Of a stretch of DNA of 64,000 bases, positions 1-64,000 are shown one piece after another. The number at the start of each line of letters is the position of its first letter. Positions within the stretch are counted from its first letter, which is position 1. Source of the stretch: an uncultured Bacteroidota bacterium. GTDB taxonomy: Bacteria > Bacteroidota > Bacteroidia > B-17B0 > Aurantibacillaceae. The stretch is taken from positions 1 to 64,000 of the forward strand of contig CAILKE010000021.1 of the NCBI GenBank assembly GCA_903834765.1, given 5' to 3'. Made by a program: the position numbers and the translations under genes. The notes beneath the pieces are model-generated. The model had not been told where the DNA came from, did not search any database, and worked only from the letters and a program-made list of their open reading frames with translations.

Positions 1-168
1 TTCTAAGTGTGGGATTTCAAAAAATAATTCCCAGCTATTGTCTTTTGCTGTATAACAATTTGGATATAGTTTGTTTTTATGGTTCTCTAATCTTTCAGAT
101 AAATTCAAACAACTTCCGATATAAAATTTATCTAAATTTTTAGAATATAATATATAAACGTGCGCCAT
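1..168 (-). CDS. GIY-YIG endonuclease-like protein, 3' end cut off by window
   Basis: Reading the minus strand from an ATG at 166-168 gives 56 residues that continue past the window edge. The N-terminus (VYILYSKN, then FYIGS about ten residues on) is the GIY-YIG nuclease core in its short Bacteroidota form, followed by a Leu/Arg-rich helix (LNLSERLENHK). Single-domain proteins of this type are usually 80-100 residues, so roughly half is present. The later catalytic Arg/Glu region cannot be seen in full. These small GIY-YIG proteins are common as stand-alone genes, and their substrate is mostly unknown. Confident about the fold, not about the function. Confidence 0.75.
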   Translation of the reverse strand, partial: MAHVYILYSKNLDKFYIGSCLNLSERLENHKNKLYPNCYTAKDNSWELFFEIPHLE

Positions 169-207
169 GATAAAATTCAAGAATGGTATGATGGGGTTTG
201 GCTACCA

Positions 208-225
208 TCCCGATAGCTATCGGGA
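208..225. repeat. 18-bp perfect palindrome TCCCGATAGCTATCGGGA, copy 1
   Basis: A perfect self-complementary 18-mer in the gap between the GIY-YIG gene and kbl. The identical 18-mer recurs at 60761-60778. Read on its minus strand, that copy also shares the two flanking bases CA on the 5' side. A three-difference variant lies at 51379-51396. It looks like a dispersed palindromic repeat; its role is unknown. Confidence 0.7.
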
Positions 226-295
226 ACGCCACATGTGCATTTACGGTGCAAATATGCGATTTTTTACAAAACTTAAAATATACATTCATAAAAAA

Positions 296-326
296 TTGAA
301 AAATCACATATATTTATTTTAATTTG
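296..326 (+). promoter_or_regulatory. Putative kbl promoter
   Basis: TTG at 296-298, 20 nt, then TTAATTTG at 319-326. This is one mismatch from the Bacteroidota -7 consensus TAnnTTTG at normal spacing. The predicted transcript would start near 332, leaving a leader of about 18 nt before the kbl ATG at 350. Confidence 0.4.
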
Positions 327-349
327 TACCACATTAAACTAAAAATATT

Positions 350-1543
350 ATGTACGGAAAATTCCAACAACATCTTCAAGCTCAACTTACTGAAATAGAA
401 CAAAACGGATTATTTAAGAAAGAACGTGTAATTATTACTCCGCAAGGCGCTAGTGTAAAAATAAGTGATGGCAATGAAGTCATTGTTTTTTGTTCAAATA
501 ATTATTTGGGATTATCTTCTCATCCAAAGGTAATTGAAGGCGCAAAAAAAGCGCTTGATACATATGGATTTGGAATGTCTTCCGTGCGTTTTATCTGTGG
601 TACCCAAGATATTCATAAAACACTTGAAAAAAAGATTGCTTCTTTTTTAGGACAAGAAGATACTATTTTATATGCTGCTGCATTTGATGCTAATGGTGGG
701 GTGTTTGAACCATTGTTTGGTGAGGAAGATGCCATCATATCCGATGAACTAAATCATGCGTCTATTATTGATGGCGTGCGTTTATGCAAGTCGCAACGAT
801 ACCGCTACAAGAATTGTGATATGGCGGACTTGGAAGAACAACTAATTAAATCACAAGCTCAACGTTACCGAATTATTGTAACGGATGGTGTATTTAGTAT
901 GGACGGCTTTGTGGCGCCTTTAGATAAAATTTGTGACTTGGCAGATAAATACAACGCCATGGTAATGGTAGATGAATGCCATGCAAGCGGTTTTATTGGT
1001 AAAACCGGACGTGGAACTGTTGAATTGAAAAACGTTATGAATCGCGTGGATATTATCACCGGAACTTTAGGTAAAGCTCTAGGTGGTGCCATGGGCGGCT
1101 TTACAACTGGTAAAAAAGAAATCATTGAAATATTAAGACAACGCTCTCGTCCTTACCTATTTTCAAACTCTTTAGCACCAAGTATTGTAGGGGCAAGTAT
1201 CGCAGTGTTTGATTTACTTAGCGAAACTACCGAATTAAGAGATACTTTAGAAAGTAATATCGCTTACTTTAAAACAGGTTTACGTAAAATTGGCTTAGAA
1301 TTTAAAGAAGGTGATTCTGCTATCGTACCTGTAATGCTGTATGATGCAAAGCTATCTCAGGTATTTGCTGACAAATTATTGGAAGAAGGTATTTATGTTA
1401 TTGGTTTCTTTTTTCCTGTGGTAGCTAAAGGACAGGCTCGTATTCGTGTTCAATTATCTGCAGCGCATACAAAAGCTCATTTAGATAAAGCTTTAGCGGC
1501 TTTCGAAAAAGTTGGTCTAGAGTTAGGTGTAATTAAAAAATAA
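350..1543 (+). CDS. kbl: Glycine C-acetyltransferase (2-amino-3-ketobutyrate CoA ligase)
   Basis: 397 residues, the usual family length and close to E. coli Kbl along its whole course. It is a PLP-dependent alpha-oxoamine synthase that interconverts glycine + acetyl-CoA and 2-amino-3-oxobutyrate + CoA in threonine degradation. Visible landmarks are FCSNNYLGL (about 48-55), SVRFICGTQDIHK (78-90), the HASIIDGVRLC stretch (136-146), the cofactor-binding DECH (208-211) and the Schiff-base lysine K242 in GTLGKALGG. The SVRFICGT and GVRLC signatures favour Kbl over BioF (8-amino-7-oxononanoate synthase) or serine palmitoyltransferase. The usual partner, threonine dehydrogenase, is not in the window, and the gene appears to be monocistronic. 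Confidence 0.93.
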   Translation: MYGKFQQHLQAQLTEIEQNGLFKKERVIITPQGASVKISDGNEVIVFCSNNYLGLSSHPKVIEGAKKALDTYGFGMSSVRFICGTQDIHKTLEKKIASFLGQEDTILYAAAFDANGGVFEPLFGEEDAIISDELNHASIIDGVRLCKSQRYRYKNCDMADLEEQLIKSQAQRYRIIVTDGVFSMDGFVAPLDKICDLADKYNAMVMVDECHASGFIGKTGRGTVELKNVMNRVDIITGTLGKALGGAMGGFTTGKKEIIEILRQRSRPYLFSNSLAPSIVGASIAVFDLLSETTELRDTLESNIAYFKTGLRKIGLEFKEGDSAIVPVMLYDAKLSQVFADKLLEEGIYVIGFFFPVVAKGQARIRVQLSAAHTKAHLDKALAAFEKVGLELGVIKK

Positions 1544-1599
1544 AATTCAATAAAATATCAATTAATAATCCGTCAATTTATTTTAGGACGTTACATATC

Positions 1600-2259
1600 T
1601 TATAATCCTAATTTTAAAAAATCATCCTGCTTTGTTTCAAATACCATTTGTTGTTTACTTACTGGATGCTGAATAATGAGTTTGGCAGCATGCAAGGCAA
1701 TGGCATTAGGTTTATAGTTAAGTGTTGATCCATATGTTTCATCACCAATAATTGGACAACCAATACTTGCTAACTGCGCCCTAATTTGATGATACTTGCC
1801 GGTGTGGAGTTTTATATCCCATAAATAATAGGTGCCATGTGGTTTTATCTCATATTCTAATTTTACTTTTTCGGCATATTCAGTTCCTTCAGGAACTAAA
1901 ACAGCTTTCTTTTTTTCTTTGCGATGCCAATGCTCTAACATACCGCTTTTTATTTTTGGCGAATCTAAGGTCAGCGCTATATAATATTTAGATACGCTGC
2001 GTTGAGCAAATTGTTCGCTTAAGTTTCGCAGGTATTCTTTTTTTTTAGTGAATAGTACTACTCCACTAACGGGCCTATCCAAGCGATGCAGATGTTGCAC
2101 ATAAGGTGTTTTTTCTAGCGTTTTTTCTTTGAGATATTGTTTAACCCACTGCAGTAAATTCGGAAAATTATTACGATCAGGTTCTACCATCAGTCCGGCA
2201 GGCTTATTACAAACAAGCAATACGTCGTCTTCGTAAATTATTATGGGTTGCTCTGTCAT
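1600..2259 (-). CDS. RluA-family RNA pseudouridine synthase (TruC/RluA-like)
   Basis: 219 residues, a catalytic domain only, with no N-terminal S4 domain. The signature HRLDRPVSG (58-66) carries the catalytic Asp at D61. Other conserved blocks are LLVCNKPAGLMV (14-25), HTGKYHQIRAQLASIGCPIIGD and the terminal ALHAAKL. Short, S4-less members include TruC (tRNA U65) and RluA (23S U746/tRNA U32), so the family is secure but the uridine target is not. It converges with kbl; the 56-bp gap contains only a weak hairpin. The ATG at 2257-2259 is the first in frame. Confidence 0.85.
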   Translation of the reverse strand: MTEQPIIIYEDDVLLVCNKPAGLMVEPDRNNFPNLLQWVKQYLKEKTLEKTPYVQHLHRLDRPVSGVVLFTKKKEYLRNLSEQFAQRSVSKYYIALTLDSPKIKSGMLEHWHRKEKKKAVLVPEGTEYAEKVKLEYEIKPHGTYYLWDIKLHTGKYHQIRAQLASIGCPIIGDETYGSTLNYKPNAIALHAAKLIIQHPVSKQQMVFETKQDDFLKLGL

Positions 2260-2415
2260 AAATTAAGGAATAGTATGAATCTACTGATTTATCAAAACTA
2301 ATATTTTTTATTGAAATTCGAATCAACGTGATAAAGTTGATTAGAATTTAAATACCGTTTTCATAAAAATAAAATATGCAGAACATCACTCAGCATAATG
2401 TATAAGCTCATGTTT

Positions 2416-2441
2416 TCTGTTTAGTAAGTGATGTAATTTAG
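2416..2441 (+). promoter_or_regulatory. Promoter of structured RNA A
   Basis: TCTG at 2416-2419 and, 14 nt later, TAATTTAG at 2434-2441 (TAnnTTTG with one mismatch). The -7 box ends exactly 4 nt before the GTTATAA at which homology to RNA B begins. RNA B has the same offset, which is the main reason to believe this promoter. Confidence 0.5.
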
Positions 2442-2445
2442 TAAT

Positions 2446-2931
2446 GTTATAATTAAGGAAATTGTTCTTAAAACATTAGTTAGGCGAGACACTATAAATT
2501 GCAATAGATTTAGAAAACTTGCAGACTCAAAGACAACGGAAGTTGATACACTAAAGAGTGAAACCCCTTTTAGTGTTAGGTTGATGGCAATGCTTGCATT
2601 GCTCAATTCAAAGAAACGATTATGGTCGTTTGGATTAGGAAGAGTTGAAATATGGTATAGGTTTTTTACGTTAAGTGACACAGCAATTTGGCATAACGGA
2701 AAAGTACTCAAAGGCAGTAACTGCTCCATGCAAGGTCAAACATGCATGGTAGATTGAAAGAGGAATAACTATTTTAAAAGATAGCTAAACCTGTTAAATC
2801 CAAGGTCGACTTTAGGTCGGTTTCTATATTTCTCCTAAAATTATAAAAGAAGGAATACAAAGCATAAGTGTTTTAACACAATTAAGCTTGTAGGAAAACG
2901 GAAAGCAGGCACGCAAGTGTCTGCTTTTTTT
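2446..2931 (+). ncRNA. Structured non-coding RNA A (candidate new family, long copy)
   Basis: About 486 nt with no credible ORF, running from a promoter-like box to an intrinsic terminator. Visible helices: TAAG/CTTA with a bulged G (2454-2457/2467-2470); GCGAG/CTTGC (2484-2488/2518-2522) enclosing TAAAT/ATTTA (2495-2499/2508-2512); CAAC-GGAA-GTTG, a GNRA-capped stem (2534-2545); ACACTAAA/TTTAGTGT (2548-2555/2569-2576); CAATG-CTTG-CATTG (2588-2601); AAACGA/TCGTTT around a TTATGG loop (2614-2631). Every one has a counterpart in RNA B (4397-4674), several with compensatory changes. After about 2690, RNA A has roughly 200 nt absent from B, including CCATGCA/TGCATGG and a second ACTCAAAGGCA word. 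I do not recognise it as tmRNA, RNase P, SRP or 6S RNA. The function is unknown. Confidence 0.75.
2902..2931 (+). terminator. Intrinsic terminator of RNA A
   Basis: An 11-bp stem (AAAGCAGGCAC/GTGTCTGCTTT, one G-T wobble) closed by a GCAA tetraloop and followed by a run of T. The core CAGGCAC/GTGTCTG matches CAGGCGC/GCGCCTG of RNA B with compensatory differences. Confidence 0.85.
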
Positions 2932-3011
2932 ATAAACGATTATTATTTGCAAATAGTAATTTGCTTAACTACTAGGTATATGTTTTTAATAAAATAAATT
3001 TTTCGATGTGT

Positions 3012-3197
3012 TTAATAATTCGATATTAACCAATACAAGGTAATTACAATAACGAGGATAGCAACAACAATAAAAATTATATCGGGTCTACCAGTAGATT
3101 CTGTTAATTTTTTTTCAGCTTTATCTAAACCTAACACATCTTTTTCTAAAAATTTTGGCATGGACCTTTCTTTTTTATTTTTGCCTAATGAACTCAT
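3012..3197 (-). CDS. Small single-pass membrane protein (61 aa)
   Basis: 61 residues, with a charged N-terminal half (KNKKERSMPKFLEKDVLG) and one strong hydrophobic segment at about 40-57 (IIFIVVAILVIVITLYWL). The predicted topology is one membrane span with a very short C-terminal tail. An internal Met at residue 13 (MPKFLEKD) is an alternative start, giving 49 residues. It lies 93 bp downstream of the universal stress protein gene in the same direction, so the two are probably co-transcribed. I recognise no family. The operon context suggests a stress-related membrane role, but that is inference only. Confidence 0.6.
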   Translation of the reverse strand: MSSLGKNKKERSMPKFLEKDVLGLDKAEKKLTESTGRPDIIFIVVAILVIVITLYWLISNY

Positions 3198-3290
3198 GAT
3201 TTTTATTTTTTTGATGTTATTGACATGTATTTAGATTTCTATCTATTCGCCAACAAAATGGAATTAACAGAGTAGCTATTATTAATCTCT

Positions 3291-4181
3291 TTATTGGCCT
3301 ATTGATTGATTAATAATTTTCTTTGGCGCTTTTTTAGTAACGTTAGAATTATGATGGTGCAGTATAAGAAGAGGAATAGTGGCGTGGTTAGCCATTTCAT
3401 TGGTCCAGCTTGTTTTCCAAATGGTTTCAGGAAATTTTGTACCATGTGATATCATCGATAACATATCTAGCTTTTGCTTTTTTATATATTGATTAAGCCC
3501 ATCCCTCACATTAGAATCGCTATATACATGCATTGAAATTTTTTTGTAATTCAAGTGCTTCTTAGTTTTATCAACTATTTTTTTAAGTAGTTCTTCTGAA
3601 TTATAAGTTGCTAAATCTTGAATATACACAAACGTAATTTCAGTATGGTGTTTTTTAGCGAAGGAAACTAATTCTGTTTCGGCAAACGAATGAATAGTTT
3701 CTAAATTAGTAGCCATAGCCATGTGATGAATTTCTTTAAATTTTGCTTTTGGTGGAACAGCAATCATGGTGCATGCCGTATTATTAATTACTTGTGAGGT
3801 TGTGCTTCCTACTAATGCTCTCATAACGGCTCCTTGCCCTGTAGTGCCCATGATGATCAAATCTATTTTATTTTTTTTCACATATTCAATAATATTATCC
3901 GAAGCCATACCTGGTTGAGTTTCCCACTTAGGCTTAATGTTTGGAAATATTTTAGAAAGAGTGGCGATGAGTTTTTTCATTTTTAGTTCAGCGCCTTCCT
4001 TTGCTTCTTGTTTACCAATATGAACGACTGAAGTAAAGGGTATGACTAATTTACCTGTTGGATTTTGATATGTATGAAACAGTATGATTTTTGATTTTGT
4101 TTTCTCAGCATAAGCAACTGCATATTTAACTGCGTTGTATGCATTTTTGGAAAAGTCTGTTGGAACAAGTATGGATTTCAT
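3291..4181 (-). CDS. Universal stress protein, two tandem UspA domains
   Basis: 296 residues holding two UspA (PF00582-type) domains, about 1-143 and 150-277. The first begins KSILVPTDFS and has the complete ATP-binding motif G-2x-G-9x-G-S (G112, G115, G125, S126). The second domain ends in IPLLILHHHN and has a degenerate motif, so probably only domain 1 binds ATP. Double-domain Usp proteins are common in Bacteroidota and are linked to starvation, redox or low-oxygen stress. The gene is followed by the 61-aa membrane protein gene. The pair is bracketed by the two homologous structured RNAs on the opposite strand (2446-2931 and 4397-4674). Confidence 0.9.
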   Translation of the reverse strand: MKSILVPTDFSKNAYNAVKYAVAYAEKTKSKIILFHTYQNPTGKLVIPFTSVVHIGKQEAKEGAELKMKKLIATLSKIFPNIKPKWETQPGMASDNIIEYVKKNKIDLIIMGTTGQGAVMRALVGSTTSQVINNTACTMIAVPPKAKFKEIHHMAMATNLETIHSFAETELVSFAKKHHTEITFVYIQDLATYNSEELLKKIVDKTKKHLNYKKISMHVYSDSNVRDGLNQYIKKQKLDMLSMISHGTKFPETIWKTSWTNEMANHATIPLLILHHHNSNVTKKAPKKIINQSIGQ

Positions 4182-4365
4182 ATTCTTAATTAGTTTTGTA
4201 TGTGTCTAAAGTATGAGTATTACATGGCATCTTTAGTAAGGTTAGTCTTTGCTAAATGTGATTTTACTCACTAACATTCAATGAACCAAATTGATGTTAA
4301 GATTATTCATTTCGCGATTTGAATATTTGTAAAAGATCATCTAATAAGATGACTAGGTTCATCTT

Positions 4366-4392
4366 TTTGATAGCATCGATGGTTTACCTTTG
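4366..4392 (+). promoter_or_regulatory. Promoter of structured RNA B
   Basis: TTTG at 4366-4369, then 15 nt, then a perfect -7 box TACCTTTG at 4385-4392. The spacing is slightly shorter than usual. Four nucleotides separate the box from GTTATAA at 4397, exactly as in copy A. A CATCT-AATA-AGATG hairpin lies just upstream (about 4338-4352). Confidence 0.6.
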
Positions 4393-4396
4393 CCCT

Positions 4397-4674
4397 GTTA
4401 TAAGTAAGGAAACAATTCTTAAACATGAGTTTGATGAGGTACTCTAAATGGTATAGATTTAAAAAACCCTCAAACTCAAAGGCAACGGAAGTTGATGCAG
4501 TAATAGGTGCGATTCCTCAAGCTGCTAGGTTGATGGTTATGTTCGCATATTTCAGCCCAATGTAATGGCTACGGTCATTAGGTTTAGAATCAGTTAAAGA
4601 TACATAGTTTTGTCATGTTTAGTCACAAGAGCTAGTATTTTAAAAAAGGCAGGCGCACCAGCGCCTGTTTTTTT
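4397..4674 (+). ncRNA. Structured non-coding RNA B (candidate new family, short copy)
   Basis: About 278 nt and homologous to RNA A. Helices: TAAG/CTTA with a bulged G (4405-4408/4418-4421); TGAGG/CCTCA (4435-4439/4468-4472) enclosing TAAAT/ATTTA (4445-4449/4457-4461); CAAC-GGAA-GTTG (4483-4494); GCAG/CTGC (4497-4500/4522-4525) with inner AGG/CCT; TATG-TTCG-CATA (4538-4549); TAATGG/TCATTA around CTACGG (4563-4580). Relative to A, the TGAGG/CCTCA, GCAG/CTGC and TAATGG/TCATTA pairings change on both sides, and the capping loop switches from CUUG to UUCG, both stable tetraloops. The longest primary match is the block around GCAACGGAAGTTGAT. There is no ORF. The biological role is unknown. Confidence 0.8.
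4650..4674 (+). terminator. Intrinsic terminator of RNA B
   Basis: CAGGCGC-ACCA-GCGCCTG followed by seven T. The stem is preceded by six A and GG, so it could also work for minus-strand transcripts. It is homologous to the RNA A terminator, with two pairs changed compensatorily. Confidence 0.9.
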
Positions 4675-4680
4675 ATACCA

Positions 4681-4757
4681 ATAAGTGAGTTGGCTCGCTT
4701 GATAATATTATGGTAATTACAACAAAAAACTCAGCAGGTTTTGCTGAGTTTTTTATG
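4681..4757 (+). other. Hairpin plus second intrinsic terminator after RNA B
   Basis: Two further hairpins follow RNA B within 80 nt: AAGTGAG-TTGG-CTCGCTT (4683-4700, one wobble pair) and the terminator AACTCAGCA-GGTTT-TGCTGAGTT with a T run (4728-4754). The second has A/T tracts on both sides and could stop transcription in either direction. It may be a back-up terminator for RNA B or the end of a separate small transcript; no gene lies between. Confidence 0.6.
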
Positions 4758-5222
4758 AGAGGAATTAAGCGATTGCATAAAATGTTACTACCAAACTTTA
4801 ATAAACAAAGAGCAGTAATTGTTAAGAAATGTAAAGTGGTATCAATAAATTAATAAGTGGCAAGTATTAACTTGTAAGTGGTGCGCAGATGTTTGCAATT
4901 GGCAAAATCAGAATTTGCATTACTTTTTTATGTTTACTTAAGCCTCAGAATTGGAAATAGATTAATCAAAAATGGATTTTGATTAATTTTAACTCAACGA
5001 TGAGTAATATTTACTGTTTGGCGATGAATGCAAATTGTAATATGATTAATACCTAATGAAGGTTGAGTTATTAGTATTATATAGCAATTCCTCAGCAACT
5101 TTAAACGATTACTTAGCAGTAATTTTAAATTACTTAAGTATATACTGTGATTTATAGAAAATGTGAACTCAGTTATAAGATACCAACTTGGAGTGCTGAA
5201 AAAACTAAAATTACACCTCCTT
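4755..5222. other. Non-coding AT-rich stretch
   Basis: About 470 bp with stop codons in all frames and no recognisable RNA, repeat or gene remnant. Short words recur (AATTAATAAGTGG, TTACTTAAG), but nothing has a clear structure. Together with RNA B, this makes the 4182-5387 gap unusually long for this genome segment. Confidence 0.5.
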
Positions 5223-5254
5223 TTTGTGGGATGATTACAAATTGGTTATATTTG
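5223..5254 (+). promoter_or_regulatory. Strong Bacteroidota-type promoter
   Basis: TTTG at 5223-5226, a 20-nt spacer, then a perfect -7 box TATATTTG at 5247-5254. Transcription would start near 5260 and give a leader of about 125-135 nt in front of the secreted-protein gene at 5388/5397. Confidence 0.65.
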
Positions 5255-5387
5255 ATAAACCAACTATACGCCATTGCGTAGCGCCTATTTTGCAAAATAT
5301 TAAAGATATGCGCTATAAAGTAGCGACTATATGGTAGTTATCGTATATTTTGAGAACACTCCGAACAGACAGTAACGCTAAAACGGA

Positions 5388-6371
5388 ATGACTACAATGA
5401 AAAAACAATTTACAATATTGATTTTACTGATATGTAGAATTTTTAGTGGACAAAATTTAGTTCCAAATTATTCATTTGAAAACATTACCTCGTGCCCAAC
5501 GTACCAAAATAATATTTATAAAGCTTCACCTTGGTTTCAACCCTGTGTTTTTTTTGGGAATACTACTAATTCATCAAGCTCCGATCTTTTTAATACTTGC
5601 GGAACTTCTGGTTGGCAGTGTCCAGTAAATGCTCTTGGGGTTCAAAATGCTAGAACTGGAAATGGATATGGAGGATTAAATCCATATAATGACGGAGAAG
5701 ATGTGACTGAATATATTGAGGTTCCTTTAATATCTCCTTTAATTGCGAATAAACGTTATTGTTTGGAGTTTTATGTTTCGTTAGCAGATTCTTCTCATTG
5801 GAGTATAAGCAATATAGGTGCTTATTTTTCAGTTGATAGCATACTTGACTCCGCTTATTATCTAACCTTAACTCATCTAACTCCACAAGTTGAAAATTCA
5901 GTCTCTAATATGTTAAATGATAACACTAATTGGACATTAGTTTCTGGATACTTTATTGCAAATGGTGGTGAGAAATTTATGACTATTGGGAATTTTAACC
6001 ATTGGTGGCTTACCAATCGTCAAAACAATATAAGTACAGGATTAGGTACAGCATATTATCAAACAGCATATTATTACATTGATGATGTAAGTTTATTTGA
6101 CTGCACGGGGTTACTGGTGGACGAATTAAATAAAGATAATGAAACAATAGATATTTATCCTAACCTTATAACCAATGAACTAACAGTAAACATTAATAAC
6201 AACGAACCAGTAGAAATTATTCTTTACGACCTTTCATCCCGAAAACTATTACAGGAAATATTTACAAAAACAAAAATAATAAATACTGAACAGCTTACGA
6301 AAGGTCTTTACCTTTATACTGTTAGTAACAAAAACGGAATTATTAAAAACGGAAAAATAATTAAAGAATAG
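5388..6371 (+). CDS. Secreted protein with T9SS type A sorting domain
   Basis: 327 residues. A signal peptide covers about 1-20 (ILILLICRIFSGQ), followed by the NLVPNYSFENITSCP start seen in many Bacteroidota surface proteins (a jelly-roll/carbohydrate-binding-like N-terminal module). The last 75 or so residues, from DIYPNLITNELTV to IIKNGKIIKE, form a type A T9SS C-terminal sorting domain, so the protein should cross the outer membrane by the Por system. Two in-frame ATGs exist, at 5388 and 5397; the second (MKKQFTIL) makes the more typical signal peptide. No enzymatic motif is visible, so it is probably a surface or adhesive protein. Noncoding DNA lies on both sides, suggesting an accessory insertion. 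Confidence 0.85.
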   Translation: MTTMKKQFTILILLICRIFSGQNLVPNYSFENITSCPTYQNNIYKASPWFQPCVFFGNTTNSSSSDLFNTCGTSGWQCPVNALGVQNARTGNGYGGLNPYNDGEDVTEYIEVPLISPLIANKRYCLEFYVSLADSSHWSISNIGAYFSVDSILDSAYYLTLTHLTPQVENSVSNMLNDNTNWTLVSGYFIANGGEKFMTIGNFNHWWLTNRQNNISTGLGTAYYQTAYYYIDDVSLFDCTGLLVDELNKDNETIDIYPNLITNELTVNINNNEPVEIILYDLSSRKLLQEIFTKTKIINTEQLTKGLYLYTVSNKNGIIKNGKIIKE

Positions 6372-6373
6372 CC

Positions 6374-6539
6374 TTGAAACACTCGACACTAAAGAAAAAC
6401 ATCCGATAACCCACGGTTTGCCTCAGCCTCACAGAAGTACAAGCATTTGCAAAAACGGTAGAAAGTTTTTTATTTTTTCTTTGCAAATGGCAATAAACAG
6501 TTATCTTCGTTAGTAGTTTTTCGGTAGAAAGTGTTTCAA
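6374..6539. repeat. Intergenic element bounded by a 10-bp inverted repeat
   Basis: TTGAAACACT at 6374-6383 and its exact complement AGTGTTTCAA at 6530-6539 bound 166 bp. Inside are a second inverted pair (TTTGCAAATG and its complement, about 20 nt apart, near 6453-6490) and a direct repeat CGGTAGAAAGT (near 6465 and 6522). The layout resembles a small palindromic mobile element or a recombination site. It starts 2 bp after the stop codon of the T9SS cargo gene. Confidence 0.4.
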
Positions 6540-6611
6540 ACGTCGGCCGAAATCAAACCGCGAAAACGTTACCTAATTTCCTATTAAAAAGCATTAAGAC
6601 AGCAAAATAAG

Positions 6612-7025
6612 TTGAACATACATAATCAAATCAAAAATTACATTGCTACTATACCTGAACCAAAACGATCAGACATCGAATACTTGCACAAACAAATAAT
6701 TCAAGCCTTACCAAAAGATAAATTATGGTTCTTAGATGGCAAAAATGATGAAGGGAAAATTGTTGCCAATCCTAATATAGGATATGGACTTCAAACCATC
6801 AAATATGCTGACTGTAAAACCAAGGAATTTTATCAAATTGGAATCAGTGCAAACACAACAGGAATATCTGTTTATATTATGGGTATTGCAAACAAAAAAT
6901 ATTTGCTTGAAACATACGGAAAAACAATAGGTAAGGCTAAAATAACGGGCTATTGTATCAAGTTTAAAACCCTAAAAGACATAAATATTGATACGCTTTT
7001 ATTGGCAATAACAAATGGGGTTTAG
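6612..7025 (+). CDS. DUF1801-like (YdhG-type) small protein
   Basis: 137 residues. The N-terminal IKNYIATIPEPKRSDIEYLHKQI matches the opening helix of DUF1801/YdhG-like proteins (pattern IxxLPEPxRxxLxxLR), and the following IGYGLQTI stretch fits the conserved core. The function of the family is unknown. No ATG is available at the N-terminus: the frame is closed upstream at 6585-6587, and the first plausible start is TTG at 6612, so the start is uncertain. It sits between the 6374-6539 repeat and the U32 gene in what looks like an accessory pocket. Confidence 0.65.
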   Translation: MNIHNQIKNYIATIPEPKRSDIEYLHKQIIQALPKDKLWFLDGKNDEGKIVANPNIGYGLQTIKYADCKTKEFYQIGISANTTGISVYIMGIANKKYLLETYGKTIGKAKITGYCIKFKTLKDINIDTLLLAITNGV

Positions 7026-7076
7026 TTTTTTGTTTTGCAATCAACCAAATAATTGCAGACCTTTGAGATTAAGAAT

Positions 7077-8939
7077 ATGAAAAAGAAAGTTGAAATTTTA
7101 GCTCCTGCAAAAAACTTGGTGCAAGGCATGGCTGCCATCAATGCTGGTGCTGATGCCGTATATATTGGTGCGCCTCAGTTTGGAGCTCGCTCTAATGCTA
7201 CTAACTCGGTAGAAGATATTGAGGAATTGGTGCAATACGCTCATTTATTTAAGGCGCAAGTATTTGTGGTTGTTAATACCATTTTATATGATAACGAATT
7301 AAAAGAATGCGAAAAATTAATCCATCAATTATACGCAATTGGGGTTGATGCGCTTATCGTGCAAGATATGGCAGTGTTAGAAATGGATTTGCCTCCAATT
7401 GTTATTCACGCAAGCACACAGGCTAATAACAGAGATCCTAAACATGTGAAATTTTTGGCAGATGCCGGAATGAAACGCGTTGTATTAGCCAGAGAATTAA
7501 ACTTAGATCAGATCAAGGATATTAGTAATGCCTCGGATGTTGAATTAGAATTTTTTGTATCAGGCGCCTTGTGCGTATCGTTCAGTGGCAATTGCTATAT
7601 GAGCATCGCTAATGGCGAGCGTAGTGCTAACAGAGGCTCTTGTGCTCAAAACTGTCGCTTACCTTATAATTTAGTTGATGGCACTGGAAAAACCTTGATT
7701 GCTAATAGTCATTTATTATCGATTAAAGATCTAGACTTAAGCGATCAATTACCAAACTTAGTAGAGGCTGGTGTGACGTCTTTTAAAATTGAAGGACGCT
7801 TAAAAGATATGGTGTACGTTAAAAATAACACCTCATATTTGCGTAAAAAATTAGATACCTTTTTAGAGAATAACGAGCAATATCAAAAAGCATCATCTGG
7901 CAGAACCTTTTATAACTTCGAAGCCGAAATGGACAGAAGCTTTAACAGAGGCTACACCGACTACTTTGTAAACAAGCGTACCGAAAAAATTGGCTCATGG
8001 GACAGTCCAAAATCACAGGGACAATTAATAGGAAAATTAATTGAAACAAAAGCCAATGGCTATGTGATTGAAAATTATGAAAAGCTCAATAACGGTGATG
8101 GACTTTGTTTTATAAATGATAACAACGAACCGGATGGTATGCAAATTAATATCATCATTAACGACATCGTTGTTCCTAATACACTAAAATCGATTAAGCC
8201 AGGAACAATCATTTACAGAAATTCGGATGCAGAATTTAACCGCTTAGTAGAACGAGATGATAGTGCTATTCGTAAAATTGGTGTTAACCTAACCTTTAGC
8301 GAAACAGCTGATGGCTTTCAATTGTTGGCTGTTGACGAAGATGGACATCAAAGTGCATCGTCTTTTGTATCAGCAAAAGAATTAGCGAAAAATGAAGAAT
8401 CGACAGTCCCTAATATCAAAAAGAATTTATCTAAAACTGGTAACACACCTTTTATAGTGGATGACATCAACGTTGAGTTTTCGCAAAATTGGTTTTTACC
8501 TATTTCTAAAATCAACGAAATCAGAAGAGTTGTTTTGGAACAACTCATTGATGTGAGAGTTAAAGAATATCATCGCGAAGAATTCCAAATCACAAAAACA
8601 GAACATCCGTATCCGGTTTCTCAACTTGATTTCACATACAATGTATCGAATCGCTTGGCTCGAGAATTTTATAAAAGACATGGTGTCACTGAAATTGAAA
8701 AAGCATTTGAATTGCAATGGGATCCAGGCAAATCACGTGTGATGACCACAAAATACTGTGTAAAGTATGAGTTAGGCAAATGCGCTCGTTTTCAAAGAGA
8801 CACGATGGGTGAAAAAGTAGTTGAGCCTCTCATTTTAAAACAAGGTGAATTGGAGTATAAATTAAAATTTAACTGCAAGCCTTGCGAAATGGAAATTTGG
8901 GAAAAAGATGCTGAATTAGAATTTGAAGACGAAGATTAA
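7077..8939 (+). CDS. rlhA: U32 family protein, RlhA-like (23S rRNA C2501 hydroxylation)
   Basis: 620 residues from the ATG at 7077; an in-frame TTG at 7053 would add eight. It starts KKKVEILAPAKN followed by AINAGADAVYIGAPQFGAR, the U32 TIM-barrel signature. It has the cysteine cluster CVSFSGNCYMS...GSCAQNCR characteristic of the hydroxylation-type U32 proteins, and a C-terminal domain ending KYCVKYELGKCARF...FNCKPCE. Length and architecture match RlhA (YdcP), which makes 5-hydroxycytidine at 23S rRNA position 2501. Paralogues TrhP and UbiU/V are shorter. The four C-terminal and four central cysteines would fit an iron-sulfur cluster. The family is certain; the RlhA assignment is likely. Confidence 0.8.
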   Translation: MKKKVEILAPAKNLVQGMAAINAGADAVYIGAPQFGARSNATNSVEDIEELVQYAHLFKAQVFVVVNTILYDNELKECEKLIHQLYAIGVDALIVQDMAVLEMDLPPIVIHASTQANNRDPKHVKFLADAGMKRVVLARELNLDQIKDISNASDVELEFFVSGALCVSFSGNCYMSIANGERSANRGSCAQNCRLPYNLVDGTGKTLIANSHLLSIKDLDLSDQLPNLVEAGVTSFKIEGRLKDMVYVKNNTSYLRKKLDTFLENNEQYQKASSGRTFYNFEAEMDRSFNRGYTDYFVNKRTEKIGSWDSPKSQGQLIGKLIETKANGYVIENYEKLNNGDGLCFINDNNEPDGMQINIIINDIVVPNTLKSIKPGTIIYRNSDAEFNRLVERDDSAIRKIGVNLTFSETADGFQLLAVDEDGHQSASSFVSAKELAKNEESTVPNIKKNLSKTGNTPFIVDDINVEFSQNWFLPISKINEIRRVVLEQLIDVRVKEYHREEFQITKTEHPYPVSQLDFTYNVSNRLAREFYKRHGVTEIEKAFELQWDPGKSRVMTTKYCVKYELGKCARFQRDTMGEKVVEPLILKQGELEYKLKFNCKPCEMEIWEKDAELEFEDED

Positions 8940-8954
8940 ATTTTAATTCTACTT

Positions 8955-8979
8955 GTCAATTCGAGCGAAGTCGAGAATC
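8955..8979. repeat. Short inverted-repeat motif TTCGAGCGAAGTCGAGAA
   Basis: Just after the U32 stop codon. The core TCGA-GCGAAG-TCGA can fold back on itself. The motif resembles short dispersed intergenic repeats I associate with Bacteroidota genomes; a second copy is not present in this window, so the call is tentative. Confidence 0.35.
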
Positions 8980-9072
8980 AGATAGAGAAAATAGAATCCC
9001 TTTAAATGTTAGTATTATTAATAACACTTTCATTAAGTTAACAAACACGTTGGTAAGGGTGCGGTAGGTTTT

Positions 9073-9185
9073 GCCAAAACAGTGCGAAATCCTAGTTTTT
9101 CTGGCGGAGCAGAAGCGTGGAATGTGTGAAGAAAAACGGATTTGGTGTTTTGGCTTGACTTTTTTTGTTACTTTTTTTCGTCAAG
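9073..9185. repeat. Large imperfect hairpin element followed by a second inverted pair
   Basis: The left arm, 9073-9102 (starting GCCAAAAC and ending GTTTTTCT), is a near-complement of the right arm, 9130-9154 (starting AGAAAAAC and ending GTTTTGGC), around a loop of about 27 nt. It is immediately followed by CTTGAC (9154-9159) and its complement GTCAAG (9180-9185) around a T-rich spacer. The rest of the 8940-9386 gap is low-complexity T/A-rich sequence and holds no credible gene. This has the look of a dispersed repeat unit or a structured RNA. Confidence 0.5.
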
Positions 9186-9333
9186 GAAAAAAATGTAAAA
9201 GGAGACTGAGTTTATGAGTAAGCTCTGAATAATGGAGTTTTCTTCCATTTTTGTATTTCTCCTGTTTCTTTTCATCAAGCAAAAGAAAAAAGTAAAAACA
9301 AATTTTTCAGATCCTATTAATCATCAAACAAAA

Positions 9334-9365
9334 AAAGCGTCGTTGAAATATTTCAACGACGCTTT
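9334..9365 (-). terminator. gyrA terminator
   Basis: A perfect inverted repeat with 15-bp arms (AAAGCGTCGTTGAAA and its complement) around TA. On the minus strand it is followed by a T tract, and it lies 21 bp past the gyrA stop codon. Confidence 0.9.
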
Positions 9366-9386
9366 ACTTTTTAAGTTATATAAAAC

Positions 9387-11936
9387 CTATTCTGGTTTAT
9401 CTTCTGTAGGAGAAGTTGCTTCATCAGTCGGAGTTACAGCATCAGGGCTCACGCCTTCTGGTTCAGCACCTTCTACAACAACATCCACTTCGTCTTCATG
9501 ATCTACTTTGGTTACAGCAGCAATGCTATCTGTATCTTGTATGTTAATCAAACGTACACCTTGTGTTGCACGTCCCATCACACGTAAATCAGATACATTC
9601 ATACGAATGGCAATTCCGTTTTTAGTAATGATCATTAAATCGTTTGCATCCGTTACAGATTTGATACCAATTAAATGTCCCGTTTTATCAGTAATGTTAA
9701 TGGTTTTCACACCTTTACCACCACGATTCGTTACACGGTATTCTTCAATATCCGAACGTTTACCATAACCTTTCTCAGAAACCACTAATACGTTTGCATT
9801 CATATCATCAATGCAAATCATACCAATCACTTCATTCTTATCGCCTTCTTCATCGTTTAAGTCGATACCAATTACACCTGAAGCATTTCGTCCCATTGGT
9901 CGTACTTTCGCTTCAGGGAAACGACATACCTTACCTAACTTAGTAGCTAACATAATTTCGTTTTTACCGTTAGTTAATGCCGCTTCTAATAATACATCTC
10001 CTTCACGAATAGTAATGGCACTAATGCCATTAGCACGTGGACGAGAATAAGCTTCTACGGATGTTTTCTTAATGATACCATCTTTCGTACATAAAATAAT
10101 GAAGTTGTTATTAATATACTCTTCATCATTTAAGTTTTTAATATTGATAAAGGCTTTGATTTTATCGTCTTTAGGAATATTAATTAAGTTTTGTATGGCG
10201 CGTCCTTTCGAATTCTTAGCACCTTCTGGAACTTCGTAGGCACGTATCCAAAAACATTGTCCTTTCTCGCTAAATAACAAAATGTAATTATGTGTAGATG
10301 CAGTAAACATGTGTTCTACAAAATCCTCATCGCGGGTAGCGGTCCCTTTACTGCCTCGTCCACCACGGTTTTGCGCGCGGTATTCAGCTAAGTTCGTACG
10401 CTTCATGTAACCTAAATGAGAAATTGTGATTACTACATTCTCATCAGCAATCATATCTTCTACACGTAAATCATCACCAGCATACACAATATCCGTACGA
10501 CGTTCGTCGCCATATTTTTGTTTGATCTCTGCTAATTCATCACGTATAATTTGGTAACGTAAAGTCTCGTTACTTAAGATGTTATTTAAGTGCTCAATCG
10601 TTTTCATTAATTCAGCATACTCCGCATTTAATTTATCAACCTCTAGTCCGGTTAATGTGCGTAAACGCATATCTAAGATAGCGCGTGCTTGTATTTCAGA
10701 TAAGCTGAAGGCTGTCATTAACTCATCCTTGGCTGCATCTGGTGATTCGCTTTCACGAATAATTTTAATCACTTGTTCAATATTTTTTTGAGCAATGATT
10801 AAACCTTCTAAAATATGAGCACGTTTTTCGGCTTGTATTAAATCAAACTTTGTACGACGTACAACAACTTCGTGACGGTGAGCCACAAAATGATGAATCA
10901 TATCTTTCAGATTCAACATCTCTGGTCGGCCATTCACTAATACAACGTTGTTTACAGAGAACGATGTTTGTAAAGCAGAATACTTATAGAGGTTATTTAA
11001 AACAACATTAGCAATGGCATCACTCCGTAATTCGTAAACAATACGCATACCTTCACGGTTACTCTCGTCACGTATTTCAGAGATACCTTCTATTTTCTTT
11101 TCGCTGCATAATTCCCATTGGCGTTTGATCATCTCCGCCTTATTAATTTGATAAGGAACTTCTGTAACAATGATACGTTCTCTGTTTCCATTCGGTTCAA
11201 TGTTTGCTTTCGCACGCATCACAATACGTCCACGACCTGTATGAAAAGCTTCTCTCACACCTTCGTAACCATAAATTGTTCCGCCTGTAGGGAAATCAGG
11301 TGCTTTAATATGTTTCATTAAGCCTTCAATATCAATGTTGTTATCATCAATATAAGCTAAGATACCATCAATAATTTCTGTTAAGTTATGAGGTGCCATG
11401 TTCGTAGCCATACCAACAGCAATACCCGAAGCGCCATTCATTAATAAGTTAGGAATGCGTGTAGGCATTACTGTAGGCTCAGTTAACGAGTCGTCAAAAT
11501 TGGGACGGAAATCAACTGTATCTTTTTCGATGTCAGCAATCATCTCCTCCGTAATTTTACGAAAACGCGCTTCAGTATAACGCATCGCTGCTGGTGGATC
11601 GCCATCCATTGATCCGTAGTTTCCTTGTCCGTCTACTAACATGTAACGTAAGCTCCAATCCTGAGCCATACGCACCATGGTATCATAAACTGAACTATCG
11701 CCATGTGGATGGTACTTCCCTAAAACCTCCCCAACAATACGGGCAGATTTTTTATAAGGACGATTATGTAATACTCCTAAATCAAGCATGCCATATAACA
11801 CACGACGGTGAACTGGTTTTAAACCATCCCTTACATCAGGCAAGGCGCGCGATACTATAACCGACATCGAATAATCGATGTAAGCTGTTTTCATTTCTTC
11901 TTCAATGTTAATTGGGATAATTCTCTCTCCGCTCAT
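9387..11936 (-). CDS. gyrA: DNA gyrase subunit A
   Basis: 849 residues of the ATP-dependent type II topoisomerase subunit that cuts and rejoins DNA to introduce negative supercoils. The catalytic tyrosine is Y120 in AMRYTEARF. The quinolone-determining region reads [10 protein letters not shown], with S81 and D85 equivalent to E. coli S83 and D87, both in the wild-type state. The C-terminal pinwheel region contains a GyrA-box-like QNRGGRG at roughly residue 535, followed by beta-pinwheel blades. The last 45 or so residues are an acidic, proline- and threonine-rich tail. It stands alone and is divergent from clpC. Confidence 0.97.
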
Positions 11937-12104
11937 ATTCTTTTAGTTATGTATTTATTTAGTTGTTTTATCAATTGAGTGTTTATGAATTTTTGTCAGT
12001 TAGTTGAAGCATTTTATTTGCTTTTTGGTTTAACTTGTAAATTCTTAAAATCTTTATTGGACTTTGAAAATAGGCATTAAAAGAGAAATTTAGCTGTAGA
12101 GTTA

Positions 12105-12198
12105 TTAACAGTTTTGCTGTTAAAAAAAAGGCTGTCAAAAATAGGCAAAACTGACATTTACCGTTACTTTTGAGTATGGCATAATATATGGTTTGCCA
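12105..12198. promoter_or_regulatory. Three inverted repeats in the gyrA-clpC divergent region
   Basis: Within 94 bp lie TTAACAG-TTTTG-CTGTTAA (12105-12123), TGTCA-N14-TGACA (12133-12156) and TGGCA-N12-TGCCA (12177-12198). The last is about 75 bp upstream of the clpC ATG. Clp ATPase genes are usually stress-controlled, so these are candidate operators or alternative promoter elements for clpC. No clean TAnnTTTG box is seen for clpC. The identity of the regulator cannot be inferred from the sequence. Confidence 0.45.
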
Positions 12199-12274
12199 CA
12201 GCGGGCAATAAGATTTAATTACCTTAATTATTATTGTTTCAAAAAAACAAAACTCAGAACTAACTATTAATATT

Positions 12275-14815
12275 ATGGAAGCAAAATTTTCGAAACGAGT
12301 AAATGACGTACTTTCCTTCAGTAGAGAAGAAGCTTTACGTTTAGGCCATGATTATATTGGCATCGAGCACTTGATGTTGGGTATGATTAGAGATGGCGAA
12401 GGTGTTGGTATTAAATTATTAAAAGATTTAAAAATCAATACACAAGATTTAAGAAAAATGATTGAACAAACCTTACCAGTATCAATGCGTAAGGTAAATA
12501 ACTTAGCTAACATTCCTTTAGTAAAACAGGCCGAAAAAACATTGAAGCTAACTTACTTAGAAGCTAAATTATTTAAAGCGCCGCAAATAGGTACAGAGCA
12601 CTTATTATTATGTATCTTAAAAGATAACGATAATATCGTGAGTAAAATTCTGGAAAAATTTGGCATCGATTATACCGCAGTAAAATTAGAACTAGAAGGT
12701 TATATGGAAAATCCAAACAAAATTGAAAATTCCACATCAAATGATGATGATGAGAATGAAGAATCGTTTAACGCAGGCGGCGGTGGCTCAGGTGCTACAA
12801 AAAAACCAGGAGAATCAAAATCAAAAACTCCTGTATTAGATAATTTCGGTAGGGATTTAACTAAAATGGCTGAAGATGGAAAATTAGATCCTGTTGTTGG
12901 ACGCGAAAAAGAAATAGAAAGAGTTTCGCAAATTTTATCTCGCCGTAAAAAGAATAATCCAATTTTAATTGGTGAGCCAGGTGTTGGTAAATCAGCTATT
13001 GCAGAAGGTTTAGCATTACGAATTGTTCAACGCAAAGTATCTCGCGTATTATTTGGAAAACGTGTTGTGACTTTAGATTTAGCATCTTTAGTAGCAGGTA
13101 CCAAATACCGTGGTCAATTTGAAGAGCGAATGAAAGCAGTGATGAATGAGTTAGAAAAAAATCCGGATGTGATTTTATTTATTGACGAAATTCATACGAT
13201 TATTGGTGCAGGCGGTGCAAGCGGAAGCATGGACGCAAGTAATATGTTTAAACCTGCTTTAGCTCGTGGCGAGATCCAATGTATTGGTGCTACAACCTTA
13301 GATGAATTCCGCCAGCATATAGAAAAAGATGGAGCATTAGAGCGTCGTTTCCAAAAAGTAATCATTGAACCAGCTACCCAAGAAGAATCGTTACAGATTT
13401 TAAATAATATCAAATCTAAATACGAAGATCATCATAATGTATCATACACACCTGAAGCAATTAAGGCTTGTGTGACATTAACAGCTCGCTATTTAACAGA
13501 CAGACATTTGCCTGATAAAGCAATTGATGCCTTAGATGAGGCAGGTTCTCGAGTTCACATCACTAATATTAATGTTCCTGAAAATGTATTGGAACTTGAG
13601 AAAAAGATGGAGGACATTAAAGAGTTGAAGAATCAAGTGGTGCGTTCTCAAAAATATGAAGAGGCTGCTAAATTACGTGATACCGAAAAACAATTACAAG
13701 CTCAATTAGAAGAAGCTAAAAAAGCCTGGGAAGAAGAAACGAAGTTGAACCGTGTTACGGTTACTGAAGATAATGTAGCAGAAGTAGTTTCAATGATGAG
13801 TGGAGTGCCTGTTCAAAAAATATCTCAAAACGAAGGCGATAAATTAGTGAAGATGGTTGAGATGTTACAAGGCAAAGTAATTGGTCAGGATGAAGCACTT
13901 AAAAAAGTTGTAAAAGCAATTCAGCGTAACCGTGCCGGATTAAAAGATCCTAATAAGCCAATTGGTTCATTTATTTTCTTAGGTCCAACAGGCGTTGGTA
14001 AAACCCAATTAGCAAAGGTATTAGCCAGACATTTATTTGATAACGACGAAGCTTTAATTCGTATCGACATGAGTGAGTATATGGAAAAATTTGCTGTAAC
14101 TCGCTTAATTGGAGCACCTCCGGGATATGTTGGTTATGAAGAAGGCGGTCAGTTAACAGAAAAAGTTCGTCGCAGACCATATTCAGTTGTATTGTTAGAT
14201 GAGATCGAAAAAGCCCATCCGGATGTATTTAATATGTTGCTTCAAGTTTTAGACGATGGGTTATTGACAGATAGTTTAGGTCGTAAAATTGATTTTAAAA
14301 ATACGATCATTATCATGACATCTAACATTGGTGCTCGTCAATTAAAGGATTTCGGCCAAGGTGTTGGTTTTGGAACACAAACTCGTCAAGAGAGTGTTGA
14401 AGAAAGTAACAAAGGCGTTGTAGAAAATGCTTTGAAAAAAGCCTTCGCACCTGAGTTCTTAAATCGTATTGATGATGTGGTGATGTTTAATTCTTTAGGG
14501 AAAGAAGATATTCATAAAATTATTGATATTGAATTGAACGGGTTATTTGGACGTGTAAACAATTTAGGATACACAATTAAAATAACAGAAGCTGCTAAAG
14601 ACTTTATCGTTGATAAAGGTTATGATGCGCAATATGGTGCTCGTCCTTTAAAACGCGCTATTCAAAAGTATTTAGAGGATCCTATGGCTGAAGAAATTAT
14701 CAAAAGTAATTTATCTGAAGGAGATCTAATCGAAATTGATTTTGATAACGATAAAAAAGAAATCATTGTTCGCACTGTTAAACCAAAAACGAAAAAGAAA
14801 AAAGAAGATAGTTAA
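12275..14815 (+). CDS. clpC: ATP-dependent Clp protease ATP-binding subunit ClpC
   Basis: 846 residues of a Hsp100 unfoldase feeding ClpP. Order: double Clp-N domain (about 1-145), acidic/Gly-rich linker (155-185), AAA+ module 1 with Walker A GEPGVGKS (K239) and VILFIDEIH, a middle region with a UVR motif (KYEEAAKLRDTEKQL, near 465-480), AAA+ module 2 with GPTGVGKT (570-577) and the C-terminal D2-small domain ending in a Lys-rich tail. The UVR motif and N-domain identify ClpC rather than ClpA or ClpB. It is monocistronic, with its own terminator. Confidence 0.96.
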   Translation: MEAKFSKRVNDVLSFSREEALRLGHDYIGIEHLMLGMIRDGEGVGIKLLKDLKINTQDLRKMIEQTLPVSMRKVNNLANIPLVKQAEKTLKLTYLEAKLFKAPQIGTEHLLLCILKDNDNIVSKILEKFGIDYTAVKLELEGYMENPNKIENSTSNDDDENEESFNAGGGGSGATKKPGESKSKTPVLDNFGRDLTKMAEDGKLDPVVGREKEIERVSQILSRRKKNNPILIGEPGVGKSAIAEGLALRIVQRKVSRVLFGKRVVTLDLASLVAGTKYRGQFEERMKAVMNELEKNPDVILFIDEIHTIIGAGGASGSMDASNMFKPALARGEIQCIGATTLDEFRQHIEKDGALERRFQKVIIEPATQEESLQILNNIKSKYEDHHNVSYTPEAIKACVTLTARYLTDRHLPDKAIDALDEAGSRVHITNINVPENVLELEKKMEDIKELKNQVVRSQKYEEAAKLRDTEKQLQAQLEEAKKAWEEETKLNRVTVTEDNVAEVVSMMSGVPVQKISQNEGDKLVKMVEMLQGKVIGQDEALKKVVKAIQRNRAGLKDPNKPIGSFIFLGPTGVGKTQLAKVLARHLFDNDEALIRIDMSEYMEKFAVTRLIGAPPGYVGYEEGGQLTEKVRRRPYSVVLLDEIEKAHPDVFNMLLQVLDDGLLTDSLGRKIDFKNTIIIMTSNIGARQLKDFGQGVGFGTQTRQESVEESNKGVVENALKKAFAPEFLNRIDDVVMFNSLGKEDIHKIIDIELNGLFGRVNNLGYTIKITEAAKDFIVDKGYDAQYGARPLKRAIQKYLEDPMAEEIIKSNLSEGDLIEIDFDNDKKEIIVRTVKPKTKKKKEDS

Positions 14816-14843
14816 GATTAAATAACTATTAGAGTATAAATTT

Positions 14844-14881
14844 AAAGAGCCATTCTGAATAATCAGAATGGCTCTTTTTTT
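14844..14881 (+). terminator. Terminator between clpC and cca (convergent)
   Basis: 14-bp perfect arms (AAAGAGCCATTCTG and complement) around AATAAT, with a seven-T run on the plus strand and A residues on the other side, so it may serve both convergent genes. Confidence 0.92.
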
Positions 14882-14893
14882 ATAAGATTTTTT

Positions 14894-16288
14894 TTATACA
14901 ATTTCTTTGGCTTTGGCTTCTAAAAATTCCATAGCAGCTTGTCGCTCGTTAGGAATAAACCCGTCTAAAATGGCATCTTTTAAGGCGTTTTTTAAATCGC
15001 CTACTTTTTTGCTTGGCGGTAAATTAAAAATAGACATGATTTCTTCGCCACTAACTGGTGGTTGCCAATTTCTGATTTTGTCTTTTTCTTCAAGCTCTTT
15101 TAATTTGCTTCTTACAAGTTCGAAATTTTGCAAATAACGTTTTACTTTAGTTGGATTTTTTGTGGTGATATCGGCTTCGCAAAGTGCCATTAAATCATCA
15201 ATATCATCACCTGCTTCAAATAGTAAACGACGAATGGCGCTATCGGTGATTTCTGTTTTAGCCAATACAATTGGGCGAAGATGAAGTAATACTAATTTCT
15301 GTACATATTTCATTTTTTCGTTTAAGGGTAAACGTAAATCTGTAAATATTTTTGGAACCATACGTGCACCTTTGTCTTCGTGTCCATGAAACGTCCAACC
15401 ATGGTCTGGTTCAAAACGTTTTGTAGGAGGTTTGGCTATGTCATGCAAAATAGCGGCCCAGCGCAACCAAAGATTATCACTCTTTTTAGCTGCATTATCA
15501 AGCACTTCAAGCGTATGGTAAAAATTATCTTTATGGGTTTTTCCATTAATGGTTTCTACACCATATAATTTCACCATTTCAGGAAAAATGAGATGCAATA
15601 AACCTGTATCAAATAATAATTTAAAACCAACGGATGGAATAGGAGAGAGGATGATTTTATTTAATTCATCTGTAATACGTTCTTTAGAAACAATAGCAAT
15701 GCGCTCTTTATTGCGCGTAATGGCTAATAAAGATTCTTGTTCGATAGTGAAATTTAGTTGAGACGCAAAACGAATAGCGCGCATCATGCGCAAAGGATCA
15801 TCGCTATACGTAATATCAGGTTCTAAGGGTGTACGAATTATTTTTTGTTCAATATCATTTATGCCATTAAATGAATCTAATAATTTACCATAATTTGATT
15901 TACTTAAGCCTATGGCCAGCGCATTAATTGTGAAATCACGACGGTTTTGATCATCAATTAAAGAACCATCTTCCACTATGGGTTTGCGCGAATTTCTATC
16001 GTACGATTCTTTACGAGCTCCGACAAACTCAATTTCCAAATCTTCTAATTTTACTTGCGCCGTTCCAAAATTTTTGAATACGGATAAATGTGCATGCTCT
16101 CCTAATTTTTTATGAACGAGTTCGGCTAACTCAATGCCTTTACCAATAGTAACTACATCAATGTCTTTCGACAATCTGTTTAAATAGATGTCGCGCACAA
16201 AACCTCCAATAACATAAGCGTCAACTCCTAATTGGTTTGCGCAATCAGAAATGGTTTTAAAAATGGGAAGAGACAAATGACGGTTCAC
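14894..16288 (-). CDS. cca: CCA tRNA nucleotidyltransferase / poly(A) polymerase family with HD domain
   Basis: 464 residues. The head nucleotidyltransferase domain has GGFVRD (28-33) and DIDVV with the metal-binding D42 and D44. The RRDFTINALA signature follows, then the RNA-binding neck, and an HD hydrolase domain (ILHDIAKPPTKR, plus later HGHE). The C-terminus is Lys/Glu-rich. Such proteins add or repair the CCA end of tRNAs; the HD-containing form is the usual Bacteroidota version. The start codon is GTG at 16286-16288. A TAATTTTA box (one mismatch to TAnnTTTG) lies about 8 nt before it, so the mRNA may have almost no leader. Confidence 0.92.
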   Translation of the reverse strand: MNRHLSLPIFKTISDCANQLGVDAYVIGGFVRDIYLNRLSKDIDVVTIGKGIELAELVHKKLGEHAHLSVFKNFGTAQVKLEDLEIEFVGARKESYDRNSRKPIVEDGSLIDDQNRRDFTINALAIGLSKSNYGKLLDSFNGINDIEQKIIRTPLEPDITYSDDPLRMMRAIRFASQLNFTIEQESLLAITRNKERIAIVSKERITDELNKIILSPIPSVGFKLLFDTGLLHLIFPEMVKLYGVETINGKTHKDNFYHTLEVLDNAAKKSDNLWLRWAAILHDIAKPPTKRFEPDHGWTFHGHEDKGARMVPKIFTDLRLPLNEKMKYVQKLVLLHLRPIVLAKTEITDSAIRRLLFEAGDDIDDLMALCEADITTKNPTKVKRYLQNFELVRSKLKELEEKDKIRNWQPPVSGEEIMSIFNLPPSKKVGDLKNALKDAILDGFIPNERQAAMEFLEAKAKEIV

Positions 16289-16365
16289 TCAGTAAAATTA
16301 AGTATTTTATTTGTAAGAATACTTTGAGATGATATTCCTAGTTGAGGTTATTAAAAATAGCAGCT

Positions 16366-16764
16366 TTAAAGTTCAAGAGCGGCTAACTTAGAAGCCATGG
16401 TATTGATTAAATTTGATAAAGGCTTTTCTGCCATTGCTTTTATAAAAGGATTCATATCGCCTTCTAATTGTACATGAGTTGTTTGATTTGGTAATAGATG
16501 AATGTGCAGGGTAAATACAAATTTAGCTAAGCCTAATGTTTCAAAGGTAATTTGAGATTTTGGTTTTTTATCTTTGATTTTGATGGTAAGAGGCATTAGT
16601 CCTTTTATCCCGAAAGAACATTGTTCGTTAGTACATTCGAAATTTTCTATCTTATCTTCTGGCAATAAATCTTTGAAATTATTAAAATCACCCATGAAAT
16701 CAAACAACGTATCAGTTGCTGATTTCGTTGAATGAGTTTCGCTAAGCAATGAGAAATAAGACAT
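16366..16764 (-). CDS. SRPBCC-fold (START-like) small protein
   Basis: 132 residues. The N-terminal STKSATDTLFDFMGDFNNFKDLLPE matches the helix-loop of SRPBCC/polyketide-cyclase-like proteins, followed by alternating beta strands (QITFETLGL, TLHIHLLPN, THVQLEGDM) and a long C-terminal helix. Such folds bind hydrophobic ligands; the ligand here is unknown. It starts 12 bp after pyrE and is probably co-transcribed with it, an arrangement often seen in Bacteroidota. No catalytic residues can be assigned. Confidence 0.75.
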   Translation of the reverse strand: MSYFSLLSETHSTKSATDTLFDFMGDFNNFKDLLPEDKIENFECTNEQCSFGIKGLMPLTIKIKDKKPKSQITFETLGLAKFVFTLHIHLLPNQTTHVQLEGDMNPFIKAMAEKPLSNLINTMASKLAALEL

Positions 16765-16776
16765 ATTGGCGATGAT

Positions 16777-17424
16777 TTATTGTTTCCATGCAGATGGATT
16801 TAATCTCCATTGATTTAGAGACTCCAAATCATTTTCGGTAATATAGTTATGTTTTAAAGCAACTTCTATTAGAGTTGTATAATCACATAAGGTAGACGTT
16901 GGGCATTTTGCTTTTTTTAAATTTTCGTTTGCCTCTTCAAATCCATAAGTAAAAATTGCTACCATTCCTTTTACTTTACAACCTTGGTCTCGCAGAGCTT
17001 CAATAGCTTTAATACTACTGCCACCTGTTGAAATTAAATCTTCAATAACAACAACACTTTGGTCTTTTTCTACCACGCCTTCCACTAAATTAGTTAAGCC
17101 ATGTTTTTTAGCTTCGCTGCGAACATACACAAAAGGTAATCCCATTTCCTGAGCTATTAAAGCACCTTGAGCTATACCTCCTGTTGCTACACCAGCTATA
17201 ACATCAGGCTTTGCAAACTTTTCATTTATTTCGTTCACAAATTGCTGACGTATAAAGGTTCTTATTTGCGGATAAGATAATGTTTTACGGTTATCGCAAT
17301 AAATTGGAGATTTCCATCCACTAGCCCATGTAAATGGGTTTTCCGGCTGTAATTTTATTGCTTTGATTTGTAATAAAAATTCGGCAATTTTAGATGCTGA
17401 ATCGTCAAAAGATTTTGTTGTCAT
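16777..17424 (-). CDS. pyrE: Orotate phosphoribosyltransferase
   Basis: 215 residues. Catalyses orotate + PRPP to OMP + pyrophosphate in pyrimidine synthesis. The PRPP-binding loop is VVVIEDLISTGGSS (about 124-137), and the flexible catalytic loop is around YVRSEAKKHG. The other pyrimidine genes of the window, pyrR and pyrB, lie 22 kb away. The -7 box sits only 7 nt before the ATG. The Nudix gene is divergent, 46 bp upstream. Confidence 0.95.
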   Translation of the reverse strand: MTTKSFDDSASKIAEFLLQIKAIKLQPENPFTWASGWKSPIYCDNRKTLSYPQIRTFIRQQFVNEINEKFAKPDVIAGVATGGIAQGALIAQEMGLPFVYVRSEAKKHGLTNLVEGVVEKDQSVVVIEDLISTGGSSIKAIEALRDQGCKVKGMVAIFTYGFEEANENLKKAKCPTSTLCDYTTLIEVALKHNYITENDLESLNQWRLNPSAWKQ

Positions 17425-17431
17425 AGGGCTT

Positions 17432-17439
17432 CAAATTTA
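17432..17439 (-). promoter_or_regulatory. pyrE -7 box, predicted near-leaderless
   Basis: On the minus strand TAAATTTG, a perfect TAnnTTTG, ends 7 nt before the pyrE ATG. With the usual offset the transcript would start within 1-2 nt of the start codon. The best upstream TTTG (17465-17468) is 25 nt away, slightly far. Confidence 0.55.
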
Positions 17440-17470
17440 AGGTGATTAATGCATTTAAACACATCAAATT

Positions 17471-18079
17471 ATGAACATTACTATATATTATTTAACCAAA
17501 AAAATTATCCTCCAACAAGTTAATCAACATTCAGAAAATCAGTCGATTATAAATATAGATTTATTAAAAAAGAGTGAAGTATTAGCAAAGTTTGAATTAT
17601 TTATAAACCAAACGAATTTGGAAGAATTGATAATTGAAACAGTTAATTTGGAAATAGGATTGGATAAATTCAGAAAATGTTTTAAGTATATCTATGCCGC
17701 TGGCGGATTGATAGAGAAAGATGGAGCATACTTGTTTATATTCCGATTAAAAAAATGGGATTTACCAAAAGGTAAATTAGATATGGGAGAAGGACCGGAG
17801 GAGGCAGGTATTAGAGAATGTGAAGAAGAATGTGGCATCACTCAATTAACAATTACTGAAACCTTAGCTCCAACATACCATATTTACAAGCACAAAGGAG
17901 GCTATGCTCTAAAAAAAACATTTTGGTATGCAATGCAAACTAAACATACTGGTGTTTTAGTGCCTCAATTAGAAGAAAGTATAGAACGTGTCGAATGGTT
18001 CACCAAGGCACAAATACACGAACAGGTTTTACAAAACACGTATCCTGCTATTTTAGAAGTAATACAACGCATTATCTAA
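17471..18079 (+). CDS. Nudix hydrolase
   Basis: 202 residues. The Nudix box is GKLDMGEGPEEAGIRECEEECGI-like: G, then E six on, then REC-EE-CG, with the acidic metal ligands present. It is preceded by AAGGLIEKDGAYLFIFRLKKWDLPKG, the usual strand before the box. The first 60 residues are an extra N-terminal region of no known family. Nudix enzymes cleave nucleoside diphosphates linked to a second moiety; the substrate is unknown. It lies head to head with pyrE. Confidence 0.88.
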   Translation: MNITIYYLTKKIILQQVNQHSENQSIINIDLLKKSEVLAKFELFINQTNLEELIIETVNLEIGLDKFRKCFKYIYAAGGLIEKDGAYLFIFRLKKWDLPKGKLDMGEGPEEAGIRECEEECGITQLTITETLAPTYHIYKHKGGYALKKTFWYAMQTKHTGVLVPQLEESIERVEWFTKAQIHEQVLQNTYPAILEVIQRII

Positions 18080-18154
18080 ATAAATTAGATAATGAATCTA
18101 AACTTGTTTAGAAATTTTATATATTTGTTTAAAGGATTTACTATTTTAAAATAA

Positions 18155-19183
18155 ATGTCTGTAAAAAAAACACTTTTAGAAGATATTGCCAAAGAACTTA
18201 ATGTTTCTAAAACATTAGTTTCGATGGTTATAAATGGAAAAGGTGACGCTTATGGCATTAGCAAGAAAACACAAGAGAAAGTGTTGGCTAAAGCAAGCGA
18301 AATGGAATATACGCCAAATGTATTTGCTCGAGCTCTTCGAACAGGAAAAAGCCATTTAATAGCACTATTAGTAGCAGATATTTCCAATCCTTTTTATTCT
18401 AACATAGCTAAATACGTTGAGAAAGAGTTGGCTCAAAAGGGGTACAATCTGATGATCTGTAGTACAGATGAAAATATTGATCGTGAAGAGAAATTAATTT
18501 CCTTATTTGCAGAACAGCAAATGGTAGACGGTTTAATAGTGGCAACTGCCAGTTTAACGGGCGACTTTTTTAAACGAGAACGATTAAGAAATTATCCTAT
18601 TGTTTTTATTGATAGATATCTTCCTGATATTAAGTCAAATTATGTGGTGGCTAATAATTATCAAGGGTCTTATGAGATAACGGAAATATTGATACAAAAA
18701 GGTTGCAAAAACATTTTAATGTTTAATATTTCTCCGTCTCATATCAGTTCTTTAACAGAACGCGTTCATGGTTATAAGGATGCGCTTCTAAAGTTTGGTA
18801 TTTCTTATAAAGAAGAAAATATAGTTGAAGTTTCCTTTAATAATATTGAAGAAGAAGTTAAGCATAAACTTATTTCTGTTTTGAAAAAGTCGCGTAAAAT
18901 CGATGCAATTTATGCACTTAATAATCACATAGCAACAGCTTGTTTAGGTGTATTTAATGAATTAGGTTTTAATCCTCAAAAAGAAGGCTTGTCTTTCGCT
19001 TCCTTTGATGATATTAGTTTATTTGATTTTGTGAAACCACCAGTTATTTCAGTATCACAGCCACTAGAACAAATAGGTATTGCTGCCGCCAACTTAACAT
19101 TGAAATTAATTGATTCTAAAGAAACTGAAAACACTCAATTTGAAAAAATTGTGCTTCCTACCTCTATTATTTCGAGAAGCTAA
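18155..19183 (+). CDS. LacI-family transcriptional regulator
   Basis: 342 residues. The N-terminal helix-turn-helix (TLLEDIAKELNVSKTLVSMVING) is followed by the hinge region (MEYTPNVFARALRTGK) and a periplasmic-binding-protein-like effector domain starting LIALLVADISNPFYSNIAKYVE. The usual recognition sequence TVSRVLN is replaced by LVSMVING, so its operator probably differs from the classical one. No sugar transport or catabolic operon is adjacent, so the effector cannot be guessed. Its own promoter region (18080-18154) shows no obvious operator. Confidence 0.9.
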   Translation: MSVKKTLLEDIAKELNVSKTLVSMVINGKGDAYGISKKTQEKVLAKASEMEYTPNVFARALRTGKSHLIALLVADISNPFYSNIAKYVEKELAQKGYNLMICSTDENIDREEKLISLFAEQQMVDGLIVATASLTGDFFKRERLRNYPIVFIDRYLPDIKSNYVVANNYQGSYEITEILIQKGCKNILMFNISPSHISSLTERVHGYKDALLKFGISYKEENIVEVSFNNIEEEVKHKLISVLKKSRKIDAIYALNNHIATACLGVFNELGFNPQKEGLSFASFDDISLFDFVKPPVISVSQPLEQIGIAAANLTLKLIDSKETENTQFEKIVLPTSIISRS

Positions 19184-19343
19184 TTTCCTCTTGCGTTTGC
19201 GCTTTTTTCCTATTTTAAATTTAGGATATTGAGTTAAAAATAACTATTCTTTATTTAAATTTTCATGCTATTTATTGTATGAAATTTTAGAAGAATGCGT
19301 TACAAAAAAGTATTATATTAGCACCTCAAAAAAACACATATCT

Positions 19344-20732
19344 ATGAACTACGATGTTATTGTTATAGGAAGCGGACCAGGTGGTTATGTTACTGCTATC
19401 AGAGCTTCACAATTAGGATTTAAAACAGCTATTATTGAAAAAGAAAGCCTCGGCGGTATATGCCTTAATTGGGGTTGTATTCCAACTAAAGCATTATTGA
19501 AAAGTGCGCAAGTATTCGAATACTTAAATCACTCCAAAGATTATGGCATTAGTGCGGATAATATTAAAGCTGATTTTGGCGCCGTGATCAAACGTAGCCG
19601 CGATGTTGCTGATGGTATGAGTAAGGGCATTCAATTTTTAATGAAAAAAAATAAAATTGATGTCATTATGGGAACCGCTACAGTTAAGGCTGGTAAAAAA
19701 GTGGAGGTTAAATTAGCAGATGGTAAAATAGAAACTCACGAGGGAAAACATATTATTATTGCAACAGGCGCTCGCTCTCGTCAATTACCAAATTTACCTC
19801 AGGATGGTAAAAAAATTATCGGTTACCGTGAAGCAATGACCTTACCCAAGCAGCCAAAATCATTAGTAGTTGTAGGTTCTGGAGCCATTGGTGTTGAGTT
19901 TGCCTATTTTTATGCAACTATGGGGACTAAGGTAACAATAGTTGAATTCTTACCAAATATTGTTCCTGTTGAGGACGAAGATGTTTCTAAACAATTAGAA
20001 AAATCATTTAAAAAAGTTGGTATCGAAATTATGACAGAAGCTTCTGTTGAAAGTGTTGATACCAAAGGAGATATCAGTAAAGTAACAGTTAAAACAAAAA
20101 CGGGTACAGTTATTTTAGATGCTGAGGTTGTATTATCGGCTGTTGGTATCGAAGCTAATATCACAGGCTTGGGTTTAGAAACAGCTGGTATTGCTACCGA
20201 TAAAGGTAAAATTTTAGTAGATAAATATTATGCTACAAACGTACCAGGTTATTATGCAATAGGAGATTGTGTCCCTGGCCAAGCATTGGCTCACGTAGCA
20301 AGTGCAGAAGGTATTACTTGTGTTGAGAAAATAAAAGGGATGCATGTTGAGGCTATTGATTATAATAATATTCCAGGCTGCACCTATTGCCAGCCAGAAA
20401 TTTCTTCAGTTGGTTATACCGAGAAAAAGGCCAAAGAAGCAGGCTATGAAATTAAAGTAGGTAAGTTTCCATTTACCGCATCTGGTAAGGCAAAAGCTGC
20501 AGGTGCTGCTGATGGTTTTATCAAATTAATTTTTGATGCTAAATACGGCGAGATATTAGGTGCTCATATGATAGGAGCGAATGTTACTGAAATGGTTGCT
20601 GAAATTGTAGCTTTAAGAAAACTAGAAGCTACTGGTCATGAATTGATCAAAACAATTCATCCACATCCTACAATGAGTGAGGCGATCATGGAAGCAGCGG
20701 CAGCAGCTTACGGAGAAGTAATTCACTTATAA
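19344..20732 (+). CDS. lpd: Dihydrolipoyl dehydrogenase (E3)
   Basis: 462 residues from the ATG at 19344; the open frame reaches back to 19275, but MNYDVIVIGSGPGGY is the natural start. FAD/NAD flavoenzyme that reoxidises lipoamide in the pyruvate, 2-oxoglutarate or branched-chain complexes or the glycine cleavage system. The FAD motif is GSGPGG, the redox disulfide is C40/C45 in GGICLNWGC, the NAD motif is GSGAIGVEFA and the proton-relay histidine is in HPHPTMSEA. No E1 or E2 gene is nearby, so it may serve several complexes. Confidence 0.95.
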   Translation: MNYDVIVIGSGPGGYVTAIRASQLGFKTAIIEKESLGGICLNWGCIPTKALLKSAQVFEYLNHSKDYGISADNIKADFGAVIKRSRDVADGMSKGIQFLMKKNKIDVIMGTATVKAGKKVEVKLADGKIETHEGKHIIIATGARSRQLPNLPQDGKKIIGYREAMTLPKQPKSLVVVGSGAIGVEFAYFYATMGTKVTIVEFLPNIVPVEDEDVSKQLEKSFKKVGIEIMTEASVESVDTKGDISKVTVKTKTGTVILDAEVVLSAVGIEANITGLGLETAGIATDKGKILVDKYYATNVPGYYAIGDCVPGQALAHVASAEGITCVEKIKGMHVEAIDYNNIPGCTYCQPEISSVGYTEKKAKEAGYEIKVGKFPFTASGKAKAAGAADGFIKLIFDAKYGEILGAHMIGANVTEMVAEIVALRKLEATGHELIKTIHPHPTMSEAIMEAAAAAYGEVIHL

Positions 20733-20752
20733 TAAATTATTAGTAATAAAAG

Positions 20753-20783
20753 AACCGATATGATTTTTTGTATCGGTTTTTTT
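20753..20783 (+). terminator. lpd terminator
   Basis: AACCGATA and its complement TATCGGTT around a 10-nt T-rich loop, followed by a T run, 21 bp after the lpd stop codon. Confidence 0.85.
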
Positions 20784-20833
20784 ATGGAGTTAACTTTATT
20801 ATAGCCTAAAACAATCATCTAATACAGCACTTT

Positions 20834-20867
20834 TTTGAATGAGTTTCTAAATAAAACCGTAAATTCG
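20834..20867 (+). promoter_or_regulatory. Promoter of the DUF1573-yajC-ybbR-coaE operon
   Basis: TTTG at 20834-20837, 22 nt, then TAAATTCG at 20860-20867 (one mismatch). The predicted leader is about 14 nt before the ATG at 20888. Confidence 0.5.
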
Positions 20868-20887
20868 TTGCCTATTTAAAAACAATC

Positions 20888-21370
20888 ATGAAGCTAACCT
20901 ACATAATTATTGCATCTTGTTTAGTATTTGCAATTTCCTGTAAGCAAAATACATCATCTGATATATCAACTAATGATATAACAAATACAAAAACCGCAGA
21001 TGGTAATACTAATGGCGCATTACCTGATATTAAATTTGAAGAAGAAACACATGATTTTGGTCGTATTACTCAAGGCGAAAAAGTGGCATTTGGATTTAAA
21101 TTTAAAAATACTGGAGGTTCTAATTTAATTATTGCATCAGCAGCTGGAAGTTGCGGATGTACGGTACCTGAGTATCCAAAAAAACCTATATTACCTGGGG
21201 AAGAAGCAACTGTTAATGTTGTTTTTTCTAGTGAAGGTAAATCAGGCATGGTAGAAAAATCGGTAACATTAGTTACTAATTGCGAACCTAGCACTAAAAT
21301 AATTTACATCAAAGCTAATATTATTGTGCCTGTTGGAGCTAATCCTAGCGATTTACCAACTGCCCATTAA
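20888..21370 (+). CDS. DUF1573 lipoprotein
   Basis: 160 residues. The lipoprotein signal peptide ends in FAISC, so the mature protein should be acylated on Cys18. The DUF1573 domain follows a Thr/Asn-rich linker: FGRITQGEKVAFGFKFKNTGGSNLIIA, then GSCGCTVPEYPKKPILPGE and a C-terminal beta strand set. The fold is an immunoglobulin-like ASH/MSP type common in Bacteroidota envelopes; the function is unknown. It opens a cluster with yajC, ybbR and coaE, a neighbourhood conserved across the phylum. Confidence 0.85.
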   Translation: MKLTYIIIASCLVFAISCKQNTSSDISTNDITNTKTADGNTNGALPDIKFEEETHDFGRITQGEKVAFGFKFKNTGGSNLIIASAAGSCGCTVPEYPKKPILPGEEATVNVVFSSEGKSGMVEKSVTLVTNCEPSTKIIYIKANIIVPVGANPSDLPTAH

Positions 21371-21468
21371 ATAGTGTGATATGAGATTATTTTAATCAAA
21401 CACTAACAATCAACGCAAAAATCTAAAAACTAAATTCAAACAACTAATATCTAAAAACAAAACAAACA

Positions 21469-21792
21469 ATGAACAATTTATTTATGTTAATGGGCGCTGG
21501 AGCTCCAGGTACAGGTGGTGCAATAGGACAAATAGTGCCTTTAGTATTAATCGTAGTCGTATTTTATTTTTTCATGATACGTCCTCAAATGAAGAAAGCG
21601 AAAGAACAAAAAAAATATATTGAGGCATTAAAAGTTGGAGATAAAATTTTAACTATTGGTGGTGTTTATGGTACAATTTTTAAAATGAATGACGACGGTA
21701 CAATCGTTATTACAATAGAAGATGGTGGTAAATTGAAAATATCTAAAAATGCTATTTCTCAAGACGCTACTTCAACTTTAAATCAAGCTTAA
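21469..21792 (+). CDS. yajC: Preprotein translocase subunit YajC
   Basis: 107 residues, with one transmembrane segment (QIVPLVLIVVVFYFFMIRPQ, about 22-41) and the conserved cytoplasmic KYIEALKVGDKILTIGG...GTIFK motif. It is an accessory of the SecDF complex at the inner membrane. It ends 2 bp before ybbR and is co-transcribed with it. Confidence 0.93.
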   Translation: MNNLFMLMGAGAPGTGGAIGQIVPLVLIVVVFYFFMIRPQMKKAKEQKKYIEALKVGDKILTIGGVYGTIFKMNDDGTIVITIEDGGKLKISKNAISQDATSTLNQA

Positions 21793-21794
21793 TA

Positions 21795-22760
21795 ATGAAT
21801 TCGTCAAATGCCATTACACGCATTAGGCGCCAGCTATTTAGTAAAAAAGTAGCTTCTTTTACAGTATGTTTATGCGTAGCATCACTCCTTTGGGTGGTGC
21901 ACGCTTTAAATGTCAATTACAGATATTCTTTAAACGTACCAGTACAATTTTTAAATTTGCCAACCAATAAATTAATTGTTGGAGACTTACCTGAAAAACT
22001 ACAAATAGATATTAAAGCTAGCGGATTAAAGCTGTTATTAATATCGTTTAGAAATAATGTTGACCAGTTAACCATCGATTTTAATTCTCTTAAAACCAAT
22101 GCCAAATCACAGGCTTATTCTATCAGCAATGGGAATTTTAATTTAAATTCAGTTATTAATTTTGATGTGGAGATTTTAAAAATAAGACCTGACACCTTAT
22201 TCTTCTCTTTGAATAAAGGTAATTCTAAGTTAGTTCCAGTAAAAGCTAATTTGGCATTGGATTACTCTCCTGGTTATTCGATTACATCTAAACCCACTGT
22301 AACTCCCGCTTATATTAATGTTACGGGAGATAGCTTGGCATTGTTGCAACTAGATACTGTTTATACACAACTGTTGAATTTAAAAGATGTTCACCAAAAT
22401 TATTCTTCAGCAATTGCGCTAAAAAAAACAACTGCCTCTGTTAATTATACTACTAAAGAAGTTCAAGTGAGCTTTGAAGTAGATAGACTGACGGAAGCCA
22501 CTCTTAAAATTCCAATTCAAATTCAAAATAAAACTACCAAAGAAACAATTAAGTTAATGCCAGAATATGTGACTATTAGTTATTTGGTTGCTATGAAAGA
22601 ATACGATCACATTGATGCGAATTCATTTAAGGCAACAGTAAATTTTAATCACATTAAACTCAAGCAAAAAACATTACCTGTAGAAATTTCACGTATTCCA
22701 TCGGAAGTTAAAGTGTTGAAAATAGAGCCATCTACTATTTCTTATCTAATTTATAAGTAA
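21795..22760 (+). CDS. YbbR-like (CdaR-type) membrane protein
   Basis: 321 residues. An N-terminal membrane anchor (VASFTVCLCVASLLWVVHAL, about 19-38) is followed by extracytoplasmic YbbR-like repeats. These include VPVQFLNLPTNKLIVGDLPEKLQIDIKASG in repeat 1 and VPVKANLALDYSPGYSITSKPTVTPAYINVTG in repeat 2. In Firmicutes CdaR regulates the diadenylate cyclase; here there is no cdaA neighbour, so only the fold can be claimed. Its stop codon overlaps the coaE start by 1 nt. Confidence 0.8.
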   Translation: MNSSNAITRIRRQLFSKKVASFTVCLCVASLLWVVHALNVNYRYSLNVPVQFLNLPTNKLIVGDLPEKLQIDIKASGLKLLLISFRNNVDQLTIDFNSLKTNAKSQAYSISNGNFNLNSVINFDVEILKIRPDTLFFSLNKGNSKLVPVKANLALDYSPGYSITSKPTVTPAYINVTGDSLALLQLDTVYTQLLNLKDVHQNYSSAIALKKTTASVNYTTKEVQVSFEVDRLTEATLKIPIQIQNKTTKETIKLMPEYVTISYLVAMKEYDHIDANSFKATVNFNHIKLKQKTLPVEISRIPSEVKVLKIEPSTISYLIYK

Positions 22761-23344
22761 TGATTATAGGACTTACAGGCGGTATAGGAAGCGGAAAAAC
22801 AATTGTAGCCAAATTGTTTGAAACAATGGGTTGTATCATTTATAATTCTGATGAAAGTGCAAAAAAAATATATTTCGATAAAGAAATTAAACAACAAGTA
22901 ATACAACTATTAGGGAAAGAGGCTTATATCAATGATTTTGAGCTAAACAAAGTATTTATAGCTCAAGTTATTTTTTCTGATAAACACAAATTACAACAAT
23001 TAAATGCCATCATTCATCCGGCAGTCAAGCAAGATTTTAAATCAGTAGTTAATCAGTATTCTTCTGAAACCATTATTATTAAAGAAACGGCTCTTCTTTT
23101 TGAAGAAAATATTTCTAAAGAAGTTGACGCTAGTATTTTAGTGACAGCTCCCGTTGAACTTAAAATAGAGAGAGTGATGAAACGCAATCACCTTTCTAGA
23201 ATAGAAGTTGAAAAACGGATGTTAGCCCAATGGACTGACGAACAAAAAAAACTTTTAGCTACTTATGTTATTAATAATGATGGCAAAGAAGCGGTGATTC
23301 CTCAAGTATTAGCCATAATGCATCAATTAAAAAATCATGCATAA
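22760..23344 (+). CDS. coaE: Dephospho-CoA kinase
   Basis: 194 residues; the last enzyme of coenzyme A synthesis. The P-loop is GLTGGIGSGKT at the N-terminus, followed by NSDESAKKI and the NAIIHPAVK motif. The ATG overlaps the ybbR stop codon, and the 3' end overlaps the next gene by 8 nt, so translation is tightly coupled. Confidence 0.95.
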   Translation: MIIGLTGGIGSGKTIVAKLFETMGCIIYNSDESAKKIYFDKEIKQQVIQLLGKEAYINDFELNKVFIAQVIFSDKHKLQQLNAIIHPAVKQDFKSVVNQYSSETIIIKETALLFEENISKEVDASILVTAPVELKIERVMKRNHLSRIEVEKRMLAQWTDEQKKLLATYVINNDGKEAVIPQVLAIMHQLKNHA

Positions 23345-23756
23345 GCGAGATTATTTAGTCAAACAATTTGAGGAATTCGCAAAGGTGTTAGCTGTTTTAG
23401 TAGGATTAAAAAGAGACAATGATTTTCATGGAATGAATGAGTTGATCAATTCTACGGCACTTAAATATTCACAAACAGAGATAATATTTGCAGAAGGCTT
23501 AGATAACGAAACCTTTTTGAATACATTAATTCACGAAAAAAAGTTGACAGATGAGCAACTCAAAATGTTGGGTGATTTGTTATATGAAAAAGGAGACTAT
23601 TACTCAAAAATCAATATAGATAAGGAACTCGAGGCATCGAATTGTTTCCATAAAGCCAATATGATTTACAAGTTTATCCTTCATCACGCAACTCTTAATT
23701 ACTCTTTGGATATGCATTATAAATTAGAGTTGTTAAGTAAAATGGGTATTGAATAA
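23337..23756 (+). CDS. Conserved small helical protein downstream of coaE
   Basis: 139 residues, predicted almost entirely helical, with a TPR-like arrangement in the second half (LGDLLYEKGDYYSKI...EASNCFHKANMIYKFIL). The opening (RDYLVKQFEEFAKVLAVLVGLKRDNDF) resembles the start of DUF6483-type proteins, though I am not sure of that link. The frame overlaps the 3' end of coaE by 8 nt, so it is the last gene of the operon. The function is unknown; perhaps a protein-protein interaction module. Confidence 0.75.
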   Translation: MHKRDYLVKQFEEFAKVLAVLVGLKRDNDFHGMNELINSTALKYSQTEIIFAEGLDNETFLNTLIHEKKLTDEQLKMLGDLLYEKGDYYSKINIDKELEASNCFHKANMIYKFILHHATLNYSLDMHYKLELLSKMGIE

Positions 23757-23765
23757 AAAAACTTC

Positions 23766-23797
23766 TTGATGTCAATTTCAAAAAATTTGTATATTCG
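23766..23797 (+). promoter_or_regulatory. Putative LRR gene promoter
   Basis: TTG at 23766-23768, 21 nt, then TATATTCG at 23790-23797 (one mismatch). The predicted start lies about 5 nt before the ATG at 23809, so the leader is very short. Confidence 0.45.
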
Positions 23798-23808
23798 TTA
23801 ATAGGATT

Positions 23809-24660
23809 ATGTTAAAGCATTTTATTTTATTTTTAGTATTATCTCATGTTTGTTTTTCGCAAAGCGAATTTGATAAATATGGTCCTTTTGGAACGCAGGT
23901 TTATACCGATTTAAAATTAGCTCTTGATATCAATACCAACGTATATAAAATGGATTTAAGTTATAAAAAACTCGAACCTAAGTTATATGCTAAACTAGGT
24001 AAATTAAAAGATTTACAAGCATTGATTTTAAGCGGTAATGAAGTGAAGACATATCCAATTGGATTTTCTGATTTGTATAATTTACTATATTTTGCAAGCT
24101 TTAATAATGATTTCACAAGCTTTCCACCTGATTTGAAAAAAATGGTTAATTTAAATTACCTTGAATTTTTTGCAGCCAAGTTTGATAGCATTCCTGCTGA
24201 CATTGCTTATTTAAGTAAATTAAAAACATTAAAAATTTCTTCTATCAATGATACACTTCATTTACCTGAAACCTTACGATATCTAAAAAATTTAAAAGAT
24301 GTAACCATCGAAAACTGTGTATTAGATAGCTTTCCGAAAGAAATATTTAAGATTCCCAATCTTAATTTTTTAAATCTAACCAATGTCAATATGTTTTATA
24401 TGACTAAACATTTTGAACGATTAAGTAATTTAGAAGTATTGATATTGGATAACAATCAACTGCAAAGCTTGCCGTTTGAAATATATAAAGCGAAAAAATT
24501 ACGTTTCTTATCAGTAAAAAATAATCATTTACAAAAATTGCCAGATTCTATTTCTCAGGCAGAAAACCTTACTGTGTTAGATGTAAGAGGCAATGGTTTT
24601 AGTAAAGAATATATTGAAGTGCTAAAAGCTTTATTGCCAGGTTGCGAGGTTAGATATTAG
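23809..24660 (+). CDS. Secreted leucine-rich-repeat protein
   Basis: 283 residues. The signal peptide is about 1-18 (FILFLVLSHVCFSQ). From about residue 45 the chain is built of leucine-rich repeats of the LxxLxxLxLxxNxLxxLP class, clearest in LSNLEVLILDNNQLQSLPFEIYKA and KLRFLSVKNNHLQKLPDSISQ. This is a periplasmic or surface binding module. There is no T9SS tail or lipobox, so the final location is open. The 3' end overlaps the convergent terC by 11 nt. Confidence 0.85.
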   Translation: MLKHFILFLVLSHVCFSQSEFDKYGPFGTQVYTDLKLALDINTNVYKMDLSYKKLEPKLYAKLGKLKDLQALILSGNEVKTYPIGFSDLYNLLYFASFNNDFTSFPPDLKKMVNLNYLEFFAAKFDSIPADIAYLSKLKTLKISSINDTLHLPETLRYLKNLKDVTIENCVLDSFPKEIFKIPNLNFLNLTNVNMFYMTKHFERLSNLEVLILDNNQLQSLPFEIYKAKKLRFLSVKNNHLQKLPDSISQAENLTVLDVRGNGFSKEYIEVLKALLPGCEVRY

Positions 24661-25456
24661 GCAGATCTTCTTGCTTAAAATCACGGGCACGTTTAATTTT
24701 GCGTTCTCTGATATTAAAGAGTTCTATCATCATAGCAAATGCTAATGCCACATAAGCATAGTTTTTATTAATTTCAACATGTTCTTCGTGAGAAAGGGTA
24801 GTGTTGTAACAATCAACTAAGGCTTCGCCTACTAAGATACCTCCAATTACTAATAAAAAAGAAAGTGCTATCATTTTAATTCCAGGATTTTTATTAATAA
24901 AATCAGACACTATTCCTGAAAATAAAATCATTAAGAGCATCGATATTACCACAGCAGAAACCATAATTAAAACAACGCCTGATAAACCAACGGCTGCCAA
25001 GATACTATCAAATGAAAACACAAAATCAATAATCACGATTTGCATGATTATGGCATTAAAAGAGTTTTTTCCTTTACTATCAGGCCCAATTTCATCTTCA
25101 TCACTGTGCATTTTTTCTTTGATTTCAGACCAAGTTTTCATTAACAGAAACAACCCCCCACCTAATAAAATCAAAGCTTTACCAGATACGCCGTAGCCTG
25201 CTATGTGAAAAAGCGGATCTTTTAATCCTGCTATCCAACCTATACAAAATAATAAGATAGTACGCACAACTAAGGCAAGCAATAATCCTATAGTTCTAGC
25301 TTTTGATTGTTGAGCTCGCGGTAATTTATCCACTGCAATAGAAATGAAGATAATATTATCTATTCCTAAAACAATCTCTAAAATGGTTAAAGTCAATAAA
25401 CTAATTAACCCGTTAATGGAAAATAAACTCGAAAAATCGTTGGCCCAACTATGCAT
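24650..25456 (-). CDS. TerC-family integral membrane protein
   Basis: 268 residues from the ATG at 25454-25456; a GTG at 25471 could extend it by five. Six or more hydrophobic segments, with the conserved acidic pairs EIVLGIDNIIFI and IDFVFSFDSILAAVG typical of TerC/Alx metal-ion exporters (manganese in E. coli Alx, MeeF/MeeY). The second half is separated by a charged cytoplasmic loop (KEKMHSDEDEIGPDSKGKN). The substrate ion is unproven. It converges on the LRR gene with an 11-nt overlap of coding ends. Confidence 0.88.
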   Translation of the reverse strand: MHSWANDFSSLFSINGLISLLTLTILEIVLGIDNIIFISIAVDKLPRAQQSKARTIGLLLALVVRTILLFCIGWIAGLKDPLFHIAGYGVSGKALILLGGGLFLLMKTWSEIKEKMHSDEDEIGPDSKGKNSFNAIIMQIVIIDFVFSFDSILAAVGLSGVVLIMVSAVVISMLLMILFSGIVSDFINKNPGIKMIALSFLLVIGGILVGEALVDCYNTTLSHEEHVEINKNYAYVALAFAMMIELFNIRERKIKRARDFKQEDLPNI

Positions 25457-25536
25457 ATTTTTATAAAACACAAATATAATCGCTTTTTTTGCGCTAACCT
25501 AAAAAATTATTCTAATTGATTATCAGTTGGTTATGT

Positions 25537-25575
25537 ATTTATTTAGTACTATGTGTTGCATAGTACTAAATAAAT
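25537..25575. promoter_or_regulatory. Operator: perfect 17-bp inverted repeat in front of padR-pspC
   Basis: ATTTATTTAGTACTATG and its exact complement flank a 5-nt TGTTG spacer. The core contains TAGTACTATG-N5-CATAGTACTA, consistent with PadR-family operators, which are symmetric AT-rich sites with ATG/CAT half-sites. It overlaps the -33 element of the adjacent promoter, as expected for repression. Autoregulation by PadR is inferred from position. Confidence 0.75.
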
Positions 25576-25587
25576 AATCTATCTTTG
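25556..25587 (+). promoter_or_regulatory. padR-pspC promoter
   Basis: TTG at 25556-25558, 21 nt, then a perfect -7 box TATCTTTG at 25580-25587. The -33 TTG lies in the spacer of the palindromic operator. The start near 25594 leaves an unusually long leader of about 285 nt before padR. Confidence 0.65.
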
Positions 25588-25786
25588 TATCACCAACTAT
25601 TGAAGATGACACAGTACCAAAAAAACGTTTTTAATTTCATATGATTTAACCCTTTATAGTTATTAAAGTTAAAAAATGAAATTCAAATAAAAATCATATT
25701 GAAAAAGCTATTTAATATGATTTGATTGATAAGGACTTAAAAAAACAATAATAACTTAAAACTAAAAAAATGAGTACAATAAAAAA

Positions 25787-25873
25787 ATGCTTCTGATGTT
25801 AGTTTACGTTTTATTACTAGCTAAAGAAAATCCAAAGACGAAAATAATTCAATTTAACTTTAAAACAATATAA
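25787..25873 (+). CDS. Possible 28-codon small ORF in the padR leader
   Basis: ATG at 25787 opens 28 codons (MLLMLVYVLLLAKENP..., ending FNFKTI) and stops 5 nt before padR. An 8-codon ORF (MSTIKKCF) from 25770 overlaps it in another frame. Merged by one frameshift they would read like a small hydrophobic secreted peptide. This may be a real leader peptide, a decayed gene or chance. Confidence 0.3.
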   Translation: MLLMLVYVLLLAKENPKTKIIQFNFKTI

Positions 25874-25878
25874 CAATT

Positions 25879-26211
25879 ATGGTAAATTCAGAAAACACTA
25901 AAGCACAAATGCGAAAAGGTGTTCTCGAACTCTGCATACTTTCTATACTTTCTCAGGGCGATGCCTATCCAACTGAAATCATTGAGAAATTAAAAGAAAC
26001 AAAATTAGTAGTAGTGGAAGGAACGCTTTATCCGCTTTTAACTCGATTAAAAAACACAGGATTACTTAACTACCGCTGGGAAGAAAGTAATTCGGGCCCA
26101 CCGCGTAAATACTATATGCTAACAGAAATAGGCGAAACATATTTAAAAGAATTACATCTATCGTGGTATGAATTAGTAGATGCCGTTAATAAAACAATTA
26201 CAAAACAATAG
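25879..26211 (+). CDS. PadR-family transcriptional regulator
   Basis: 110 residues. A winged helix: KGVLELCILSILSQGDAYPTEIIEKLKE (helices 1-3), the recognition segment VEGTLYPLLTRLKNTGLL, and the wing YRWEESNSGPPRKYYMLTEIGE. Length and sequence fit the short PadR subfamily that sits next to PspC-domain genes in Bacteroidota. It is likely to bind the operator at 25537-25575 and control itself and pspC. Confidence 0.92.
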   Translation: MVNSENTKAQMRKGVLELCILSILSQGDAYPTEIIEKLKETKLVVVEGTLYPLLTRLKNTGLLNYRWEESNSGPPRKYYMLTEIGETYLKELHLSWYELVDAVNKTITKQ

Positions 26212-26326
26212 ACTCGAGGAATTTAAGAGACCTAAAAGACTAAAGAGATAAAATATAAATTAACACATAAGCTCTATCTTCTCTAACTATTGCTAGATAA
26301 GAGTTAGGCTTCAAAAACTTATAAAA

Positions 26327-28099
26327 ATGAATAAGACAGTAACAATAAATATAAGTGGCATTATTTTTCATATAGAAGAAGATGCTTATGATAAATTAAG
26401 TAAATATTTAAACACCATTAAAGGCTATTTTAGTAAGGCAGACGGTGGAAGTGAAATTATGAGTGATATAGAAGCTCGTATTGCTGAAATGTTACAAAGT
26501 AAAACAAGTGCCGTTAAACAAGTAGTATTGATGAGTGATGTAGATTTTGTAATGGATAACATGGGAAAACCTGAAGAATTTGCAGGTGACGAACAAGCTA
26601 ATACACAACATACATCCAATTCGGATTACTCAGAATATATAAATAATGAGCCTGTAAAAAAGCGCCTGTATCGTGAAGGCGAGAGTAAAGTGTTGGGAGG
26701 TGTTTGTTCAGGTATAGGACATTACTTTGGCTTTGATCCCGTATGGTTGAGAATAGCCTTAGCATTACTTTTAGTGTTTGCTGGTACCGGCGTTTTAATT
26801 TATATTATCCTTTGGATAGCAATTCCAGAAGCCAAGACTACAGCGGAAAAGCTCGCTATGAAAGGCGAAAAAGCAGACATCAATAATATTTCAAAAGCCG
26901 TAAAAGAAGAAGCGGAACAATTGAAAAAACGTATGGAGAAATACGGAAAAGAGTTCTCGTCAATGGCTAATAGTCAAGCACCTCGTAATGCTGCTGAAAA
27001 AATAGTTGATTTTGTTGGTGATGTTTTATTAAATATAGGCAGAGTGCTGTTTAAAATATTGGGTGTTTTTATGGTGATATTTGGTGTTATTTTCTTTTTC
27101 GGATTATTTACATCAGTATTTGGAATGACATTTTTCCCGAATAATATAGATGGAAAAGAATGGATAGATTTATTATTATTGGATGGCAAAGATTTTTACT
27201 TAGGTATACTTGGAATTGCCATATTTGTTGGTGTACCAGTAATTATGATGATTTATGGAGGAATTAAAATTTTGTTTAAAATAAATTACAGAAATCGCTG
27301 GGTAAATTTAAGTGCTGGTATTATTTGGTTAGTTGGTTTTTTAATGTTGTTGTATGTGAGTATAAAAACTGGCACTGATTTTAATAAAACGGCTAGGGTG
27401 AGAGAAAATATAACTCTTACTCCTAACGACACCTTATATCTAAAAATGCATGAAACGCCTGTTAATTCTGATGAATTGAATGTTAGTGATAATGCTGAAG
27501 AGGGAGAAAAAGGCTTTATAATAAATCGTCGCGATAATAATTATTTGATTGGGACAAGTAATGGCATGAAGTATTTATTAGGGCATGCTCAATTAAATAT
27601 CATCAAATCACAAACAGATAAAGTAGAATTAGTTATTGTGAAAGAAGCTAAAGGTGGAGATAAACGAATGGCTTCAGAGAGGGCTAAAAATATTTCGTAT
27701 AATGTCTCTCAAATTGATAGCTTAATACAATTTGACAATTTGTTTAAAGTAAATAATGCCGATAAATTTAGAATGCAAGATATCACGGTTATATTAAAAG
27801 TGCCTGTTGGTAAAGTGGTTTACTTTGATAAATCATTAGAAAGCATCATGTATGATATTGAAAATGTTACTAATACCTATGAAGATGATATGGTTAATCG
27901 TAGATGGATCATGACAGCTAATGGTTTAAAATGTTTAGATTGTGATGGAATTTCTGATGTGCTAAACGACGATGATAATAGCGATGATGAAAGCAATAAA
28001 AATGTAAAGATTTCAGTAAATGGTATTAATATTAATGCTAAAGATGTTCAAGCAAAATTAGATAGCAATGGTGCCAATATTAATTCTAAAAAGAAATAA
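26327..28099 (+). CDS. PspC-domain membrane protein
   Basis: 590 residues. An N-terminal region of about 90 residues (TVTINISGIIFHIEEDAY...) is characteristic of Bacteroidota PspC proteins. The PspC domain follows (RLYREGESKVLGGVCSGIGHYFG, then a membrane helix, about 108-165). Three more transmembrane segments lie near 235-360, and a C-terminal extracytoplasmic DUF4097-like adhesin-type region ends in an Asp/Asn-rich tail. In E. coli PspC senses envelope stress. It follows padR by 115 bp and is probably under PadR control. The purine-rich spacer between the genes contains repeated AGA-CTAAA words. Confidence 0.88.
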   Translation: MNKTVTINISGIIFHIEEDAYDKLSKYLNTIKGYFSKADGGSEIMSDIEARIAEMLQSKTSAVKQVVLMSDVDFVMDNMGKPEEFAGDEQANTQHTSNSDYSEYINNEPVKKRLYREGESKVLGGVCSGIGHYFGFDPVWLRIALALLLVFAGTGVLIYIILWIAIPEAKTTAEKLAMKGEKADINNISKAVKEEAEQLKKRMEKYGKEFSSMANSQAPRNAAEKIVDFVGDVLLNIGRVLFKILGVFMVIFGVIFFFGLFTSVFGMTFFPNNIDGKEWIDLLLLDGKDFYLGILGIAIFVGVPVIMMIYGGIKILFKINYRNRWVNLSAGIIWLVGFLMLLYVSIKTGTDFNKTARVRENITLTPNDTLYLKMHETPVNSDELNVSDNAEEGEKGFIINRRDNNYLIGTSNGMKYLLGHAQLNIIKSQTDKVELVIVKEAKGGDKRMASERAKNISYNVSQIDSLIQFDNLFKVNNADKFRMQDITVILKVPVGKVVYFDKSLESIMYDIENVTNTYEDDMVNRRWIMTANGLKCLDCDGISDVLNDDDNSDDESNKNVKISVNGININAKDVQAKLDSNGANINSKKK

Positions 28100-28123
28100 T
28101 CTAATAATTCCAAAATAAATAAA

Positions 28124-28172
28124 TTGTATGCTATGTTTTGTATTTCTAATTGATACAAGATTTGGCATACAA
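28124..28172. promoter_or_regulatory. Nested inverted repeats upstream of the TonB-dependent receptor
   Basis: Outer arms TTGTATGC (28124-28131) and GCATACAA (28165-28172) enclose TTTTGTAT and ATACAAGA, which pair with one wobble around TTCTAATTG. The right side contains AAGATTTG, a one-mismatch -7 box. This could be an operator or an RNA hairpin in the leader. It ends 14 bp before the start codon at 28187. Confidence 0.45.
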
Positions 28173-28186
28173 AATATAAAAAAACT

Positions 28187-30625
28187 ATGGACAAGATATT
28201 TTTACTTATACTGATCAATCTTCTATTCAGTCTCTACAATTCTTTTGCTCAAACTCACATCATAGGCAAGTTATTAAATAATGATAAAGAAGCTATACCT
28301 TTTGCCACTGTGGCTTTATTGAAAGCAATAGATAGTACTATTGTAAAAGGTACTTACACTGATGGTGATGGAAAATTTGAATTTGAAAAAACGCCTATTG
28401 GTAAATACCTTGTTAAATCAATGGTTGTAGGTATGCAACCAACTTTTTCTCAATCATTTGATATTATTGCAGATCAAAAAGATTTAATATTGGAAGATAT
28501 TATTGTTCGAAAATCCGGAGTGGATTTAAAAACAGTTGATGTGGTTGCTATAAAACCATTGGTTGAATTTAAAAATGGGAACATCACCTTAAATGTCGAA
28601 AATTCAACATTAGCAGCTGGGAACTCTGCATACGATTTATTAAAACGTGCGCCAGGTGTAACCATTGATAACAATAATAATATTTCAATACAAGGAAAGA
28701 AAGGTGTAAAAATTATGATCGACGGGCGTATGCAACAACTTTCTCCCGATCAATTAGCCAATATGCTTCAAAGTATGAGTGCAGAAGGAATTTCGAGTAT
28801 TGAAATTATGAAAAATCCGTCGGTAAAATATGATGCAGAAGGTACTGCCGGTATTATTCAAATTAAAACAAAAAAAGCAAAGTTAATTGGCTTTAATGGC
28901 AATGTAAATGCTGGCATTAGTAGAGGTGAATTTTGGACTGGTAATGGAGGTTTTGCTTTAAATTATAAGGCGGAAAAATTTGCTATCACCAGTAATTTTA
29001 ATGCCATACAACGAAATAGGTTAACAACGGTTTTGTTAAACAGAAGAATAAAAACGATTGGTGAAGATTTAATTTTTGATCAAAAAAGTGTTGAGACAAA
29101 ACAAAATCAAGCAAATGATTACAAACTAGGTTTTGATTGGTTCGTGAATAATAAAACCACATTAGGTATTGTATGGGACGGAGGTATTGGAAATCCTATT
29201 GAATCGGGTAAAAATATTACTAATATTTTAGGAAATAATACGGTTGGTTTTAATTATTTAGAAGCGTTAAGTACGGTGAAAAATAATTGGAATAATAATA
29301 ACTTAAACATTAATGCATTGCACAAGCTAGATACATTGGGCGCAGAAATGGACGCTTCATTTAATTATACTAAATATCAAGAGAAAGGAAATAACGGTTA
29401 CGGAAATTATTTTTACGATGCTAACAATACAATGGTAAATGGGCTATTTCCAAATGTTTACAAAAATACGATTCATTCAAATATTGATATGTTTATAGGA
29501 GCATTAAATTTAAAAAAAATACTTGCTAAAAAAACCACTATTGAAACAGGTTTGAAATACAGTGGTGTAAATACGAACAATGATTTTTTGTTTGAACGAA
29601 AAGATACTATAAGCGACAATTATTATAATGACGTTAACTATAGTAATAATTTTTTATACTATGAAAAAGTTGCAGCAGGTTATTTTAATTATCAAAAAGA
29701 ATTTAAAAAACTTTCTATCCAATTAGGCGTAAGAGGAGAGTACACAAATGCAACTGGTTTTAATAAAACTATTAATGTAAAAACGATACGAGAATATTTT
29801 CAATTATTTCCAAATGTAAGTTTTGACTATAAGGCCACTGAAAAACATACTATTCAATTATCATACAATCGACGAATCAATCGACCTGATTATTTTCAAT
29901 TGAATCCATTTAAATATTATATCGATCAATACACTGCCAATCAAGGAAATCCTTTTTTAAATCCTGAAACTAGTCATAATTTAAGTTTAACGCATTCTTT
30001 TATGGGCGCGCTTTATAACACGTTGTCGTATAGCCGAACTGATAATTCAATTATGGAATTAATAACACAAAATGACAATACTAAAGAAACAACACAAATA
30101 ACAAAAAATATTAATTCGATGAATGTTTTTGCCTATAATTTATATGCTTATATTCCAATTAAAAAGTTTTATGTTGCTCAACTTGATTTCAGCGCTTGGT
30201 ATCAGTCTTTTGAAGGAAATGTCAATGGCGTTAATTTCAATTTCGGTAAGCCTTCTATTCAAGCTAGTTTAACTAATGAATTTATTTTACCAAAAGAATT
30301 TAGTATAGAGTTAATGGGCATGTATACTGGTTCCTTGCAATATGGTATTATGCAAATAAAACCACAAGGTAATTTAGATATTGGCATTAAGAAAAGTATT
30401 CTTAAAAATAAATTGATACTTAAACTTAATGCATCCGATATGTTTTATACCAGCCTTGCCAGAGTTTCATCAACTTTCGATAATCAAAATTTTACGTTTA
30501 AACAATATGCTGATACAAGAAGAGTGAGGCTCACTATTACTTATAATTTTGGTAACACCAAATTAAAATTTGAACAGCACAATAAAGGCAATGAGGCAGA
30601 GAAAAATAGATTGAAGAAAAATTAG
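28187..30625 (+). CDS. TonB-dependent receptor / outer membrane beta-barrel protein
   Basis: 812 residues. The signal peptide is about 1-21 (ending NSFAQ). A carboxypeptidase-regulatory-like domain (HIIGKLLNNDKEAIPFATVALLK to about residue 100) is followed by a plug (NSTLAAGNSAYDLLKRAPGVTID...GIIQIKTKKA) and a long beta-barrel of the outer-membrane b-brl_3 type ending in an aromatic strand (RRVRLTITYNFG). No SusD partner is adjacent, so it is not a classical Sus pair. The substrate is unknown. It may share regulation with padR-pspC but also has its own hairpin-bearing upstream region. Confidence 0.9.
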   Translation: MDKIFLLILINLLFSLYNSFAQTHIIGKLLNNDKEAIPFATVALLKAIDSTIVKGTYTDGDGKFEFEKTPIGKYLVKSMVVGMQPTFSQSFDIIADQKDLILEDIIVRKSGVDLKTVDVVAIKPLVEFKNGNITLNVENSTLAAGNSAYDLLKRAPGVTIDNNNNISIQGKKGVKIMIDGRMQQLSPDQLANMLQSMSAEGISSIEIMKNPSVKYDAEGTAGIIQIKTKKAKLIGFNGNVNAGISRGEFWTGNGGFALNYKAEKFAITSNFNAIQRNRLTTVLLNRRIKTIGEDLIFDQKSVETKQNQANDYKLGFDWFVNNKTTLGIVWDGGIGNPIESGKNITNILGNNTVGFNYLEALSTVKNNWNNNNLNINALHKLDTLGAEMDASFNYTKYQEKGNNGYGNYFYDANNTMVNGLFPNVYKNTIHSNIDMFIGALNLKKILAKKTTIETGLKYSGVNTNNDFLFERKDTISDNYYNDVNYSNNFLYYEKVAAGYFNYQKEFKKLSIQLGVRGEYTNATGFNKTINVKTIREYFQLFPNVSFDYKATEKHTIQLSYNRRINRPDYFQLNPFKYYIDQYTANQGNPFLNPETSHNLSLTHSFMGALYNTLSYSRTDNSIMELITQNDNTKETTQITKNINSMNVFAYNLYAYIPIKKFYVAQLDFSAWYQSFEGNVNGVNFNFGKPSIQASLTNEFILPKEFSIELMGMYTGSLQYGIMQIKPQGNLDIGIKKSILKNKLILKLNASDMFYTSLARVSSTFDNQNFTFKQYADTRRVRLTITYNFGNTKLKFEQHNKGNEAEKNRLKKN

Positions 30626-30711
30626 AAAGACAAGTTAGACTATTACATTTAAACACTTAAGAACGATACATGACGCATTTTTTTTATCACTTTTTATGTA
30701 AACAATTATTG

Positions 30712-30719
30712 TAAATTTG
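30712..30719 (+). promoter_or_regulatory. -7 box of the DUF3820 gene
   Basis: A perfect TAAATTTG 11 nt before the ATG at 30731. No clear TTTG is seen at the right distance upstream. Confidence 0.45.
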
Positions 30720-30730
30720 TATAACACACC

Positions 30731-30964
30731 ATGGAAACCAATCAATCTAATCCACAATTGCTTATTGACTTAGTTACTCAAAAAATGCCTTTTGGTAAGC
30801 ATAAAGGTTGGGTACTGTGTAATTTGCCTGTTAATTATTTAGAGTGGTTTAATCGTAAAGGCTTTCCTGACGGGAAATTAGGAATGCTACTTCAAACCTT
30901 GTACGAAATAAAATTAAATGGGTTAGAGTATTTATTGGATCCGATTAAAAAGAGTTTTTTATAA
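30731..30964 (+). CDS. DUF3820 small protein
   Basis: 77 residues. The core MPFGKHKGWVLCNLPVNYLEWFNRKGFPDGKLG is the signature of DUF3820 (also called the QSregVF family after a Pseudomonas quorum-sensing-regulated virulence factor). The fold is exonuclease-X-like, and the function is unknown. It is separated from the next gene by 3 bp. Confidence 0.88.
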   Translation: METNQSNPQLLIDLVTQKMPFGKHKGWVLCNLPVNYLEWFNRKGFPDGKLGMLLQTLYEIKLNGLEYLLDPIKKSFL

Positions 30965-30967
30965 ATA

Positions 30968-31441
30968 ATGACTGCTGCTTCGATTAGTGATATTAAAAAA
31001 GAATTACAAACACTTGAGCCAAAACAATTGGCAGAGCTTTGCATGTTCTTGGCAAAATATAAAAAAGACAATAAAGAGTATTTAGGCTATTTATTATTTG
31101 ATGCAAATGATAAGGAAAGTACTATTAAATCTATCAAAGAGGAGATAGACATACAATTCACACAAATCAATCATATCAATCTTCACGTAGTTAAAAAAAG
31201 TTTGCGAAAAATATTACGCATCACTACTAAGTATATTAAATATATTGGTTCTAAGAAGTACGAGGCAGAATTACTAATTTACTATTGTAAAAAAATCAAA
31301 CAATCTCGTATTCCAATTCAGAAAAGTGTAGTGCTTCAAAATTTATATAACGCTCAGATAAAGAAAATCAATAATGCCATCTCAGCCCTTCATGAAGATT
31401 TGCAGTATGATTATAACAATGAATTAGAGTCTTTAGCTTAA
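30968..31441 (+). CDS. Conserved hypothetical helical protein
   Basis: 157 residues, basic and predicted all-helical, with no signal peptide or membrane span. It begins 3 bp after DUF3820 and lies 37 bp before the helicase gene, so it is probably co-transcribed with both. Notable features are the Lys/Ile-rich block VVKKSLRKILRITTKYIKYIGSKKYEAELL and an acidic tail. I recognise no family. The neighbours suggest nucleic-acid metabolism, which is inference. Confidence 0.7.
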   Translation: MTAASISDIKKELQTLEPKQLAELCMFLAKYKKDNKEYLGYLLFDANDKESTIKSIKEEIDIQFTQINHINLHVVKKSLRKILRITTKYIKYIGSKKYEAELLIYYCKKIKQSRIPIQKSVVLQNLYNAQIKKINNAISALHEDLQYDYNNELESLA

Positions 31442-31478
31442 TAATCCGTATCTTTAAGCATTAATTAAAACTATTATC

Positions 31479-32801
31479 GTGACTTTTGACGAATTAAATT
31501 TAACAAAACCCTATTTAAGAGCTTTAGCTGATTTAGGATTTACCAATCCGACACCTATACAAGAAAAAGCATTTCCTGTAGTGATGTCCGGTAAAGATGT
31601 TGTTGCTATTGCCCAAACTGGTACGGGGAAAACATTTGCATATTTATTACCAACCCTTAGGCAAATTACATTTTCTGATCAACGCCAACCACGTGTTATT
31701 ATTGTAGTTCCCACGCGTGAGTTAGTTGTCCAAGTTGTAAATGAAATAGAAAAACTATGTGCATATTCTACCGTTCGTTATGCTGGTATATATGGCGGCG
31801 CTAATATTAATCCTCAAAAACAAACAATATACGATGGCTTAGATATTTTAGTAGCTACTCCTGGCCGGTTAATGGATATGATTTTGAGTAGAACCTTGCA
31901 AGTGCACTCTATTCAGAAATTAATTATTGATGAGGTTGACGAGATGTTAAACTTAGGGTTTAGAACTCAGCTATTAAGCATCATGGATACTCTTCCTGTA
32001 AAGCGTCAAAACTTAATGTTTTCAGCTACTTTAGACGAAGATGTAGAAAAGTTAATTGAAAAATATTTTTACCAGCCTCACTATTTAGAATTAGTGATTC
32101 GAGGAACTCCCTTAAATAAAATTGTACAAAAAGGATATTTCGTTCCTAATTTTCATACAAAATCTAATTTAGTAAAACACCTTCTTGCCACTGATACTGA
32201 TTTAAAAAAAGTATTGATTTTTACTAAAAATAAAAAATTGGCAGATGCTTTATACAAAGAATTAGATGAAGAATTTAATAGTCAAATTGGAATCATCCAT
32301 TCCAATAAAACACAACCACAACGTTTTTCAGCTATCGATAATTTCGAGAATGGAATTCATCGGGTATTAATTGCAACAGATATTATTGCCCGAGGATTAG
32401 ATATTCCGGAAGTAACTCACGTTATTAATTTCGATACGCCTCAAGAACCAGGCGATTATATCCATCGAATTGGCCGAACTGGTAGAGCGGATTCTGTTGG
32501 TATTTCTATTACATTAATTAATGCGATTGAAAAAGAGTTTCATAAGAACATTGAGGCTTTGATGAATAAAAAAATCACAATCTTACCTCTTCCTTCTGAA
32601 GTTGAAATATCAGATACGTTAACTGCGGATGAACGCCCAGTCAAACGTGATAAAAATTTAAAGAAAATGCCTCAGATTGCACCTAAAACAGGTGGTTTCC
32701 ATGAGAAAAAAGATAAAAATAAAAAGGTAAATTTAGGGGGTAAACGTCGTCAAGAATCCGAAAAACGAAAAGAGGCAGCTTACATCAGAAAAATGAGATA
32801 G
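31479..32801 (+). CDS. DEAD/DEAH-box RNA helicase with a DEVD motif II
   Basis: 440 residues; GTG start at 31479. Visible motifs: Q-motif GFTNPTPIQEKAF, motif I AQTGTGKT, PTRELV, TPGRLMD, motif II IIDEVDEM (DEVD instead of DEAD), motif III SAT, ARGLDIP and HRIGRTGRAD. A Lys-rich tail ends the protein (KRRQESEKRKEAAYIRKMR). Bacterial DEAD-box proteins of this size usually act in ribosome assembly or RNA decay. The Ala-to-Val change in motif II is known from a minority of helicases and need not abolish ATPase activity. Confidence 0.92.
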   Translation: MTFDELNLTKPYLRALADLGFTNPTPIQEKAFPVVMSGKDVVAIAQTGTGKTFAYLLPTLRQITFSDQRQPRVIIVVPTRELVVQVVNEIEKLCAYSTVRYAGIYGGANINPQKQTIYDGLDILVATPGRLMDMILSRTLQVHSIQKLIIDEVDEMLNLGFRTQLLSIMDTLPVKRQNLMFSATLDEDVEKLIEKYFYQPHYLELVIRGTPLNKIVQKGYFVPNFHTKSNLVKHLLATDTDLKKVLIFTKNKKLADALYKELDEEFNSQIGIIHSNKTQPQRFSAIDNFENGIHRVLIATDIIARGLDIPEVTHVINFDTPQEPGDYIHRIGRTGRADSVGISITLINAIEKEFHKNIEALMNKKITILPLPSEVEISDTLTADERPVKRDKNLKKMPQIAPKTGGFHEKKDKNKKVNLGGKRRQESEKRKEAAYIRKMR

Positions 32802-32804
32802 CGT

Positions 32805-33575
32805 TTAAAATTTTAAATGTTTTACTGAAATACCAGCCTTTTGTAATTCTTTTAAAGAGTCTATTCCTATACGTAAATGATCAGTTACAAAATCAGTGGT
32901 TACTTTTTTATCACTTTCTTCTGTTTTAACACCTTCTGGAATCATCGGTTGATCGCTTACTAAAAGCAATGCTCCCACAGGAATTTCATTATGAAAACCT
33001 ACTGAAAAAATAGTTGCTGTCTCCATATCAATAGCCATCGCTCTTATTTCTCTTAAATATTCTTTAAATTCTTCATCATGCTCCCAAACTCTTCGGTTTG
33101 TGGTATATACCGTACCTGTCCAATAATCTCTCCCGCTTAATCGAATGGTATATGAAATAGCTTTTTGCAAATTAAATGAGGGTAGGGCAGGAACTTCGCT
33201 TGGTAAATAATCGTTAGAAGTACCTTCTCCTCTTATAGCTGCTATAGGTAATATTAAATCGCCAATGGCATTTTTCTTTTTTAAACCACCACATTTTCCT
33301 AAAAATAAAACTGCTTTAGGTGAAATAGCAGTTAGTAAATCCATAATAGTTGCCGCCATGGCACTTCCCATACTAAAATTAATAATGGTAATTCCGTCGT
33401 ATGTTGCGCTTTGCATTGGTCTGTCCTGTCCTTCAATCGGAACATTATTCCATTCAGAAAACATTTTCACATAACCACCGAAGTTGGTCAATAAAATATA
33501 TTGACCAAAGTCTTCTATTTTTTTGCCAGTATATCTCGGTAGCCAGTTGTTTACAATTTCTTCTTTCGTCTTCAT
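32805..33575 (-). CDS. amn: AMP nucleosidase
   Basis: 256 residues, the short Bacteroidota form, with a nucleoside-phosphorylase-like fold. It hydrolyses AMP to adenine and ribose-5-phosphate. Landmarks are the phosphate-binding INFSMGSAMAATIMDLL, the VLFLGKCGGLKKKNAIGDLILP block and the catalytic MAIDMETATIF. It converges with the helicase gene (4 bp apart). A perfect -7 box lies about 20 nt before the ATG, shared with the divergent gene region. Confidence 0.88.
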   Translation of the reverse strand: MKTKEEIVNNWLPRYTGKKIEDFGQYILLTNFGGYVKMFSEWNNVPIEGQDRPMQSATYDGITIINFSMGSAMAATIMDLLTAISPKAVLFLGKCGGLKKKNAIGDLILPIAAIRGEGTSNDYLPSEVPALPSFNLQKAISYTIRLSGRDYWTGTVYTTNRRVWEHDEEFKEYLREIRAMAIDMETATIFSVGFHNEIPVGALLLVSDQPMIPEGVKTEESDKKVTTDFVTDHLRIGIDSLKELQKAGISVKHLKF

Positions 33576-33594
33576 ATTAATATAATATCTTTAT

Positions 33595-33602
33595 CAAAGT
33601 TA
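33595..33602 (-). promoter_or_regulatory. -7 box of the AMP nucleosidase gene
   Basis: On the minus strand TAACTTTG, a perfect TAnnTTTG, 19 nt before the ATG at 33573-33575. Confidence 0.5.
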
Positions 33603-33611
33603 AGTATTATT

Positions 33612-34073
33612 GTGGCATTACCGGTATTAAATTTTCCCGAAATAGATTTACGTTTTCAAAACAATGGAAAAGGTAATTTACAATTATTTGATACAATTCG
33701 TAAAAAATTTATTGACGTAACCCCTGAAGAATGGGTCAGGCAGCACATTATACATTACCTCATCGTTCATAAACAAGTTCCCGCTTCTATGATATCCATT
33801 GAGAAACAAATTAATTTAAATGGAACAAAGAGAAGATATGATGTGGTTGTTTTTAACAGCAAATTAAAACCTATTTTAATTATAGAATGTAAAGCGCCTC
33901 AAGTAGAAATTAATCAATTAACTATTAATCAAGCGCTGCGTTATAATTTAGAACTAAATGTTCCATTTGTTTTTTTGAGCAATGGTCTTAACCATATTTT
34001 CATGAAAATTGAAAATGATACACCGAAAATTTTAAAAAATATTCCAAATTATAGCGAATTGTTAAATTTGTAG
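33612..34073 (+). CDS. Type I restriction enzyme R N-terminal-like (HSDR_N) protein
   Basis: 153 residues; GTG start at 33612. The core (DTIRKKFIDVTPEEWVRQHIIHYLI, then EKQINLNGTKRRYDVVVFNSKLKPILIIECKAP) carries the PD-(D/E)xK nuclease residues D and ExK, as in the HSDR_N_2 domain. It is a stand-alone domain with no helicase, modification or specificity subunit. Such short proteins are widespread in Bacteroidota, apparently as housekeeping genes, and their function is not established. Divergent from AMP nucleosidase. Confidence 0.85.
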   Translation: MALPVLNFPEIDLRFQNNGKGNLQLFDTIRKKFIDVTPEEWVRQHIIHYLIVHKQVPASMISIEKQINLNGTKRRYDVVVFNSKLKPILIIECKAPQVEINQLTINQALRYNLELNVPFVFLSNGLNHIFMKIENDTPKILKNIPNYSELLNL

Positions 34074-34186
34074 ACTTTAGGATAAATTAAATTTAAGTAA
34101 CTGATAATCAATAAAATAATACCAATTTACGTTTCAACTCGCGATAAAATTGTTAATAACTTTAGGGGTGTTAACAGCAATTAACA

Positions 34187-34216
34187 TTTGGTTTCCCCAA
34201 AAAAACTATATACTTG
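34187..34216 (+). promoter_or_regulatory. M23 gene promoter
   Basis: TTTG at 34187-34190, 18 nt, then TATACTTG at 34209-34216 (one mismatch). It lies inside the upstream open frame and so argues that translation starts downstream, at the GTG at 34243. Confidence 0.5.
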
Positions 34217-34242
34217 TAAATCTTAAAACAAAAAATAGTAGG

Positions 34243-35286
34243 GTGATACTCATTAAAAATACATGTTTAGCGCTAGTGATGGTTACTTCACTCGCTGTAA
34301 GTGCGTTTTCGCCAAATACTACATTTGTTAAATCTACTATTTCTCCAGAAGCAATTTCGGCTTTAAAATTAAATTCAAATCCTGATGAGAAGCCACTTGT
34401 AAAAGATGATGGCAAAAAGAAAGTTGCAAAAAGAGACGACACCACGCGTGTTCCAATTAATCCTGCAATTATAGCTTTATCTGATGAGAGTGATGAAACG
34501 TCAGAAGTAGATTCATTATTAGCTTTTCCTTCAAACGATTTATATTCTTCATGGGATACATCTACGATTCATCCTTATTCATTTATAGAAAGTTTTAAAA
34601 CAGATTCAGCGCTGGTTCATTTAACTGAGCCTACCGATTGCGGTTTTGTTTTGCCTTTTAAAGGTAACGTAACTTCTGAATTTGGATGGAGGCATCGTCG
34701 CCCACATTACGGAACTGATATTGATCTTGAAACAGGTGACACGGTTGTTGCTGCATTTGACGGTATGATTCGTATTGCTAAATTAAATAGAAGTTATGGC
34801 AATGTTGTTATCATTCGTCATAACAATGGATTAGAAACTGTTTATGCGCATTTATCAAAAATATTAGTTGAAGCCGGACAAAAAATAGAGGCAGGTCAGC
34901 AAATTGGCTTGGGAGGAAATACAGGGCATTCATTTGGGGCACATTTGCATTTTGAAATTCGTTATTTGGGTCAGGCAATGGATGCTCAAGATTTCGTGGA
35001 TTTTGAAAAAGGACTTTTGAAGAAAAACGATTATATTATTACTAAAGCTGATGTTGAAACGAAGTATGATTTAAGAGCATTACACTCTCGTCAGAAAAGG
35101 GATTTAGGTTTATCTAGAGTTGCATACTCTAAAGCAAAAGGTAAATATAAAATATATAAAGTAAGAAAAGGTGATACATTAGGGCGCATTGCTCAGCGAA
35201 ATCATACAACCATCAAAGCTTTATGTTCTAAAAATGGCATCAAACGTAACAAAGCCTTACGTGCTGGACAGAAGTTAAAGGTGTAA
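34243..35286 (+). CDS. Secreted M23 peptidase with C-terminal LysM
   Basis: 347 residues from the GTG at 34243. This start gives a clean signal peptide (ILIKNTCLALVMVTSLAVSAFS), whereas the open frame reaches back to a TTG at 34150 and would bury it. After a Ser/Asp-rich linker, the peptidase M23 domain holds the zinc motif residues in RPHYGTDIDL and HLHFEI. A C-terminal LysM binds peptidoglycan (YKVRKGDTLGRIAQRN...). It is probably a DD-endopeptidase or an EnvC-like activator in the periplasm. It lies upstream of dnaB but is not coupled to it (340-bp gap). Confidence 0.9.
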   Translation: MILIKNTCLALVMVTSLAVSAFSPNTTFVKSTISPEAISALKLNSNPDEKPLVKDDGKKKVAKRDDTTRVPINPAIIALSDESDETSEVDSLLAFPSNDLYSSWDTSTIHPYSFIESFKTDSALVHLTEPTDCGFVLPFKGNVTSEFGWRHRRPHYGTDIDLETGDTVVAAFDGMIRIAKLNRSYGNVVIIRHNNGLETVYAHLSKILVEAGQKIEAGQQIGLGGNTGHSFGAHLHFEIRYLGQAMDAQDFVDFEKGLLKKNDYIITKADVETKYDLRALHSRQKRDLGLSRVAYSKAKGKYKIYKVRKGDTLGRIAQRNHTTIKALCSKNGIKRNKALRAGQKLKV

Positions 35287-35626
35287 TTTTCATTTCTTAT
35301 AAAAACAATAATACTTCGTTTATTTAATGTGAATGAATTTAATTTATTTTACATGCGTTCAGATATCCCGAACTCTATGAATAAAATCTCCACAATTTAC
35401 TAACGTATAGTGTTCAAAAGTTTAAAGTTGATTTTCTAACAAGCTATCATTATTAACAATTATAGAATTAACATTATTAATGTTGATAATCAAGTTATTG
35501 TAAACGTTATTAGCAAACTACAAACAGGTTGTAAGCATAGTTATGAATACTTTAAAAATTAGATTATAAATCGTACATTCAAATATTGAAAAGTATTGAG
35601 CATTTTTACCCTCCCTACAAATAACT
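35287..35626. other. dnaB upstream region with DnaA-box-like words
   Basis: A 340-bp non-coding AT-rich gap. TGTTGATAA at 35481-35489 is one base from a DnaA box (complement of TTATCCACA), TTATTAACA at 35450-35458 is two bases off, and AACATT-ATTA-AATGTT-like symmetry lies around 35470. There is no terminator after the M23 gene and no clear promoter. Suggestive only. Confidence 0.3.
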
Positions 35627-37198
35627 ATGCAAAATTTAGATAACCAAAATAAAACCCGAAAAAAAATATTTACACCCTTAACTACCAATGAAATTGGGAA
35701 ACTTCAGCCACAAGCTATTGAATTAGAAGAAGCCGTTTTAGGTGCTATGCTCTTAGAAAAAGATGCGTTAAGTTCCGTTATAGATGTACTTTCTGCTGAA
35801 AGTTTTTACAAAGAACAAAATGGCATAATTTTCAAAGCTATTTATACACTATTTAATCGTTCGGAACCAGTAGATATATTAACTGTAACTCAAGAATTAA
35901 AGCGTACTGGCGAATTAGAAATAGTTGGAGGATCTTTTTATGTTTCTTCATTAACCAATAGAATTGCATCTTCTGCCAATATTGAATATCATGCTCGTAT
36001 TGTTGCACAAAAATACTTGCAACGAGAATTAATCCGCATTAGCACTGAAACAATTAAATCCGCTTATGAAGATGGAACTGATGTATTTGAATTATTAGAT
36101 TCAACTACACAACACATTTTTGAAGTGTTAGATTCAAATGTGCGGAAACAGCATGTTGGTATGACTTCATTGATTGCTAAAGCAATTGAAGAGATAGAAT
36201 TGGCATCTCAGCAAACTGATGGCTTATCAGGTGTTCCCTCTGGCTTTACTGCGTTAGATAGAATTACAGGAGGCTGGCAAAAATCAGATTTATTGATTTT
36301 AGCAGCTCGTCCTGGTATGGGAAAAACAGCTTTTGTTGTAACGATGGCAAAAAATGCTGCTGTAGAATTTAATAAGCCCGTTGCAATCTTTTCTTTAGAA
36401 ATGTCCTCCTTACAATTAGTAAAACGTTTAATCTCTTCTGAAACAGAGATTGATCAAAGTAAAATTTTAAAAGGTAATTTAGATAATCATGAATTTGTTC
36501 AATTAAACGAACGTATTAAAAAATTATCAGTTGCACCTTTATTTATTGATGATACGCCCGCTTTATCAATTTTTGAATTACGCGCTAAGGCTCGCCGATT
36601 AAAGGAACAGCAGAAAGTTGAATTAATCATCATTGATTATTTGCAGCTAATGAGTGGAGGTCCTGATAGTAAAGGAAATCGAGAACAAGAAATTTCTACA
36701 ATATCTCGTGGTTTAAAATCATTATCTAAAGAATTAGAAATTCCGATTATTGCACTATCACAATTAAGTAGACAAGTAGAAAATAGACCAGGTGGAAGTA
36801 AACGTCCACAATTGAGTGATTTACGTGAATCTGGAGCGATTGAGCAGGATGCGGATATGGTTATGTTTATTTATCGTCCAGAATATTATGGATTAACGGA
36901 AGATGAAAATGGTCAATCATTAATCGGTCGTGCAGAAATTATTATTGCAAAGAATCGTCATGGAGAAATTGTTGATGTTCCTTTACGCTTTATTGGTCAG
37001 TTTGCTAAGTTTACGGACTTAGATTATACAGAAGGGTCGGCTGGTTTATACAATCAATCGTCTAACAATACGATGGCGCAGAACAATGATTTTTTATCAC
37101 AGCCAAATGTGAAAACTGTGCAATCCACCAAGTGGGATGATGATGACAGTTCGCCAAAGGATATTGTGAGAAGAAACGACATTGATGAGGTGTTTTAA
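35627..37198 (+). CDS. dnaB: Replicative DNA helicase DnaB
   Basis: 523 residues; the hexameric fork helicase. The N-terminal primase-interaction domain starts IELEEAVLGAMLLEKDAL. The RecA-like domain has Walker A AARPGMGKTAF, Walker B LIIIDYLQLMSG, and the DRESGAIEQDAD and KNRHG motifs (LREGAIEQ region with FIYRPEYY). Compared with E. coli (471 aa) it has an extra C-terminal tail of about 50 residues rich in Asn, Ser and Asp. There is no intein. Confidence 0.96.
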   Translation: MQNLDNQNKTRKKIFTPLTTNEIGKLQPQAIELEEAVLGAMLLEKDALSSVIDVLSAESFYKEQNGIIFKAIYTLFNRSEPVDILTVTQELKRTGELEIVGGSFYVSSLTNRIASSANIEYHARIVAQKYLQRELIRISTETIKSAYEDGTDVFELLDSTTQHIFEVLDSNVRKQHVGMTSLIAKAIEEIELASQQTDGLSGVPSGFTALDRITGGWQKSDLLILAARPGMGKTAFVVTMAKNAAVEFNKPVAIFSLEMSSLQLVKRLISSETEIDQSKILKGNLDNHEFVQLNERIKKLSVAPLFIDDTPALSIFELRAKARRLKEQQKVELIIIDYLQLMSGGPDSKGNREQEISTISRGLKSLSKELEIPIIALSQLSRQVENRPGGSKRPQLSDLRESGAIEQDADMVMFIYRPEYYGLTEDENGQSLIGRAEIIIAKNRHGEIVDVPLRFIGQFAKFTDLDYTEGSAGLYNQSSNNTMAQNNDFLSQPNVKTVQSTKWDDDDSSPKDIVRRNDIDEVF

Positions 37199-37214
37199 TA
37201 AAAACATCATTTTA

Positions 37215-37240
37215 TTGTAATATAAAAAAACTTATTTTTG
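37215..37240 (+). promoter_or_regulatory. Promoter of lipoprotein gene 1
   Basis: A TTG near 37215-37217, then 15 nt, and a perfect -7 box TATTTTTG at 37233-37240. The gene starts at 37280. Confidence 0.45.
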
Positions 37241-37279
37241 TTTTTATTGTATTTTTAAAAAACTTAAAAAAAACTTAAA

Positions 37280-37477
37280 ATGAAAAAAATTACTTTTTTA
37301 GCAGTTGCATTTGTAGCGATTTCTTTCGCTTCGTGTAAAAAAACTCATGTTTGTTCTTGTTCCAATAATGGTACAACTACATACACTACTACGTTGCCAT
37401 CTCAAACAAGTTCAGATGCAAAAACATCATGTTCGTCTTATAACAATGTAATTACTGGAGTTTGCACTATTCAATAA
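37280..37477 (+). CDS. Small cysteine-rich lipoprotein, tandem copy 1
   Basis: 65 residues. The lipoprotein signal peptide ends ISFASC, so Cys19 would be acylated. The mature part is KKTHVCSCSNNG..., Thr/Ser-rich, with four more cysteines and ending CTIQ. It is paralogous to the next gene (37615-37809): both share the FASC-KTH-C-C start, a PxQTSSxAKTSC centre and a CTIQ end. The function is unknown; the conserved cysteines suggest disulfides. Confidence 0.8.
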   Translation: MKKITFLAVAFVAISFASCKKTHVCSCSNNGTTTYTTTLPSQTSSDAKTSCSSYNNVITGVCTIQ

Positions 37478-37498
37478 TTAGGGACTTTCTAGAACATA

Positions 37499-37528
37499 AA
37501 AAAAGCTACCCTTAGGTAGCTTTTTTTT
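37499..37528 (+). terminator. Terminator of lipoprotein gene 1
   Basis: AAAAGCTACC-CTTA-GGTAGCTTTT followed by T. The stem sequence GCTAC/GTAGC recurs in the terminator of the paralogue. Confidence 0.88.
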
Positions 37529-37555
37529 GTTTTTATATTAGTTTTTTAAATATTG

Positions 37556-37584
37556 TTGTTATTCAGAAAAAAGAATTAATTTTG
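37556..37584 (+). promoter_or_regulatory. Promoter of lipoprotein gene 2
   Basis: TTG at 37556-37558, 18 nt, then a perfect TAATTTTG at 37577-37584, 30 nt before the ATG at 37615. Confidence 0.6.
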
Positions 37585-37614
37585 ACATTATAAACCTTTA
37601 AAAAAATAATTGAA

Positions 37615-37809
37615 ATGAAAAAAATTACTTTATTCGCATTTGCTTTAATAGCAGTGTCTTTCGCTTCTTGCACAAAAACTCATACATGTAAGTGTGTAGA
37701 TTCATCAGGATATTCTTACACATATTCATTACCTCGTCAAACTAGCTCAGCAGCTAAAACTTCTTGCGATGCTTACGCTAGTTACGGAGAAACATGTACT
37801 ATTCAATAA
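37615..37809 (+). CDS. Small cysteine-rich lipoprotein, tandem copy 2
   Basis: 64 residues, paralogue of 37280-37477 with the same lipobox (VSFASC) and cysteine layout (KTHTCKCVDSSGYSY..., CDAYASYGETCTIQ). It has its own promoter and its own terminator, so the duplication covered a whole transcription unit. The function is unknown. Confidence 0.8.
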   Translation: MKKITLFAFALIAVSFASCTKTHTCKCVDSSGYSYTYSLPRQTSSAAKTSCDAYASYGETCTIQ

Positions 37810-37832
37810 TTTATTTATTGAATTCATATTTT

Positions 37833-37863
37833 AAAAAAGCTACTTTTACAGTAGCTTTTTTTA
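37833..37863 (+). terminator. Terminator of lipoprotein gene 2
   Basis: AAAAGCTACT-TTTAC-AGTAGCTTTT with A and T tracts on either side. Homologous in position and stem to the terminator at 37499-37528. Confidence 0.88.
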
Positions 37864-37874
37864 TGCCTTAACTG

Positions 37875-38816
37875 ATGAAAAATATCTACAAAAAAATATT
37901 GTTTTTTATACTTTGCTCATTAATGGGGATGGTTTTTTTATATAGTGGCTACACTAAGCTATATCCTATCGAGCCCTTTGAATTAACCTTTGTTGATTTA
38001 GGTGTTGGAGGCTGGCGCTTGGCGCCTTTTATTGCAAGATTTATGATTGGCCTTGAATTTATGATAGGAATTTTGCTAATGCTCAATTTATATATCAAAA
38101 GATTTACAATTAAAATAACAATAGCTTCTTTATTAATTTTCAGTATATACTTGGTTTTTGTGATGCTCAAGTCTGGTAATAATGGAAATTGTGGTTGTTT
38201 TGGAACAGCGTTGGTGATGACTCCCTTACAAGCTCTTGTAAAAAACGCCGTTATGTTAGCGATTAGCTTACTTATTTATAAATATTATGATGGATTCCGT
38301 TTTGGTAAAATTGGTAAATGGTTATTTGTCTCTGTTTTTATTACTGCTTTTGCCTTTCCTCATATCTTGAATTATGTGGATATGGATTATGCATCAGCCT
38401 ATTTGGTAAAAAAAGATACTGAGTTTAAATTAGAATTAGACAGTTTATATGCAGATGCTAAATTACATACGCCTCCTAAAACCTTAAGCACTGGTAAACA
38501 TATTATTTCTTTTATGAGTTTAACCTGCCCGCATTGTCGCATTGCCGCTAAGAAATTGAAATTGATTAAAGAAAGAAATACGTCTATTTCCATATACCTT
38601 GTTTTGAATGGAGAATATAAAAACATTCAATTATTTTTTGAAGACACAAAGGCTTATAATATTGATTATTGCATTTTGAATGGAAAAAACTTCATCTATT
38701 TAGCAGGATTAAGTATGCCTATGATATATATGGTAAACAATTCGGTGGTAGAAAACTCTGTGGATTATATGAGTTTAGATCAAACTCAAATAGAAAACTG
38801 GTTACTTAAACCTTAA
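37875..38816 (+). CDS. MauE/DoxX-type membrane protein with thioredoxin-like C-terminal domain
   Basis: 313 residues. Four or five transmembrane helices cover the first 175 residues, starting LFFILCSLMGMVFLYSGYTKL; the GNCGCFGT motif between helices 3 and 4 is the redox cysteine pair of MauE/DoxX-like proteins. The C-terminal third is a thioredoxin-like domain with CPHC (SFMSLTCPHCRIAAKKL) and a cis-Pro-like SMPMIY. This architecture is typical of Bacteroidota proteins proposed to move electrons to the periplasm. The partner is unknown. The start follows the lipoprotein terminator by 12 bp. Confidence 0.85.
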   Translation: MKNIYKKILFFILCSLMGMVFLYSGYTKLYPIEPFELTFVDLGVGGWRLAPFIARFMIGLEFMIGILLMLNLYIKRFTIKITIASLLIFSIYLVFVMLKSGNNGNCGCFGTALVMTPLQALVKNAVMLAISLLIYKYYDGFRFGKIGKWLFVSVFITAFAFPHILNYVDMDYASAYLVKKDTEFKLELDSLYADAKLHTPPKTLSTGKHIISFMSLTCPHCRIAAKKLKLIKERNTSISIYLVLNGEYKNIQLFFEDTKAYNIDYCILNGKNFIYLAGLSMPMIYMVNNSVVENSVDYMSLDQTQIENWLLKP

Positions 38817-38831
38817 ACTCTTAATATAAAA

Positions 38832-39281
38832 CTAGCCCCTTAATTTATCTAATAAATTATTTAATTCCGTTATTTCTGCCTTTGATAGGGATTTCAATAA
38901 TTCTTTCGACTTTTCATCTAAAACATCTAAAGATTGAAGAAGATTAAATCCTAGATCAGAAATAATAACATCCACGCTTCTCTTATCACTATCTGATTGC
39001 TTTCGGATTACTAATTTTTTAGCTACTAATTTATCTACAATTCTAGAAGCATCGCTCATTCTATCAAGCATTCGCTCTTTTATCAATTTAATGCTTGACG
39101 GATTAGGGAATTGCCCCCTTAATATCCTAAGCACATTGTATTGCTGTAGCGTAATATCAGAGCCTTTAAACAGTAACTCGAAATGAGCATTCATCCAATT
39201 AGAGGTATATAGAAGATTAACGACTAATTTTTGGTGGTCGTCTTTAAACTTTTTTTGCTGTATTTCGTCCTCTATTTTCAA
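38832..39281 (-). CDS. MarR-family transcriptional regulator
   Basis: 149 residues. A winged helix-turn-helix: DITLQQYNVLRILRG, then SIKLIKERMLDRMSDASRIVDKLVAKKLVIRKQSDSDKRSVDVIISDLG (recognition helix and wing), and flanking dimerisation helices. The ligand and targets are unknown. It is divergent from pyrR across 61 bp and convergent with the MauE gene (15 bp). Confidence 0.9.
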   Translation of the reverse strand: MKIEDEIQQKKFKDDHQKLVVNLLYTSNWMNAHFELLFKGSDITLQQYNVLRILRGQFPNPSSIKLIKERMLDRMSDASRIVDKLVAKKLVIRKQSDSDKRSVDVIISDLGFNLLQSLDVLDEKSKELLKSLSKAEITELNNLLDKLRG

Positions 39282-39321
39282 GGTATTTATTAAGTCTATA
39301 AATATATTAAAAAATAATTAT

Positions 39322-39329
39322 TACTTTTG
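39322..39329 (+). promoter_or_regulatory. -7 box of pyrR
   Basis: A perfect TACTTTTG 13 nt before the GTG start at 39343, leaving a leader of roughly 6-7 nt. There is no room for a PyrR-type attenuator before pyrR. Confidence 0.5.
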
Positions 39330-39342
39330 AAAAAACACATTC

Positions 39343-39873
39343 GTGAAACCAAGAGTTCTACTAGAAAATAAACAACTTGAAGTTACTTTAACTCGACTCT
39401 GTTATCAATTAATTGAAGTTCACAACGATTTTAGTAAAAGTGTAATCATAGGACTTCAACCGCGCGGTATCTATTTAGCCCACCGTATTCAAAAATTATT
39501 GGAAGGAATTTTAAAGAAAAAAATTAATTGTGGCGATTTAGACACGACGTTTTACAGAGATGATTTTCGTAAAAAAGAATTGATCCCAAATCAAACAAAC
39601 ATTAATTTTATTATAGAAGATAAGAACGTTATTTTAATAGATGACGTATTGTATACAGGGCGAACCATACGTGCAGGCTTAGACGCGATGTTAGCATTTG
39701 GCAGACCAAGTGATGTAGAATTATTAGTTTTGGTAGATAGGAGATTTAGCAGACATGTGCCTATACAAGCTAAGTATGTTGGATTAACTATTGATTCTAT
39801 TTCGACTCAAAGTGTAAAAGTAGATTGGAAAGAAACAGATGGAAAAGATAGGGTCACTTTAATTGATAAATAA
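39343..39873 (+). CDS. pyrR: PyrR, pyrimidine operon regulator / uracil phosphoribosyltransferase
   Basis: 176 residues; GTG start at 39343. A phosphoribosyltransferase fold with the PRPP motif NVILIDDVLYTGRTIRAGLDAM, and the LVDRR and IDSISTQSV segments typical of PyrR. In Firmicutes PyrR binds nascent RNA to attenuate pyr genes; in Bacteroidota that role is less clear and UPRTase activity may dominate. It is followed by dinB-like and pyrB genes in the same direction, with 80- and 90-nt purine-rich spacers that show no attenuator hairpin. Confidence 0.93.
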   Translation: MKPRVLLENKQLEVTLTRLCYQLIEVHNDFSKSVIIGLQPRGIYLAHRIQKLLEGILKKKINCGDLDTTFYRDDFRKKELIPNQTNINFIIEDKNVILIDDVLYTGRTIRAGLDAMLAFGRPSDVELLVLVDRRFSRHVPIQAKYVGLTIDSISTQSVKVDWKETDGKDRVTLIDK

Positions 39874-39955
39874 TTTATAAGATAAAACAGATATAAGGGG
39901 TTGAAGGGACTTCAAGAATAACAAATTAACTAAAAGATACTAGAGCATTAAAAAC

Positions 39956-40462
39956 ATGAGACCAAAAAAAGAAGATTATATACCCTACTTTGAAAATTAC
40001 ATTAATCTGATAGAAGAAGGAGATGTCGTTTCAGCTTTAAAAGCGAACCACCAATCAACCTTAGATTTTATGGAAGCTATTCCTCGCCAAAAAGCATCTT
40101 ATTTTTATGATGATGGAAAGTGGACTGTAAAGCAAGTGTTTAATCATATCATTGACACAGAGCGTATTTTGAGTTATAGAGCATTACGTTTTGCTCGTGG
40201 CGATAATCAATTAAATCCAAGTTTTGATGAGAATTTGTTTGCTGCAAATGCAAATTTGGGAGAAACGAATATGCAATTATTGATGGATGAATTTGATTCG
40301 GTTCGTTTATCTAATGTGTTGATGTTTAGACAACTTTCTGCTAAAGAATTAGCTTTGAAAGGAAAGATGACTGCTGGAGAAGCAAGTGTTTTAGCCTTAG
40401 GTTATTTTATGTGTGGGCACGTGCAACATCACGTAAATGTTGTGAAAGAAAGATACTTATAG
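39956..40462 (+). CDS. DinB-family (four-helix) protein
   Basis: 168 residues. A DinB/YfiT-like four-helix bundle with metal-binding histidines in KQVFNHIIDTERI (helix 2) and in the terminal YFMCGHVQHHVNVVKERYL. Members are thiol transferases or unknown. It sits between pyrR and pyrB, an unexpected partner. The purine-rich spacers on both sides share the word AAAGATACTA. Confidence 0.88.
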   Translation: MRPKKEDYIPYFENYINLIEEGDVVSALKANHQSTLDFMEAIPRQKASYFYDDGKWTVKQVFNHIIDTERILSYRALRFARGDNQLNPSFDENLFAANANLGETNMQLLMDEFDSVRLSNVLMFRQLSAKELALKGKMTAGEASVLALGYFMCGHVQHHVNVVKERYL

Positions 40463-40554
40463 GGATTAAAGATACTAAAGGGATAAGGTTGAGACAAAAG
40501 AGATTAAAGGGGCAAGTGAACAGGACTAAAAACTAAAAATTAAATACTATTGTA

Positions 40555-41478
40555 ATGAGCAATTTAAGCGTTAATCATTTATTAGGCATAAAATATATTA
40601 CTAAAGCTGATATAGAATTAATATTAGATACCGCTAAAAATTTTAAAGAAGTTATTAATCGTCCCATTAAAAAAGTTCCTTCGTTACGTGATATCACAGT
40701 TGCCAATTTGTTTTTCGAAAACTCTACACGTACACGTTTATCCTTTGAATTAGCTCAAAAACGATTAAGTGCCGATACCGTTAATTTTTCGGCGTCTTCT
40801 TCTTCTGTTAAAAAAGGAGAAACTCTGATTGATACAGTTAATAATATCTTAGCAATGAAAGTGGATATGATTGTGATGAGGCATTCAAGTCCAGGTGCAG
40901 CATTATTTTTATCAAAAAAAGTAAATGCTAAAATTGTAAATGCAGGAGACGGCGCACATGAGCATCCAACACAAGCATTATTAGATGCATTTTCGATGCA
41001 AGAAAAATTGGGAGACTTGAAAGGAAAGAAAATTGCGATAGTAGGAGATATCTTACATTCTCGAGTTGCTTTATCTAATATTTTTTGTTTACAAAAATTA
41101 GGGGCTGAAGTAAAAGTGTGCGGACCAACTACTTTAATTCCTAAATACATCGAAAGCCTTGGAGTAACAGTAGAAACAGATTTACGCAAAACACTGGAGT
41201 GGTGTGATGTAGCGAACATGCTTCGTATACAATTAGAAAGACAAGACATTAAATTTTTTCCGTCCATCAGAGAATATACCATGTTGTATGGTTTGGATAA
41301 GAAATTATTGGATTCTTTATCTAAAAAAATTATCATCATGCACCCTGGGCCAATTAACAGGGGCGTTGAAATTACCTCTGAGGTGGCTGATTCTAGCCAA
41401 TCTATTATTTTAGATCAAGTTGAAAACGGCGTAGCGGTTCGCATGGCTGTTATGTTTTTGCTAGCTGGACGACAATAG
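40555..41478 (+). CDS. pyrB: Aspartate carbamoyltransferase catalytic subunit
   Basis: 307 residues. The first committed step of pyrimidine synthesis. The carbamoyl-phosphate motif is ENSTRTRLSFE, and the aspartate-binding region contains MHPGPINRGVEI. SASSSSVKKGETL holds the 80s loop. No pyrI regulatory subunit is adjacent, so it may work as the bare catalytic trimer or with a distant partner. Confidence 0.96.
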   Translation: MSNLSVNHLLGIKYITKADIELILDTAKNFKEVINRPIKKVPSLRDITVANLFFENSTRTRLSFELAQKRLSADTVNFSASSSSVKKGETLIDTVNNILAMKVDMIVMRHSSPGAALFLSKKVNAKIVNAGDGAHEHPTQALLDAFSMQEKLGDLKGKKIAIVGDILHSRVALSNIFCLQKLGAEVKVCGPTTLIPKYIESLGVTVETDLRKTLEWCDVANMLRIQLERQDIKFFPSIREYTMLYGLDKKLLDSLSKKIIIMHPGPINRGVEITSEVADSSQSIILDQVENGVAVRMAVMFLLAGRQ

Positions 41479-41610
41479 TAATTCATTGTGATTGTTTAAA
41501 ACTTTTCTGCAATTCTTTTATTTTATCTAAGAGTTAAATCTAAATTATTTTAAATTTACTATAACTAAATATAGTTTATAAACCTAAAGAATAACTCTAA
41601 ACTTATTACT

Positions 41611-42459
41611 ATGAAAAAAATCTACTTAACTTTATTTGCAATTACAGCATCACTTACTTCTGTATTAGCTCAAACTATTCCAACGTGTTCGTTAAACCCT
41701 ACCTTTATTAGCAGTAATAAAATTGGCGTTTATCCGGATAGTGCAACTAACTTTGTTTCTGGTACCGTAGGTGTTCCTTACGAACAAAACATTACCGTGA
41801 AGGTTCCAAAAGATACTGTTTCTGGTCCCCTTACTGTATGCTTTAATCGTTTTGAACTTTCAAATCCAACAGGTATTACAAATTATAATTTACCTCCGGG
41901 TTTAAATTTTGCTTCGTCAACTGCTGCCTTAGCTAATGGAACAATAAACGCTGCCCCATCTTTAATTTTCCCGGGCAATGCTAATAATTGTGGAGGTATT
42001 TATGGCACTCCAACTACAGCAGGCACATGGACACTTAGCTTAAAAGTACAACCATATACTAATGTGTCGCTTTTAGGTAGTTGCCCAAATTCCCCTGTAG
42101 TATCAGGAGGAAGTACAACTTTAGCAGGACCGCAATTGCTAAATTATTATATCATTAAAATTAATGCGCCTGCGGGAGTTCAAGAAATTGGAAAAGATAA
42201 AATGGGTTTATACCAAAATCAACCAAATCCATTTTCATCAACAACAGATATTAAATTTTATGTAGAAGGTGAAGATGATGCAACGATTTCTGTATACAAT
42301 GCTCTTGGATCAATTGTTTACCAACAAACAGTAAAGACAACCTTAGGTGAAAATAAAATAACCTTTAATGCTTCTAACTTATCTAGTGGAACATATATAT
42401 ATTCATTAAAATATAAAAATGCTATTACTACTAAGCGAATGATGGTTGTTAATAATTAA
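41611..42459 (+). CDS. Secreted protein with T9SS type A sorting domain
   Basis: 282 residues. The signal peptide ends SVLAQ (about residue 21). The mid region is a beta-rich domain with Gly/Asn-rich loops and four or more cysteines (CSLNP, CFNRF, CGGIYG, CPNSP), reminiscent of cadherin/Ig-type surface domains. The C-terminus, from MGLYQNQPNPFSSTTDIKF to RMMVVNN, is a canonical type A T9SS sorting domain. The substrate is unknown. It is followed closely by rnz. Confidence 0.88.
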   Translation: MKKIYLTLFAITASLTSVLAQTIPTCSLNPTFISSNKIGVYPDSATNFVSGTVGVPYEQNITVKVPKDTVSGPLTVCFNRFELSNPTGITNYNLPPGLNFASSTAALANGTINAAPSLIFPGNANNCGGIYGTPTTAGTWTLSLKVQPYTNVSLLGSCPNSPVVSGGSTTLAGPQLLNYYIIKINAPAGVQEIGKDKMGLYQNQPNPFSSTTDIKFYVEGEDDATISVYNALGSIVYQQTVKTTLGENKITFNASNLSSGTYIYSLKYKNAITTKRMMVVNN

Positions 42460-42482
42460 CAAAGTACTTATATCAATCACTT

Positions 42483-43403
42483 ATGTCGCAGCAAACTTTT
42501 GAATTATTAATATTAGGAAGTAGCGCTGCAACACCCACATCAACAAGGAATCCAACCGCTCAGTTATTAAATATAGCTGAGCGGTTTTTTTTGATAGATT
42601 GTGGAGAAGGAACTCAAATTCAATTACGTAAATACAAAACACGGTTTCAAAGTATTAACCAAATTTTTATAAGTCATTTACATGGCGATCATGTTTTAGG
42701 ATTGCCAGGGCTTTTAGCGAGCATGAATTTATTAGGAAGGCAAAATGAGTTAACCATTTATGCTCCTAAAGAGTTAGAAGAAATGATACAGACCATACAT
42801 CGTTTTTCTGATACACATTTAAATTACCAACTTCACTTTGTACACACTCAAGATAAAGTAAAACAAAAGTTGTGGGAAGATGATAAGGTTGAGGTATACA
42901 GTATTCCTTTGCAACATCGCATTGCTACCACAGGATTTCTGTTTAAAGAAAAACCCTTGCCACGTTCGATCGATAAGTATAAGTTAGAAAAAATGGATGT
43001 TTCATTTGCTGAGATCCATAAGTTAAAACAAGGATTTGACGCTATTGATAATAATGGGAATACGATTAAAAACGAAACCTTAACAATAGACCCTCCAAAG
43101 TCCCGTAGTTATGCCTTTTGTAGTGATACTCGTTTTTTTGAAGCTTTGGCAAATGATATAAAAGATGTTAATCTATTATATCACGAATCGACCTTTTTAG
43201 AAAATAAAAAGGATAGAGCAGCGCAAACCTTTCATAGCACTGCGCAACAAGCGGCAAATATGGCAATACTTTGTGGTGCTCAAAAATTAATACTAGGTCA
43301 TTTTTCGGCACGATACGATAACTTGAATTTATTTTTAGAGGAGGCCATACCTTTCTTTGCTAAAACAGAGTTGGCTAAGGAAGGAACTACTTTTTTAGTT
43401 TAG
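42483..43403 (+). CDS. rnz: Ribonuclease Z
   Basis: 306 residues. Metallo-beta-lactamase fold endonuclease that matures tRNA 3' ends. The zinc motif is HLHGDHVLGLPG; later ligands are in AFCSDTRF, LYHESTFL and LILGHFSARY. It follows the T9SS cargo gene by 23 bp and may be read from the same transcript, although the functions are unrelated. Confidence 0.95.
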   Translation: MSQQTFELLILGSSAATPTSTRNPTAQLLNIAERFFLIDCGEGTQIQLRKYKTRFQSINQIFISHLHGDHVLGLPGLLASMNLLGRQNELTIYAPKELEEMIQTIHRFSDTHLNYQLHFVHTQDKVKQKLWEDDKVEVYSIPLQHRIATTGFLFKEKPLPRSIDKYKLEKMDVSFAEIHKLKQGFDAIDNNGNTIKNETLTIDPPKSRSYAFCSDTRFFEALANDIKDVNLLYHESTFLENKKDRAAQTFHSTAQQAANMAILCGAQKLILGHFSARYDNLNLFLEEAIPFFAKTELAKEGTTFLV

Positions 43404-43424
43404 TACCTTACAATAAAAATTCAA

Positions 43425-45740
43425 TTAATCAATCGATTTTTTATTGTAAATAGTGTAGCCTATGTGAAAGAAAAACGAAAAATTATTATCTGTTTTATCG
43501 TAATAATTCATACCAATGCTTAAAGGTCCAATGGGCGAATGATACACAAAGGCTGCCATTCCTAAAAAGTGATTGTATAAAAATGGAGTAGAGTATACTG
43601 CTTTTCCGTCACTCGTTTTCAATATAGAATAAACGGGTTGATAAAAATAACCTTCGAAACGTAAATCAAAATTTTTGTAAGGTGTTGCAATTGCTTTTAA
43701 ACCACCAGCCAAATATTGGTGTGCTCTGTAATCATCAATAAATAAGGTTTGACTTTCGGGTATTGGATTAAAGGATGGTGCCGATAAAATTGTGGCTTTA
43801 TAGTTTCTGAAAAAATCTTGGGAAGAGTATACACCTTCAGCAAATACACCAATTTTAAAATATTTAATAGGCTTAATGTATTTATCAATGGACAGTTTAA
43901 TGTTGAACCAATTATGAGCTGGCGTATTGATGATATTAGCAGTATCAGATGAAGTAGAGCCTGGATAATAGCTTTCAAGCCCTGATATGGCTTTTATTCT
44001 TAAAAGCAATTTGGTTCCCTCAGTAGCGTATTGTTTTTTGTTATGAGTATTTATTTGATAGGCTAATTGAGCATACGAAAAATCAAATACACTTACATCA
44101 CTAGTATCCAATCGTGTGAAATTATCAGTTTGATAATATCTGTTTTTCCATTCACTCATACCACCCGATAGAACAACTTTTGCAATGTTTCCGAGAGGCG
44201 CCCCTATATTCAGTTCGCCAAATAAATCTTCTTGAATGAGGTAAGATGGTTTTTCGAAATTATAAAATAATACACTGCTTTTGTAATAATCCCATCGCGA
44301 AATAGTAAAGGAGGGTTCAATATAAAATGGAACTTTGGTTGGGATATCAAAACGCAATTTAGTTAACGAACTTGAATTTAACTTTCCTAAATAGCCATTG
44401 GCATAGGCAGTGAATCCTATTTTACCTATATGGTTGTATTGTATGCCTAAGAAAAAATTACTTATAGGACGATTAGATAAATTACCACCGATATCAAAAA
44501 ACACATGTTTTTCTTTTTTAGTATTAAGAGTTAAAGTATACTTGCCGGTTGTCGTATCAATTTTTGCAGTTGGATAGGCTGCTTTTATTTTATCATCCGA
44601 CATCATCCTGAAATATTGTTTTTTTAATTGTTTGATTGAAAATATTTCGCGTCTTTTAGTCACACTTTTCCAAACAAAACTTTGCATACTATTAGTACTC
44701 CCTCGAACAATTACTTTATCAAAAATAATGTTTGAAGATGAAGATTTTTTTTTGAACGCTATTCGTTTATGAGCTAAATTAATGGAGTCTTCATACTGAA
44801 ATATATGTGCTTTTATTTGTGGCATTTGCCTTATGGTGGCCACGTAGCCGCTATCAATTACACGTTGTGCATTTTCAAAATTAAAAATATTTACATCTGC
44901 CCAAGGTTGAATAACAATGCCGTTTTCGCAAACTGGATTAAAATTACTTTTAGCCATTAACATATTTCGTAATTGTAAAAATAAATCATCTTCGTTTGGT
45001 AATGGAGTATTAGCACTTACCGAACTACCAATAATGAAATCTGGGTAAAACTCTTCGTACATCACATTGGTAGGAAAGTTATTATATAAACCACCATCAA
45101 ATAATAGCGCACTATCAATACTAATTGGTCTGATGTAAAAAGGATAACTCATAGATGCTCTTATGGAAGTAGGCATATCCCCTTTTCTAAAAACAATACT
45201 TTGTTTTTTAGAAATGTCTGAAGCAACACATCTAAAGGGAACCATTAAACTATCGAAATTATAGTTGGACGCTGCATTAGCTCCCGCAAAGGTTTCCATT
45301 AAAAAATAGTCAATAGGAACCGAATTAATTAAGTTTGTTGGTAAGTTGGTTAAAAATGGATTGGCGAATGATAATTTAAGCATAATCCATGAAGCATAAT
45401 CATCACGTTTATGAAGATAATAACCATATTTAGACAACATTTCTCCCTTAGTCAGTTTGAGAAAGTCTTTGTCTTTTACCATCGTTTCAATTTCTGACGG
45501 CGAGTATCCCGAAGCATATAAACCACCAATAATACTTCCAATGGAAGTCCCAGAAATATAATTAACAGGAATATGATTTTCTTCCAAGGCTTTTAAAACT
45601 CCTATATGCGCTAATCCACTAGCGCCACCGCCACTCATCACTATACCTACTTTTTGAGCTGATACAAATTGAGTAATTAGCAGGAAGCTAACAATGACAA
45701 AGCATTTAAAGGCTAATAGTATGTTATAAAACGGCTTCAA
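43425..45740 (-). CDS. Patatin-like phospholipase with outer-membrane barrel (PlpD type)
   Basis: 771 residues; the only N-terminal start is a TTG at 45738-45740. A signal peptide (ending FVSAQ) is followed by the patatin domain: oxyanion-hole MSGGGASGLAHIG, catalytic serine in GTSIGS and catalytic Asp in DGGLYNNFP. A POTRA-like region follows, and then a barrel of about 350 residues ending in an aromatic-containing strand (FHIGYTIY...). This matches type V-d autotransporter-like PlpD proteins, in which the lipase is displayed by its own barrel. It converges with rnz. Confidence 0.88.
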   Translation of the reverse strand: MKPFYNILLAFKCFVIVSFLLITQFVSAQKVGIVMSGGGASGLAHIGVLKALEENHIPVNYISGTSIGSIIGGLYASGYSPSEIETMVKDKDFLKLTKGEMLSKYGYYLHKRDDYASWIMLKLSFANPFLTNLPTNLINSVPIDYFLMETFAGANAASNYNFDSLMVPFRCVASDISKKQSIVFRKGDMPTSIRASMSYPFYIRPISIDSALLFDGGLYNNFPTNVMYEEFYPDFIIGSSVSANTPLPNEDDLFLQLRNMLMAKSNFNPVCENGIVIQPWADVNIFNFENAQRVIDSGYVATIRQMPQIKAHIFQYEDSINLAHKRIAFKKKSSSSNIIFDKVIVRGSTNSMQSFVWKSVTKRREIFSIKQLKKQYFRMMSDDKIKAAYPTAKIDTTTGKYTLTLNTKKEKHVFFDIGGNLSNRPISNFFLGIQYNHIGKIGFTAYANGYLGKLNSSSLTKLRFDIPTKVPFYIEPSFTISRWDYYKSSVLFYNFEKPSYLIQEDLFGELNIGAPLGNIAKVVLSGGMSEWKNRYYQTDNFTRLDTSDVSVFDFSYAQLAYQINTHNKKQYATEGTKLLLRIKAISGLESYYPGSTSSDTANIINTPAHNWFNIKLSIDKYIKPIKYFKIGVFAEGVYSSQDFFRNYKATILSAPSFNPIPESQTLFIDDYRAHQYLAGGLKAIATPYKNFDLRFEGYFYQPVYSILKTSDGKAVYSTPFLYNHFLGMAAFVYHSPIGPLSIGMNYYDKTDNNFSFFFHIGYTIYNKKSID

Positions 45741-45854
45741 ATTGCAGTAAATTTACCTAAATTATGCAATATTTAAACTATTCATTTTTCGCTAAAAATG
45801 TTTCAAATACTGAATTATTTTACTTACTTAGCACATTAAAGTATACATAAGCTT

Positions 45855-46931
45855 GTGATTACATACATAACAAAAAAAATATTATACGGAATTCTTGTTT
45901 TATATGGCGTAATTACGGTTATATTTTTTTTATTTAATGTATTACCTGGAGATCCAGCCACTATTATGCTTGGACAAAAGGCTAATCAAGATGCTATAGA
46001 GGCAATTCACAAAGATTTAGGAATCGATAGGCCTATCTTAGAGCAATATGCCATGTATTTAAACGACTTATCTCCCTTGTCAGTTCATCATTATCAAAAT
46101 ACAAATAGTCATTGGTATTTGAATCCTGAAAAATATTCTTGGATGCCATTATTTACATTTGGCGATTATAAAACGGTTGTTTTAAAATTACCTTATTTGC
46201 GTCGTTCGTATATTACAAAACGACCTGTGTCAGATATCATTACTGAAACCTTGCCTGAGACAGCTGTATTAGCATTTACCTCCATTATAATCGCTTCTAT
46301 TTTAGGGATATTTTTAGGAATTATAAGCGCTATTAAACGTAATAGTATTTATGATCGAATGTCGTTAGTTCTTGCTGTATTAGGCATGGCAGCGCCTTCC
46401 TTTTTTGTGGGTTTAATTATTGCTTGGTTATTTGGTTATGTCTTATCTGATTATACTGGCTTATCACCTACAGGTAGTTTGTACGATATTGATGTGTGGG
46501 AAGGTGAAAAATTAAAGTTAAAAAATTTAATATTACCTGCTTTAACTCTGGGCATTAGGCCATTAGCCATTGTGGTTCAATTAATGAGAAGCTCTTTATT
46601 AGATGTGATGAGCCAGGATTATATTAGAACAGCTAAAGCAAAAGGTTTATCAATGACAAGCGTGATCATAAAGCATGCTCTTAAAAATGCATTAAATCCT
46701 GTGGTGACAGCTATTTCTGGCTGGTTTGCAGGCTTAATGGCAGGAGCGGTATTTGTAGAATATATTTTTAGTTGGAAAGGTATAGGTTATGAAGTCTTTG
46801 AAGCGTTAACTAAAAATGATTTACCAGTAGTAATGGGTGCAACACTTATTTTTGCTACAATTTTTGTAGTGACAAATATTTTTGTTGATATTGCTTATGG
46901 TGTTCTAGATCCACGTGTGAGAATAAAATAA
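45855..46931 (+). CDS. ABC transporter permease, DppB/OppB type
   Basis: 358 residues; GTG start at 45855. Six transmembrane helices and the cytoplasmic coupling loop DYIRTAKAKGLSMTSVIIKHALKNALNP (EAA motif), characteristic of peptide/nickel importers. There is an unusual insertion after helix 1 (residues 60-115, with LSPLSVHHYQNTNSHWYLNPEKYSW). No ATPase, DppC or binding protein is adjacent, so it is an orphan in this window. Its stop overlaps the tpiA start by 1 nt. Confidence 0.87.
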   Translation: MITYITKKILYGILVLYGVITVIFFLFNVLPGDPATIMLGQKANQDAIEAIHKDLGIDRPILEQYAMYLNDLSPLSVHHYQNTNSHWYLNPEKYSWMPLFTFGDYKTVVLKLPYLRRSYITKRPVSDIITETLPETAVLAFTSIIIASILGIFLGIISAIKRNSIYDRMSLVLAVLGMAAPSFFVGLIIAWLFGYVLSDYTGLSPTGSLYDIDVWEGEKLKLKNLILPALTLGIRPLAIVVQLMRSSLLDVMSQDYIRTAKAKGLSMTSVIIKHALKNALNPVVTAISGWFAGLMAGAVFVEYIFSWKGIGYEVFEALTKNDLPVVMGATLIFATIFVVTNIFVDIAYGVLDPRVRIK

Positions 46932-47689
46932 TGAGCAGACAGAAAATAGTAGCAGGTAATTGGAAAATGAATACGACTCTATCTGAGGCGCTTTTTTTGG
47001 TAGATGGTATTTTAAGTAAAATGAATACAACCAATGAAGTTACAAAGATTATTATCCCTCCTTTTCCTTATTTAATAAGTATATCAAACAAAATTGGCGA
47101 AACTGAACATATCAGTTTGGGTGCTCAAAATTGCCATACTGATGAAAGTGGAGCTTTTACCGGTGAAATAAGCGCTAGTATGTTGGCTTCTGTTGGCTGT
47201 AGTTATGTTTTGGTTGGCCACAGCGAACGTCGTTGTTATTTTAATGAAACCAACGAAGAACTTATTAAAAAAATTAAATCGGCATTAGATAACAATCTTA
47301 AACCTATATTCTGTATTGGCGAAACATTAGAACAGCGGCAATATCATACACATTTTACAGTTATCTCTCATCAATTAAGCGAAGTCTTAAAATCTTTTAC
47401 AGACGCAGAATTTTCTAATATAGTTATTGCCTACGAGCCTGTATGGGCAATCGGTACCGGTGAAACAGCAACAAGTAATCAAGCGCAGGAGATGCATGCT
47501 TTTATTAGAAAGGAAATTGCTCAATTATATTCTCAAAGTATTGCTCAAGAAACAACCATTCTTTATGGCGGAAGTTGTAATGCTCAAAATGCGCAAGAGT
47601 TATTTTCCTGCGAAGATGTTGATGGCGGTTTAATAGGTGGCGCATCTTTGAAAGCAGATGATTTTTGCAAGATAGCAGCTTCTTTTTAA
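46931..47689 (+). CDS. tpiA: Triosephosphate isomerase
   Basis: 252 residues; glycolytic (beta/alpha)8 enzyme. GNWKMN at the N-terminus (catalytic Lys), VGHSERR with the electrophilic His, and YEPVWAIGTG with the catalytic Glu. The ATG overlaps the permease stop codon (ATAATG), so expression is probably coupled to the transporter gene. Confidence 0.97.
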   Translation: MSRQKIVAGNWKMNTTLSEALFLVDGILSKMNTTNEVTKIIIPPFPYLISISNKIGETEHISLGAQNCHTDESGAFTGEISASMLASVGCSYVLVGHSERRCYFNETNEELIKKIKSALDNNLKPIFCIGETLEQRQYHTHFTVISHQLSEVLKSFTDAEFSNIVIAYEPVWAIGTGETATSNQAQEMHAFIRKEIAQLYSQSIAQETTILYGGSCNAQNAQELFSCEDVDGGLIGGASLKADDFCKIAASF

Positions 47690-47789
47690 TAGAAGACAAA
47701 AGTCATCGCGATTGAAATGACATAAGAGACTGAAAATTTAATTTAAAAATTAACTCAAATCTCATAACTCAAAATTTATAACTCATTAC

Positions 47790-48614
47790 ATGAACTACAT
47801 TCAATATACTTTTACGATTACACCACCGGAACCAGGTACAGATATTTTAATTGCTGCTCTTGCCGATTTAGAATTCGAAAGTTTTTCGGTTACCGAAACA
47901 GGCGTAGAAGCCTATATACAAGAACCTTTTGATAATGAAGCTTTAGTGAAAGATATTGCTTACGATGATTTTTCTATCTCTTACCACCGTGTTGAAATCC
48001 CTAAAACAAATTGGAACGAAGAGTGGGAAAAAAATTTCAATCCTGTATTTGTAGATGATTTAGTATGTATCAGAGCGCATTTTCATCCTCAAGTAAATAA
48101 CATTAAACATGATATTGTCATTACGCCAAAAATGAGTTTCGGTACAGGGCATCATGATACAACATGGTTAGTAAGTAAAACCATGTTCGAATTAGATTTT
48201 AAAAATAAATCTGTTTTAGATATGGGTTGTGGTACTGGTATATTAGCAATTTTAGCAAAACAATTAGGTGCTACTTCTATCTTAGGTATTGACATAGACG
48301 AGTGGAGCATTGAAAATTCAATTGAAAATGCAGCTATCAATGCCGCGAGTGATATCGTCTTCAAAAAAGGAGATGCATCGTTATTGCCAGTAACAGCAAC
48401 ATTTGATGTGGTATTAGCAAACATCAATAAAAATATTTTGAAAAAAGATTTAGCCTCGTATTACCAAAGTTTAAAAAATAACGGTTATGTTTTACTTAGT
48501 GGTTTTTTTACAGCCGATGTAGAGGAACTCACCAACTTGGCTCAGAGCATAGGCTTTAGCTCTGTGGATCAATACAGTAAAAACGAATGGGCAGTTATTA
48601 AACTAAAAAAATAA
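47790..48614 (+). CDS. prmA: Ribosomal protein L11 methyltransferase
   Basis: 274 residues. The N-terminal substrate-recognition domain (YIQYTFTITPPEPG...) is followed by the SAM-binding Rossmann domain with DMGCGTGILAILAKQLGA and the VLANINKNIL motif. FGTGHHDTTWL precedes the SAM site. It methylates L11 at several lysines and the N-terminus. The 100-nt gap after tpiA is low-complexity, with repeated ACTCA words. Confidence 0.93.
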   Translation: MNYIQYTFTITPPEPGTDILIAALADLEFESFSVTETGVEAYIQEPFDNEALVKDIAYDDFSISYHRVEIPKTNWNEEWEKNFNPVFVDDLVCIRAHFHPQVNNIKHDIVITPKMSFGTGHHDTTWLVSKTMFELDFKNKSVLDMGCGTGILAILAKQLGATSILGIDIDEWSIENSIENAAINAASDIVFKKGDASLLPVTATFDVVLANINKNILKKDLASYYQSLKNNGYVLLSGFFTADVEELTNLAQSIGFSSVDQYSKNEWAVIKLKK

Positions 48615-48784
48615 CATCTCATTTAGTGTCGTTTTATGCTATCATTTTTTTATTTACAATAAAGTAATTCTAGCGAACTATTTAATTTATATCACGCTAA
48701 TAACTTCAAATGTTCTTTAAGTATTTCGAGCAATTAATGTTTTAGGGTAATTTTGATTCAAAATATAGAATTAGAAACTCTGTA

Positions 48785-49594
48785 TTAGCAACCTCCATAG
48801 CCATTATAAATACTAAATTTAAAGTTCTGTTTAACTTTTATTCCTTTCGCATTTTCTGCAGGTTTCCATTTTGGCATTTTATTAATAGCATCTAGTAATA
48901 ATTTATCAGTATTTTTATCTTCTGACGAACTAGAAATGTGAGCGTTCATAATTTCACCTTGTTCATCAATAGTAAACGTAATTATACCTTTTTGAAACCT
49001 CTTTGGGGTAGTTTCAGAAAGTTCATTAATAACGCTTTCCTTTAAATAATTTTTCATCTTTTCGTTTCCACCAATATATTCAGCTTCATAATAAGGAACT
49101 ACCGTCATCTTAATATGCATTAAGTTATTTTCAGTAACATCAGATGATTGATTTTTATATTTGTACTGAACGTTTATAAAAATATCAGTACCGATATCTA
49201 CAGTGCTTAAAATATTTTTTTGTTCATTGCTTAAAACATCAGTTGGACTAACAGCTTTCATTACCTTCCCTTTGCAAGTAGCTATAATTTCAACTGAATC
49301 GTAGGTTGTTATCCAATTAACTGGATAGTATAGAATGAAATCTCTAAGGAACTTTGAGTCATTTAATATTTCTTTCTTAACTGGTCGCTCGCTTCTTGAA
49401 GTAAGTTCAAATCTTAATTTCATATTAGTGTCTGCATCAATTACATAATTTCTTTCGCCCCATTTATCAGAAAACGAAATAAATTTTAAGTCTTCTTTCT
49501 CAACGTATGCCTTAACAGATTTATTACCCCCAATTATAAAAGCAGTAATGCAAATAAATAAAGTTATTGCCGATATTAATATTATTTTTTTCAT
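48785..49594 (-). CDS. Protein with signal anchor and TonB C-terminal domain
   Basis: 269 residues. The N-terminal hydrophobic anchor is about 2-20 (IILISAITLFICITAFIIG). The C-terminal 90 or so residues (LKESVINELSETTPKRFQKGIITFTIDEQGEIMNAHISSS...KMPKWKPAENAKGIKVKQNFKFSIY) are a TonB_C-type domain. The mid region is unknown. Classic TonB has a Pro-rich span between anchor and domain that is missing here, so it is a TonB-domain protein of undefined role. A single gene with no ExbBD nearby. Confidence 0.78.
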   Translation of the reverse strand: MKKIILISAITLFICITAFIIGGNKSVKAYVEKEDLKFISFSDKWGERNYVIDADTNMKLRFELTSRSERPVKKEILNDSKFLRDFILYYPVNWITTYDSVEIIATCKGKVMKAVSPTDVLSNEQKNILSTVDIGTDIFINVQYKYKNQSSDVTENNLMHIKMTVVPYYEAEYIGGNEKMKNYLKESVINELSETTPKRFQKGIITFTIDEQGEIMNAHISSSSEDKNTDKLLLDAINKMPKWKPAENAKGIKVKQNFKFSIYNGYGGC

Positions 49595-49711
49595 ATCTGA
49601 TGATTATAAAGTATTATCCTAAAAGTAGTTTATTTTTTTTAAAATTTCGAAAAGACTACTAAACGTTAAGTTAATACATGTTAAAGAATAACTTTTCCCT
49701 TTAAAAAAAGA

Positions 49712-51781
49712 TTATACCTTACCGTTATATTTTCTCAAAAACCATTCTACTGAAAGTAAAAGTAAGATAAGGAAAAACAACCATTTTAAATTTACTAAGT
49801 CGTTTAATTGTTTGTGAGAATAGGTAATTGATTTAATCGTATCGTTAGCTAAAATTTCTTTTTGTAATTGTTCCAGTTGATTTCGGTAAACCAATTTCCC
49901 TCCACTTTGTTTAGAAAGTTGAAATAACAACTGATGATTTGCAACGGTATTTATTTTTTCTGAAACAATTTCTTTAACGATTACCAAACCAGCTTTTGTA
50001 TATAATTTGTCGCCATATTTTACTTTTGCTTCGTAGGCATATTCACCAGCTGGAAATTGCCCAGCAGAGAGGTTATAAAAGGTTTGCTTTTTACTAAAGG
50101 TGTAATTGTAGGTTTTGTTTTGGGCGTCTTTTAAAGTAAGGGTTACGTCGGGTTCTGTAATCTGCTCGTAACTTTGGTTATATACTTCGGCTGTAAAATC
50201 AAGGGATTCGGTTTCGTTAATGATTTTTTTATTAAATACTCTAAAAAAACTTTTATCGGCTTTTACCGATAGGTATTGAACGGTTTTACTAATGAGTTCA
50301 TTGAATAAATTAAAGTTGTTATGGTCGGCAAAATCGCGCATACGCCAGCGCCATAAGCCATCGCCAATAAAGGAGGCTGTTTTAATGCCATTGAGTTCGT
50401 TAAAGTAGAACAGGGGATTATCAGTTTCAACAGTGCCAATGCGTTGATTAATTAATGCATTTGCCCCATTACTCATAGTTTGATTCCCAAAATTGCAAGT
50501 AACATCTGGTAATTCTTTTAGGTAATTTTTTAAATCATCACTAATTGTAAATAAAGAAAAATGTGTTTGCACACTTGGCTCCACATCATTAAAGCGATTA
50601 TTAGTTGTATGCACATCAATACCTAAAATACCAGCAGGTGAATTTAATCCAATAAAAAATACTGATTGGTTATTTGCTTTTAATTCCGCTAAAATACGTT
50701 GAGGTATATTTGCAGTTTGATGTAAGATTACCAATGAATAAGGCTTTAGGGGCTTTGAAAATTTATCTAATAAACACACTTCTACTTCGTATGTTTGGGA
50801 AGCAGAAATACTTTGTTCTATAGCAGCAATATCAGGATGCGGAGCATTAGCCAGTATTAAAATCTTTTCACGGTTATCAATTACATCAACAATAAAAGAT
50901 TGATTATTGTTTTGTTTGTTTTTATCATCCTCCAAGGTCGAAAGCGTTACGGTATATTTTTGTACACCAGATGAAGTAGCATCTAACGTGAAATTATAGT
51001 TCTTACTAAAGCTATTGGAAGTGATATTTACATTTTCCTGTTTTACTAATTTTCCTTGTTGTGAGATCGATACGGTAACTTGTTTGTCTTTTAAGTCTAT
51101 TGAATTAACAATCACTTCGGCAGGAAACGCATTTCCTAAATAGGCTATTTGATTGTGATTGATTGTTTGTATCCATACATCTTTTAAAGGAATGGTATCT
51201 CCTAAGGCAATGGTATAAATTGGTGCATTTAATTTATCAATGCTATATAAGGGATTGGTGCCCTTGTTGTAAATGCCATCTGTTGCTAAAATAATAGCTC
51301 CAATGTTTTTATTGGCGTAATTATTTTCAATGTCTGAAAATACATTTGAGATATCTGTTTCTTTACCCTTAAAATCAATCCCGCTAACTAGCGGGACAGA
51401 AGATTTTATTTCCGAATCAAATTGGTATGATTTTACGTCATACTTTTCTTTTACTGCATTAACAAACGACGTTAATGCTTTAGTGTATTCCGTTTTTAAT
51501 TCGGAAGAATCTTTTCCTGCAACAATCGACGACGAATTATCCTGCGCTAAAATGATGACAGGCTTTTCGGTTTCGTTTACCAAACGCTTAATAAAAATAT
51601 CTAGTAGAAGTAAAGCAATTAAGCTAACAGACACAAAGCGTAAGCCAGCTAAACATATTAATAGGGTTTTTGAGCGATCAACATTTTTTTTATCTCTAAA
51701 GTATAAAGCACCTGATAATACAAACCCTGCTAATAAACATAACAGGGTGTAATACCAGGGATAATTTGAGATAATTTGCAC
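49712..51781 (-). CDS. Large membrane protein with vWA-like region (BatA/CHU-type)
   Basis: 689 residues. Two N-terminal membrane helices (about 10-30 and 42-62), a long extracytoplasmic region beginning VIILAQDNSSSIVAGKD (a MIDAS-like D-x-S-x-S start of a von Willebrand A-like domain), more beta-rich domains, and a C-terminal membrane helix (WLFFLILLLLSVEWFLRKY). Proteins of this shape are conserved in Bacteroidota next to aerotolerance (Bat) gene sets; here it is alone. The exact function is unknown. A variant of the 18-bp palindrome lies within the coding sequence at 51379-51396. Confidence 0.72.
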   Translation of the reverse strand: MQIISNYPWYYTLLCLLAGFVLSGALYFRDKKNVDRSKTLLICLAGLRFVSVSLIALLLLDIFIKRLVNETEKPVIILAQDNSSSIVAGKDSSELKTEYTKALTSFVNAVKEKYDVKSYQFDSEIKSSVPLVSGIDFKGKETDISNVFSDIENNYANKNIGAIILATDGIYNKGTNPLYSIDKLNAPIYTIALGDTIPLKDVWIQTINHNQIAYLGNAFPAEVIVNSIDLKDKQVTVSISQQGKLVKQENVNITSNSFSKNYNFTLDATSSGVQKYTVTLSTLEDDKNKQNNNQSFIVDVIDNREKILILANAPHPDIAAIEQSISASQTYEVEVCLLDKFSKPLKPYSLVILHQTANIPQRILAELKANNQSVFFIGLNSPAGILGIDVHTTNNRFNDVEPSVQTHFSLFTISDDLKNYLKELPDVTCNFGNQTMSNGANALINQRIGTVETDNPLFYFNELNGIKTASFIGDGLWRWRMRDFADHNNFNLFNELISKTVQYLSVKADKSFFRVFNKKIINETESLDFTAEVYNQSYEQITEPDVTLTLKDAQNKTYNYTFSKKQTFYNLSAGQFPAGEYAYEAKVKYGDKLYTKAGLVIVKEIVSEKINTVANHQLLFQLSKQSGGKLVYRNQLEQLQKEILANDTIKSITYSHKQLNDLVNLKWLFFLILLLLSVEWFLRKYNGKV
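51379..51396. repeat. Variant palindrome TCCCGCTAACTAGCGGGA inside a coding sequence
   Basis: Differs from the 18-mer at 208-225 and 60761-60778 at three positions; two of them (6 and 13) are a compensatory A-T to C-G exchange. It encodes part of SVPLVSGID in frame, so an insertion here kept the reading frame. Confidence 0.5.
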
Positions 51782-51884
51782 GGTTATGAAATTAGAAATG
51801 ATAAATTTTAAATTTTAAATTTCAAGAATTTGTCAAATTAAAATGTTAGACATTTAACATTTTAAATTCAACATTTTTAATTCC

Positions 51885-52631
51885 TTAGGTAAGCATTCCT
51901 CCGCACACATTGATACATTGGCCAGTAATATAGGCGCTCATATCGCTTGCTAAAAACAAGGTTAAGTTTGCTACATCTTCTGCAGAACCACCACGTTTTA
52001 ACGGAATAGAATCTCTCCATTGTTGTACTACTTTTTCGTCTAAAGCTTCAGTCATTTCTGTTTCAATAAAGCCTGGAGCAATAGCGTTAGAGCGGATGTT
52101 ACGAGAACCTAATTCTAAAGCTACTGATTTTGTAAACCCAATAATACCTGCTTTTGATGCTGAATAATTGGTTTGACCTGCGTTACCTTTTACACCAACC
52201 ACCGAACTCATGTTAATGATAGAGCCGCTGCGAGCCTTTAGCATCGGCTTTTGTACTGCCTTTGTTAAATTAAATACAGATTTTAAATTGGCATTAATTA
52301 CTTCATCCCATTGTTGTTCGCTCATACGCATTAATAAAGTATCGCGAGTGATGCCAGCATTGTTTACTAATACATCAACGGTTCCGAACTCTGCAACTAC
52401 ATCAACTACTAGCTGCTCAGCTGCTTTAAAATCAGCAGCATCACTTTGATAGCCTTTGGCTTTGATGCCATAAGTCGCCAATTCAGCTTCAAAGGCTTTT
52501 GCTTTTTCTACAGAGCTTAAATAGGTGAAGGCAATGTTGCAGCCTTGTTCAGCAAATTTTAAGGCAATACCTTTTCCGATGCCTCTTGATGCGCCAGTAA
52601 TGATGGCCACTTTATTTTGTAATAATTTCAT
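51885..52631 (-). CDS. fabG: 3-oxoacyl-[acyl-carrier-protein] reductase
   Basis: 248 residues; short-chain dehydrogenase with NADP motif TGASRGIGKG, the NNAG block, catalytic Ser in INMSSVVGV, Tyr/Lys in YSASKAG and the terminal GGMLT. It catalyses the first reduction of fatty-acid elongation. No other fab genes are adjacent. Confidence 0.93.
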   Translation of the reverse strand: MKLLQNKVAIITGASRGIGKGIALKFAEQGCNIAFTYLSSVEKAKAFEAELATYGIKAKGYQSDAADFKAAEQLVVDVVAEFGTVDVLVNNAGITRDTLLMRMSEQQWDEVINANLKSVFNLTKAVQKPMLKARSGSIINMSSVVGVKGNAGQTNYSASKAGIIGFTKSVALELGSRNIRSNAIAPGFIETEMTEALDEKVVQQWRDSIPLKRGGSAEDVANLTLFLASDMSAYITGQCINVCGGMLT

Positions 52632-52688
52632 AAATAGTAAAAAAATAAGTGTTTAAATATACAAAGATTTATAGAGTATTAATAAGTC

Positions 52689-54236
52689 CTATCTCACTAA
52701 AATATCGCTCTTTTTCTTGGGGCGTTTATTCTCCAACCATACAAAGTTTTTTAAACGCATTTCTTTGTCATCTATACTTTTTAAGGGCAAAACGGTTGAT
52801 TCGGGCTTATTTCTATATGTAGCTCTGTCAACTCCACCGGTATTGAACCAAACTGATAGGTCGCTGCAAATGGTTTTATTTACGCCTTTATAATTCTTTT
52901 TTTCTTTTACATAGTAAATAATTTGCGCATTCCCAATAACGTTTAATTTTCTAATGGTATCCTTTTCTATAAAACCTTCTATGCGCTTTCCTTCAATTTG
53001 ATTGAATTTATTTTCATCCAGACTATCTACTTTTTGTATAACGATTGCATTACCAATTAATTCAAATGATTTCACGCTTTTCTTTCCAGTTACTAAATTT
53101 ATTTGTTTAGCCGTTACTTGACCATTGTTAGTCCATAATACTGGTGAATTGTAAAGTTTCATTAAGGAGTCGTGAGAACTATACCCTAATGAATCGCATA
53201 ATCCTTGCAAATCTTTTTTATAAATTTTCACATGCCTGAATGCTTTCATATAAGAATGCAAGGAATCAGGTTGATTGTATAATAGGGTATCTCCCGAAAC
53301 AAATAGAGTGTCTAATTCTATAACTCTTCCATAAATAGCATTTCCTGTAACTAGAGCTCTATTTCCTTTTTCGTAGTGTTCAGCAAAATTTCCAAGAATA
53401 AATGATTTAGAATTATTAGAAGTATCAATAATCTGAACATTTTTAATTGCTCTACCATATCCTTTTTTACGATCATAAAAAATACTATCTCCTAATAATT
53501 TTTGTGTTTTGGTAACAATCACGGCATTTTTACTAAAACGTGAGATCTCTTTATCTGTATCGTACCAGCCATTTTCGCAGTATATGTAATTTTCTTTGCT
53601 AATGATAATAGAAGGCCCAAGGAAGTAAGATGTTTTGTTAATAGTATTGTATCGCAAGGTATCACCACTCATTTTATATTTAGGATTAACTAAGGTTACA
53701 TCGTAATGAAAAGTTACATCTTTAGTTGCTGAATAGTAATGTCCATTTTTACTTTTCAGTGTATTCTCCTTATTTACAATCGTTCCGCCATCATAATAAC
53801 TTGCAACGGAATTACCAACATCATAAATGAGATTAGTTGTAGTAAGCGTCATTTCTTTTTCGATACATCGCACATTCCCCTTTAAATTGGCCAGTTTAGT
53901 AGTAGCGTCATATCTTAAGGAGTCGCCATATAAAAAAATACTATCGCCTTTAATGATGCTGATATGACCGTATGCTTCTAATTTTTTGTTACTATATAAA
54001 TAAGCACTATCGCAGCGCATTACAGCACCTTCATGTTCGCACTCTACATTGCCAATAAGGCGTTGCGCATCAATGCCACGTGATTTATCAAATACCAATC
54101 GGTTTGCATGATTAATCTTAATGAGTTTGCCTTGTTCTGTTTTAATTGTTGATTGAGAAAAGCCTATAAGAGAATAGAAAAACATCTGCAAGAAAAGAGC
54201 GAGTTTATTATGTGATATAGAGAATAGGTTGGTCAT
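52689..54236 (-). CDS. OstA-like (LptA/LptD N-terminal-like) exported protein
   Basis: 515 residues. The signal peptide ends IGFSQ (about 28). After it come repeated OstA-type units (IDAQRLIGNVECEHEGAVMRCDSAYLYSNKKLEAYGHISI, then LANLKGNVRCIEKEMTLTTTNLIYD), forming a beta-jellyroll of the LPS-transport bridge family. LptA itself is about 180 residues, so this longer form is a Bacteroidota variant, and whether it carries LPS is not shown. Upstream of fabG on the same strand, 57 bp apart. Confidence 0.82.
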   Translation of the reverse strand: MTNLFSISHNKLALFLQMFFYSLIGFSQSTIKTEQGKLIKINHANRLVFDKSRGIDAQRLIGNVECEHEGAVMRCDSAYLYSNKKLEAYGHISIIKGDSIFLYGDSLRYDATTKLANLKGNVRCIEKEMTLTTTNLIYDVGNSVASYYDGGTIVNKENTLKSKNGHYYSATKDVTFHYDVTLVNPKYKMSGDTLRYNTINKTSYFLGPSIIISKENYIYCENGWYDTDKEISRFSKNAVIVTKTQKLLGDSIFYDRKKGYGRAIKNVQIIDTSNNSKSFILGNFAEHYEKGNRALVTGNAIYGRVIELDTLFVSGDTLLYNQPDSLHSYMKAFRHVKIYKKDLQGLCDSLGYSSHDSLMKLYNSPVLWTNNGQVTAKQINLVTGKKSVKSFELIGNAIVIQKVDSLDENKFNQIEGKRIEGFIEKDTIRKLNVIGNAQIIYYVKEKKNYKGVNKTICSDLSVWFNTGGVDRATYRNKPESTVLPLKSIDDKEMRLKNFVWLENKRPKKKSDILVR

Positions 54237-54358
54237 TTTTTGAGTTCATAAATTTAATCATATATATCTTATTTGACTGAATGTTAGCTTTTTTTAAGAA
54301 ATAGTCATGTATATGACAAAGTTTCAAGTATAATCTTTCATCTTTTGCCCTGTTCTTA

Positions 54359-54366
54359 TATCTTTG
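54359..54366 (+). promoter_or_regulatory. rlmD -7 box, predicted near-leaderless
   Basis: A perfect TATCTTTG whose last G is 6 nt before the ATG at 54373; transcription would begin essentially at the start codon. It overlaps the upstream TTG that could otherwise be taken as a start. Confidence 0.55.
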
Positions 54367-54372
54367 CAGGCT

Positions 54373-55779
54373 ATGAGTAAAATAAAAAAAAATATCTTTG
54401 TTGAAAATGCCCCAATAGTTGATATATCTTCCGAAGGTAAATCTGTAGCTAAAGTTGATGGCATGGTAATCTTTGTAGATGGCGGTGTACCAGGTGATGT
54501 TGCAGATGTTCTAATAACACGTAAAAAAAATAATTACGCCGAAGGCCATATTGTTACCATTCATAAACCTTCCGAAAACCGTATAGAACCTAAATGTGAG
54601 CATTTCGGCCATTGTGGTGGTTGTAAGTGGCAACATATGGATTATGAAACACAATTGGTATTTAAACAAAAAACAGTAGCAGATGCATTAACACGCATTG
54701 GTCACTTAGATATATCAACCTTAAAACCAATTTTCGCTAATAAAGAAAACTATTTCTACCGAAATAAATTGGAGTTTTCTTTTTCTGATAAAAAGTGGTT
54801 AACTAACGAAGAGGTTAAAAGTGGCGTTGAGATTGATAATCGGAACGCGTTAGGATTTCACATCCCTAAAATGTTCGATAAAATTTTGGATATTCAGAAT
54901 TGTTATCTTCAGGCAGAACCTTCCAATTCTATTCGTAATCACATTCGTGATTTTGCTAATAAACATGGCCTTACCTTCTTTAATGTTAGAAATAAAACTG
55001 GGTTGTTAAGGACTCTCATGATTCGTTCATCCAGCAATGGTGAGCTTATGGTATTAATACAGTTTTTTGATAACGAACCAGGCAATATAACTCTATTATT
55101 GAACCATTTAAAAACAACCTTTCCGCAAATTACTTCTCTGCAATATGTTGTTAATCAAAAAGGGAATGATACACTTCAAGATCTTGATATCGTTACGTTT
55201 CACGGTAGAGATCATATTTTTGAAGAAATGGAAGGACTTAAATTTAAAATTTCTGCTAAATCATTCTATCAAACAAATTCGCCACAAGCATACGAATTAT
55301 ATAAGATAACACGAGATCTATGCGGATTAACAGGCAACGAAGTAGTTTATGATTTATATACTGGTACTGGAACGATTGCTAATTTTGTGGCTAAGCAAGC
55401 TAAAAAGGTTGTAGGTATTGAGTATGTGCCTGATGCTACCATAGACGCTAAAGCTAATTCCGAATTAAATGGTATTACCAACACTACATTTTTTGCAGGT
55501 GATATGAAAGACGTTTTAAATAATGATTTTATTACCTTGCATGGTAAGCCTGATGTTATCATTACTGATCCGCCGCGAGCTGGCATGCATGTGGATGTTG
55601 TAGCAGTTATTTTAAAAGCCGCCCCTCAAAAAATAGTATATGTTAGTTGTAATTCTGCCACACAGGCTCGTGATTTAGAGATGATGATGGGACAATATGA
55701 AATCCAAAATATACAGCCAGTAGATATGTTTCCGCAAACAGCACATGTTGAAAATGTTGTTTTATTAATAAAAAAATAA
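54373..55779 (+). CDS. rlmD: 23S rRNA (uracil-5-)-methyltransferase, RlmD type
   Basis: 468 residues from the ATG at 54373 (an upstream TTG at 54364 sits in the -7 box and is rejected). An N-terminal TRAM domain is followed by an iron-sulfur cluster motif C-x5-C-x2-C (CEHFGHCGGC) with a fourth cysteine downstream. The SAM-binding domain contains DLYTGTGTIANFVAKQAKKVVGIEYV, TDPPRAG and the catalytic Cys in YVSCNSATQARDL. RlmD methylates U1939 of 23S rRNA; RlmC and TrmA are the alternatives, but the TRAM domain and cluster favour RlmD. Confidence 0.9.
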   Translation: MSKIKKNIFVENAPIVDISSEGKSVAKVDGMVIFVDGGVPGDVADVLITRKKNNYAEGHIVTIHKPSENRIEPKCEHFGHCGGCKWQHMDYETQLVFKQKTVADALTRIGHLDISTLKPIFANKENYFYRNKLEFSFSDKKWLTNEEVKSGVEIDNRNALGFHIPKMFDKILDIQNCYLQAEPSNSIRNHIRDFANKHGLTFFNVRNKTGLLRTLMIRSSSNGELMVLIQFFDNEPGNITLLLNHLKTTFPQITSLQYVVNQKGNDTLQDLDIVTFHGRDHIFEEMEGLKFKISAKSFYQTNSPQAYELYKITRDLCGLTGNEVVYDLYTGTGTIANFVAKQAKKVVGIEYVPDATIDAKANSELNGITNTTFFAGDMKDVLNNDFITLHGKPDVIITDPPRAGMHVDVVAVILKAAPQKIVYVSCNSATQARDLEMMMGQYEIQNIQPVDMFPQTAHVENVVLLIKK

Positions 55780-55947
55780 GAGAGTAGTTGATATAATAAC
55801 TTTCGCTAAAGAAACTTATTTTAATGATTTTCGACACCTAAATATGTGATTCATCATAAATTTGATGTACTTTTTCTAAATTGTTTATTCTTTTTTTTAA
55901 TTTAGTGTAACCATTTTTTTTTAAATTGGTTTAACTCTTTATAACTT

Positions 55948-55968
55948 ACCACTAACCACTAACCACTA
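55948..55968. repeat. Three tandem heptamers ACCACTA
   Basis: ACCACTA repeated three times in the leader of the 94-aa gene, ending 13 bp before its ATG. Such short tandem words occur in several spacers of this window. Confidence 0.7.
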
Positions 55969-55981
55969 AATACTTATAAAT

Positions 55982-56266
55982 ATGATTAATTCATTCGAGA
56001 AAATAGAAAAAGAGGCAATTGAAAACTTAAAATTTCCGCATAATGAAGTTTTGTCAGATAAGGATTTGATTAAAGAAAGATCTTCAGAATTAAATAGAGC
56101 TTTAGCCTTAGGAAATCTGGAACACACCAAAATTAAAATTTATTTCGAGGATGATCAAGCTCGAAAACAAGTAGAAACAACTGTTTGGGGTGTGACGGAT
56201 AAACGAGTGATATTAAAGCAAGGGGTTGTTATTCCTATTCACCGCGTACACAAAATTTCTTTATAA
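55982..56266 (+). CDS. Conserved small Bacteroidota protein (94 aa)
   Basis: 94 residues. A helical N-terminal half (INSFEKIEKEAIENLKFPHNEVLSDKDLIKERSSELNRALALGNLEH) leads to a beta-rich C-terminal half (KIKIYFEDDQARKQVETTVWGVTDKRVILKQGVVIPIHRVHKI). The WGVTDKxVILKxGVVIPIxRI pattern is, as I recall it, highly conserved among Flavobacteria-type proteins of unknown function. The beta half resembles small SH3/OB-like RNA-binding or PH-like folds. Nothing more can be assigned. It has its own terminator. Confidence 0.75.
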   Translation: MINSFEKIEKEAIENLKFPHNEVLSDKDLIKERSSELNRALALGNLEHTKIKIYFEDDQARKQVETTVWGVTDKRVILKQGVVIPIHRVHKISL

Positions 56267-56291
56267 TAGAATTCAGCTTTATACTCTTCAC

Positions 56292-56323
56292 AAAACCCTC
56301 TGATATTAATATCAGAGGGTTTT
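56292..56323. terminator. Bidirectional terminator between the 94-aa gene and the T9SS type B gene
   Basis: A perfect 32-bp palindrome with 16-bp arms (AAAACCCTCTGATATT and its complement), flanked by A and T tracts. It serves both convergent genes. Confidence 0.92.
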
Positions 56324-56347
56324 TACTTTATTTATAATCATCTTAAT

Positions 56348-59300
56348 TTAATTCACTTTGGGGAACACGCTAACATGACCTGTTTTTTTGAACTTGATTC
56401 CTCCCAAAGACACTGATTCAATTTGGTATGTATAAACTCCTTGTTGGCAAATAGCTCCTTTGTATTTTCCATCCCATCCTAATTTGGTGTCTGTTTCTTG
56501 GAAAATCTCAACGCCCCATCTATCAAAGATACTCATGTTGATTTGAGCTAATCCCCAACCCTTTGGCATAAAATATTCATTATCTAAATCCCCATTTGGA
56601 GTAAACGCATTAGGAATAAAAATATCCCAGTTTTTTGTAATGGTAATACAAACATCATCGTAATTTTTACAACCAAATTGATCTTCCGCTTCTAACGTGT
56701 AACAAGTAGTTTGTAACGGATGCACTTCAACAATAGGACAGTAATTACAAATTAACGGCACGCCATCAGGAGACAAAAATCCAACAGGAACATTGCCTGT
56801 TCCATGTAACACATAGGATTCATCAAAGTTTATTGTTGTATCTTTACCAGCATATAATGATGGAAGTGGAAGAACAATTATTTGTACTGTATTTGTTCCA
56901 GGACATAATCCTCCATTCGATGCAGTGATTGTATAAATAGTAGTTGAGTTTGGCTGAGCCAGTGTAATCGATGAAGTAGGACTTGTTAAGCCATTAGCAG
57001 GATTCCAATTATAAGTATCGCCACCTGAAGCATTAATAATCGTAGACTCATTTAAGCAAATGGTATCATTTCTACTTACAGTTACGGTTACGTTAGGAAT
57101 AACATTAACCGTAATAATGGCATTAGAATTACAAGATACAGTACCTATAGTATTAGAGCCAAAAACATTGTAAGTAGTATTAATTATAGGAGATGCGACC
57201 ACACTAGCTCCATTAGGAGAGTTTAAAGAAGCAGCAGGCGACCAAGTATAAGTATTTGCACCAATTACAGATAAAGTAGAAGATTTTCCAGAACAAATAG
57301 AAGAAGGGTTGGAAGATATTGATAGGCTTGGAACTTGCACAATAGAAACAGTTACCGTTGTAAAACTGCTACAACCTTGTACATTGGCACCAACGATAGT
57401 GTATGTTGTTGTAGAATTAGGATTCGCAGTTACGTTAGCTCCAGTGATAGGAGTTAAACCAGCTGCAGGACTCCAAGTATAGGTATTAGCACCTGACGCA
57501 TTTAACGGAGCACTGCTACCAGAACAAATTGTCGGGCTATTTGCAACAGTAATAACAGGAGTAGTTGTAACGGTAACTACCACTTGCGCAGAATTAGAAC
57601 AAGTTCCGGTAGCACCAATAACGGTATAGGTTTGAGACGAAGACGGTGTGGCTGTAACAGTGCTTCCAGTTGGTGAATTTAATGTTAAGCTAGGAGTCCA
57701 CGTATATCCTGCTGCGCCACTTGCATTAAGAGCAGTATTACCAAATGGACAAATTGTTGGGCTATTAGCTGATGCAGCAACAACAACTGTATTAGAAACA
57801 GTTATAGTTACTGTATTACTGCCCGCACATGACCCGCTCGCTCCATCAACAGTATATGTAGTAGTAATAGTTGGAGTTGAAATAACCGTCCCACTCGTGT
57901 TGGTATTTAAAAATAAATTGGGTGTCCACGTATAATTGGAAGCACCGCTTGCAATAAACGTATGGGCCGTATTTGGGCATACTGTAAAGTCTGGAGATAC
58001 GTTCACTGTTATAGTTCCTCCAGTTACAATGGAAGCAGTTGCTGAACTAATACACCCAAGAATATTTGTACCTGTTACAGTATATGTTGTACTTAAAGTT
58101 GGTGAAGCAATTACATTGGATCCATTTACAGTGTTTAAAGAGGCTCCAGGGCTCCATGTATAAGTGTTTGCTCCCGTTGCTGAAATGGTAGAAGAAGAAC
58201 CTGGGCAAATAGTTAGGTTAGGTGATGTTAAAATAGTTGGAGTACTTGAAACGAATAAAGATACAGTGGTTGAATCTAAGCAACCGCCAGAATTACTTCC
58301 AACGATGGTATATATTTCTGTAGCTAAAGGAGAGGCAATTACGGAAGTTCCAAAAGAAGTGTTTAAGTTAGTGGCATTACTCCAAGTATAAGTAGTTGCT
58401 CCGTTTGCATTAAGTGTTGCAGAAGTTCCTGCACAAATTGTTTGAGAACTAACAGAAATAGTTGGATTAGCAACAACAGTAATTGAACTTGTTGCAGAAT
58501 TAGTGCAAGTTCCATTAGTTCCAATTACGCTATATGTTATATTATTAGATGGGTTTGCAACTACAACGGATCCTGAGGTTGAACTGAGGCCAGATGTAGG
58601 AGACCATGTATAAGATGAACCACCGTTAACAGTTAAGGTATTACTTTGCCCATTACATATAGAAAATGAATTTACCGTAATAGTAGGAATTATGCTTGAC
58701 GTAAGTGTTAAAATTGTATTGATGGTGCATGCATTTGCATCTTTTGATGAAATAGTATAACTGCCACTTGATAAATTTGAAAAAGTAGAAACAGCAGAAT
58801 AGCTTCCATTATTAATTGAAAAAGAATAACCAGGAGTTCCTCCTAATGAACTTGCAGTGATGCTACCATTACTTGCCCCACAAGTTGGATTAAATGAATT
58901 TGTTGTAAGAGTCAACGCTGGAGGCGCAGTAATTGTTAATGTTTTTGTAATTGTAGTTGAACATGTTGCATTAGCCAATGAAACTGTGTAATTACCTGCA
59001 CATAAACTATTAATCGAATTTCCAGAAGATCCTCCAGGACTCCATGCATAAGTATATATTCCATCACCACCAGTTATTTGTGATACGGAAGCAGAGCCTG
59101 TGCATGCGCCATCACAAAGATTGTTTACTGATGTAATAGTGCCAGCAAGAGGAGCTAATAATTTAACAAATTGTGTAGCTATAGATGTACAAGCTCCTGT
59201 GGTTTGCGCTTTAATGGCGTATGTCCCAGGTGTAGTGTATGTGTGGACGGGAGGGGAGCCACCAGTATATGTAGCTGAACCATCTCCATAATCCCAAACT

Positions 59301-60364
59301 TGCTGGCATGTCCCAACAGATGAATTGGTGATTGTTGCAGTTAAGCTTGCGCCACAAACTAAAGTGGGTGTTGCAACAAATGATGCAGTTGTTCCCACAA
59401 CGCAAGTTGAATTTGCAAATGAAAAAGAAAAACCAACGTTATCATTACCGTAATTTGAAATTTGAATAGCATAAGTTCTTCCGCAAATTACATTGGCTCT
59501 TGGTGAAAATTCTTTAGCTGGATTAAGAGAAAAGGCACTATTATTACAAGCAACAGTTCCTGTAATATTTTGCATCCCAAAACCAGAACTAGAACCGCCA
59601 GCGTAATTATAATTACAACAGGTAAGGGTTCCAGGACATCCAGCTGTAATATCCCATAAAGCCCAATCAAATTCGGTAGCTCCAGTTGATGCGTTATTTG
59701 GAATGGCTTTCCAGCCTAAAGAACCAGACTGTGAAATTGTAAATTTCAGCCACACATCTTGTTGAGGCGCTGAGCCAAAACATGCTGGCTGTGTGCCAGA
59801 TGAATTGCTAGGGATTGATGTTTTCGTGAAAGATGTCATACTGCAAATAGGGATTGCTTGTCCACAAGTATTTCCAGCCCCAGCAGCGGGAGGTGTAGAT
59901 TTTACACATAATTGAAATGTCCCACTATTGCCCCCGTTAGAAGCTATGCCAACCCATACTTGAGTACCAGCAACAATTCCCCAAGTACTTGTTAAAATAT
60001 TAGAACCAGTTGTAGTTGTACATGTTTGAAGAGCCCCTGTATTTGGACAACCTCCTGTATAAATTACTATTTGAGCATTCGTTAAAGTACCCGGTGTAAT
60101 AGTAAATGTATTATTAGACCCATTGGCAATATATGTATACCAAACAATATTTACAGGAGCTGCATTACAAGTTCCATAAAGTATATTATCTGTAACAGAA
60201 TTAGCGCTTGTTCCATTAACGCAAATAGAACCAGTAGTTAAAGAAATTTGAGAAGCAGTGCTGCAATTTGTTGATTGCGCTTTAACATAACCTAAATTAA
60301 CTCCTAACAATAGAATTATGGTAATTAGTTTTGTAAAAAAATATTTTGAAGTTATATCAATCAT
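56348..60364 (-). CDS. Giant surface protein: PKD region, eight tandem Ig-like repeats, T9SS type B sorting domain
   Basis: 1338 residues. The signal peptide is about 1-30 (ending VKAQ). Order: a CUB/ice-binding-like N-terminal region to about 320, a PKD domain near 340-400 (VWDYGDGSATYTGG), SprB-type Gly/Thr-rich segments (400-555), eight tandem repeats of 74-78 residues (561-1168), then a degenerate repeat and a CHU_C/gliding-motility-type C-terminal domain (1245-1338: FIPNAFTPNGDLDNEYF...FDRWGVEIF...WDGKYKG...GVYTYQI). This is an adhesin or matrix protein exported by T9SS type B. It follows the 106-aa gene by 23 bp. Confidence 0.9.
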   Translation of the reverse strand: MIDITSKYFFTKLITIILLLGVNLGYVKAQSTNCSTASQISLTTGSICVNGTSANSVTDNILYGTCNAAPVNIVWYTYIANGSNNTFTITPGTLTNAQIVIYTGGCPNTGALQTCTTTTGSNILTSTWGIVAGTQVWVGIASNGGNSGTFQLCVKSTPPAAGAGNTCGQAIPICSMTSFTKTSIPSNSSGTQPACFGSAPQQDVWLKFTISQSGSLGWKAIPNNASTGATEFDWALWDITAGCPGTLTCCNYNYAGGSSSGFGMQNITGTVACNNSAFSLNPAKEFSPRANVICGRTYAIQISNYGNDNVGFSFSFANSTCVVGTTASFVATPTLVCGASLTATITNSSVGTCQQVWDYGDGSATYTGGSPPVHTYTTPGTYAIKAQTTGACTSIATQFVKLLAPLAGTITSVNNLCDGACTGSASVSQITGGDGIYTYAWSPGGSSGNSINSLCAGNYTVSLANATCSTTITKTLTITAPPALTLTTNSFNPTCGASNGSITASSLGGTPGYSFSINNGSYSAVSTFSNLSSGSYTISSKDANACTINTILTLTSSIIPTITVNSFSICNGQSNTLTVNGGSSYTWSPTSGLSSTSGSVVVANPSNNITYSVIGTNGTCTNSATSSITVVANPTISVSSQTICAGTSATLNANGATTYTWSNATNLNTSFGTSVIASPLATEIYTIVGSNSGGCLDSTTVSLFVSSTPTILTSPNLTICPGSSSTISATGANTYTWSPGASLNTVNGSNVIASPTLSTTYTVTGTNILGCISSATASIVTGGTITVNVSPDFTVCPNTAHTFIASGASNYTWTPNLFLNTNTSGTVISTPTITTTYTVDGASGSCAGSNTVTITVSNTVVVAASANSPTICPFGNTALNASGAAGYTWTPSLTLNSPTGSTVTATPSSSQTYTVIGATGTCSNSAQVVVTVTTTPVITVANSPTICSGSSAPLNASGANTYTWSPAAGLTPITGANVTANPNSTTTYTIVGANVQGCSSFTTVTVSIVQVPSLSISSNPSSICSGKSSTLSVIGANTYTWSPAASLNSPNGASVVASPIINTTYNVFGSNTIGTVSCNSNAIITVNVIPNVTVTVSRNDTICLNESTIINASGGDTYNWNPANGLTSPTSSITLAQPNSTTIYTITASNGGLCPGTNTVQIIVLPLPSLYAGKDTTINFDESYVLHGTGNVPVGFLSPDGVPLICNYCPIVEVHPLQTTCYTLEAEDQFGCKNYDDVCITITKNWDIFIPNAFTPNGDLDNEYFMPKGWGLAQINMSIFDRWGVEIFQETDTKLGWDGKYKGAICQQGVYTYQIESVSLGGIKFKKTGHVSVFPKVN
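56861..58684 (-). repeat. Eight tandem repeats of about 228 bp (74-78 codons)
   Basis: Units span 56861-58684 (1824 bp, 608 codons). Each has the consensus ICxGxSxxLxAxGAxTYTWSP...L..xGxxVxAxP..TTTYTVxGxx...C..SxxVTVTV. Unit lengths read 74, 75, 75, 78, 74, 76, 78 and 78 residues. They are divergent enough that slippage is probably old. Confidence 0.85.
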
Positions 60365-60387
60365 TTTGTCTACTGGTAAAATTTAAA

Positions 60388-60708
60388 TTAATTTGAAAAA
60401 TAACTTATACTTTTTATTGGTATAAAATCTACCTTTTCAATAGTTGAATAAGGCAATATCATAACCTTGAAGTTTTGTTTAACATAAAAATAGGTGGTGT
60501 CAGTTTGGTGCCTTTTATCTTGAATATTTTTCAACATATCAAATGAAATAGATGGTAATTCCCTTGAATCTATAATTTGTAACTGATAAGTACCTTCTAA
60601 TTTATGTAATAAGTTTTCCATATGCTTAGTGGTTTCTGACGAAGAATTCGATTGACTTTTGGATGATAAAGAGAAGCAAATACATGCTACTATATATAAA
60701 GTTTTCAT
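60388..60708 (-). CDS. Small secreted protein upstream of the giant T9SS gene
   Basis: 106 residues. A hydrophobic signal sequence (YIVACICFSLSSKSQ, about 4-18), then a Ser-rich stretch and a helical HMENLLHKLEGTYQL segment, ending in beta-like strands (KVMILPYSTIEKVDFIPI). I recognise no family. It is 23 bp upstream of the giant protein gene in the same direction, so they are probably co-transcribed and may interact. Confidence 0.65.
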   Translation of the reverse strand: MKTLYIVACICFSLSSKSQSNSSSETTKHMENLLHKLEGTYQLQIIDSRELPSISFDMLKNIQDKRHQTDTTYFYVKQNFKVMILPYSTIEKVDFIPIKSISYFSN

Positions 60709-60760
60709 ATGTCTAAATTATTATTTTTTATTTACCATATGGTATAGCCAGTTTATCTTC

Positions 60761-60778
60761 TCCCGATAGCTATCGGGA
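60761..60778. repeat. 18-bp perfect palindrome, copy 2
   Basis: Same 18-mer as at 208-225, in the 95-bp gap between yajQ and the 106-aa gene. Next to it lie the 10-bp palindrome ACCATATGGT (60734-60743) and TGTTTG/CAAACA. Confidence 0.7.
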
Positions 60779-60803
60779 TGTGTTTGTGTTTCGGCAAACA
60801 TGG

Positions 60804-61292
60804 CTATTTCATATTAATAAACTGTAAAGGCACTTCATAATCTCCTTTTCGACAAAGAGCAATAACAGCTTGTAAATCGCTAATATTTTTGGATGAAACC
60901 CTAATGATATCATCCATAATTTGTGCTGTAACTTTAATTTTACTGTCTTTAATATCTTTCAGAATTTTTTTTGAAGCTTCTTTTTCAATTCCTTGTCTAA
61001 TTCGAATTTCCTTTTTAATTACCATTCCTGAAGAATAATGCTCTTTGCTTTCGTCTAAACAACGAGGATCTAGACCCTGTTTTATCATTCGACTATGAAT
61101 AGCATCAATAATTGCGGTTAATCGCATATCGTGCTCTGTAGTTATATTAATAATCAGATCTTTTTTATTAAAATCAACTTCACTTTTTGAATCTCGAAAA
61201 TCAAAACGATTTAAAATTTCTTTTTTAGCAACATTAATGGCATTGTCTAATGTTTGAGGATCTGCTTTGCTAGTAATATCAAATGACGGCAT
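60804..61292 (-). CDS. yajQ: YajQ-family nucleotide-binding protein
   Basis: 162 residues, the normal length. The whole chain matches YajQ: MPSFDITSKADPQTLDNAINVAKKEILNRFDFR, KDLIINITTEHDMRLTAIID and VTAQIMDDIIRVSSKNISDLQAVIAL. Some members bind cyclic di-GMP; others bind nucleotides or RNA. Its partner is unknown here. The 95-bp gap downstream holds the second 18-bp palindrome. Confidence 0.95.
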   Translation of the reverse strand: MPSFDITSKADPQTLDNAINVAKKEILNRFDFRDSKSEVDFNKKDLIINITTEHDMRLTAIIDAIHSRMIKQGLDPRCLDESKEHYSSGMVIKKEIRIRQGIEKEASKKILKDIKDSKIKVTAQIMDDIIRVSSKNISDLQAVIALCRKGDYEVPLQFINMK

Positions 61293-61451
61293 CTTTAATT
61301 ATTTTTTTTGTTAAATTTATTAATCTAGTTTAGCGAATTTACTACTTTTTGTTTGTAAGATTGAATTCCTTAATTTTTTTCTTCTATCCAATACCTATAA
61401 TTCGAAAATAATTTGTTTGTAAAATGTGAATCAATTATAAATTGCTATCAA

Positions 61452-61459
61452 TATATTTG
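61452..61459 (+). promoter_or_regulatory. -7 box of the large secreted protein gene
   Basis: A perfect TATATTTG 20 nt before the ATG at 61480; no well-placed TTTG upstream. Confidence 0.4.
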
Positions 61460-61479
61460 AGGTAAGACAAAAAATTACT

Positions 61480-64000
61480 ATGTTAAAAAAAATCTTAGTT
61501 ATCCTTTCATTAGTCCTAACATCTAATGTTATAAATGCTCAAAAATTAACTCAGTTTAGTACCGACTCCATTAAATTCTATAAAGAATTAAATGATTATT
61601 TTATGGAGTTTTCAGCTAATAAAAAAGATGCCGAAGAGTATATGTTAGGCTTTCAAAAACTATGGAAGTCGCCTGAATTTCCTAATAAATACAGACAAGC
61701 ACTTTACAAAACAAGTAATGCTATGCTTCAACGAAAGTTAAGGCCTTACCCCTATTTTATTAGTTATATAAATGCTGTTGTCAGTTGTATCGATTCAAAG
61801 CAAAATCAATCAACCTTTGATAATTGGCAGGGTTGTATTGAAAAAATATTTGCTGGTAAAAACCTAAAAAGTTATGGAGATTATTTAGAAATGAGTGAAA
61901 ATATTTTTACAGACAATACGTTTTATAAATCACCTACCTATGCTTATAGGAGTAAAGAAGCAAATTACAGATTTGAATTTGATTCCATTCCTAAAGTGAT
62001 TTTTCCCAGCTTTACACTTGTAGGTTCAAGTCCAAGAGGGGATTCAATTTCTATAGAAAATATTGAAGGAACATATTACCCAACTTGGAAAAAATTTGTT
62101 GGCAAAGGAGGTAAATTAAGTTGGGCACGAACTGGTGTTGGAAATGACGTATATGCTGATTTAATAAGAGTTTCGATTGATTGCAAATCAGGGGGATATA
62201 CTTCAGATTCAGCAACATTTACTGGTAAACAATATTTTGATAAACCTCAAAAAGGAAGAATTACAGATAAGATTGTAACAGAAAATGGTGATCCAACTTT
62301 TCCCAGATTTGATTCGTATAGCAAACGCTTATTAGTGAAAAACATATATCCTGATGTAGATTATGATGGTGGTTTTGGCATGAGGGGTAATAAATTTGTT
62401 GGTTCAGGAAGTGCTATAAGTCCTGCGAAGATTGTATTTAGAAGAAATAATTTACGTTTTTTGGAAATTTCGGCTCGATCATTTTCAATGACGAAAGAAA
62501 AAATTAGTGCTAAACCAGCTGGCGTTAAATTTTTTTTAGAAAAAGATTCAATCATGCATCCAGGTTTAAGTTTTGTATATCAAGTAGAAAAAAAAACAGT
62601 TACTCTTTTGCGCACAGATGACGGTCTGGAAAAATCACCTTATTACAATACCTACCATAAAATGGATATGTATTTTGAACAGCTAATTTGGAAAATAGAT
62701 GAACCTAAAATTGATTTTAACTTTTTGCCAAATAATACTCAAGGTGAAGCTTTTTTCGAATCACAAGACTTCTTTTCACGTTCCCGACTGGATGCAATTA
62801 AAGGTCAAGAAACAATAAGTCCAGTTACTAAAATTAATGATTACTATAATAACAATGGAAATTTATTAAGTTTTACGGTTGTGGATTTTGCAAAGTATAT
62901 TAAATATTTAGCAGTTGACTTAAGACCACTTGTTTTTAAAATGGCCATTTTTGGATTAGTAAACTATGAGCCAGAAACAGATATTATAACCATAAAACCT
63001 AGACTTTTTGATTATATTAAAAATTTAAAACATGATAGGGATTATGACATCATTACAATACATTCGGTCTTTCCTAATAAAACCAATGCTACTATGAGCT
63101 TGGTTAACAATAGTTACGATGTAACGATTCGTGGAGTAGAAAGCATTTTATTGAGTGATACTCAAAAAGTATTTATGTTTCCTCGACATAATGAATTAAT
63201 TCTAAAGAAAAATAGAACTATTGAGTTTTCAGGAACAGTTGCCTCTGGTAAATTTGAGTTTCATGGAAAAGATTTTGTATTTGATTATGATATGTTTAAA
63301 GTACGAATGAAAACAATTGATTCTTGTCGCATTTATGTAGTATCTCGAGAACCAGATATCAATGGTAACTTTCCCTTCAGAAGAGTACAAACAGTTATTG
63401 AGAATATGAATGGTGAGTTAAGAATTGATGCTCCAAAAAACCATAGCGGATTTGGCAAAGCAACAACCTTCCCTCAATTTCAAAGTTTTAAAGAAAGTTA
63501 TACTTACTATGATAAAAAAACAATTTTCAAAGGGGTTTATAACCGCGATAAATTTTATTATAAGCTCGATCCTTTTACAATGGACAGTTTGGATAACTTT
63601 AGAAATGAAGGATTAATCTTTGAAGGTGAATTTACATCGGCAGGTATATTTCCTACTTTCAGAGAACAATTATCTTTACAAAAAGATTACTCATTAGGTT
63701 TTGTTAGAGCCACACCTCCAGGCGGCTTCCTAATTTATGGTGGAAAAGCAAAATTTGAAAATGAAATCAAATTAAGTAACAAAGGCCTACGTGCAGATGG
63801 TGATTTAAATTACGTTACTTCAACAACAAAATCAAAAGATTTTATTTTCTTTCCAGATAGTATGAATACAATGGCAAATTCTTTTGATATTAAAGAACAA
63901 ATAGATCCTATTGAATTTCCTCAATCTCATGGTGATACAGTTTATATTCACTGGGTACCTTATAAAGATGTTATGAATGCAACTGATAAGGCTAGTCCGT
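61480..64000 (+). CDS. Very large secreted protein, C-terminus beyond window
   Basis: Open for 840 codons from the ATG at 61480 to the window edge, without a stop. Signal peptide about 1-20 (KILVILSLVLTSNVINAQ). The chain is Ser/Lys/Asp-rich with many aromatic residues (e.g. SKRLLVKNIYPDVDYDGGFGMRGNKFVGSG, about residue 285) and repeated beta-strand-like stretches such as KVRMKTIDSCRIYVVSR. It has no motif I can name. It resembles, in size and style, the long hypothetical envelope proteins of Bacteroidota. It stands divergent from yajQ and its start has a -7 box. Confidence 0.85.
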   Translation, partial: MLKKILVILSLVLTSNVINAQKLTQFSTDSIKFYKELNDYFMEFSANKKDAEEYMLGFQKLWKSPEFPNKYRQALYKTSNAMLQRKLRPYPYFISYINAVVSCIDSKQNQSTFDNWQGCIEKIFAGKNLKSYGDYLEMSENIFTDNTFYKSPTYAYRSKEANYRFEFDSIPKVIFPSFTLVGSSPRGDSISIENIEGTYYPTWKKFVGKGGKLSWARTGVGNDVYADLIRVSIDCKSGGYTSDSATFTGKQYFDKPQKGRITDKIVTENGDPTFPRFDSYSKRLLVKNIYPDVDYDGGFGMRGNKFVGSGSAISPAKIVFRRNNLRFLEISARSFSMTKEKISAKPAGVKFFLEKDSIMHPGLSFVYQVEKKTVTLLRTDDGLEKSPYYNTYHKMDMYFEQLIWKIDEPKIDFNFLPNNTQGEAFFESQDFFSRSRLDAIKGQETISPVTKINDYYNNNGNLLSFTVVDFAKYIKYLAVDLRPLVFKMAIFGLVNYEPETDIITIKPRLFDYIKNLKHDRDYDIITIHSVFPNKTNATMSLVNNSYDVTIRGVESILLSDTQKVFMFPRHNELILKKNRTIEFSGTVASGKFEFHGKDFVFDYDMFKVRMKTIDSCRIYVVSREPDINGNFPFRRVQTVIENMNGELRIDAPKNHSGFGKATTFPQFQSFKESYTYYDKKTIFKGVYNRDKFYYKLDPFTMDSLDNFRNEGLIFEGEFTSAGIFPTFREQLSLQKDYSLGFVRATPPGGFLIYGGKAKFENEIKLSNKGLRADGDLNYVTSTTKSKDFIFFPDSMNTMANSFDIKEQIDPIEFPQSHGDTVYIHWVPYKDVMNATDKASP

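What the first reader, a model, noticed from the sequence alone, without database searches (positions are those of the whole stretch)
2446..4674. Two homologous structured non-coding RNAs with covarying helices: a candidate undescribed RNA family
The + strand units 2446-2931 and 4397-4674 share short conserved words (GTTATAA-TAAGGAAA; ATAGATTTA; ACTCAAAG-CAACGGAAGTTGAT; GGTTGATGG) and a common order of hairpins. The helices change with compensation: GCGAG/CTTGC becomes TGAGG/CCTCA; the ACACTAAA/TTTAGTGT stem becomes GCAG/CTGC; CAATG-CTTG-CATTG becomes ATG-TTCG-CAT; AAACGA/TCGTTT becomes TAATGG/TCATTA with a conserved TAYGG-type loop; and the terminator stem CAGGCAC/GTGTCTG becomes CAGGCGC/GCGCCTG. 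Both units contain the invariant GNRA hairpin CAAC-GGAA-GTTG. Neither strand encodes a plausible protein. Paired substitutions in several independent stems are what selection on RNA structure looks like. I cannot place it among tmRNA, RNase P, SRP, 6S or known riboswitches.
Basis: partly seen in the sequence, partly recalled or inferred. Interest (0 to 1): 0.88.

Follow-up and report, generated by a model that had tools for sequence, protein, structure and literature searches.

The report
Undescribed two-lobed structured bacterial RNA
The window carries two copies of a large folded RNA gene, one about 490 and one about 280 bases long, that matches no RNA family in Rfam 15; relatives in several other Bacteroidia keep the same fold although much of the sequence has changed, so it is very probably a real RNA, whose job is still unknown.

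Summary
U1 (2446-2931) is a full-length member of an RNA family with no match in Rfam 15; U2 (4397-4674) is a shorter paralogue that keeps only the first half. A model built from U1 and U2 alone found homologues in other Bacteroidia: in all 11 copies in 8 genomes of 3 genera. Each copy starts 4 nt after a Bacteroidota -7 promoter box and ends in a terminator-like hairpin. The ~425-500 nt RNA has two five-hairpin lobes enclosed by a 5'-3' helix. Paired substitutions support the fold: 32 of 54 lobe-A pairs and 17 of 38 lobe-B pairs change on both sides, reached by 0 of 500 shuffles. The lobes share a repeated two-hairpin module; one relative carries a deletion between the two modules. Distribution is patchy (3 of 20 genomes in the genus, 4 of 395 sampled in the class). 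No phage, plasmid, transposon, CRISPR or retron link was found. Best reading: a stand-alone, trans-acting RNA that acts as an RNP scaffold or self-assembles, in the style of OLE/ROOL/GOLLD but with no detectable relation to them. That function is inferred, not shown.

The parts
2434..2441 (+). -7 promoter box of U1 (TAATTTAG, one mismatch to TAnnTTTG), at -12..-5 of 2446
   Evidence: box position as reported for flavobacterial sigma-A in PMC9723704
2446..2931 (+). U1: full-length two-lobed RNA (486 nt)
2447..2454 (+). P0 5' strand (UUAUAAUU), pairs with 2839-2846
   Evidence: 96.2% of cells paired; slid controls at most 53%
2461..2648 (+). U1 lobe A: closing helix P1 with hairpins P2-P6
2478..2545 (+). 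P2-P3 module of lobe A (includes CUCAAAG and the GNRA hairpin CAAC-GGAA-GUUG)
2649..2832 (+). U1 lobe B: closing helix P7 with hairpins P8-P12
2752..2819 (+). P11-P12 module of lobe B; matches positions 32-99 (P2-P3) of the lobe-A model R2 (17.4 bits)
2839..2846 (+). P0 3' strand (AAUUAUAA)
2857..2891 (+). P13, 3' hairpin between P0 and the terminator
   Evidence: read from the sequence; hairpin in single-sequence folds of homologues
2902..2931 (+). intrinsic-terminator-like hairpin of U1
   Evidence: sequence; equivalent hairpin in all homologues
4385..4392 (+). -7 promoter box of U2 (TACCTTTG, exact)
4397..4674 (+). U2: lobe-A-only paralogue (278 nt)
4412..4605 (+). U2 lobe A (P1-P6)
4642..4674 (+). 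intrinsic-terminator-like hairpin of U2
   Evidence: sequence

Best explanation
U1 and U2 belong to an undescribed family of stand-alone structured RNAs of Bacteroidia. Each is read from its own sigma-A type promoter, starting at the first base of the conserved block, and ends at its own terminator. The full-length RNA folds into two five-hairpin lobes held together by the 5'-3' helix P0; the lobes share a homologous P2-P3 / P11-P12 module. Most likely it works in trans as a scaffold: the repeated modules, with their conserved CAAAG-type joining segments, present two equivalent binding faces, either to two copies of one protein or to each other and to other copies of the RNA. A lobe-A-only form (U2) can persist. 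Shown by computation: the RNA unit, its fold, strand, predicted ends, internal repeat and patchy distribution. Inferred: transcription, trans action, the scaffold role. A stress role is only hinted at (a universal stress protein gene lies between U1 and U2; BON-domain genes lie near all three copies in genome G304). The confidence given is for the scaffold or assembly role; that this is a real, structure-selected RNA unit not in Rfam 15, I hold at about 0.97.
For: Homologues: R1, built from U1+U2 only, hits five loci at 72.7-139.3 bits, E 2e-15 to 9e-32; more copies with R2. Covariation: lobe A 91.4% of cells paired vs 76.9+/-1.4 shuffled, 32 of 54 pairs change on both sides vs 13.9, 0/500 shuffles, slid controls 35-49%; lobe B 95.6% vs 89.3+/-0.8, 17 of 38 pairs vs 6.4, slid controls 27-36%; P0 96.2%, slid controls at most 53%. 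RNAalifold on an unfitted MAFFT alignment gives P0, P2-P5, P7 and P9-P12, 39 of 105 pairs with changes on both sides, but not P1, P6 or P8. Single-sequence folds of L061 and L112 give the two-lobed shape unaided. Strand: 84 G-U against 11 A-C at paired columns. Unit: exact -7 box in 8 of 11 copies and one mismatch in 3, always at -12..-5; an exact box occurs at 0.0008 of positions in the window. Different loci share little outside the unit and its upstream region, so it behaves as an independent gene. Internal repeat: the lobe-A model hits lobe B in 8 of 9 full-length copies and the lobe-B model hits lobe A in 5.
Against: No transcript was observed and no partner protein is known. The two-faced scaffold role rests on architecture alone. 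Patchy distribution does not fit a core housekeeping role. Individual internal-repeat hits are weak (17-30 bits) and overlap the scores of chance loci that had been picked for a shared word (16-22 bits). Stress-gene neighbours were not seen at the L061, L062, L076, L115 and L117 loci.
Confidence: 0.5

Rival explanations
1. A base-pairing regulatory RNA: unpaired joining segments and loops pair with target mRNAs, and the fold mainly gives stability.
For: Stand-alone unit with its own promoter box and terminator; single-stranded joining segments (CAAAG type) are among the most conserved parts.
Against: At ~425-500 nt with about 100 pairs and a 5'-3' closing helix it is far more structured than ordinary base-pairing sRNAs; the repeat architecture is not needed for pairing. 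Targets were not searched.
Confidence: 0.2
2. An RNA-only homo-oligomer like ROOL or GOLLD (nanocage or dimer), possibly of phage origin. This is the RNA-only, phage-derived special case, kept apart from the general scaffold reading above.
For: Similar size class and ornate multi-branched fold with pseudo-repeats; ROOL, GOLLD and OLE assemble without protein (PMC12286853).
Against: No Rfam match. No hit in phage or plasmid records; word scans of viral contigs gave four chance loci, none matching the models. No tRNA island: at most one or two tRNA genes or fragments in 6.6-15.5 kb.
Confidence: 0.15
3. RNA part of a mobile or defence system (retron, omega RNA, bridge RNA, tracrRNA).
For: Patchy distribution, several copies per genome, the single unit found at unrelated loci.
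Against: No reverse transcriptase, TnpB, IS110 or Cas gene recognised among the flanking genes examined; only some neighbours were scanned with Pfam.
Confidence: 0.07
4. A cis-acting leader (riboswitch-like) for the gene downstream.
For: Structured RNA followed by a terminator-like hairpin.
Against: No same-strand gene follows U1 or U2 closely; the genes at 3012-4181 are on the other strand. Homologues have unrelated downstream genes, several of them convergent.
Confidence: 0.04
5. Not a functional RNA: duplicated or decaying DNA with fortuitous folds.
For: L119 carries an internal deletion; U2 lacks lobe B.
Against: Covariation far above shuffles, fixed promoter-box spacing, terminator hairpin kept with wholly different sequence in L061.
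Confidence: 0.02

Closest known systems
OLE, ROOL and GOLLD large ornate RNAs
   Same: Hundreds of nucleotides, multi-branched, stand-alone, functions unclear; OLE is linked to stress adaptation (abstract of PMC10898510).
   Different: No covariance-model match in Rfam scans; different architecture (two lobes with a homologous module); here chromosomal in Bacteroidia with no phage or tRNA-island link found.
CsrB- and 6S-type regulatory RNAs (from general knowledge)
   Same: Stand-alone trans-acting RNAs with repeated motifs (CsrB) or a long closing helix (6S).
   Different: No Rfam match; no run of GGA hairpin loops; not one long hairpin.
tmRNA and RNase P RNA
   Same: Similar length class and a 5'-3' closing helix.
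   Different: No tmRNA by ARAGORN, no Rfam match; absent from most related genomes.

Membership tests
Any Rfam 15 family | cmscan score at or above the family's gathering threshold | tested here: not met
   gathering; relaxed; only tRNAs, elsewhere in the loci, pass
OLE / ROOL / GOLLD | match to the family covariance model | tested here: not met
   to my knowledge these families are in Rfam; no match
ROOL / GOLLD | encoded in phages or prophages, often near tRNA islands | tested here: not met
   prophage context was not searched exhaustively
OLE / ROOL / GOLLD | RNA-only homo-oligomer | not testable with these tools
   needs native gel, mass photometry or cryo-EM
tmRNA | tRNA-like domain and tag ORF | tested here: not met
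Riboswitch or cis leader | conserved downstream gene on the same strand | tested here: not met
Family defined here (models R1-R3) | lobe A model match | tested here: met
   U1 198.7 bits, U2 190.7 bits (both in the training set of R2); independent copies found by R1
Family defined here (models R1-R3) | lobe B model match and P0 | tested here: met
   U1 171.1 bits (in the training set), P0; U2 lacks both

The most novel reading that the evidence does not exclude
A previously unknown class of large bacterial RNA built from two lobes that share a duplicated hairpin module, acting as a self-contained RNA machine or scaffold, with natural single-lobe versions that would let the function of each lobe be separated.
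Probability: 0.4. Interest if true: 0.88.

Novelty: new variant of a known kind. Interest (0 to 1): 0.75.

Why it matters
Large, strongly structured bacterial RNAs without a known job are few, and those studied so far have been surprising. This one has an unusual internally duplicated architecture, natural full-length, one-lobe and deletion variants in related genomes, and clear predicted ends, so its fold and function are directly testable. It also suggests that such RNAs remain unlisted in environmental Bacteroidia.

Tried and rejected
BLAST-type search of 100 relatives with U2 gave only chance fragments outside the own genome; the covariance model was needed. The first exact word scans found nothing; a looser word found 49 genome stretches, of which 5 held the RNA by model score. 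Phage, plasmid and viral-contig searches: nothing. The low-score Rfam hits near 4724-4753 are a plain hairpin flanked by A and T runs. The likeness of ACTCAAAGG to a stretch of 16S rRNA was considered and set aside as chance. A phylum search with the lobe-B model found only the own genome among 395; with that many genomes only six candidates per genome were scored, so absence is weak evidence there and in the class search. The companion small RNA of L111/L117 was not found in the own genome. The 2017 survey of 224 candidate RNAs was not held, so for its families I rely on Rfam.

Full report
What was checked. They are 71% identical over about 236 nt, have no other copy in the 3.6-Mb genome, and both fold better than all dinucleotide-preserving shuffles. 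Of the 29 pairs of P3-P6 drawn on U2, 28 are kept in U1, five with two-sided changes.

Known families. No Rfam 15 family reaches its gathering score in the window; in the homologous loci only tRNAs elsewhere do; no relevant hit appears at relaxed thresholds. ARAGORN finds no tRNA or tmRNA near U1/U2.

Finding relatives. A model built from U1 and U2 alone (R1) found a third copy in a genome of the same genus (72.7 bits). A degenerate word from the P3 region gave 49 stretches in 84,980 species genomes, five of which R1 confirmed at E 2e-15 or better. A seven-sequence lobe-A model (R2) then found carriers in 3 of 20 genomes of the window's genus, 4 of 36 of a second genus, one of them with three copies, and one genome of a third genus. 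In total: 11 copies (U1, U2; three in G304; one each in G376, G394, G471, G492, G015 and G005) in 8 genomes. L072/L111, L089/L113, L062/L116, L061/L114 and L076/L118 are pairs of names for the same copies. G005 and G015 carry it at the same locus, G005 in a deleted form.

The unit. Every copy begins 4 nt after a TAnnTTTG box (8 exact, 3 with one mismatch; an exact box occurs at 0.0008 of positions in this window). PMC9723704 places this box at -12 to -5 in flavobacteria, so the first base of the conserved block is the predicted +1. Every copy ends in a terminator-like hairpin; in L061 its sequence is wholly different. Flanking genes differ between loci. Beyond the unit and its upstream region, the shared stretches are a short block downstream in L111 and L117, BON-gene segments within G304, and the common locus of L118 and L119, apart from a few short matches.

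The fold. P0 joins the 5' end to a segment about 400 nt downstream. Lobe A is closed by P1 and carries P2-P6. Lobe B is closed by P7 and carries P8-P12. A further hairpin, P13, and the terminator follow. Lobe A: 91.4% of cells paired, 32 of 54 pairs with two-sided change, no shuffle of 500 as high (this alignment was fitted to the U1/U2 model and leans towards it). Lobe B, on an unfitted alignment with a structure derived from it: 95.6%, 17 of 38 pairs. P0: 96.2%. On the unfitted alignment A6, RNAalifold recovers P0, P2-P5, P7 and P9-P12 with 39 of 105 pairs changed on both sides; it misses P1, P6 and the variable P8. L061 and L112 give the two-lobed shape from single sequences. G-U outnumbers A-C 84 to 11 at paired columns, so the plus strand of the window is the RNA. 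ORFs are not conserved.

Internal repeat. The lobe-A model matches lobe B in 8 of 9 full-length copies (17-30 bits), and the lobe-B model matches lobe A in 5 (22-30 bits), three of these confined to the P2-P3 module. Each hit alone is weak; their recurrence at the matching place is the argument. In G005 (L119) a deletion joins the two modules. U2 keeps lobe A at nearly the score of U1 (190.7 against 198.7 bits) with an exact promoter box, so the one-lobe form looks maintained.

How it works. A promoter and terminator of its own, the lack of a linked downstream gene and a large closed fold point to a trans-acting RNA. The duplicated module suggests two equivalent binding faces. I commit to a scaffold or self-assembling RNA (0.5), with base-pairing regulation, a phage-type RNA-only oligomer and a mobile or defence partner as rivals. 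Neighbouring stress genes (Usp in the window; BON near the three G304 copies) are a hint only.

Limits. No expression data; few carriers; the larger genome searches scored few candidates per genome, so the counts of carriers are lower bounds; absence from the held paper library and from Rfam does not prove that nobody has described it.

Noticed in passing
L111 complement of about 7291-7170; L117 about 4325-4440: A second small conserved unit (~115 nt) just downstream of the large RNA, with its own TACCTTTG box, hairpins and terminator; no Rfam hit in L072, which covers the same stretch, and not found in the window's genome.
   Followed up: partly
L119 7760-7976 (G005:C41:65759): Natural internal deletion joining the P2-P3 module of lobe A to the P11-P12 module of lobe B, at the same locus as the full copy in G015.
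   Followed up: partly
L118 5388-6197 and L119 8775-9576: A 98% identical ~800-bp segment with two short ORFs, in opposite orientation, next to a tRNA-Gln gene in L118 and a tRNA fragment in both; may be a small integrative element carrying a toxin-antitoxin-like pair (judged by eye).
   Followed up: no
L111, L113, L112/L123: A BON-domain protein gene lies within about 0.9 to 7 kb of all three RNA copies in G304; partly explained by segment duplication.
   Followed up: partly
window 4722-4755: Inverted repeat flanked by A and T runs that could serve as a two-way terminator downstream of U2.
   Followed up: no
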